Shown in pieces: positions 1 through 28,855 of a stretch of DNA of 28,855 nucleotides. The translations under genes were made by a program, and so were the position numbers. The stretch's first letter is position 1. Each line of letters opens with the position of its first letter. The DNA comes from a virus: positions 1 through 28,855 of IMG/VR virus record IMGVR_UViG_3300020197_000115. One strand, 5' to 3'. The notes beneath the pieces were generated by a model. The model did no database searches. It saw only the letters and a list, made by a program, of their open reading frames with translations, and was not told the DNA's origin.

Positions 1-733
1 TATAACGGTCAGCTAATTTAACACAAGCTTCTAACACTCCATCGGGATATATTACTTTGTGAAAAGACTCGTATTTGTCTTTCGAGTTTTTTAAAATAAG
101 TAATGTTTCTTCTTTTGTAGCACCCTCCACCGTAATTTTTTGAAATCTTCTTTCAAGTGCTCCGTCTTTTTCAAAATTGGTTCTGTACTCATCCAAAGTT
201 GTCGCACCAATACACTGAATCTCACCACGAGAAAGAGCAGGTTTGAAGATGTTAGATGCATCCAATGAACCCGATGCGTTACCAGCACCTACAATAGTGT
301 GGATTTCGTCTATAAAAACAACCACATTTGGATTAGCTTGAAGCTCTTCAATGATTACCTTCAATCTTTCTTCGAATTGCCCACGATACTTTGTGCCAGC
401 AACAATTGAGTTGATATCGAGGTTCACAATTCTTTTGTCAATCAAATTCTTCGGACATTCACCATTATAAATTTTCATAGCGAGACCTTCTACAATTGCA
501 GTTTTACCACAACCAGGCTCACCAACAATTATTGGGTTATTTTTTTTTCTACGGGATAGAATTTGAGCAATTCTCATAATTTCTTTATCCCTTCCGATAA
601 CAGGATCCAGTTTTCCCTGTTCTGCCAATTTGATTAGGTCTCTACTAAAATTATCTAATACAGGTGTTAGACTATCAGAGGTCTGTTTTTTCTTACTCAT
701 CATTTTTTCTTCGTCATCAATAAGATCATTCAT
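1..733 (-). CDS. Clp-family AAA+ ATPase (ClpA/B/C-like), 3' end cut by window edge
   Basis: Translating the minus strand from the ATG at 731-733 gives 244 open codons to the window edge. The protein is a class I Clp/Hsp100 unfoldase, which threads substrates through a hexameric ring using ATP. After a short Lys-rich start come the D1 signatures: [10 protein letters not shown], Walker A GEPGCGKT, pore-loop region [13 protein letters not shown], Walker [11 protein letters not shown], sensor-like IGATTLDEY and the arginine-finger region LERRFQ. The double Clp_N repeat of host ClpA/B/C is missing; D1 starts about 30 residues in. It is divergent from the Hsp20 gene, suggesting a chaperone pair. 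Whether a second AAA+ ring or a ClpP-binding loop exists lies outside the window. The family is certain; the ClpA/B/C subtype is not. Confidence 0.93.
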
Positions 734-749
734 ATTTGATATTTTTTTT

Positions 750-780
750 CAAAGATGTATCAAAATCTGGACATAAACAA
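750..780 (-). promoter_or_regulatory. candidate Bacteroidetes-type promoter for the Clp gene
   Basis: On the minus strand TTG (780-778) is followed after 20 nt by CATCTTTG (757-750), seven of eight matches to the Bacteroidetes -7 element TAnnTTTG at the usual spacing. The Clp ATG is 17 nt downstream. The region is AT-rich, so chance is possible. Confidence 0.3.
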
Positions 781-782
781 TT

Positions 783-860
783 ATTTTGACAAATTGTCTT
801 TAATTATTTTTTTTTCTGTCAATTTGTCTTATTGATTAATTTTAAACAATCAAATTGTCA
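783..860. repeat. three copies of a CAAATTGTC-type operator-like element, about 30 bp apart
   Basis: GACAAATTGTC (788-798, an odd palindrome), GTCAATTTGTC (818-828, the same element inverted with one change) and CAAATTGTC (851-859) lie at about 30-bp intervals between the divergent clp and hsp20 genes. The regular spacing, about three helical turns, suggests binding sites on one face of the DNA. A related sequence, ATTTTGACAATT, occurs at 12625-12636 beside the bS21 gene. The function is not known. Confidence 0.45.
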
Positions 861-927
861 TCACAAATAAGACGGCATCAATATTGATAATTTATTAAAT
901 AAATAATAAATTTAAAAAAAAACTACT

Positions 928-1323
928 ATGATTTACGGACCAAACGATTTGAATGAAATCTTCGAAAGATTATTCAACCAAAATCCTAACACGTACTCAA
1001 AAACCTCTGTAATCTCTAAAACAGATAGCGAAAACAATTACGAGGTTAATCAAACTAAAGATGGAGCTTACCTATTATTCGAAGCGCCAGGATTTAACAA
1101 AGAAAACTTAAAAGTTGAAATCGAGGACGGTGTTATGGCAATTCAAGGGAAAAGAAAATATAAGATGAACGGGGAAGAAATTTACAAATCCATAAACAAA
1201 CAATTCAAACTCGGTACAGACCATAATCTAGAATTAATCGAAGCAACAATCGAAGACGGTTTATTGACTGTATTTATTCCAGGATTTAAAAAACAAGAGA
1301 AAAAGAAAATTTCGATTTTATAA
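928..1323 (+). CDS. Hsp20/alpha-crystallin small heat-shock protein
   Basis: This 131-residue protein has the alpha-crystallin domain at about residues 38-125. Recognisable blocks are EAPGFNKENLKVEIEDG and the A-x-x-x-D-G-L-L-T-V-x-I-P segment typical of the Hsp20 C-terminal half. It ends in ISIL, which supplies the I-x-I motif (residues 128-130) used for oligomer assembly. Such proteins hold unfolding clients without ATP. Hsp20 genes are known in several T4-like phages, where a role in virion protein folding is suspected but unproven. The leader is A-rich with no Shine-Dalgarno, as in Bacteroidetes. It is divergent from the Clp ATPase, and a stem-loop follows the stop. Length and domain match the family well. 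Confidence 0.95.
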   Translation: MIYGPNDLNEIFERLFNQNPNTYSKTSVISKTDSENNYEVNQTKDGAYLLFEAPGFNKENLKVEIEDGVMAIQGKRKYKMNGEEIYKSINKQFKLGTDHNLELIEATIEDGLLTVFIPGFKKQEKKKISIL

Positions 1324-1343
1324 TAAATGCTCATTCAAGATCG

Positions 1344-1373
1344 AATCCCCTACCTAAAAAGTGGGGGATTTGT
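1344..1373 (+). terminator. weak stem-loop terminator after hsp20
   Basis: AATCCCCTAC (1344-1353) pairs with GTGGGGGATT (1361-1370) with one mismatch around the loop CTAAAAA, and a T-rich stretch follows. It lies 20 nt past the hsp20 stop. The U tract is imperfect, so it may be leaky. Confidence 0.5.
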
Positions 1374-1383
1374 ATTTACATTG

Positions 1384-1698
1384 ATGGATAATTGGAAAAA
1401 ATTTGTTGAAGATACTTTATCGGCTCAAGAGATATTACAAAAATATCTTGAGTTAAGAATTATGTTCCAAGAGTTGGGATACACTGAGGAACAATTAAAA
1501 AATATAAGTTCTGGTCCCGAAAGAATTTTTGAAATCGGAAATGAAATAGGGATGCTTATCAGTGAATTAAAAAAACAACTTCGAGCCTTTGGTTTCGAAG
1601 TACGGGATGAGGATTTTCGGCTTTATTTACAGTCAATAATGAATAAAATTAATCTTATAACCCCTTTAGAAAATGGCAGTAAAAAAAGAGACGATTGA
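1384..1698 (+). CDS. small helical protein of unknown function
   Basis: A 104-residue, charged, mainly helical protein. I do not recognise its family. The frame is open from an upstream ATG at 1327, but that start would place the hsp20 stem-loop inside the gene, so the ATG at 1384 (MDNWKKF) is preferred. The last 26 bp overlap the start of the KTSC gene, suggesting translational coupling. No membrane segment, signal peptide or metal-binding motif is visible. It is the first gene of the long plus-strand run leading to the lysin and head genes. Confidence 0.65.
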   Translation: MDNWKKFVEDTLSAQEILQKYLELRIMFQELGYTEEQLKNISSGPERIFEIGNEIGMLISELKKQLRAFGFEVRDEDFRLYLQSIMNKINLITPLENGSKKRDD

Positions 1699-1915
1699 CG
1701 GATTTAAAATTATTAACGAGATTGTGTCATCAAATATTAGTAAAACAACATACGACACAGAACTAAAATCACTAGTTTGTGAATTCAATAACGGATTGAT
1801 TTACGAATATAGCGATGTACCTCACTCAACTTACACCAAATTCAGAATGGCTGAATCTCAGGGTAAGTTTTTTATGAGTGAAATAGCTAAAAAGTTTTCT
1901 TACAAAAAACTCTAG
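1673..1915 (+). CDS. KTSC domain protein
   Basis: An 80-residue protein whose body matches the KTSC domain: an SSNISKTTYD opening, a central FNNGLIYEYSDVP strand pair, and a C-terminal block with SQGKFFMSEI. KTSC domains are small beta-rich modules common in phages and bacteria, sometimes fused to tRNA synthetases; their role is unknown. The start overlaps the preceding gene by 26 bp and the stop is 21 bp before the lysin ATG. The assignment is from the pattern of conserved residues; no experimental function can be given. Confidence 0.75.
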   Translation: MAVKKETIDGFKIINEIVSSNISKTTYDTELKSLVCEFNNGLIYEYSDVPHSTYTKFRMAESQGKFFMSEIAKKFSYKKL

Positions 1916-1924
1916 CTCACTGAG

Positions 1925-1932
1925 TATTTATA
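1925..1932 (+). promoter_or_regulatory. TATTTATA motif (candidate late promoter) before the lysin gene
   Basis: An exact TATTTATA, 4 nt before the ATG at 1937. If used as a -10 element the transcript would start at or beside the ATG and be leaderless. Confidence 0.5.
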
Positions 1933-1936
1933 TCAG

Positions 1937-3943
1937 ATGAGTAATTTCCAAAAAATACTTGACAGTTTTACACTGAGGGACACCCTTAACCCAAAAATTT
2001 GGGAGAATTCTGATGATCCAAAAAAATCTAAAATGAAACCCAAAGTCAGAAAGGGTTTGATGAAGATCGCTAACCAATTCATTGATTATTTGGGTGAAGA
2101 TGCTTTTGTTGAAGATATTACTCTAACAGGATCTTTATCAAACTTCAACTGGTCAGAATATTCAGACTTTGATCTTCATGTTATTGTAGATTTGAAAAAA
2201 TTTGGTAAACATGAGGAAACTTACAAAGAGTTATTTAATTTAAAAAAACAACTTTTTAACGAAAAACACGACATCAAAATCTTCGGATATGATGTAGAGT
2301 TATATGCTCAGGGTGACGATGAGAAACATGATAGTTCAGGAGTTTATTCAGTTATGGATGATGAGTGGATTAATAGACCTGAAAAGATGAAAAATAAAAT
2401 TGATAAGTCTGTCATAGAAGATAAAGTGAAGAACTGGAATGAAAAAATCGAAAATGCTTTAGAGTCACTTGATAAAGATGATTTGGAAAAAGGGAAAAAG
2501 ATGATTGGGGATTTAAAAGACAAACTCAAAGAATATAGAAAATCAGGACTGGAAAAAGAGGGTGAACTTTCTTATGAAAATCTTACTTTCAAATTTCTAA
2601 GAAGAAACGGAATGATTGAAAAATTATTTAATACATACAACAATTACGTAGATCAAGAATTATCAATAGAACAATCTTTGAAAGAAAGTATAATTAAATT
2701 TTTACAAGAAGCACCTTCAAGTGGACATTTACTTGGAGGTGAGAATATGAGTATACCAAAGGATGGGGCACATGCCGGTCAAAGTGGATGGGCTTCAGCA
2801 AACGCATGGGATGTTAAAGCATCTGTCGGAGATCCTGTTTTTGCTCTGGCGGGGGGTACGTTAAAAACATTTACCGATTATGGTGATGATGTAATTAAAA
2901 CAAAGGGAAAAAAATTATATGGTCAAAGCTTCACAATTGATAGCGATAATGGTCTTCCTGACATATACTACACTCATTTAAAAGGAGTACAAATTAGAAA
3001 GGGTAGTAAAGTAGAATGTGGTCAATTGTTAGGATACGTGATGGATTTCCCAAATAGTTCATATGATCATGTTCACATTGGAATAGAATGGGGGCACAAT
3101 ATAAGAGAATTTTTGAATGATGATGGAAGTTTAAAATGTGCTCAAGGACAGAAGTTGGGTAAGTATGGTAAAAAATTCAGTGAGGATGAAGAAATATCTA
3201 ACATTGTTGGAAAATCAAACTTTATACAGGAATTGATTAAGCTTGCTGAAACAAATAAGTCTTTTCAGTACTATCCGAAAAATATAAAATACGAGAAAGA
3301 AGTTGAAGCAATTCAAACCGCATTACAATTTTTAGGATTTTCCTTACCAAAATGGGGAGTTGATGGAAAGTTCGGTCCTGAAACAGAAAATGCAACCAAA
3401 GAATTTCAAAAATCAGTTTCCATTTCATCAGATGGAAAAATCGATGGATTTGATTTAAGATATCTCGCAGCCATGTTGGTGATAAGAAATTTTTCAGAAA
3501 ATGATCTCTCAAAAATCCAAACAAAAAAAGAAATAGATACAGGAAATATTACAGATAAAAATTTCTATGAGAGATTGTTACAAGAATTAGATGCACCTGT
3601 TACAAGTGAAAATCTAAAATTTTTATACGCGTGGAGACAAGCGGAAGGTAAAGGAGGAAGAAATAACCCATTCAATACAACTTGGAAATTACCAGGTTCT
3701 ACAAACATGAACAAAGTAGGGGTACAAAATTATCTTTCGAAAGAGGACGGTATGGTTGCAACGCTAAAAACTTTAAGAAATGGAAGATACTCTTGTATTG
3801 TTCAAGGGTTAAAAAATGATAGTGGTGCTTCAGAGATATCCAAATGTCCGTCTTTAGAAACTTGGGGGACGGGGGACTTAGTTGCTAAAGTGGTAAACTC
3901 CTATGAGAGAGGGGCTTCTCCGAAAATTAAGGATCTAGCATAA
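1937..3943 (+). CDS. multidomain virion lysin: nucleotidyltransferase-like, M23 peptidase, PG-binding, muramidase-like
   Basis: A 668-residue protein with four parts. Residues 55-125 carry a Pol-beta-type nucleotidyltransferase pattern (TGSLSNFNW, then SDFDLHV with D77 and D79, and a later acidic VELYA strand). Residues 265-395 resemble M23/LytM endopeptidases: NAWDV with D292, YTHL with H347 and the HxH pair H378/H380. The usual first zinc His, four residues before the Asp, is replaced by Ala. Residues 452-512 form a PG_binding_1 repeat (VDGKFGPET, FQ). Residues 545-668 resemble a muramidase-like phage domain (NPFNTT, GVQNY, WGTG). The latter three would cut and bind peptidoglycan, probably as a tail- or baseplate-borne entry enzyme. 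The role of the N-terminal domain is unclear. SIIKFLQE|A (residues 251-259), at the junction, fits a prohead-protease-type site. Confidence 0.85.
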   Translation: MSNFQKILDSFTLRDTLNPKIWENSDDPKKSKMKPKVRKGLMKIANQFIDYLGEDAFVEDITLTGSLSNFNWSEYSDFDLHVIVDLKKFGKHEETYKELFNLKKQLFNEKHDIKIFGYDVELYAQGDDEKHDSSGVYSVMDDEWINRPEKMKNKIDKSVIEDKVKNWNEKIENALESLDKDDLEKGKKMIGDLKDKLKEYRKSGLEKEGELSYENLTFKFLRRNGMIEKLFNTYNNYVDQELSIEQSLKESIIKFLQEAPSSGHLLGGENMSIPKDGAHAGQSGWASANAWDVKASVGDPVFALAGGTLKTFTDYGDDVIKTKGKKLYGQSFTIDSDNGLPDIYYTHLKGVQIRKGSKVECGQLLGYVMDFPNSSYDHVHIGIEWGHNIREFLNDDGSLKCAQGQKLGKYGKKFSEDEEISNIVGKSNFIQELIKLAETNKSFQYYPKNIKYEKEVEAIQTALQFLGFSLPKWGVDGKFGPETENATKEFQKSVSISSDGKIDGFDLRYLAAMLVIRNFSENDLSKIQTKKEIDTGNITDKNFYERLLQELDAPVTSENLKFLYAWRQAEGKGGRNNPFNTTWKLPGSTNMNKVGVQNYLSKEDGMVATLKTLRNGRYSCIVQGLKNDSGASEISKCPSLETWGTGDLVAKVVNSYERGASPKIKDLA

Positions 3944-3967
3944 TTTAAATTATTTACGCCCGACGTA

Positions 3968-3975
3968 TATTTATA
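3968..3975 (+). promoter_or_regulatory. TATTTATA motif (candidate late promoter)
   Basis: An exact TATTTATA, 10 nt before the ATG at 3986, in the short gap after the lysin gene. No -35-like sequence is upstream. The leader is A-rich. Confidence 0.55.
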
Positions 3976-3985
3976 AAGAAAAAAA

Positions 3986-4171
3986 ATGCCAACTATTTCA
4001 GCAAATACTTTTTATGAATACACAATTGGAATGTTAGGTTCCTTTAGTGGAGGGACAGCACCTGCGGGTTCAGTTGTACCACATCCTGTCGCAACAACGG
4101 CAGAGGGAGACAATTCAATTGTAGATTTAAGTGCTGTGACATTAGGTGGATTTGACGGACTAAATAATTAA
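3986..4171 (+). CDS. small protein of unknown function
   Basis: A 61-residue protein rich in Gly, Ala, Thr and Ser with few charges and no cysteine. I do not recognise it. It has a TATTTATA motif 10 nt upstream and an A-rich leader, and lies in the late cluster between the lysin and a large acidic protein, so a minor virion protein is a fair guess. Reading-frame support is modest at this length; it rests on the well-placed motif, the tight fit between neighbours and the lack of any competing frame. Confidence 0.6.
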   Translation: MPTISANTFYEYTIGMLGSFSGGTAPAGSVVPHPVATTAEGDNSIVDLSAVTLGGFDGLNN

Positions 4172-4195
4172 AAAAAACAGTTAAAAATAAAAATC

Positions 4196-5581
4196 ATGGC
4201 GGACATCAAACCATTAGGTAGTGAAAGATTAGACGGTTTGGACAAGATCAAAAGGATCATGGAGATTGCTAAGTACAAAGATACTGCAACCGAATCTATC
4301 AATGAAAATTCTTCCACTCATTACAACATAACATTTGCTGACGGAAATCAGTACGGTATTGTAAAAGAAAAACAAGGTTACATTATCAAGAAAATGGTTT
4401 CCGAGGGCCAAGGTGACTACATCGAACCGATGCAGAACAGAAAATATTTTTCGAGTTACTCACAAGCATTAAAGAAATTGAACTTGATGATCAAAGAAAA
4501 TAATTCAGTTATTGGTAATGATGAACAAGTTTCTTTATTTGGAGAACAAAAAAAATTCGTTCTGAAAAGTCCTCAACCAGCTCCAGAAGCTCCAGAAGCT
4601 CCGGTAGCACCTGAAGAACCTATGGCTCCAACTCTACCTGAACCAGAACTCCCAGCGGCTGAGGAAACTCCTGCACCTGAGGAAACTCCTGCACCTGAGG
4701 AAACTCCTGTTGAAGACGTACCAACAGGTGAAAATATGGAAGTGGAGGCAGGTTCCGAAACAATGGACTCTGAGCCTGTTTCATTTAAAGTAATTCAAAA
4801 ACTAACAGGAAAACTTACTCAAAAAATAAGACAATTCTCATCAGAAAATGAAATGTCTTCCGAAAATATCAAATATGTAATCAACATGGTTCTTTCTTCT
4901 GTGGATCTAGCTAGTTTATCTACCGAGGATAAAGATGAAATTGTTAATAAGTTTGAATCTGATGAGGCTGACGCTGTTATTGACGGTGGAGATGATAAAG
5001 ACGGTACAGATATCACTGATGATACTGAGGTTGAAGACATTCAAAACTATATGGATATTGAGAACGACGCTGATATGGTTGACGCAGGAGCACAACCCGA
5101 GGGATTCGGTAAGATTGAGGCGGGAGAACAAATTCAAGCTGCAATTGGACCGGCAATTGAAAGATTAGCTATGTCGTTTGTGGCGGATAAAGCGGCAGAC
5201 AAAATTTCTGATATGTTCACAAGTGAGGAAGAAATTGAGGAGGAGGAAGGAGGAAAGATGGAAATGAGTTTAATGGATCATTTATTTTCAGAATCTAAGG
5301 TTGACAAAGTTCTTTCAAAATATTTTGAAGTCAAAGATTCTGAAAAAAGAATGGTACAGGAAAAATTAGCAACAAAAAAAATTCAAAAAAAACACGTTGT
5401 TGAAAAGAATATGAGTTCAGTAAGAAAACTAGCTGAGTCAATTGAACAAGAGCTTGCTTCTGAAAAATTTTTAGAAGAAAACTTTGGATTCTCTTTAGTT
5501 GGTAAAACTAATAAGAAAAATTTAGTTTTTGAAAAGAACAATAAACAAACTAAAATTTCACCTGAAGGCTTGGTTTTATGA
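4196..5581 (+). CDS. large acidic Pro/Glu/Ala-rich protein, probable virion or prohead component
   Basis: A 461-residue acidic protein. Residues 1-115 are compact. A low-complexity Pro/Ala/Glu linker follows at about 122-175, built in part from an EETPAP tandem repeat. Then come a helical segment (about 200-245), a very acidic Asp/Glu stretch (about 250-290) and a charged helical C-terminus. No enzyme motif is visible. The stop overlaps the next ATG (ATGA at 5578-5581). Composition resembles core/scaffold or internal head proteins of T4-like phages, but the gp22-like candidate is elsewhere (14520). TESINE|NSS near residue 38 fits the I-x-E prohead-protease consensus. Function is inferred only from context. 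Confidence 0.75.
   Translation: MADIKPLGSERLDGLDKIKRIMEIAKYKDTATESINENSSTHYNITFADGNQYGIVKEKQGYIIKKMVSEGQGDYIEPMQNRKYFSSYSQALKKLNLMIKENNSVIGNDEQVSLFGEQKKFVLKSPQPAPEAPEAPVAPEEPMAPTLPEPELPAAEETPAPEETPAPEETPVEDVPTGENMEVEAGSETMDSEPVSFKVIQKLTGKLTQKIRQFSSENEMSSENIKYVINMVLSSVDLASLSTEDKDEIVNKFESDEADAVIDGGDDKDGTDITDDTEVEDIQNYMDIENDADMVDAGAQPEGFGKIEAGEQIQAAIGPAIERLAMSFVADKAADKISDMFTSEEEIEEEEGGKMEMSLMDHLFSESKVDKVLSKYFEVKDSEKRMVQEKLATKKIQKKHVVEKNMSSVRKLAESIEQELASEKFLEENFGFSLVGKTNKKNLVFEKNNKQTKISPEGLVL
4661..4711 (+). repeat. 18-bp tandem repeat encoding EETPAP
   Basis: GAGGAAACTCCTGCACCT occurs at 4661-4678 and 4679-4696, with a partial third copy at 4697-4711. It is in frame within the acidic protein and extends the Pro/Glu linker by six residues per unit. 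Confidence 0.9.
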
Positions 5582-5967
5582 GCTATCTAATCTACGTTAA
5601 TGGACTTGGTCCTAACTTTAGAGGTGATAATTTGTATGAGTTCATATTCTCGGACGAGAAAGATGTTTGGGGTGAAAATTGGGATAGTAAACCATCAAAT
5701 GGTTACCCTCAACCACCCGATTTGAAATATGTGAAAAAAATTGGAGTTCTGAAAAATACCGATATAAAGTTGGATTTAATTCAGAACTCTGATTATTTCA
5801 GTATGATAGATGCGGTAGACGGAGTTATTGCATTAGCCTGGGAAAACGATGAAATTGAAAATAGGATGGTATTCAGATTTGGACAAAGTGAGGATGAGAT
5901 TACTGACATTTTATATTCAAAAGATTTGATTCTCAAGATTGAAAAAAAGGAATCTTATGAAAATTAA
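5578..5967 (+). CDS. hypothetical protein of the terminase-upstream cluster
   Basis: A 129-residue acidic protein beginning MSYLIYVNGLGPN, with FIFSDEKDVWGENWD and a PPDLKYVKKIGVL segment. It looks like a conserved small protein of marine T4-like phages, though I cannot name a family. It is translationally coupled at both ends: its ATG overlaps the previous stop (ATGA), and its stop lies 8 nt inside the next gene, which starts at 5957. That arrangement suggests the three products are made together. No signal peptide, metal site or nucleotide-binding motif is visible. Confidence 0.75.
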   Translation: MSYLIYVNGLGPNFRGDNLYEFIFSDEKDVWGENWDSKPSNGYPQPPDLKYVKKIGVLKNTDIKLDLIQNSDYFSMIDAVDGVIALAWENDEIENRMVFRFGQSEDEITDILYSKDLILKIEKKESYEN

Positions 5968-6763
5968 TAAAAAAGCCTTGGATCTTGTTGAAGTAGGATT
6001 GAAACCTGACACAGTGGCAAAAATGTCAGAATCTCAAATAAACATTCTTCATTCGAAAATGATATCCGAACAAGTCACATCCGAACAAGTCACAGAGGTT
6101 CCTGGTAAAACAACTTACAAAGTTGGACCACAAGGTGGAAAGATTGGAAATATGACTCTCTCGTTAGACCCTAACAAAAAAGAAGTAATGGTCACCACTG
6201 AAATAGAAATGACAGAACAACCTGACACTGATATATCCACAATGGATAAAACGGCAGGTGGAACAACACAAGATCCTGTACAAGTACAAGGACCGGATGG
6301 TATGGGTGATTTAGGTGATAAGCAAATTGATAAGGAAAAAGAAATCTCTGAGAAAAAAGAAAATAAGTCTAATCCATATGCAATATGTCATGCACAACTT
6401 GGACCAAAAAAGACAAAAAAATTTGAAAGATGTGTTAAACAGGTAAAAAAATCCATACAAGAGGGGAATAATCCTTTATCTTTATTCATTGAAGCAAAGA
6501 TCATGGAATTAGTATCAAAACACATACCTCCAAGAATGACAAAGGGTGAATTGATGAAACACTTGGTTGAAGATGGACCTGCGGTGGCGCCTTCAAAACC
6601 TGAGACAAGACCTACAACAAAACCAAAACCTGGTACAAAACCAAAAAAGCCGAGTCACCCACTCAAAAACCCTAATCCTGGAGAAAAACCCGCTCCCAAG
6701 GCCGAGTACGAAAAAGCTAAATCAGAAGTATTAAACTTAATAAAGAACATACTAGATAAATAA
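5957..6763 (+). CDS. basic/acidic mosaic protein with NPYAIC domain, unknown function
   Basis: A 268-residue protein. The start is set at the ATG 5957 (MKINKKALDL) rather than an in-frame TTG 18 bp upstream. Residues 6-35 form a helical LVEVGLKPDTVAKMSESQI segment. Residues 139-169 hold NPYAICHAQLG...FERCVKQVKKS with two cysteines, a pattern I recall in several marine T4-like phage proteins of unknown role. Residues 208-245 are a Pro/Lys-rich linker, followed by a C-terminal helix ending LIKNILDK. KHLVE|DG (about 201-207) fits the prohead-protease consensus. The gene overlaps its upstream neighbour and is 2 nt from the next ATG. A structural role is inferred. Confidence 0.75.
   Translation: MKINKKALDLVEVGLKPDTVAKMSESQINILHSKMISEQVTSEQVTEVPGKTTYKVGPQGGKIGNMTLSLDPNKKEVMVTTEIEMTEQPDTDISTMDKTAGGTTQDPVQVQGPDGMGDLGDKQIDKEKEISEKKENKSNPYAICHAQLGPKKTKKFERCVKQVKKSIQEGNNPLSLFIEAKIMELVSKHIPPRMTKGELMKHLVEDGPAVAPSKPETRPTTKPKPGTKPKKPSHPLKNPNPGEKPAPKAEYEKAKSEVLNLIKNILDK
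6064..6093 (+). repeat. 15-bp perfect tandem duplication encoding SEQVT
   Basis: ATCCGAACAAGTCAC is present twice head to tail (6064-6078 and 6079-6093), keeping frame inside the 5957 gene. It is a simple recent duplication. Confidence 0.85.
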
Positions 6764-6765
6764 TC

Positions 6766-8064
6766 ATGGCAAAGAAACTGATAGAACAGTTAAATTACGG
6801 TGATAGACCTGAAAGAATGGACCCTGCATTGGAAAGAAAGTTAGCGGACCCACAAGGGTTATTCGCTCAAAATCCTGCTATGAGAAAAGGGACCAAAGAC
6901 GTTCAAAGACTTGTAAGTTCAAGATTCATCAAAGTGGCAGATAAATTAAAATCTGTACCAGGTCTTAGGAATCTTAGTCCAAGAGTAGTTCAGGCTTTCT
7001 ACATGCAAATGATGAACAGTGTTCCAAGAATCATGCAAATTGAAGCGGCTAACCGTGATGCCCTGATTGAGTTAGCCAAGAAAGCTTCTATGGAGGAAAC
7101 GGAAATTCCTGAAGATTGGGTTAAGATAGATGCTCAATTAGGTACGCCCATAGACACATCAAACTTTAGATACGAACCTGAAGATGAAGAAGATGAAGAA
7201 GAAGAAAAAGAAAAACCAAAGTTTCAATCTTTTGATATTGAAGATCTAACGGATACCGAACAATTAGAGTTGGAAAAACACAAGAGAAACATCATCAATG
7301 CTATAATTCAAGGATCTGCAAAAAAGGGACATTATATTTTCCAAAAACCCTCAGTTAAAAGAGCCCTAGATCGCATCAACCCACAATTGTTTTCACTCTA
7401 CTTGGCAATCATGGCGGTAAACGATTTCATGTATTTTACCTCAGAGAGTATGATTGAAATGATGAGCCAAACAGGAACTGGTGTTGCTGGAAAAGTTGAA
7501 TTAGATCCCGATGATGAGGATGGCGGTGAGGAAGGTGAAGAAGATGATGGAGAATCTCAAATTGATACCGTAATTAAAGCACAAGGATTGATATTCCCAA
7601 TTTTATGCCATGAAATCATAAAAGGTATCGAAGAATCCAAAGGAAGACATGGTTTACCAAAGGAACCTGAAATGCGTACAAAGGTACAACAACAAGTTGA
7701 TACCTTAGCAAATGAACCAATGCAACTTCGAATTGGGCCAGAAATTGTAGAAAAAATTCGTTTTTCACTTCCCGATGAAATGTTTGATGAATCTAATAAA
7801 GGATTAATAAATTGGTTCCACATCTTGTTATACCAAATCGAAGCAAGAGAATTTTTGGAAATAATCGGTGACGCAATATCACAGGACAAATCCAAAAACC
7901 AAAAAGCTACCGCTAAGTTCGAAAAAATCATGAAAGAGGCTCAGGACATGAAATCAGAGTTTGAAAATTACAAAGAAGACAATGATATTGAATCTGAGGA
8001 CGGGGATGATGAAGACGGATTAGACGATTTCTTAGGAAGTTTGGGTATATCGAGACCCAAATAA
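6766..8064 (+). CDS. terminase-adjacent helical protein of unknown function
   Basis: A 432-residue, largely helical protein with two acidic low-complexity linkers (about residues 138-150 and 247-265) and a third acidic stretch before the C-terminus, which ends FLGSLGISRPK. It sits 2 nt after the previous stop and 6 nt before the terminase GTG, so it is probably co-translated with the terminase. That is where T4 has gene 16, the small terminase subunit. But the protein is more than twice the length of gp16 and I see no convincing similarity, so I do not call it a small terminase. It may be a virion protein; nothing catalytic is visible. Confidence 0.75.
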   Translation: MAKKLIEQLNYGDRPERMDPALERKLADPQGLFAQNPAMRKGTKDVQRLVSSRFIKVADKLKSVPGLRNLSPRVVQAFYMQMMNSVPRIMQIEAANRDALIELAKKASMEETEIPEDWVKIDAQLGTPIDTSNFRYEPEDEEDEEEEKEKPKFQSFDIEDLTDTEQLELEKHKRNIINAIIQGSAKKGHYIFQKPSVKRALDRINPQLFSLYLAIMAVNDFMYFTSESMIEMMSQTGTGVAGKVELDPDDEDGGEEGEEDDGESQIDTVIKAQGLIFPILCHEIIKGIEESKGRHGLPKEPEMRTKVQQQVDTLANEPMQLRIGPEIVEKIRFSLPDEMFDESNKGLINWFHILLYQIEAREFLEIIGDAISQDKSKNQKATAKFEKIMKEAQDMKSEFENYKEDNDIESEDGDDEDGLDDFLGSLGISRPK

Positions 8065-8070
8065 TTTTCA

Positions 8071-9828
8071 GTGACAAAAGAACAATTAATTATTGAAGTA
8101 ACGAAGTGTATGAAAAACACTCCGTATGCGATGAGAACCTATCTTCAAACTTTTGACAATACGGTTAAAAAGTTTGTTCCGTTGGATCTTTTTCCTGACC
8201 AAATAACTTTGGTTGAAGACTACGATAACTTTAACGAAAATATTGCATTGAAGTATAGGCAAGCGGGTGTATCCACCGTGACCGCAGCTTGGGCCTCAAA
8301 AAAGTTAGTTTTTGCGAAAAAAAACAACCCTGAGAAAATCTTGATTATAGCAAACAAACTTGATACTGCTGTTGAGTTTGCTAACAAAGTCAGATCCTTT
8401 TCAGAACAATGGCCAGCTTGGGTAGGTGTTGGATTTTCAATAGAAAAAAACTCACAAAGACATTTCAAATTTACAAACAATTGTGAAGTAAAAGCTGTTG
8501 CAACTTCAAAAGACGCTCTTCGCGGATATACACCAACAATATTAATATTTGACGAAGCCGCTTATATTGAGGCCGATGATGATTTTTGGGCTGCTTGTAT
8601 GGCCTCACTTTCAACAGGAGGAAAAGTGATTGTAATTTCCACTCCGAATGGGTATGACCCGATATATTACGAAATTTATGAACAATCAATGAGAAACATG
8701 AATACTTTCAAGATTACTGAGTTGTTTTGGTATAAAGATCCAAGGTACAATAGGGATTTACAAATGGTGAAGTGTGAGGATCTTACCGACTATCTATTAA
8801 ACCGTGAAAATTACAAAAACACAGAAGTTGTTAATTTGGAAGTAGATAATCCGTATGAAAGGAATTATGATATAGTAAAAGATTATATTAAAAAGGGTTA
8901 TAAACCTTGTTCATCATGGTTTGAGGGAATGGTAAAAAAACTTAAATATGACAAGAGAAAAGTAGCTCAGGAACTTGAGTGTAACTTCCTTGGATCAGGC
9001 GACAATGTATTTGATTCCAATCTTTTAACAAAAATAAAAGATAATGATGTGAAAGAACCCGACGGTAAAATGATGGCAGGTAATCTTTGGATATGGAAAG
9101 ACCCTGAAATGAGTCACCGGTACATCATGGGTGTAGACGTTTCAAGAGGTGACTCAGAGGATTTTTCTTGTATACAAATCATTGATTTTGATGCGAGAGA
9201 GCAAGTATTTGAATATGTAGGTAAAACTCCTCCTGACGTTTTAGCAGAAATAGCTTATAAGTGGGGAAAAATGTATAACGCCATGATAGTCACAGATTTG
9301 ACGGGTGGGATGGGTGTTGCTACAGCAAGAAAACTACAAGAACTAGGATATAAAAATCTCTATGTTGAAGGATTGACAGAGAGAAACAAATACAAGTGGG
9401 ATCCGAAAAGAGACGAAAAGATACCAGGTATCAACTTCAATGCAAAGAGGGTACAGATAATAGCATCATTGGAGGAAGCGTTGAGGCATGAATTTAAAAT
9501 AAGGTCAGAGAGACTCCTAAATGAAATGGGTAAATTTATTTATGTAAATGGTAGACCTGACCATCAAAGGGGTCATCATGACGATGCATTAATGTCCATA
9601 GCAATGGCAATCTATGTTGGGGATACAGCATTTCAAAATTTACAAAAAGTTGTACAACAAACTAAAATTATGATAGACTCATGGCATACAGAGCGTAGTG
9701 AAAACAAAATAAGATCTGATTTTTTTAATCCACATATTCCTGTTTCAAACAACCAAAATCCAAGATATATTAACGAAGCGTCGAGGGAAGACTACAGAAA
9801 ATACGGGTGGTTATTTGGAGCCAAATAA
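8071..9828 (+). CDS. terminase large subunit (gp17-like)
   Basis: A 585-residue DNA-packaging motor. The ATPase half has a Walker A-like RQAGVST (63-69), Walker B ILIFDEAAYIE (D161, E162) and motif III STPNG (190-194). The RNase H-like nuclease half has YIMGVDVSRGD (D356), MIVTDLTGGMG (D409) and HHDDA (D504/D505), matching the acidic triad of T4 gp17. It drives DNA into the prohead through the portal and cuts concatemers. The start is a GTG 6 nt after the previous stop; the next in-frame ATG would remove conserved N-terminal sequence. An insertion around residues 235-290 separates the two domains. Identity is secure from motifs and from the following portal gene. Confidence 0.97.
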   Translation: MTKEQLIIEVTKCMKNTPYAMRTYLQTFDNTVKKFVPLDLFPDQITLVEDYDNFNENIALKYRQAGVSTVTAAWASKKLVFAKKNNPEKILIIANKLDTAVEFANKVRSFSEQWPAWVGVGFSIEKNSQRHFKFTNNCEVKAVATSKDALRGYTPTILIFDEAAYIEADDDFWAACMASLSTGGKVIVISTPNGYDPIYYEIYEQSMRNMNTFKITELFWYKDPRYNRDLQMVKCEDLTDYLLNRENYKNTEVVNLEVDNPYERNYDIVKDYIKKGYKPCSSWFEGMVKKLKYDKRKVAQELECNFLGSGDNVFDSNLLTKIKDNDVKEPDGKMMAGNLWIWKDPEMSHRYIMGVDVSRGDSEDFSCIQIIDFDAREQVFEYVGKTPPDVLAEIAYKWGKMYNAMIVTDLTGGMGVATARKLQELGYKNLYVEGLTERNKYKWDPKRDEKIPGINFNAKRVQIIASLEEALRHEFKIRSERLLNEMGKFIYVNGRPDHQRGHHDDALMSIAMAIYVGDTAFQNLQKVVQQTKIMIDSWHTERSENKIRSDFFNPHIPVSNNQNPRYINEASREDYRKYGWLFGAK

Positions 9829-9829
9829 C

Positions 9830-9837
9830 TATTTATA
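9830..9837 (+). promoter_or_regulatory. TATTTATA motif (candidate late promoter) before portal
   Basis: An exact TATTTATA right after the terminase stop, 28 nt before the portal ATG at 9866. This gives room for a normal leader, and no Shine-Dalgarno is seen in it. Confidence 0.55.
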
Positions 9838-9865
9838 TTATCTATGTAATAAGTAAAATTGTAAA

Positions 9866-11698
9866 ATGGATAATAAGAACCTAACGGTATGGCAACGACT
9901 TTCCGCCGCATTTGGACCTAACGCACTCCTTAATCAGGATTACCCGACCTTTCATTTCGACAAAGAAGTTTTGTTAAAAACACAAGACAAGGCTCAATAT
10001 GAGAAGGAAAAGTTACAAGCACAACAAACTTTCTATTTATCGAATCAATGGGCAAAAATTGAGAATAATTTGTATTCTCAAGCTGTGTATTATGAACCGA
10101 CTAGATTAGCCTCAGTATACGATTACGAGTCTATGGAGTACACTCCTGAGATATCAGCCGCTTTAGACATATATGCTGAAGAATCTACAACCACCAATGA
10201 AGACGGATTTATTCTACAAATTTATTCTGAGTCAAAGAGAATCAAAAGTGTCTTAGCAGATTTATTCAATAACACACTTGATATAAACACCAACTTACCT
10301 ATGTGGACAAGAAATACATGTAAGTATGGTGATAACTTTGTCTATTTGAAATTAGATCCTGAAAAGGGGGTTGTCGGAGTCCAACAATTACCTAATATTG
10401 AGATCGAAAGGGTTGAGGCAGGAATGCACGAAAAAAGAGCTCAATCACTTGAGGATCCTACAGCTCAAAGGGCATTACATTTCAAGTGGAAAAATAAGAA
10501 CATGGAATTCCAATCATGGGAAATCGCTCACTTCAGATTATTGGGTGATGATCGGAAACTTCCATATGGTACCTCCATGCTGGAAAAAGCAAGAAGAATT
10601 TGGAAACAACTTTTACTTTCCGAAGACGCGATGTTAATCTATCGTACATCAAGAGCGCCTGAAAGAAGAATTTTCAAAGTTTTTGTTGGAAATATGAACG
10701 ACGAAGACGTTGAAGCATATGTACAACGTGTTGCTAATAAATTCAAAAGAGACCAAGTTTTAGATCAGAAGACAGGTAATGTGGATCTCAGATTTAATCA
10801 GATGGCTGTAGACCAAGACTACTTTGTACCTGTAAGAGATCCGGCTGCTCCTTCACCTATCGATACTCTACCCGGTGCTGCGAACCTCGCAGAGATAGCC
10901 GACATTGAATATATTCAAAAGAAATTATTGACGGCACTTAGAGTTCCGAAAGCCTTTTTAGGATTTGAAGAAGTTGTTGGTGACGGTAAAAACCTTTCAT
11001 TACAAGATATCCGTTTCGCACGCACAATTAATAGAATTCAAAAGAGTATGTTACAAGAGCTGAATAAGATAGCAATCATACATCTTTTTCTAAACGGATT
11101 TGAGGAAGAGATTGCCAATTTCACTTTAGGTTTAACAAATCCATCTACTCAAGCTGATCTTCTGAAAATTGATGTTTGGAAAGAAAAAATTCTTTTGTAT
11201 AAAGATGCGGTGTCCGATCCTGGTAACGGTATTCAACCCGTATCTTCAACATGGGCTAAAAAACATATTTTGGGGATGTCCGACGATGAAATCAAACTTG
11301 ACTTACAACAACAAAGAATTGAAAAAGCAGTTGGTGAAGAATTAAAAAATACACCAACAGTAATACAGAAAACAGGAATATTTGACAATATAGATAAATT
11401 ATATGGATCAACAACTGGATCTACCGACACTGCTGGATCAACCCCAAGTGGTGAGGTATCAGAACCTGCGTTGGGGGCATTACCTTCTGAAACGACACCA
11501 CCTCCAACTGAAGATGTCGCAGCACCTGAGGTAACAGGACCTGAAGTAGAACCAACAGTACCAGAATCACGATTCGACAATATGAATATTTTGGTCGATT
11601 CGGACATGATTAAGGGTAAAACAATTTTGGACTTGAGTCATGGCCAACAATATTTAGGAGAAATTGAAAAAGAGTTAGACGACTTACTAAATTCCTAA
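9866..11698 (+). CDS. portal protein (gp20-like)
   Basis: A 610-residue T4-type portal, the dodecameric ring at the head vertex through which DNA enters and to which the neck joins. Typical features are the YEPTRLASVYDYESMEYTPEISAALDIYAEE block (about 73-104), SEDAMLIYRTSRAPERRIFKV (about 252-272), the DYFVPVRDP segment and the PKAFLGFEEVVGDGK region after it. After about residue 505 it carries a Thr/Pro/Glu-rich extension and a short helical tail (ILDLSHGQQYLGEIEKELDDLL). Position directly after the terminase, and the gp21-like gene three genes on, support the call. The linker is unlike the compact end of T4 gp20. Confidence 0.95.
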   Translation: MDNKNLTVWQRLSAAFGPNALLNQDYPTFHFDKEVLLKTQDKAQYEKEKLQAQQTFYLSNQWAKIENNLYSQAVYYEPTRLASVYDYESMEYTPEISAALDIYAEESTTTNEDGFILQIYSESKRIKSVLADLFNNTLDINTNLPMWTRNTCKYGDNFVYLKLDPEKGVVGVQQLPNIEIERVEAGMHEKRAQSLEDPTAQRALHFKWKNKNMEFQSWEIAHFRLLGDDRKLPYGTSMLEKARRIWKQLLLSEDAMLIYRTSRAPERRIFKVFVGNMNDEDVEAYVQRVANKFKRDQVLDQKTGNVDLRFNQMAVDQDYFVPVRDPAAPSPIDTLPGAANLAEIADIEYIQKKLLTALRVPKAFLGFEEVVGDGKNLSLQDIRFARTINRIQKSMLQELNKIAIIHLFLNGFEEEIANFTLGLTNPSTQADLLKIDVWKEKILLYKDAVSDPGNGIQPVSSTWAKKHILGMSDDEIKLDLQQQRIEKAVGEELKNTPTVIQKTGIFDNIDKLYGSTTGSTDTAGSTPSGEVSEPALGALPSETTPPPTEDVAAPEVTGPEVEPTVPESRFDNMNILVDSDMIKGKTILDLSHGQQYLGEIEKELDDLLNS

Positions 11699-11706
11699 TA
11701 TTTATA
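11699..11706 (+). promoter_or_regulatory. TATTTATA motif (candidate late promoter)
   Basis: An exact TATTTATA that starts 1 nt after the portal stop codon, 13 nt before the ATG at 11720. An A-tract follows. Confidence 0.55.
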
Positions 11707-11719
11707 AAAAAAATTGACC

Positions 11720-12418
11720 ATGACTTTTGGAGAGGTTAAATCCATAATTGAAGAAAGTTTGATTGAATCCTATAAAGATTCTGAAAATTTCAAAGGTGTG
11801 ATGAAAGAATTCCACACTAATATCTTAACTAATAAGTCTCTATCAAAACTGTACTCTTTGTATGATGATCTGACTTCTCAAAAGTCTTTGTCCGAAAAAG
11901 ATGCGAGAGAATATATCGAGGAAGGTATATCTTTGATAAGATCTATATTAAAAGGAGCAAAATTACCAAAATCTAGCTCTAAACAAATTCAAAATAAATA
12001 CAAAGATTTGGATACTTTGGTTTACACAAAAAATTTTGATATCTCTGAAAGAGTCTCAGCAAAAAATAATATAATTTCAAATTTGACCAAATCTCCAAAT
12101 GTTTCTAAAGAATCAATCAATCTTCCATTAACATCTATGGTTTCAGTAGCCAATCAGACTTTGAAAAGTTACATCGAAACGATGGATGAATCTACCAAAA
12201 AAGATTTCTTTAAAATAATCAAATCAAATCAAAATGATTTGGAGAAAGAGTTCACAACCATCAAAGAAAGTGCTATAAACAAACTTCAAACTCTGTTGGA
12301 GGGCGAAAATGAGTTTGAACTTAAGACAAAAATTTCAGAAACAATAGATAGATTAAAGAATGAAGAGTTCAATCAGATGAATTTTGTTAGGATTAAATCA
12401 CTTGAAAAATCAATCTAA
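11720..12418 (+). CDS. helical protein in the prohead-core (gp67/68) position
   Basis: A 232-residue, Lys/Ser/Glu-rich, almost entirely helical protein. A TTG at 11714 is in frame, but the ATG at 11720 (MTFGEVKSII) suits the A-rich leader better. In T4 the interval between portal (20) and protease (21) holds the prohead core genes 67 and 68, so a core role is suggested by position only; no sequence match is claimed. Residues 5-17 read EVKSIIEESLIE|S and contain a gp21-type L-x-E site, as expected for a core protein processed at maturation. The 3' end overlaps the convergent bS21 gene by 4 bp. Confidence 0.75.
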   Translation: MTFGEVKSIIEESLIESYKDSENFKGVMKEFHTNILTNKSLSKLYSLYDDLTSQKSLSEKDAREYIEEGISLIRSILKGAKLPKSSSKQIQNKYKDLDTLVYTKNFDISERVSAKNNIISNLTKSPNVSKESINLPLTSMVSVANQTLKSYIETMDESTKKDFFKIIKSNQNDLEKEFTTIKESAINKLQTLLEGENEFELKTKISETIDRLKNEEFNQMNFVRIKSLEKSI

Positions 12419-12600
12419 TTATTGATCATTTTTTCTTTGTAAATCGCCTTAAGTTTTTGTGCTCTTTTTTTGATTGAAGGTTTAACATATTCTTTTTTTT
12501 CAAAAAGTTTTTTTTGTTGTTTTGTTTTTATTACCTTGGATTTCAAGTTTTTGAGAGCTTTTTCAATATTATCGTTTCTTCCGATTTCAATAATTAACAT
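12415..12600 (-). CDS. rpsU: 30S ribosomal protein bS21 homolog
   Basis: A 61-residue basic protein that matches bS21 end to end, in the form seen in Bacteroidetes: an MLII start, NIEKALKNLKSK in the first helix, YVKPSIKKRAQKLKAIY in the last, and Lys-rich loops between. bS21 sits on the platform of the small ribosomal subunit beside the 16S rRNA 3' end. In Flavobacterium johnsoniae it helps mask the anti-Shine-Dalgarno, with Tyr54 (as I recall) contacting the tail; Tyr is residue 54 here too. Phage-encoded bS21 is known in several uncultured and pelagic phages. It is on the opposite strand from all neighbouring head genes, so it has its own control. It could replace host bS21 on ribosomes; no Shine-Dalgarno precedes it. 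Confidence 0.92.
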   Translation of the reverse strand: MLIIEIGRNDNIEKALKNLKSKVIKTKQQKKLFEKKEYVKPSIKKRAQKLKAIYKEKMINN

Positions 12601-12620
12601 ACTAACATATATTTCAAAAA

Positions 12621-12632
12621 GTCAATTTTGAC
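12621..12632. promoter_or_regulatory. near-palindromic operator-like site between bS21 and the 12692 gene
   Basis: GTCAATTTTGAC has perfect 5-bp arms (GTCAA/TTGAC) around TT. It overlaps the TTGACA of the plus-strand promoter and lies 21 nt upstream of the bS21 ATG, so a bound protein could control both directions. It resembles the elements at 788-859. Confidence 0.4.
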
Positions 12633-12656
12633 AATTATAACCTTTTTTCATAATAT
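12628..12656 (+). promoter_or_regulatory. sigma70-type promoter TTGACA-N17-TAATAT
   Basis: TTGACA (12628-12633), exactly 17 nt, then TAATAT (12651-12656), 35 nt before the ATG at 12692. This is a near-ideal general sigma70 promoter, not the TAnnTTTG type of Bacteroidetes, in a phage otherwise using TATTTATA. The run of T/A makes a chance -10 easy, but the -35 is exact. Confidence 0.5.
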
Positions 12657-12691
12657 TTTAAAAAACAAATAAACTTTGTATATGAAAAAAA

Positions 12692-13156
12692 ATGAAGAAA
12701 GGAAAAACCTCAAAAATTAATAACTTCGAATCCCTCAAAGTAAATTATGGGACAGTAGATTCAAAAAAATTAAAATCAATTTACATAAACATACAATCAT
12801 GGGTCAATCCCAAAATCGTATCTGATAATTGGAATAGAATTGTATGTAATTTTAGTCGAGAAATCAAACACACAATTTATTACCAACTTGATAGAAAAAT
12901 TTTCGAGGACAAATTAATTGTAGATTTGGATCTCAGGACCTCGGGAATCGTATTTGGAAAAAAATCATTCCTCAATTTGGAAATTAATCTTTTCACTTTA
13001 CAACAAATAGATTTCAAATCAAATATTATCAGAGACTCAGTAAAAAAATTAGTATCCTTGATAAATTCAGAAAACTTTAAAAGTAATAATTATTTTGATT
13101 TTACACTAACCAAAAACGGAGATATTATAAAATCAAAGTCAGAAGTATATTTATAG
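12692..13156 (+). CDS. hypothetical protein between bS21 and prohead protease
   Basis: A 154-residue basic protein of mixed strands and helices. I do not recognise a family. The pattern SIYINIQSWVNPK followed by alternating hydrophobic strands (LIVDLDLRTSGI, SFLNLEINLFTL) suggests a small beta-rich fold. The ATG at 12692 follows a sigma70-like promoter and an A-rich leader; another ATG 11 nt upstream is out of frame. Its last codons contain the TATTTATA motif belonging to the protease gene, so the stop is 11 nt from the next ATG. It lacks any catalytic motif. Confidence 0.75.
   Translation: MKKGKTSKINNFESLKVNYGTVDSKKLKSIYINIQSWVNPKIVSDNWNRIVCNFSREIKHTIYYQLDRKIFEDKLIVDLDLRTSGIVFGKKSFLNLEINLFTLQQIDFKSNIIRDSVKKLVSLINSENFKSNNYFDFTLTKNGDIIKSKSEVYL
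13148..13155 (+). promoter_or_regulatory. TATTTATA motif (candidate late promoter) before prohead protease
   Basis: An exact TATTTATA overlapping the last codons of the upstream gene and 12 nt before the ATG at 13168. That the motif is kept inside coding sequence at the right place supports a function. Confidence 0.5.
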
Positions 13157-13167
13157 AAAAAGTTTTG

Positions 13168-13881
13168 ATGAAACAATATAAAATACTTGGACCACATGAA
13201 ACAGGAAAAGGAATTTTGATTGAGGATGATGCTGGATATCTATCTCCATTAGATAAGTTGAATGAATCTATTTTGAAAGAAGCTCAAGATAGAGACTACA
13301 AAAAACCATTCGAATTTTATGCTGTACTCCAAAAATATAATACAGCTAACAGAAATGGAAGATTTTATCCCGAGACCATACTAAAGAGAGAGGCAGAAAA
13401 ATATAAAAACACAATCAAAAAAGGACTATCAACTTCTGAATTAAATCACCCTGAGTCTTCGTTAATTGATCTTGACAGAGTATCACACATAATTACTGAC
13501 ATATGGTGGGAAGGTAATATTTTAATGGGTAAATTAAAATTATTAACATCTCCAGGTTTTCATGAGAGTGGCATTGTGTCCACCAAAGGAGATATCGCAG
13601 CAAATCTTTTAAGACAAGGAGTCACTATGGGAGTATCATCTCGTGGCGTTGGATCCTTGAAAAAAATAGGGGAGAGGAATGAAGTACAAGATGACTTCGA
13701 ACTAATATGTTTTGATCTTGTTTCATCACCGTCAACACCAGGAGCATATTTATTCCCGAATGTTGAAGATAGAATGAAATATGAAGAAAATTTAGAGGAG
13801 GAGAAAATTACTGAGGTAAAAATTGAAGGAAATAAGTCTATTGATTTAATGAAAAAACTCACCGATTATTTAGATAGATAA
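13168..13881 (+). CDS. prohead core protease (gp21-like)
   Basis: A 237-residue serine protease of the T4 gp21 type that cuts core and capsid proteins after (L/I)-x-E during head maturation and then itself. Visible landmarks are NRNGRFYP (residues 61-68), TSELNHPE with catalytic His94, and GVSSRGVGS with the Ser157/158 nucleophile. The spacing is comparable to T4 His85/Ser140. The ATG at 13168 is chosen over an adjacent in-frame TTG. SILKE|AQ (residues 34-40) could be an autoprocessing site. It precedes the DUF4494 gene, the scaffold candidate and gp23, keeping the T4 order 20-21-22-23. Confidence 0.93.
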   Translation: MKQYKILGPHETGKGILIEDDAGYLSPLDKLNESILKEAQDRDYKKPFEFYAVLQKYNTANRNGRFYPETILKREAEKYKNTIKKGLSTSELNHPESSLIDLDRVSHIITDIWWEGNILMGKLKLLTSPGFHESGIVSTKGDIAANLLRQGVTMGVSSRGVGSLKKIGERNEVQDDFELICFDLVSSPSTPGAYLFPNVEDRMKYEENLEEEKITEVKIEGNKSIDLMKKLTDYLDR

Positions 13882-13890
13882 TTCTAAACC

Positions 13891-14100
13891 ATGAACGAAA
13901 AATTTTTTGTTGCAAAAATTACTTATGATTTACCTGATGAAAACACAGGAAAAATTAAAAAAATCAAAGAAGAAAAACTTGTTAAAGGTTTTTCGGTAAC
14001 CGATGTTGAAGCTAAAGTTACAAATAGATTCGAAGGTTTCTCAAATGAATGGAGGATCACCTCGGTATCTGAAAGTAAAATTGATGAAGTAATTAATTAA
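13891..14100 (+). CDS. DUF4494-like small protein
   Basis: A 69-residue protein with the layout I associate with DUF4494, a family found mainly in Bacteroidetes genomes and their phages: a FFVAKITYDLPDENTGK strand pair, KIKEEKLVKGFSVTDVEAKV, and a closing strand WRITSVSESKIDEV. The function is unknown. It lies between the prohead protease and another small gene, 9 nt after the protease stop, and its own stop forms the foot of a terminator hairpin. The assignment is from memory of the family pattern; it also supports a Bacteroidetes host. Confidence 0.7.
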   Translation: MNEKFFVAKITYDLPDENTGKIKKIKEEKLVKGFSVTDVEAKVTNRFEGFSNEWRITSVSESKIDEVIN

Positions 14101-14124
14101 AAGTGGTTTGAGACCACTTTTTTT
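14099..14124 (+). terminator. rho-independent terminator
   Basis: AAAAGTGGT (14099-14107) pairs with ACCACTTTT (14113-14121) around TTGAG, with a run of seven T at 14118-14124. It starts inside the DUF4494 stop codon. A TATTTATA motif follows 9 nt later, so one unit ends and another begins here. Confidence 0.85.
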
Positions 14125-14133
14125 ATTTGGTGA

Positions 14134-14141
14134 TATTTATA
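14134..14141 (+). promoter_or_regulatory. TATTTATA motif (candidate late promoter) after a terminator
   Basis: An exact TATTTATA between the terminator at 14099-14124 and the ATG at 14152 (10-nt gap). Its place right after a terminator is the best positional evidence that the motif restarts transcription. Confidence 0.65.
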
Positions 14142-14151
14142 AAAAAAAATT

Positions 14152-14463
14152 ATGAATATCCTATTAACTTCTCCTATATCAGATTCTCCAAAAAAAGTGA
14201 TTGAAAACGGTACTATTCAAGATGGTATAAATTTGGCACAATCTCTTGGATTGGCACAATATAATCTAACCAAGTACAATTTAGAAATAGTGAAAAATGA
14301 TCCAACCGGTTCAGGTTTTACTGTGGAACTAAATGATTCAGGTTCTTTTAGAAGTCTTATCGTGTTTGATACAACAGAATCTAACGTTTTGAGTTGGGTC
14401 AGTTCAAACTATCCTGACGCAACAATACAGAGATTTCAAAAAACTCAAATTGTGTTAGCGTAA
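14152..14463 (+). CDS. small protein of unknown function before the scaffold candidate
   Basis: A 103-residue protein, not recognised. It has an N-terminal MNILLTSPISD segment, a helical middle and alternating polar/hydrophobic strands toward the C-terminus (FTVELNDSGSFRSLIVFD). It contains no cysteine or obvious active site. A terminator and a TATTTATA motif precede it, and another such motif follows its stop by 26 nt, so it may be transcribed as a short unit of its own as well as with the scaffold candidate. A virion role is a guess from the neighbours. Confidence 0.65.
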   Translation: MNILLTSPISDSPKKVIENGTIQDGINLAQSLGLAQYNLTKYNLEIVKNDPTGSGFTVELNDSGSFRSLIVFDTTESNVLSWVSSNYPDATIQRFQKTQIVLA

Positions 14464-14488
14464 AACGAAATTTTTTCAATTAACACAC

Positions 14489-14496
14489 TATTTATA
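14489..14496 (+). promoter_or_regulatory. TATTTATA motif (candidate late promoter) before scaffold candidate
   Basis: An exact TATTTATA, 23 nt before the ATG at 14520, leaving room for a short A-rich leader. Confidence 0.55.
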
Positions 14497-14519
14497 AGTT
14501 AAAATAATAACAATTTATT

Positions 14520-16160
14520 ATGCAAGAAAATAAATCAATTGTTGAAGAGGCGTTGATTCAAATGAAAAATGTTGAACAAGCAATCGCCGAGAATGCAAAA
14601 GGAATACTTCGTTCTACAATGAAAGAAGAAATCGGGCAATTAGTAAAAGAATCTCTATCGGAGCAAGACGATGAAGATGAGGTTGACTTAGACTCAGAAG
14701 TAGATACTGATGATGAAATGGATTCTGATGAAGATGAAATGGATACTGAGGTTGATAATGAAGATGAAATGGACATGGACATTGAGATGGACATGGATAT
14801 GGATTCTGAAAGTCCTATAGACTTAACAGGAGCATCTGACGAAGAAATTCTTAAAATTTTTAAAGCAATGGGCGAAGAAGATGGAATCATCGTTAAAAAA
14901 GATGGTAATGATATTCATATTACTGATAACAATCAGGACGCTGAATACCTTGTTAAATTAGGAGAATCTATGAAAGAAGAAACAGTCGAACAAGATGACA
15001 TGGAGGAGGACATGGATGTGGATTCTGATGGACCCGACATGAATACTGTAAGTGATGAAAACATTGACATGATCGTTGACAAACTTTTCGATTCCGATCA
15101 TTCTTTAGAAGAGGATGATAACGAAGACGAAGAAGTTGATGAAATTGTTTATGAGATTAGTCTTGACGAAGATGATGATATTGAGGAAGATGATGATATT
15201 GAGGAAGAGGAAGAGATTGAAGAAATCGAAGAGGATACCTATGAAGGAATGCATCATAACATTGAAGAAGAAGACGAAGAAATGCAATTCGACATTGACA
15301 CAACTGAAGAATCTTACGACCATGAAAAGGTCGGAGTAAAAGAGGCTAAGATGGCCGTAAAACCAGTAGGTAAGGGCATCGGAAAACCTGACTTCAAATA
15401 TGACGGTGAGACTGAATACAAATCACCAAAGAAAATGAAGCAAGGAACAAAAGGCGTTGGTATGGGTAAACCTAAATTTGAATACAAGAAAGGTGAAAAT
15501 ATGGAGGGAAAATCCAAAGTTGTTAAAGCAGAGACAAAAGAAGGTCAAGGATACAAAGACAAAGAGGATGAAAGGTTATCAATGAAGCATGGTAAAATTG
15601 CTTCGAAAAACCTTAAAACCACTAAGGCTCGTAGAGATGATGCTGGTTTCGAAAAAAGAGAAACCAAAGAAGCTGCTAGAACTTACGGGTTTGGATCAGC
15701 GGATAATTCGAGAGGTCTAAGAAAAGGTATTACTAATAACAGAAACCTCACATACGAATCCCTTGAAGTAGAAGTGAAACAACTTAGAGAAAAAAATGAA
15801 GAGTACAGAAAAGCACTTAACATTTTCAGATCGAAACTAAATGAAGTTGCAATCTTCAATTCAAATTTAGCTTACGCTACTAGATTATTCACAGAACATA
15901 CTACAACTAAAAAGGAAAAAATTAACATCCTTAGAAGATTTGATAGTGTTGAATCATTGAAAGAATCTAAAAACCTATACAAAACTCTAAAAGATGAGTT
16001 GTCACAAACTGAAACAACACCTTCTAAATCTATCAACGAATCAGTTGGTAAAATCGAAAAGGTTGTATCTACTGGGTCAGCAACAAATCTAATAGAAACC
16101 AAGACTTACGAAGCACCTCAATTCTTAAGAATTAAGGATCTTATGAATAAGATTGGATAA
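14520..16160 (+). CDS. acidic prohead scaffold candidate (gp22 position)
   Basis: A 546-residue protein directly before the major capsid gene, where T4 encodes the gp22 scaffold. Residues 1-48 are helical and end LVKESLSE|Q, a gp21-type site. Residues 49-270 are extremely Asp/Glu-rich with MDMD and EDDDIE repeats. Residues 280-400 are basic and Gly/Lys-rich, with a repeated KGxGMGKPKFEY/KGIGKPDFKY unit. Residues 410-450 are a coiled coil (LEVEVKQLREKNEEYRKAL), followed by helices ending LRIKDLMNKIG. T4 gp22 is about half this length, but scaffold cores are generally acidic, helical and destroyed by gp21. The role is inferred from position and composition; other cleavage sites such as LIE|T occur near the C-terminus. 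Confidence 0.75.
   Translation: MQENKSIVEEALIQMKNVEQAIAENAKGILRSTMKEEIGQLVKESLSEQDDEDEVDLDSEVDTDDEMDSDEDEMDTEVDNEDEMDMDIEMDMDMDSESPIDLTGASDEEILKIFKAMGEEDGIIVKKDGNDIHITDNNQDAEYLVKLGESMKEETVEQDDMEEDMDVDSDGPDMNTVSDENIDMIVDKLFDSDHSLEEDDNEDEEVDEIVYEISLDEDDDIEEDDDIEEEEEIEEIEEDTYEGMHHNIEEEDEEMQFDIDTTEESYDHEKVGVKEAKMAVKPVGKGIGKPDFKYDGETEYKSPKKMKQGTKGVGMGKPKFEYKKGENMEGKSKVVKAETKEGQGYKDKEDERLSMKHGKIASKNLKTTKARRDDAGFEKRETKEAARTYGFGSADNSRGLRKGITNNRNLTYESLEVEVKQLREKNEEYRKALNIFRSKLNEVAIFNSNLAYATRLFTEHTTTKKEKINILRRFDSVESLKESKNLYKTLKDELSQTETTPSKSINESVGKIEKVVSTGSATNLIETKTYEAPQFLRIKDLMNKIG
15168..15203 (+). repeat. 18-bp tandem repeat encoding EDDDIE
   Basis: Two exact copies of GAAGATGATGATATTGAG (15168-15185, 15186-15203) in the acidic part of the scaffold candidate. 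It is in frame, and the likely mechanism is slippage expansion of the acidic tract. Confidence 0.9.
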
Positions 16161-16189
16161 TAAAATATAAAAACAAAAAAAAATAAAAA

Positions 16190-17992
16190 ATGGGAGCATT
16201 ATTAGAATCAGGTCTCGTTGGTAACATCGGTCTTAAGCACCTTAAAGTTATCAAGGAAGACACTATCAACAAATGGGACAAATTAGGATTCTTAGAGGGT
16301 CTTAAAGGTCACCAAAAGGAAAACATCGCTCAGCTTTTCGAAAACCAAGCATCATATTTGATCAATGAAGCAGCTACAACTGACTCATCAGGTTCTTTCG
16401 AAACTGTAGTTTTCCCAATCGTTAGAAGAGTTTTCTCTAAACTTTTAGCTAACGATATCGTTTCAGTACAAGCTATGAACCTACCAATTGGTAAGTTGTT
16501 CTACTTCGTACCTCACATTCAGAGATATCAGTCTCCGGATGAATTATTACCTACAAATGGTGGTGATCACTATGCACCGTTTGGGGCACCTAACGGACCG
16601 TCATCACAAAATGCTGGTTACAACCAATACGATAAAGATCTTTATGATCTTTTCTATGAGGGTAACGAACCAGATTTGGATCCCCCAGGTCTATTCGATT
16701 ATTCCAAAGGTACATTTTCGGCAGAGACCATTACAGCTTCTACGCAAGTATGGAATTCTGCAGGAAGTGCTCTAATCCAATCAGGATACGTTGCAGGTAC
16801 TTACAGAAAAGTAATCATGGCACTCTCAGGTTTCAACAGTGCAGGTCAAGGTCAATTGATCGGACCAGACGGTAACGAACAAGATACTGAAGCTTTCTTA
16901 TCTTCTTTACAAGTTCTTCCAATCACTAATGCAACCGCTAATGGATTCTCAGGTGTTAACTCACCAGTATTATTCAGAGTTGTAACTCAGGTTTACGGAC
17001 AAGGTATTGTACAATACGGTGGACAAGCAACTACTTCATTCCCTTCAACAGGTAATGGTGGATCTTACAACAACATATGCGATGCTAATGGCGTAATTTA
17101 TCTTGAAGCTGATCTTCAAGTTCCTTGTGAAGTAACTTCTTCTTCACTTGATGGTTATTCTGGATTCACTACAACAGTGAACACAGACTACAACCAAGCA
17201 TTCAAGTGTAAGTATAGAGTTTACAAAGAAATGGAATTCGAAGACAGATTGGGTGAGGTTTCTTTCGATCTACAGGCTGTAACAGTATCTGTAACTGAAA
17301 GAAAACTAAGAGCTCAATGGTCACCTGAATTGGCTCAAGACGTTGCGGCATTCCACAACATCGATGCTGAAGCTGAATTAACTGCTCTATTATCAGAGCA
17401 AGTTGCAGCTGAAATCGATAGAGAGATCCTAAGAGACCTTAGAAAAGGTGCAGCTTGGAACTTAAGATGGAACTATAACGGATGGAAGCAATTGGGTAGC
17501 AATGCAGTACCTTATACACAAAAGGACTGGAACCAGACGCTTATCACAGCAATCAACCAAATTTCAGCTCAGATCCACAAATCAACTCTAAGAGGTGGTG
17601 CTAACTGGATCGTTGTATCTTCTGAAATCAGTGCAATTTTTGATGATTTGGAATATTTCCACGTATCAAACGCGGCTCCTGAGCAAGATCAATACAACAT
17701 GGGTATTGAAAGAGTTGGTTCTCTTTCTGGTAGATATCAAGTTTATAGAGATCCTTACTTCCCAGCAAACCAAGTGTTATTGGGTCATAAAGGAACATCA
17801 TTACTTGACACAGGTTATATCTACGCACCATATGTACCTTTACAACTTACTCCAACAATGTATAACCCATTCAACTTCACACCTATCAAGGGTATCATGA
17901 CTAGATACGCTAAGAAAATGGTTAACAACCGTTTCTATGGTAGAATCACAGTTGATGGAGTTAGAACATTTGATTTGAGAGAGTTAAGATAA
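16190..17992 (+). CDS. major capsid protein (gp23-like)
   Basis: A 600-residue HK97-fold capsid protein of the T4 type. The N-terminal propeptide ends NQASYLINE|AATT: Glu60 fits the gp21 consensus and corresponds to the T4 gp23 cleavage after Glu65. The mature part has FPIVRRVFSKLLANDIVSVQAMNLPIGKLFY (about residues 76-106), a Gly/Asn-rich insertion at about 120-300, the RLGEVSFDLQAVTVSVTERKLRAQWSPELAQD block (about 351-382) and a C-terminal segment near NPFNFTPIKGIMTRYAKKMVNN. The codons look more regular than in neighbouring genes, as expected for the most abundant product. The leader is a pure A/T stretch with no Shine-Dalgarno or TATTTATA. A strong terminator follows. Confidence 0.97.
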   Translation: MGALLESGLVGNIGLKHLKVIKEDTINKWDKLGFLEGLKGHQKENIAQLFENQASYLINEAATTDSSGSFETVVFPIVRRVFSKLLANDIVSVQAMNLPIGKLFYFVPHIQRYQSPDELLPTNGGDHYAPFGAPNGPSSQNAGYNQYDKDLYDLFYEGNEPDLDPPGLFDYSKGTFSAETITASTQVWNSAGSALIQSGYVAGTYRKVIMALSGFNSAGQGQLIGPDGNEQDTEAFLSSLQVLPITNATANGFSGVNSPVLFRVVTQVYGQGIVQYGGQATTSFPSTGNGGSYNNICDANGVIYLEADLQVPCEVTSSSLDGYSGFTTTVNTDYNQAFKCKYRVYKEMEFEDRLGEVSFDLQAVTVSVTERKLRAQWSPELAQDVAAFHNIDAEAELTALLSEQVAAEIDREILRDLRKGAAWNLRWNYNGWKQLGSNAVPYTQKDWNQTLITAINQISAQIHKSTLRGGANWIVVSSEISAIFDDLEYFHVSNAAPEQDQYNMGIERVGSLSGRYQVYRDPYFPANQVLLGHKGTSLLDTGYIYAPYVPLQLTPTMYNPFNFTPIKGIMTRYAKKMVNNRFYGRITVDGVRTFDLRELR

Positions 17993-18012
17993 TATGGTCT
18001 AACCAAAATATT

Positions 18013-18041
18013 AAAGGGTCCTTCGGGACCCTTTTTTTTTT
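18013..18041 (+). terminator. strong rho-independent terminator after the capsid gene
   Basis: AAAGGGTCC (18013-18021) pairs perfectly with GGACCCTTT (18026-18034) around a C(UUCG)G tetraloop, followed by a long T run. It is the strongest terminator in the window and closes the capsid transcript. Confidence 0.93.
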
Positions 18042-18048
18042 ATTTTTA

Positions 18049-18056
18049 TATTTATA
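18049..18056 (+). promoter_or_regulatory. TATTTATA motif (candidate late promoter) after capsid terminator
   Basis: An exact TATTTATA 8 nt after the terminator and only 3 nt before the ATG at 18060. If it is the -10 element, the transcript begins at the start codon (leaderless). Confidence 0.6.
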
Positions 18057-18059
18057 AAC

Positions 18060-19286
18060 ATGATAAAACAAAATTTGAATATTGATTCGAATGAAGTTCT
18101 AAGGATTTTAAATTTACATAAAATCGCAACAAAAAATCATTATATTCTGAGAGAACAGACAGAGGTTGTAATTGGTATCGACAAAAAAACGGAAGAAAAA
18201 TATTTTCCAACACAGAAGCTCGGAGACAAATTCGAGTATGGGGTTTATGACTCACCCTCTGTAAAATCAGAGATTCAAAGATTAAAACCTCAAATCGAAG
18301 ATTTTATTGATAAAACTGATGCTAATAAATTCATTGTGAATGTATCTGCGGGAGAGTCCCAAGTTACAAATCCGAAAGGATTCGAAAAAAAAGGGAGTTT
18401 GGCATTAGAAAGAGCCAGAAGCATAAAAAAATATTTTGAAGAAATATTCCCTTATTTTGTAAAAAAAGGCACACTTGTTATTTCTATACCTCCCGATGTT
18501 GATCATGTAAAAATAGGGGAAACACCATATAAAAGAGGTGACCAAAACAACCCCGATAAAAAGAGAAAATACAGAGAAGAGCAGTTTGTAAATTTTGATA
18601 TCACGGGTTCAGGTTCTAAAACTACAGAAGTAGTGAAAACAAAATTTTTGTGTAATACGGAACCGCTAAAAAATGAAGGTGGGTATTTGATGGCTGATTT
18701 AGATTTTACTCAAATAGTTCCTTGGAAGTTGAATAGAGGAGAGGGTCTTGTTTATATTACAATTGAAACTATTAATATGCCTGATATCATTTATTTTGAA
18801 TACAATGGTAAGATTTATGGTGATACATTATTTAGAGGTCTCAATACTGATCCTTATAGGATTTTCTTGGGCACCTCTTTGAGATCGAAATTTGGTAACG
18901 CTGATTTACCTGCTCAAATGGGTGATAATAAAATTACAGGTTTGAATTCAAATGATTCGAGAATAATTGATTCATTAGATGAAATGAAGAAATGGGGACT
19001 ATCTGAAAGTTTCCGAAATACTTTTGGACCCAACTCTTCTTTGTCTAATAGTCAATATATGGATGCTTTCAATAGATTTGACAGGTCGGGTAAAAAGAAA
19101 AGATTATTGTCAGACTTAGGTGAATATTTCCCATGGGGTATCCTTACTTCCGAAATGGGGAAAGGAGTTCATAAGATAGGTCCTATTCAAAAAATAGATG
19201 GCGTGGATGAAATCAAGATTTATAATGTAGCTCCAGTCGGCACTACTAAGTGGAGTATCTACCTTAATTGTAAAACCCCTGAATAA
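18060..19286 (+). CDS. protein with OmpA-like segment, unknown role
   Basis: A 408-residue protein. Residues 92-190 resemble an OmpA/MotB-type peptidoglycan-associating domain: FIVNVSAGES, then SLALERARSIKKYFEE, which fits the conserved R-A helix, and later a closing EEQFVNFDITG strand. The rest is unassigned, with a beta-rich middle and a charged C-terminus. It has no signal peptide, so it could be a virion protein touching peptidoglycan rather than an envelope protein. HYILRE|QT near residue 32 fits a prohead-protease site. It is its own unit after the capsid terminator. Its last 171 bp are overlapped antisense by the secreted-protein gene. The OmpA link is moderate, from pattern only. Confidence 0.7.
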   Translation: MIKQNLNIDSNEVLRILNLHKIATKNHYILREQTEVVIGIDKKTEEKYFPTQKLGDKFEYGVYDSPSVKSEIQRLKPQIEDFIDKTDANKFIVNVSAGESQVTNPKGFEKKGSLALERARSIKKYFEEIFPYFVKKGTLVISIPPDVDHVKIGETPYKRGDQNNPDKKRKYREEQFVNFDITGSGSKTTEVVKTKFLCNTEPLKNEGGYLMADLDFTQIVPWKLNRGEGLVYITIETINMPDIIYFEYNGKIYGDTLFRGLNTDPYRIFLGTSLRSKFGNADLPAQMGDNKITGLNSNDSRIIDSLDEMKKWGLSESFRNTFGPNSSLSNSQYMDAFNRFDRSGKKKRLLSDLGEYFPWGILTSEMGKGVHKIGPIQKIDGVDEIKIYNVAPVGTTKWSIYLNCKTPE

Positions 19287-19532
19287 GATTGGATACAATT
19301 TTTTGATATCATCTTCATAGTAATCTAAATATATCTTTTTTTCAAAATCAAAAATTCTTAATTGTGTTACCTTAATCGTGTCCTTTTTGTTGTACCAAGA
19401 AACAAAGGTCACGTGCTTTCCGATAATTGAATCAACGTATTTTAGAACTGGAGCATTTTCTTTTTTTATTTGTGCAGCAACATTTATGAAAAATAAAGGG
19501 CATACAAATAAAAGTAATATAATTTTTTTCAT
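19116..19532 (-). CDS. small secreted protein with Bacteroidetes-type signal peptide
   Basis: A 138-residue protein with a clear Sec signal peptide: two Lys, a hydrophobic core through residue 17, then VAA|Q as the cleavage site (after Ala20). A Gln just after the cleavage site is common in Bacteroidetes secreted proteins. The mature part is unrecognised, with a KHVTFVSWYNKKDTIKV strand region. Residues 1-81 lie outside the 18060 gene; the last 57 are encoded antisense to its 3' end, an unusually long convergent overlap. It may act in the host periplasm, for example in superinfection exclusion, or be a host-derived gene; neither is shown. The signal peptide argues the frame is real. Confidence 0.7.
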   Translation of the reverse strand: MKKIILLLFVCPLFFINVAAQIKKENAPVLKYVDSIIGKHVTFVSWYNKKDTIKVTQLRIFDFEKKIYLDYYEDDIKKLYPILFRGFTIKVDTPLSSADWSYIINLDFIHAIYFLNRTYLMNSFPHFGSKDTPWEIFT

Positions 19533-19737
19533 AAGATTATTTTGTGCAATATTAAATAAATTTGCTCAAAAATAAAAAAAATCTCTAAAAATATAAGAGT
19601 ATTTCAGTTTCATCATACAGGTATTGTCATAAGAAACAGTTAGATATGGTTTTAAACCTTTTTAAGACACTAATAATAAATTTGTGATATACCTTGAGAG
19701 GATAAAGATAATAGTCCTAAAGGGATGTAATTGCAAT
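19533..19737. other. non-coding stretch before the tRNA-like sequence
   Basis: About 200 bp of AT-rich DNA with no convincing reading frame, placed between the start of the secreted-protein gene and the tRNA-like sequence. I see no strong hairpin, repeat or TATTTATA motif. It could hold the promoter of the minus-strand secreted-protein gene. Confidence 0.5.
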
Positions 19738-19814
19738 TAACTGTGGTCGGAGTCGAACGGATACACCCCACAACTTTGGTTTCCAAGACCAGTTTGTCTA
19801 CAAGTATCAGAATT
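19738..19814 (-). tRNA. degenerate tRNA-Pro(UGG)-like sequence
   Basis: On the minus strand a 77-nt stretch has tRNA landmarks. AATTCTG and CACAGTT can pair as an acceptor stem (six of seven, one G-U). CTGGT/ACCAA form a four-of-five anticodon stem around CTTGGAA, giving anticodon UGG (Pro). GTTCGACTC is a standard T-loop. The D-arm is short (TTG-TAGA-CAA), the T-stem pairs at only three of five positions, and the variable region is about 13 nt. CCA is not encoded. It is either a decaying tRNA gene or an unusual phage tRNA. Confidence 0.45.
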
Positions 19815-19831
19815 TATGAAAATAGCCCTTT

Positions 19832-20041
19832 CTAATTTTGTTCGAGTATCCTCAATGATCTTGATATCGATTCACTTTCATTCAAATCGAATAGACCGTT
19901 TCTAAACCCGTGTCTCAGGGCTTCTGACACAATCATAAGTGCTTGTTCTTTTTTTAGATTGTCAAGAAAAATACCCAAAGACTTATTATCCTTGTATTGA
20001 ATGGTCTCAAATAAAAAATATGATTCTGTTGTTCCTGTCAT
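19832..20041 (-). CDS. small hypothetical protein
   Basis: A 69-residue acidic/helical protein, not recognised. The helix-rich middle (LGIFLDNLKKEQALMIVSEALRHGF) resembles small regulatory or adaptor proteins, but no family can be named. It starts 34 bp from the divergent 20076 gene. The shared gap holds TATTTATA on the plus strand, which reads TATAAATA (the T4 late consensus) on this gene's strand 16 nt before its ATG. The stop lies just upstream of the tRNA-like sequence. Confidence 0.6.
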   Translation of the reverse strand: MTGTTESYFLFETIQYKDNKSLGIFLDNLKKEQALMIVSEALRHGFRNGLFDLNESESISRSLRILEQN

Positions 20042-20057
20042 AATCTTCTTATTTCAA

Positions 20058-20065
20058 TATTTATA
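20058..20065 (+). promoter_or_regulatory. TATTTATA motif in a divergent gap
   Basis: An exact TATTTATA 10 nt before the ATG at 20076. Read on the minus strand it is TATAAATA, the T4 late promoter, 16 nt before the 20041 start. Either or both genes may use it. Confidence 0.5.
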
Positions 20066-20075
20066 ATATAAGAGT

Positions 20076-20783
20076 ATGATTATAAAACTAAATGAGACAA
20101 CAAGGACGAAGGGATCTGGTAGATATGAGATACCAATAATTATGGGTCCTGAAGATTGGAAGAAAAGTAGTCTTCAACCATTTACTAACGCGGTTTCCAA
20201 ATACGTTAGCCCCAAAAATTCTCACGATTCGTACGATGGGGATATGAGTCAAAATCAAAAACAAATAGATACAGACGAAAAGTTTTATAAGAAGGTTAAA
20301 AATATGTTGAAAAAAGTTTCTAATAGTAAAAGTGATAAAGGTGATAATATTCATGGTTATAATCCTGAAACCGTTAAAAAGTACAAAAAAAAGTTTGACA
20401 TGAAAGAAGAAAAAGATATTGAAAAAATCCTCAAAGAAGATTTAGCCGTTTGGTTTGGAACTAAAAAAAAATCAAAGGGTAGTAAACAACCACAAGGTCC
20501 TTGGGTTAATATTTGCCGTAGAGATAAAAATGGTAAACATCCACCCTGTGGTAGACCTCAAGCTGACGACAAATCTTATCCAAAATGTAGAGCCATGGGG
20601 GTTGCAAGAAGAATGTCTGACTCACAGAAAAAATCTGCATGTTCTCAAAAAAGAAGAGCGGAGAAGAAGGATACTCAAACAGGTAGGGGTCAGAAGCCTG
20701 TAATGACCTCGTATAAACCGAGGAAAGAGAGTTTAGAACAAATAATCAAAAAAGTTTTGAGAGAATCAATCCAACCTCGATAG
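20076..20783 (+). CDS. Lys-rich protein with Cys/His cluster (DUF5872-like?)
   Basis: A 235-residue, very basic protein. Residues 122-206 form a compact conserved-looking block: DLAVWFGTKKKSKGSK, then GPWVNICRRDKNGKHPPCGRP and YPKCRAMG, giving Cys147, His155, Cys158, Cys171 and Cys189 as possible zinc ligands. This resembles a phage/virus domain of unknown function that I recall as DUF5872; the name is uncertain. The C-terminal helix LEQIIKKVLRE|S resembles a segment in the 21674 protein and fits the prohead-protease site, as does EKILKE|DL just before the Cys block. High basic charge would suit a DNA-binding internal head protein. The 3' end overlaps the convergent gene by 18 bp. Confidence 0.75.
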   Translation: MIIKLNETTRTKGSGRYEIPIIMGPEDWKKSSLQPFTNAVSKYVSPKNSHDSYDGDMSQNQKQIDTDEKFYKKVKNMLKKVSNSKSDKGDNIHGYNPETVKKYKKKFDMKEEKDIEKILKEDLAVWFGTKKKSKGSKQPQGPWVNICRRDKNGKHPPCGRPQADDKSYPKCRAMGVARRMSDSQKKSACSQKRRAEKKDTQTGRGQKPVMTSYKPRKESLEQIIKKVLRESIQPR

Positions 20784-21179
20784 TATAGTTTTTAGAGAAT
20801 ATTGGATGTTCTGCCTAATTTCATTTTCAAGTTCGTTTCTTGTTTTTTCTAAATTTTCATCGAACAAATATTTCAGTTTTTGAAAGTTTTCTGTGCTTTG
20901 TACATAAACAGTATAACTATACGTGTGATTGATAATATGTATCGTATGGTTCTCTATCAATATGTACATCCTCAAAGATTCGTTTTTGATGATCCTTTTG
21001 GAAGAGATTGGAGAAAAACTTAATTTTGAACTTGGATGTGTAATCAGCTTGAAACTTATTTCGCACGCGAATTCTTCCTCACTAGTAATCAGTGGCTTGG
21101 GATCAAATTTATCCTTCAGAGTTAAAAATATCCGATACAAAAGTCTCGGTAAAAAACCTACAACTTTATTTTTCTCCAT
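20766..21179 (-). CDS. hypothetical protein
   Basis: A 137-residue protein, not recognised. It has alternating strands in the middle (MYILIENHTIHIINHTYSYTVYV) and a charged helical C-terminus (FDENLEKTRNELENEIRQNI). No signal peptide or catalytic motif. It has a well-formed Bacteroidetes-type promoter immediately upstream and so may be expressed apart from the minus-strand virion genes; it could be an early or accessory gene. It overlaps the convergent 20076 gene by 18 bp at its 3' end. Confidence 0.65.
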   Translation of the reverse strand: MEKNKVVGFLPRLLYRIFLTLKDKFDPKPLITSEEEFACEISFKLITHPSSKLSFSPISSKRIIKNESLRMYILIENHTIHIINHTYSYTVYVQSTENFQKLKYLFDENLEKTRNELENEIRQNIQYSLKTILSRLD

Positions 21180-21183
21180 TATT

Positions 21184-21213
21184 CAAATATAAGAAAGATT
21201 CAATCATTAACAA
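21184..21213 (-). promoter_or_regulatory. Bacteroidetes-type promoter TTG-N19-TATATTTG
   Basis: On the minus strand TTG (21213-21211), 19 nt, then TATATTTG (21191-21184) match the Bacteroidetes sigma consensus (TTTG-N19/20-TAnnTTTG) fully in the -7 part. The ATG (21179) is just 4 nt downstream, so the transcript would be nearly leaderless. Confidence 0.5.
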
Positions 21214-21674
21214 TAGACTCCTGAGCAACGCTTATTACCATCCAAACCTGCTATTCTTCCTTTACAAACAGACACTGCATACCCATTAGCGTAAGCAGAA
21301 GGGTAAACTTTGAATTTTGCTTTTGCCGCCGCTTTACCTCTGGCACAAAGTTTTGTACCTGTTTTTTTCCTTCCCTCCTGAAGATCCTCGTATTCGATGT
21401 ACGTATCCTCGACTCTCATATGATTCATAAAAAAATCAAAAACTTGATCCATATTTGTTTTAGCTTCACTAATATGGTCATCAGCCCAATCATGACCTTT
21501 TTGAATTATGGAATCAATCATGTCAGGATCCATACTCAATATTATATCTGCTTGTCTTTTAATTTGCTCCAAATTAGAAAAAGTCATGTAATTTTCCATT
21601 CTATTCTCTTGGAGGACTTTTTTTACTATATCACTTAGTTGTGACTCTGATATTTTTACTATTTTCTGTGCCAT
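21207..21674 (-). CDS. virion-associated protein with C-terminal GTKLCARGKAAAKAK domain
   Basis: A 155-residue protein in two parts. Residues 1-23 are a helical leader ending DIVKKVLQE|N; the middle is helical and acidic. Residues 100-155 begin after LQE|G and hold KKTGTKLCARGKAAAKAKF, VYPSAYANGYAVSVCKG and a tail with Cys150 and Cys155, so four cysteines in all. This C-terminal block is widespread in marine T4-like phages; its function is unknown to me. Both L-Q-E sites fit prohead-protease processing, which would free the small basic domain inside the head. The ATG overlaps the stop of the gene upstream (TAATG at 21676-21672), so the two are coupled. Confidence 0.8.
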   Translation of the reverse strand: MAQKIVKISESQLSDIVKKVLQENRMENYMTFSNLEQIKRQADIILSMDPDMIDSIIQKGHDWADDHISEAKTNMDQVFDFFMNHMRVEDTYIEYEDLQEGRKKTGTKLCARGKAAAKAKFKVYPSAYANGYAVSVCKGRIAGLDGNKRCSGVYC

Positions 21675-23200
21675 TATTTTTTATTTACGATTTGAAATTG
21701 TAATTGTTTCTTATAAGTATCTTTCTCTCCGTTAGTATTCACTCTTATGTCAACAAAATATTCATTTGGTATTTTATCTCTCATATCAAATATGAAATAA
21801 AATTCATTAGGGGTTCTGTTAATCTTAGTCCAGTTTTGTACTTGCACTTCCGTTTGACCTTCCATGACATAGATACGATAGTAAGCTTCAACGTTTTGTA
21901 GTACAGTGTTGGAAGTATATGCTTTTTTTACCACCACACCAACTTTTCTAATGTCTGTGTTTAGGATCTTTTCATTTTGATTGATACCGTAAAAACTGAA
22001 ACCAAACTGAGATGGATCCTGTGATTGAGATCCAATTATTATATTTGCTTGGATTGGTTGTAAAACGAATTGATTTTTGACTGCGGGTAAGTTTTCACCG
22101 TCGAGAATTATCTCTGACCAATTGTCGTAGAATATACAAGGTGTTGAGTATGATCCCAAAGAGTTTGGTACTGATACTTCATATACTCCTTTTGTTACCA
22201 AACAAGTGGTAAGATCGTTTAGATCAGGTACCACCACACCATTTGCGTCCAAAATATCAACCGTTGGAGGTTCATCTAAATTAACAAAGTCACCATTTTG
22301 ATATACGTAAAGATAGAGTTTGTTGATCCTACCTTTAGTAAATGTATTTCTATCATCGTCAATCAAATCATCATAGTTTGTCAACAGATATGGTTGGTAG
22401 AAAGTTTGTGTATGTCTAGAAAAAAACCCAACACTATAGTTTTCAGTCAGGCCAGTAATATTTTCAATTTGAGGCACGTAAGCAATACCCCAACCTGTAG
22501 ATCCAGTTGTTCCTCCACTCAAAATAGAATTAATCTCATTGGTCATGTCAAAATTGATATCTTCATCTCCGAACTCGAAATGCTGTATATCAATAATTGT
22601 AAGAGCTGAATAATTTAGACCCGATAGTGATCCTATTTGTGAGTTACTATTGTCATATATTCCAGGATATGACCAATTTTCAATTGTGGTTCTCGCACTC
22701 CAATTTGAAGGTCTTTCTGAAAATGCTTTGTCTGTAAAAACTACGTTCGGTGAAAGTTGTCCTGTTGCAGAGTTTCGTGTCATTGCGAAAGGATAAAAAT
22801 CATAGCCTACACCCTCGTCCCAATTTTGTGGGGATCCTGTGCTTCCTGAATATTTGGGAATTTTGAAAAGAATCAAATCGAATGATGTAGCTCTTCGTGC
22901 ACCATCTGACATGAAACCATTGAGTAATTCCTCATCAAATGAAGATGTGTTTGTCATTGTCAAGGTGTGAGTGATTCCTGTGTATCCGCTAGTACATCCT
23001 GTAGATATCTCCCCCGACTGAACTTTCTCAGTCAAAGAAGTTATATCTAAATCAAATATAAATCTTGAAAAACCAGCAGGAGGTAAAATTTGTTGACTTG
23101 TTCCAAAATTTAATTGCATGACAGGATTCCTTCCTGTATTCACAAGATTATTTTGGACAATTGTATTGTTCTTGCTAAAATATGATCTGAAAATTGACAT
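21674..23200 (-). CDS. large beta-rich virion protein
   Basis: A 508-residue protein. The first 250 residues resemble DNRLRE-like jelly-roll modules: FSRFIFDLDITSLTEKV, HTLTMTNTSSF, FDLILFKIPKY and a later IIDIQHFEFGDEDINFDMTNEI strand. The second half has Ig-like strand patterns. There are no membrane segments. It is probably a tail, fibre or baseplate protein, as its neighbours are baseplate-like. The ATG at 23200 is taken rather than the TTG just upstream. A TATTTATT (23219-23212, one change from the motif) precedes it by 11 nt. The protein is not recognised more precisely; glycan binding is a possibility. Confidence 0.75.
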   Translation of the reverse strand: MSIFRSYFSKNNTIVQNNLVNTGRNPVMQLNFGTSQQILPPAGFSRFIFDLDITSLTEKVQSGEISTGCTSGYTGITHTLTMTNTSSFDEELLNGFMSDGARRATSFDLILFKIPKYSGSTGSPQNWDEGVGYDFYPFAMTRNSATGQLSPNVVFTDKAFSERPSNWSARTTIENWSYPGIYDNSNSQIGSLSGLNYSALTIIDIQHFEFGDEDINFDMTNEINSILSGGTTGSTGWGIAYVPQIENITGLTENYSVGFFSRHTQTFYQPYLLTNYDDLIDDDRNTFTKGRINKLYLYVYQNGDFVNLDEPPTVDILDANGVVVPDLNDLTTCLVTKGVYEVSVPNSLGSYSTPCIFYDNWSEIILDGENLPAVKNQFVLQPIQANIIIGSQSQDPSQFGFSFYGINQNEKILNTDIRKVGVVVKKAYTSNTVLQNVEAYYRIYVMEGQTEVQVQNWTKINRTPNEFYFIFDMRDKIPNEYFVDIRVNTNGEKDTYKKQLQFQIVNKK

Positions 23201-23211
23201 CAACCTTTATC

Positions 23212-23219
23212 AATAAATA
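23212..23219 (-). promoter_or_regulatory. TATTTATT, one-base variant of the late motif
   Basis: Minus-strand TATTTATT, 11 nt before the ATG at 23200. Seven of eight positions match the motif, at the usual distance, so it is weak support for a promoter. Confidence 0.35.
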
Positions 23220-24692
23220 TCAATTGATTCTAATATTACTGTTGAGAATTTTTTGAGACCCTTGTTGTATTTCTTGAAGGATATCTTGAACTGAAGTCCC
23301 ATTTGTGGCAATAGTGGTTGGGGGGAGTTGATGATAAGGGTGTGAATGACCAACCAAAAATTTTACAATCAAACTTAGGAGCTTGAGTAACTCTTCACCT
23401 CTAACACTACTTGATGTGCTATTTATTATCTCGTCCACAAATTTGTTTTGATCAATACCATATAAAGTTCCATCAAGATTGATAATTGGTTTTCCCGGTA
23501 TTTGTGATTTGTGTGACAAAAAATACAAAATATCACCGCCCAAAGTGGAAATCGACTGAGGATCTGACGTATATTCAATTAATGGTTCTACTACCCTTTT
23601 GGGGGAGAATTGTTGACCATAAGCGTTTTTAAAAAATACTAAACCTGAACCAGTAACACTAGCGGTAGGGTTCGGTAAAACTTGTGTATACAAGAATGAT
23701 ACGTTGGTCAAGGTGTCATCTGTTGTTGGAGCAGTGGATGATAGATATTTTGATATTGTAATACTAGGTCTGAAGAAAAAAGGTGTATCCTTGTTATTAT
23801 TATATGCCTGAAGTGTTGTGTTAATTTTAAGTATTACATCCGACATGGATAAGCTCTCGATTCTGATGACTTCCGACAAAACAGTATTATTATAATCTTT
23901 CGATAAACTGAATTCATCATTTGTTAGAACATCGCCTTGAAATTTGAAGATATTGATTTCCCCATTAAAAACGTTTTGTTTGTTTTCAGGATTGTATAAC
24001 GTATATTCTATCAAGTATTTAACAGGTAGAATGACTTCAAGAAGTGTTTTATATTTTTTGAATCCGTTTTGTCTTTTTGTTTGGTTGAATTGTGATAATT
24101 GTATAAAGGCTCGTCTATTGTATGCCACAGGAAATTCCCTTGGGTTTGTGCTAAATGTCTTTCCCGCTCTTAGGAGTACTTCATTACTTTTCAACACCAT
24201 GTCAGCAGTTCCTCTACCGAGAATAGCGTTGTCGCCAGGTTCTGGAAAAACACCCTTACTTTTGTCATCTTTGTAAGTCCCTGTGAATTTGTCCTTTATA
24301 GATGGATATTGTTCATATTGAAGACCTGTACCAAGCATACTGTTTGACCCTTGGTTATCCTGCCTTGATGTAAGCAAGGGTGAGGAGTATGGACCTTGAA
24401 TGTAAAATTGATTTGAGTATTGAATACGAGGATTCTGATAAATAATCTGAACCATCTCGGTTGGTTTCGGAGTTTGGCTTATAAAGAATGGTAAAAGAGG
24501 TAAAAATACAAATGGGTCTTTTGTGGTCCAAGGATCATTAATTTCATTCCAGTCAGGAATTGCATTGTAAATCGCTTGAACATTATCTGTTTGAGCTGAT
24601 GCTCTGATCCTTCCAAGCATGAGTGGGTCTTGATCATCAAAGACGTTTGCTTGAAATAGTATTTTTGAATATATCAAATTAGGGTCAATCAT
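23220..24692 (-). CDS. gp5-like baseplate hub/OB-fold protein
   Basis: A 490-residue protein. The start (residues 9-95) has the gp5/VgrG OB-fold layout: DPLMLGRIRAS, then KDPFVFLPLLPFF and PKPTEMVQIIY, as in central-spike proteins, where a small beta barrel sits under the tail tube. The middle has DNAILGRGTADMVLKSNEVLLRAGK, a repetitive-strand pattern. A GHSHPYHQLPP motif near the C-terminus recalls the His-containing ends of phage baseplate proteins. The lysozyme domain of T4 gp5 is absent. The ATG at 24692 shares TGATG with the preceding stop. The product probably forms part of the puncturing device; the lysin at 1937 may supply the missing enzyme. Confidence 0.75.
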   Translation of the reverse strand: MIDPNLIYSKILFQANVFDDQDPLMLGRIRASAQTDNVQAIYNAIPDWNEINDPWTTKDPFVFLPLLPFFISQTPKPTEMVQIIYQNPRIQYSNQFYIQGPYSSPLLTSRQDNQGSNSMLGTGLQYEQYPSIKDKFTGTYKDDKSKGVFPEPGDNAILGRGTADMVLKSNEVLLRAGKTFSTNPREFPVAYNRRAFIQLSQFNQTKRQNGFKKYKTLLEVILPVKYLIEYTLYNPENKQNVFNGEINIFKFQGDVLTNDEFSLSKDYNNTVLSEVIRIESLSMSDVILKINTTLQAYNNNKDTPFFFRPSITISKYLSSTAPTTDDTLTNVSFLYTQVLPNPTASVTGSGLVFFKNAYGQQFSPKRVVEPLIEYTSDPQSISTLGGDILYFLSHKSQIPGKPIINLDGTLYGIDQNKFVDEIINSTSSSVRGEELLKLLSLIVKFLVGHSHPYHQLPPTTIATNGTSVQDILQEIQQGSQKILNSNIRIN

Positions 24693-24886
24693 CACGTTCT
24701 TTTTTCATATTCCTCCAAAATTAAATTATATGTTTCCTCAACCTTATCGAAATAGTGTGTCAAATTTATAATTTCTTTTTTTATATTTTCATGTTCTAAA
24801 CTAAGATGCTGCATCATATCAACCATTTTTTTGTTTGGCGTATTTTTCAGATCCTTAATGCTTTCTCTAATTTCTTCAAAGTTCAT
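24692..24886 (-). CDS. small coiled-coil protein
   Basis: A 64-residue, charged, all-helical protein (MNFEEIRESIKDLKN...LEHENIKKEIINLTHYFDKVEETY). It is squeezed between two virion genes: its ATG is 1 nt after the upstream stop and its stop overlaps the gp5-like ATG (TGATG). Such coupling argues for a real gene that works with its neighbours, perhaps as a baseplate assembly factor. No family recognised. Confidence 0.7.
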   Translation of the reverse strand: MNFEEIRESIKDLKNTPNKKMVDMMQHLSLEHENIKKEIINLTHYFDKVEETYNLILEEYEKRT

Positions 24887-24887
24887 A

Positions 24888-26816
24888 TTAAAATTTTTTT
24901 CCGCTCATAGTTAATTGTCCTGGTCTTCCTGATGGTAGAATAATATCAGGGGGTATTGCAACTTGTACGTATCCTGAGGACGCTTCGGATATTTCTTGGC
25001 CTGTCTGTCTCGCCAACTCAGCAATCAACCCAAAATTAGGAGTCCCATCAGCATTTGGACCCGTTGGTAAACCAAATTTCTGTAATTGTTCGATTACATT
25101 TATGGTTGTACCCTCAGGAGTGGTTCCACCAAGAAGAGGAGATAAAAGCATCAGTGGGTATGGTATTTTTAATCCCAATCCTCTTTGAATAATACCAAGT
25201 ATACTTAAAATATTATCAATCAGAGATTTACATTTTCTGTAATCATCGATGAGAATAGCTATTGCAGTAACAACTTCCAAAAGAGAAGCAATCATCTGAT
25301 ATTGTTTCATAACTTTAGATTTCGATATATCTCTTAAGACAGATTGAACGAGGACTAATAAATCTCTTTTTATAATCTCGAAGAGTTCCTCAACAAAAAG
25401 GGAACCAACTTTCGATACGAAAGAAATGAAGAATTTTTTGAATTTAATTAAAAATTCTTCCAAAGATTTTAATTCTGCCACATATTCATTACCAATCGAT
25501 ATTGCCATGATAAAAATTGGTAGTAGTACCTTTGGAGACAACACCGTTGCAACGATTGCCAAAGGAATTTTTGATAAAAGGTCTTCATCTATTTTCAACT
25601 TTACATTAAAATCGTTCGGAATTTTTAATTTCCAAGAAGGATCATCGGACGTAGAATTGATAATTTTTTCGATGTTGGCTTGTAAAACTTTCGGGTCATC
25701 AATATTCTCCGTGTTGATAGCATCCAACATTTGATTAACAATGTTATTGTAATCTACCTCTACCTTTAAGTTATTACATTCAACAAATTCTAAAGACCGT
25801 AATTGAATATTTGAAATTTTGTTTTCAATAAATGCCCTATCTACATCAGTCATCTCAAAAAATGAATCATCGACTCCGTCCAATTCAGCAACTTTAGATA
25901 TACCACTTACATCAATTTCTTTTCTGTTATCGAAACATAAACCTAATACTCTTTGGACAATTAATCCAAATTTAGTTTTTGATTCTATATCTCCGGAGCC
26001 GATTGTTGCTTTAATATCCACAGCGTTTGTCAAAAGGTTCACAATTTCGGACATGATATTAGTAGAGTCCATAATCCTAATTGTGGACATGTAATCAGAA
26101 AGAAACTCACCGACATTACCTTGGGATTGTCTTTGTTCAAGTTTGACTTTGAAAAAATCACCAGTAACCCCTCTAGCGTTTTGAGTAACATAACTTATGT
26201 CAAAAAGTTTCTGTTGTGATGAACCTAAGTAAGGATTTCCAAAAAATGAGGAAAAGGTCTGACCCGGTGATTGAGTTCTGTTATAAAGTTCTTTATTCAT
26301 GGAAAAAGGGAGCTCTCCGAAAATGGGAGTATTTTTTTCATAAAGAAGTTTACCTATACTAGAGTTAGGATCTGTTTTTAATTTTCCAAATATATCAATT
26401 ACCTGAACAGGAATGAAAATGGATGAAGATGTATTGTATTTTTGTTCTTGAGCACAACCCACAGCTTTCAACATCTCATTATCCATGATTTGTTTAATTT
26501 TTGGTTCACATCTTGTATATGCCTCTAAAAATTTCTTTTTTATATCACCCAAAAAACCTGTCCCTGATCCAGCATTTTCTTTTGCAAGACTCATAAGATT
26601 TTGTAGTTGTGACTGACCTTGTCTTTGATATCTTTTTTTTTGTTCTTTGAGTTTTTCTAGTGGAGATAGTAGGTTATTATCAAATTGATCAAACGGTATT
26701 TTTTGATTTGAAGCTTCAAGATTTTTTGCTGCGTCAGAAACCTCTCTGAATGTTTTCAGAGATTTGATTTTTTCTTGAGCTTTTTGGTAGGAATTATTTA
26801 AATCTAAAGAGGGCAT
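24888..26816 (-). CDS. large virion protein with hydrophobic helices
   Basis: A 642-residue protein, not recognised. The N-terminal third is charged and helical with a YQRQGQSQLQ segment. The middle is mixed, and residues about 420-560 hold several hydrophobic helices (IPLAIVATVLSPKVLLPIFIMAI, LLEVVTAIAILIDD). It ends in a Pro/Gly-rich tail (IPPDIILPSGRPGQLTMSGKKF). Such helices in a phage structural cluster suggest a baseplate or tape-measure-like part that inserts in the host membrane, but that is an inference. It is followed by the small coiled-coil and the gp5-like protein, which supports a baseplate location. Its ATG lies 5 nt after the upstream stop. Confidence 0.75.
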   Translation of the reverse strand: MPSLDLNNSYQKAQEKIKSLKTFREVSDAAKNLEASNQKIPFDQFDNNLLSPLEKLKEQKKRYQRQGQSQLQNLMSLAKENAGSGTGFLGDIKKKFLEAYTRCEPKIKQIMDNEMLKAVGCAQEQKYNTSSSIFIPVQVIDIFGKLKTDPNSSIGKLLYEKNTPIFGELPFSMNKELYNRTQSPGQTFSSFFGNPYLGSSQQKLFDISYVTQNARGVTGDFFKVKLEQRQSQGNVGEFLSDYMSTIRIMDSTNIMSEIVNLLTNAVDIKATIGSGDIESKTKFGLIVQRVLGLCFDNRKEIDVSGISKVAELDGVDDSFFEMTDVDRAFIENKISNIQLRSLEFVECNNLKVEVDYNNIVNQMLDAINTENIDDPKVLQANIEKIINSTSDDPSWKLKIPNDFNVKLKIDEDLLSKIPLAIVATVLSPKVLLPIFIMAISIGNEYVAELKSLEEFLIKFKKFFISFVSKVGSLFVEELFEIIKRDLLVLVQSVLRDISKSKVMKQYQMIASLLEVVTAIAILIDDYRKCKSLIDNILSILGIIQRGLGLKIPYPLMLLSPLLGGTTPEGTTINVIEQLQKFGLPTGPNADGTPNFGLIAELARQTGQEISEASSGYVQVAIPPDIILPSGRPGQLTMSGKKF

Positions 26817-26821
26817 TTAGG

Positions 26822-27184
26822 TTACAGTTTGTACGATCCCTCGTCACTATCCACTTCTTTTTGAATTAAATTTTGAATTAAATCGTCGTCCAAGTCAGAC
26901 AATGAAAAACTCTCTTGCTGATTGTTAGACTTCTCCCATATCGAAGCTTGAAGTTTCGAAAGGCTTAACTTTTTTTCAACACAATCATTAATAATCTTTT
27001 GTTGTTTTTCTATCACAGGTCCTATTGTTTGCATATCCTCAGGATCTTTCATGAAAGACAACATTTTGTTTTGAACTCTTATTGCAGTATTTCTTTGTTC
27101 CACAAGTTCATTGTAAATTTCCTGCATTAGAGACAGAAGTGATTCTTTTGTAAAATTTATTTCTTTTCGTTGTGGACGAGGCAT
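26822..27184 (-). CDS. small helical protein at the head of the virion block
   Basis: A 120-residue, mostly helical, charged protein (PRPQRKEINFTKESLLSLMQEIYNELVEQRNTAIRVQNKML...). It ends in an acidic tail. No family recognised. It has an exact TATTTATA motif 4 nt upstream on its strand and so begins a transcription unit that runs into the 642-residue and gp5-like genes. Length and charge are typical of small assembly or baseplate factors, but nothing specific can be claimed. Confidence 0.7.
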   Translation of the reverse strand: MPRPQRKEINFTKESLLSLMQEIYNELVEQRNTAIRVQNKMLSFMKDPEDMQTIGPVIEKQQKIINDCVEKKLSLSKLQASIWEKSNNQQESFSLSDLDDDLIQNLIQKEVDSDEGSYKL

Positions 27185-27188
27185 ATTG

Positions 27189-27196
27189 TATAAATA
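27189..27196 (-). promoter_or_regulatory. TATTTATA motif (candidate late promoter) for the minus-strand virion unit
   Basis: An exact TATTTATA on the minus strand, 4 nt before the ATG at 27184, between the sigma factor stop and the virion unit. It is an example of the motif on the other strand, again in the direction of transcription, and again near-leaderless. Confidence 0.5.
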
Positions 27197-27203
27197 CTTT
27201 CAG

Positions 27204-27950
27204 TTAAATTTTCAATTTAGATTGGGTGAAAAGGTAGAGTCTCTTAAATCGTTTTATTGCACTTCTAATCTCTTTTGTACTCAAATTTGTCATTTCCCTG
27301 AGTGATAGTAATATCACATTTTTATTAAATTTGTTGTTGTCAGCGCCTGAGAAAATCAATTCGTAGTTCTCAAATATATCTATCAAAGCATATCCGAGTT
27401 TCTGTTCGTTATCACTCAGAGACTCTGAATCCATAAACAATTTAAGATCATTGATATATTTTTTTATCAATCCCTCTACGTCTGAAACGTCGTCATCGAT
27501 TCTATAAATCAAATCTGGTCTTTGTTCAAGAGATGAGGAAATGTCCTCATAACTCACCTTTCTATTAGTTTCTTTTTGGTCCTTGATTATTTGGCCCATT
27601 AGATAATTCTTACATATCGTACCGAAATAAGAATAAGCCTTTTTGTTTTTTGCGGGCTTGAATTTGTCCACTTTCGTCATTAAAAACGAATGTGTGTCGA
27701 CATGGATTTCAACAAAATCCATGTCTTTACGATACAATCTATATCGTCTGATTATTGACGAAATCATCTTATCGAGAGGAGCCCGTAAGTATTCGTTGTA
27801 AATTTTGTTTTTTTCCTGCCACGTTTCAGCGACGAGGAAATTTCGAACCGCTGTTTCTTCTCTTACATCGAAATAATTTTCTTTGACTGTTTTTCTACCT
27901 CTTTTTTTTGATAGTGTTTCTTCTGTTTGACCAGAAAGAATCTTGATCAT
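27204..27950 (-). CDS. late-gene sigma factor (gp55-like) with extra C-terminal region
   Basis: A 248-residue protein with a sigma-70 region 2 pattern at residues 50-135: YLRAPLDKMISSIIRRYRLYRK, HVDTHSFLMTKVDKFKP, then KAYSYFGTICKNYLMGQIIKD and RKVSYED. This matches T4 gp55-type factors, which direct host RNA polymerase to late promoters with only a -10 element. T4 gp55 is about 185 residues; here about 60 more follow, with a helix-turn-helix-like end (NVILLSLREMTNLSTKEIRSAIKRFKRLY, about 211-239) that could be a reduced region 4. Its ATG overlaps the glycosyltransferase stop (TAATG). It is the natural reader of the TATTTATA motif. Region 2 is well supported; the extra HTH is an inference. 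Confidence 0.8.
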   Translation of the reverse strand: MIKILSGQTEETLSKKRGRKTVKENYFDVREETAVRNFLVAETWQEKNKIYNEYLRAPLDKMISSIIRRYRLYRKDMDFVEIHVDTHSFLMTKVDKFKPAKNKKAYSYFGTICKNYLMGQIIKDQKETNRKVSYEDISSSLEQRPDLIYRIDDDVSDVEGLIKKYINDLKLFMDSESLSDNEQKLGYALIDIFENYELIFSGADNNKFNKNVILLSLREMTNLSTKEIRSAIKRFKRLYLFTQSKLKI

Positions 27951-28756
27951 TATTCATTCGTTGTTTGGTATTTTATTGACCTATCGTCAACGAAGAAATA
28001 TTCTTTTTTGGCGGTTTGTAGCCAAAATCTAACTTCGTCATCTGTAAGAATTGATTCTCCATTCTTATAATTCCAAAATATTGAACCCTCTCTTAAGTTT
28101 GTGTGCTTGTATCCTAATCTTGGAATAGACATAATTGTAACCGAATTATATGTCATTCTGAGTAAGAACTCATAGATAAACGTAAGTTTTATTGAAGATT
28201 TGAATCCACCAAAGTCTTGAATTGAGTTTTTTCTCAAAACCATACCTGATGTTTGGAAGTTTGTGTAATCATTGAGTGTTTCATTTGTTAGATACCCCAT
28301 TTCTTGAGAGAAGTTTGCCGCAAAAGAAGCTTCATTTGTAAATCCTTGGAACACTCCTTTATCATTCGTATCTACAACGATTGGGAGAAATGCATCAACA
28401 TTAGGGTACGCCTTCATGTATTTTGCAACATTCTTGAACCATATAGAGGAATACTCATCATCGAACTCAAAAAAAGACACCCAAGGGTTCTTGGCTTTTT
28501 CTACACCATAATTTACTTGAGAGCAAAAATTGGGTTCTTTCTCCCATACGTATTTGTTCACGTTGAGATCACCAAAGTCGTAGGAATCTAATACTTTTAT
28601 AAGAGATTCCTCTTGAGTGTGAACAATAATTAACTCATCTATAGGTAATTGTTGATTCTTTAGAGATTGAATTGCTTTACCAAAAAATTCTGAGAAATCT
28701 CTAACAACTGCGGACTTTATAGGTAGTATAATCGAAACATTTAATTTTTCTGACAT
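27950..28756 (-). CDS. family 2 (GT-A) glycosyltransferase
   Basis: A 268-residue enzyme with the GT2 layout: NVSIILPIKS at residues 6-15, DELIIVHTQE, KEPNFCSQVNYGVEKAKNPWVSFFEFDDE with the metal/nucleotide-sugar DD pair at residues 99-100, then a WFKNV block and a C-terminal segment (SIPRLGYKHTNLREGS). Enzymes of this type transfer a sugar from a nucleotide donor; in phages the target may be DNA bases, capsid proteins or host glycans, and nothing here shows which. It overlaps the sigma gene by one base (TAATG), so the two are co-translated. No membrane helix is present, so it is cytoplasmic. Confidence 0.85.
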   Translation of the reverse strand: MSEKLNVSIILPIKSAVVRDFSEFFGKAIQSLKNQQLPIDELIIVHTQEESLIKVLDSYDFGDLNVNKYVWEKEPNFCSQVNYGVEKAKNPWVSFFEFDDEYSSIWFKNVAKYMKAYPNVDAFLPIVVDTNDKGVFQGFTNEASFAANFSQEMGYLTNETLNDYTNFQTSGMVLRKNSIQDFGGFKSSIKLTFIYEFLLRMTYNSVTIMSIPRLGYKHTNLREGSIFWNYKNGESILTDDEVRFWLQTAKKEYFFVDDRSIKYQTTNE

Positions 28757-28758
28757 AA

Positions 28759-28855
28759 TTAATTATTTTGTAATTTTTGTAGTTGATTTTCGAAAGATTC
28801 TGCTCTCTTGATTTGATACTCTTCGAAGATTTTGCAAACTTGTTTTCCGAACTCA
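28759..28855 (-). CDS. C-terminal end of an unidentified gene, cut by window edge
   Basis: The minus-strand frame is open from the window edge to a TAA at 28761-28759. The 31 visible residues (EFGKQVCKIFEEYQIKR...) are a charged helical tail, likely a coiled coil. The stop is only 2 nt before the glycosyltransferase ATG, so it belongs to the same operon. Nothing can be said about its role. Confidence 0.6.
   Translation of the reverse strand, partial: EFGKQVCKIFEEYQIKRAESFENQLQKLQNN

Follow-up and report, generated by a model that had tools for sequence, protein, structure and literature searches.

The closest described systems are carried by Bacteroidetes phages, of which 47 genomes, belonging to huge phages from freshwater and assigned to clades a–e, share one arrangement: a reversed bS21 gene lies between two hypothetical genes, with the genes of the large terminase (TerL), portal protein, prohead protease and major capsid protein (MCP) nearby (Chen et al. 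2022, PMC9723584). Their bS21 is of the Bacteroidetes type. Tyr54, which stacks on the 3' tail of the 16S rRNA (Chen et al., citing Jha et al.), is present in 54 of the 61 phage bS21s of that study, and the other 7 have an aromatic ring at this position. The gene was reported to be transcribed with the late genes and replacement of the host bS21 was proposed; promoters, leaders and autoregulation of rpsU are not discussed (the strings promoter, leaderless and autoregul are absent from the text).

On the host side, the passages of McNutt et al. (2023, PMC9976891) covered here report that rpsU of Flavobacterium johnsoniae has an extended Shine-Dalgarno sequence and is better translated by ribosomes devoid of bS21, which do worse on other mRNAs, and that the Y54A substitution increases the translation of reporters with a strong Shine-Dalgarno. 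About 80% of Flavobacteriales and no Bacteroidales satisfied the definition of an extended Shine-Dalgarno used in these passages. They also deal with phage bS21: a phage protease is suggested to help it displace the host copy and the autoregulation of the host gene is viewed as a counter-defence, while the region preceding the phage gene is not discussed in them. Phages of other hosts (HTVC008M, Mosig, Melnitz, PA5oct, SCTP-2 and Vibrio phage 2.275.O) likewise encode a bS21 but differ from the phage studied here in sequence, host and gene neighbours; that of HTVC008M enters Escherichia coli ribosomes, according to the part of Mizuno et al. consulted.

The window, i.e. the whole stretch of DNA that was analysed, is a virus fragment of 28,855 bases. 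The first-pass annotation had recognized a bS21 gene at 12415..12600 on the minus strand, and this identification holds. The gene (rpsU-like, from ATG to stop TAG) encodes a 61 aa protein that matches Pfam PF01165 Ribosomal_S21 (39.1 bits for a cut-off of 27, E 6.2e-10) and scores slightly under the cut-off of NCBIfam TIGR00030 (28.4 vs 28.95 bits). An alignment with Bacteroidetes bS21 over the whole length had been claimed; the F. johnsoniae protein (7jil_z, E 1.3e-7) can indeed be aligned with no gap, but the alignment covers residues 1–57 of the 61. It places Tyr on Tyr at position 54, as announced. The predicted model (mean pLDDT 84.5, pTM 0.39) has helices at residues 12–34 and 41–60, the second including Tyr54, and five of the six rows retrieved with it by Foldseek are ribosome entries, with a best E value of only 0.25. 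A search of 50,697 named phage records gave no match at an E value of 0.01. The product of 12415..12600 is ribosomal protein bS21 of the Bacteroidetes type and, as Chen et al. had already described Tyr54, this arrangement and Bacteroidetes as hosts, and had already proposed that the host protein is replaced, it constitutes a further example of a known arrangement.

This gene is located in a T4-type head block whose order is TerL, portal, hypothetical gene A, bS21 (reversed), hypothetical gene B, prohead protease and MCP; no difference in arrangement from the phages of Chen et al. was noticed. On the plus strand, the block comprises the large terminase (T4 type, 8071..9828, PF03237), the portal protein (gp20 type, 9866..11698, PF07230, E 3e-81), gene A (11714..12418, 234 aa), gene B (12692..13156, 154 aa), the prohead protease (S77, 13165..13881, PF03420, E 4.7e-25) and the major capsid protein (gp23 type, 16190..17992, PF07068, E 9.8e-71). 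Gene A converges on bS21 and gene B diverges from it, both being kept beside it in relatives. The bS21 gene had been described as antisense to the head genes; this is not so, since it fills its own gap between plus-strand genes and overlaps only the end of gene A, by 4 nt. Gene A has no PHROG or NCBIfam match and two Pfam matches, both below cut-off. Gene B has no family match in Pfam, PHROG or NCBIfam; its predicted model is an alpha/beta fold (pLDDT 86.5, pTM 0.82) with no confident fold match (best Foldseek E value 0.013; VIA-align Z of at most 8.0, within the uninformative range of the tool itself). Upstream of the head block, the window also encodes an HSP20 protein (928–1323, Pfam) and a protein of 668 aa (1937–3943) that matches endolysins and metallo-endopeptidases.

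A scan with the bS21 of the window retrieved 70 viral loci and a scan with host bS21 retrieved 31. The 70 viral relatives of the first scan, together with the dN/dS values of the phage genes (median 0.088 for 123 pairs, 123/123 below 1), argues that the ORF does not result from chance, and the phage bS21 gene is under purifying selection. Scans with the neighbours gave 39 loci for A and, for B, the best 80 of 574 loci; B itself, with 574 relatives in one scan, is strongly conserved. Among these best 80 loci recruited by B, independently of bS21, 72 carry bS21. Seven related contigs (L324, L333, L347, L348, L355, L356 and L359) have A next to B without bS21 between them, and an eighth bS21-less locus ends before A; no bS21 match was found anywhere in these eight records, one of which is 261 kb long. 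As the neighbours are kept in the seven contigs, bS21 is dispensable in some relatives. A tree built from A and B together (96 rows) gathers the distinct empty rows, five in number, in a single group (SH-aLRT 99), i.e. one change. With a root placed at the midpoint rather than inferred, and with many rows recruited through bS21, the empty rows are placed among phages that carry bS21, a position that would fit a single loss. The adjacency of A and B in the seven bS21-less contigs also led to the rejection of either neighbour as a dedicated partner of bS21 (the bS21_CN of Chen et al.); either of the two may correspond to fam498 of these authors.

A phylogeny against host and viral bS21 had been proposed as a check of the Bacteroidetes affiliation. 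It was computed by a quick method on 115 rows (51 thinned phage rows and 64 host rows) and 64 columns, so that many forks are unsettled and the finer order is not resolved. Fifty of the 51 phage rows group in a single clade (SH-aLRT 98), which lies within a Bacteroidia branch of 62 rows uniting the 51 phage rows and 11 host rows with Tyr or His at position 54 (SH-aLRT 99); the outcome of the proposed check is thus in favour of the affiliation. The fifty-first phage row, L174, sits on a very long branch. The host rows nearest to the phage clade, L271 and L292, both lack a Shine-Dalgarno before bS21.

Like the Flavobacterium protein, to which it is homologous, the phage protein has Tyr54 and the invariant residues. 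Position 54 is Y in 85, H in 3 and F in 2 of 90 distinct phage proteins, and K40, R46 and A52 show no variation across these 90 proteins, 54 distinct proteins from Flavobacteriia and 31 other host proteins with Tyr/His54. Hosts and phages differ in the first helix and loop, where most of the 90 phage proteins have S, V, I, K/R and Q in place of the host residues R21, F23, D24, G27 and T28, the host loop G-T/V thus corresponding to K/R-Q in phages. This part of the protein was also found to be divergent in phages by Chen et al. (PMC9723584).

A comparison of the phage gene with the Shine-Dalgarno of host rpsU was missing from the first-pass annotation and, as far as could be found, from print: the open PMC literature, as far as it was covered, yielded no paper that is known to report Shine-Dalgarno loss in phage bS21 genes. 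For this comparison, pairing was measured as the best duplex, in kcal/mol, between the 28 nt preceding the start and the 16S tail. The phage set started from 220 inputs, some contigs being present twice, that gave 204 bS21 matches and 203 starts (L182 was dropped); incomplete loci and those with less than 40 nt upstream were then removed, leaving 94 distinct copies. One locus from IMG/VR, L154, whose bS21 has His54 and also lacks a Shine-Dalgarno, was excluded from the phage counts: its upstream region is identical to that of L256, a bacterial locus, and the two proteins are almost the same, so that host DNA has probably been filed among the viral records here.

In the window, the 28 nt preceding the bS21 start (12601..12628, minus strand) contain no Shine-Dalgarno, the best pairing being −1.6 kcal/mol. 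The strongest pairing among the 94 distinct phage copies is −6.4 and the median −1.5 kcal/mol; none reaches −8 and none is preceded by GGAGG, AGGAG or GGGGG. In contrast, an extended Shine-Dalgarno precedes all of the 80 host rpsU closest to F. johnsoniae (−17.6 to −24.8 kcal/mol, 39 distinct upstream regions), and the ranges of the two sets do not overlap. These hosts, mostly titled Flavobacterium, represent the 80 best of 506 confirmed stretches, hence 80/80 is not a figure for the phylum. In a sample of the phylum that comprises one locus per genome for 110 of 148 genomes (second copies and 38 genomes being left out), the pairing is −13 kcal/mol or stronger for 74 loci and weaker than −6 kcal/mol for 19; for the 31 distinct host bS21 with Tyr/His54 of this sample, these numbers are 18 and 10. 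The contrast is therefore less marked at the level of the phylum than against hosts resembling Flavobacterium, where it is sharp. The six phages of other hosts (from 40 records) are mixed and show no clean contrast, with values from −4.9 to −9.3 kcal/mol in five of them and −17.7 kcal/mol in the sixth. More than one bS21 match (two or three) was obtained for 6 of the 148 Bacteroidota genomes (G039, G090, G098, G105, G120 and G142), and L188 (G039) and L271 (G105) are bS21 copies without a Shine-Dalgarno.

The statement that the phage genes in general lack Shine-Dalgarno sequences was confirmed. Among the 32 genes of the window, the strongest pairings are −11.8, −9.3 and −8.8 kcal/mol, the remainder being weaker. 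In a 149-kb relative with an identical bS21, where genes were called by simple ORF selection, a pairing of −13 or stronger was computed for 1 of the 147 called genes and one of −10 or stronger for 5, with a mean pairing (−3.64 kcal/mol) close to that of shuffled sequences (−3.34). In this respect the bS21 gene resembles the other genes of the phage, so that its lack of a Shine-Dalgarno may need no explanation of its own. This absence may be neutral or inherited, the latter because it is shared by 10 of the 31 wider hosts and by the nearest host rows, L271 and L292.

The region upstream of bS21 also contains promoter-like motifs. An 8-nt box, TATTTATA, is found at 10 positions of the window for 3.0 expected, always 3–28 nt before an ORF start and in the same direction as the gene; its reverse complement, TATAAATA, is the word of the T4 late promoters. 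Nine copies are on the plus strand (1925–1932, 3968–3975, 9830–9837, 11699–11706, 13148–13155, 14134–14141, 14489–14496, 18049–18056 and 20058–20065) and one on the minus strand (27189–27196). In the 149-kb contig, 24 of the 32 occurrences are found at most 40 nt before a called start, vs 3 of 32 for the reverse complement. Before bS21 of the window, only an uncertain, degenerate version was seen: TATATGTT (12604..12611, minus strand), 3 nt before the ATG and with three mismatches to TATTTATA. Closer versions precede bS21 in relatives: a box that differs from TATTTATA at one position at most is located 3–5 nt from the bS21 ATG in 27 of 74 distinct upstream regions (2.0 expected by chance, at most 7 in 200 shuffles), which suggests a near-leaderless bS21 mRNA in part of this phage group. 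A leaderless mRNA as a general rule was rejected, the box being found in these 27 upstream regions only and the copy of the window having three mismatches. For the variant TATTTGTA, no enrichment before other genes was seen: in the 149-kb contig, 1 of its 27 copies is located at most 40 nt from a called start. Another motif, GTCAAA, is present in 45 of the 74 regions for 1.7 expected; it was rejected as a promoter element of bS21, as it is the reverse complement of TTTTGAC, an upstream element of gene B (12626..12632, plus strand) that is also found in all seven empty-site contigs. The window encodes a possible gp55-like late sigma factor (27204..27950, minus strand), a weak assignment (phrog_234, E 0.0087; NCBIfam sigma70-ECF, E 0.037, below cut-off).

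The explanation that we prefer, and to which we give somewhat less than an even chance, is that the phage carries a functional, vertically inherited copy of Bacteroidetes bS21 that escapes feedback, fills the ribosomes, keeps the 16S tail masked and lowers host bS21. It could operate as follows. The gene would be expressed late, as are the bS21 transcripts of related phages (Chen et al., PMC9723584). Its mRNA, which lacks an extended Shine-Dalgarno, could be read by masked ribosomes in the same way as the remaining phage mRNAs devoid of this sequence, and would thus be free of the brake that acts on host rpsU. The protein would then join the host 30S subunits at the bS21 site, which it should fit since Tyr54 and the residues invariant in hosts and phages are kept, and the 3' tail of the 16S rRNA would stay masked. 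As the phage protein fills the pool, few bS21-free ribosomes would be left and host rpsU would be held at a low rate. The phage protein would win the exchange and translation would stay biased toward mRNAs without a Shine-Dalgarno; in sum, the identity, synteny, conservation, selection, tree position and missing signal are observed, and we infer incorporation into ribosomes, a fall of host bS21 and a benefit to late phage mRNAs. The interpretation given in the first-pass annotation is partly supported, namely for the Bacteroidetes type, Tyr54, the lack of Shine-Dalgarno sequences in phage genes and the tree; entry into host ribosomes and a preference for phage mRNA are proposals for this phage. 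Several points count against the preferred mechanism: the signal is also missing in part of the wider hosts, in the nearest host rows and in phage genes in general, the seven empty-site contigs do without bS21, and, according to the covered passages of McNutt et al. (PMC9976891), translation of rpsU by bS21-replete ribosomes is reduced but does not stop.

The Shine-Dalgarno comparison points to a possibility other than a phage protease, namely that the phage exploits the feedback loop of its host. In this more specific proposal, which is tentative and rather doubtful, the phage would capture the translational feedback of the host: a bS21 that is able to mask, and whose gene escapes the Shine-Dalgarno control, would keep the ribosomes replete and turn host rpsU down, the mRNA of the box-bearing relatives being leaderless or nearly so. 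If true, the takeover of ribosomes would be self-reinforcing and would require neither a protease nor a direct repressor. In F. johnsoniae, rpsU'-gfp reporters and a strain depleted of bS21 were used in the covered passages of McNutt et al. (PMC9976891).

Other explanations can be weighed against the preferred one, that of a feedback-free bS21 copy that also lowers host bS21. The phage protein may only keep ribosomes replete as host synthesis falls, the missing Shine-Dalgarno being neutral, inherited or set by base composition. We consider this unlikely, even though phage genes lack a Shine-Dalgarno as a class and some Bacteroidia hosts, including the nearest host rows, have none before rpsU; according to the covered passages of McNutt et al. 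(PMC9976891), feedback should raise host bS21 in Flavobacteriales when it is short, and a phage copy for supply alone would therefore be less needed in this order. Equally unlikely in our opinion is a specialised ribosome (Chen et al. 2022), in which the phage bS21 would replace that of the host, its changed first helix and loop would select phage mRNAs and the missing Shine-Dalgarno would be incidental. The alteration of R21, F23, D24, G27 and T28 in most phage proteins, in the very region that diverges in the data of Chen et al., speaks for it; however, this divergence may mean drift as well as a changed contact, and the feature to be read in phage mRNAs is hypothetical.

A role outside the ribosome, in the virion or in head assembly for instance, would account for the constant location of bS21 beside the head genes in the relatives that have both neighbours, and packaging was raised as a possibility by Chen et al. 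(PMC9723584). It is nevertheless very improbable, given the conservation of the residue that contacts the 16S tail and of the full bS21 length.

Matches to bS18 and ClpS were absent from all six contigs searched, which may be fragments. In some phages of other hosts, Clp genes are found next to bS21: the bS21 gene follows a ClpX-type gene in PA5oct (L427) and SCTP-2 (L429), and a gene encoding a ClpS-like adaptor comes after bS21 in SCTP-2 and Vibrio phage 2.275.O (L426). These neighbours recall the protease idea put forward in the passages of McNutt et al. (PMC9976891) covered here.
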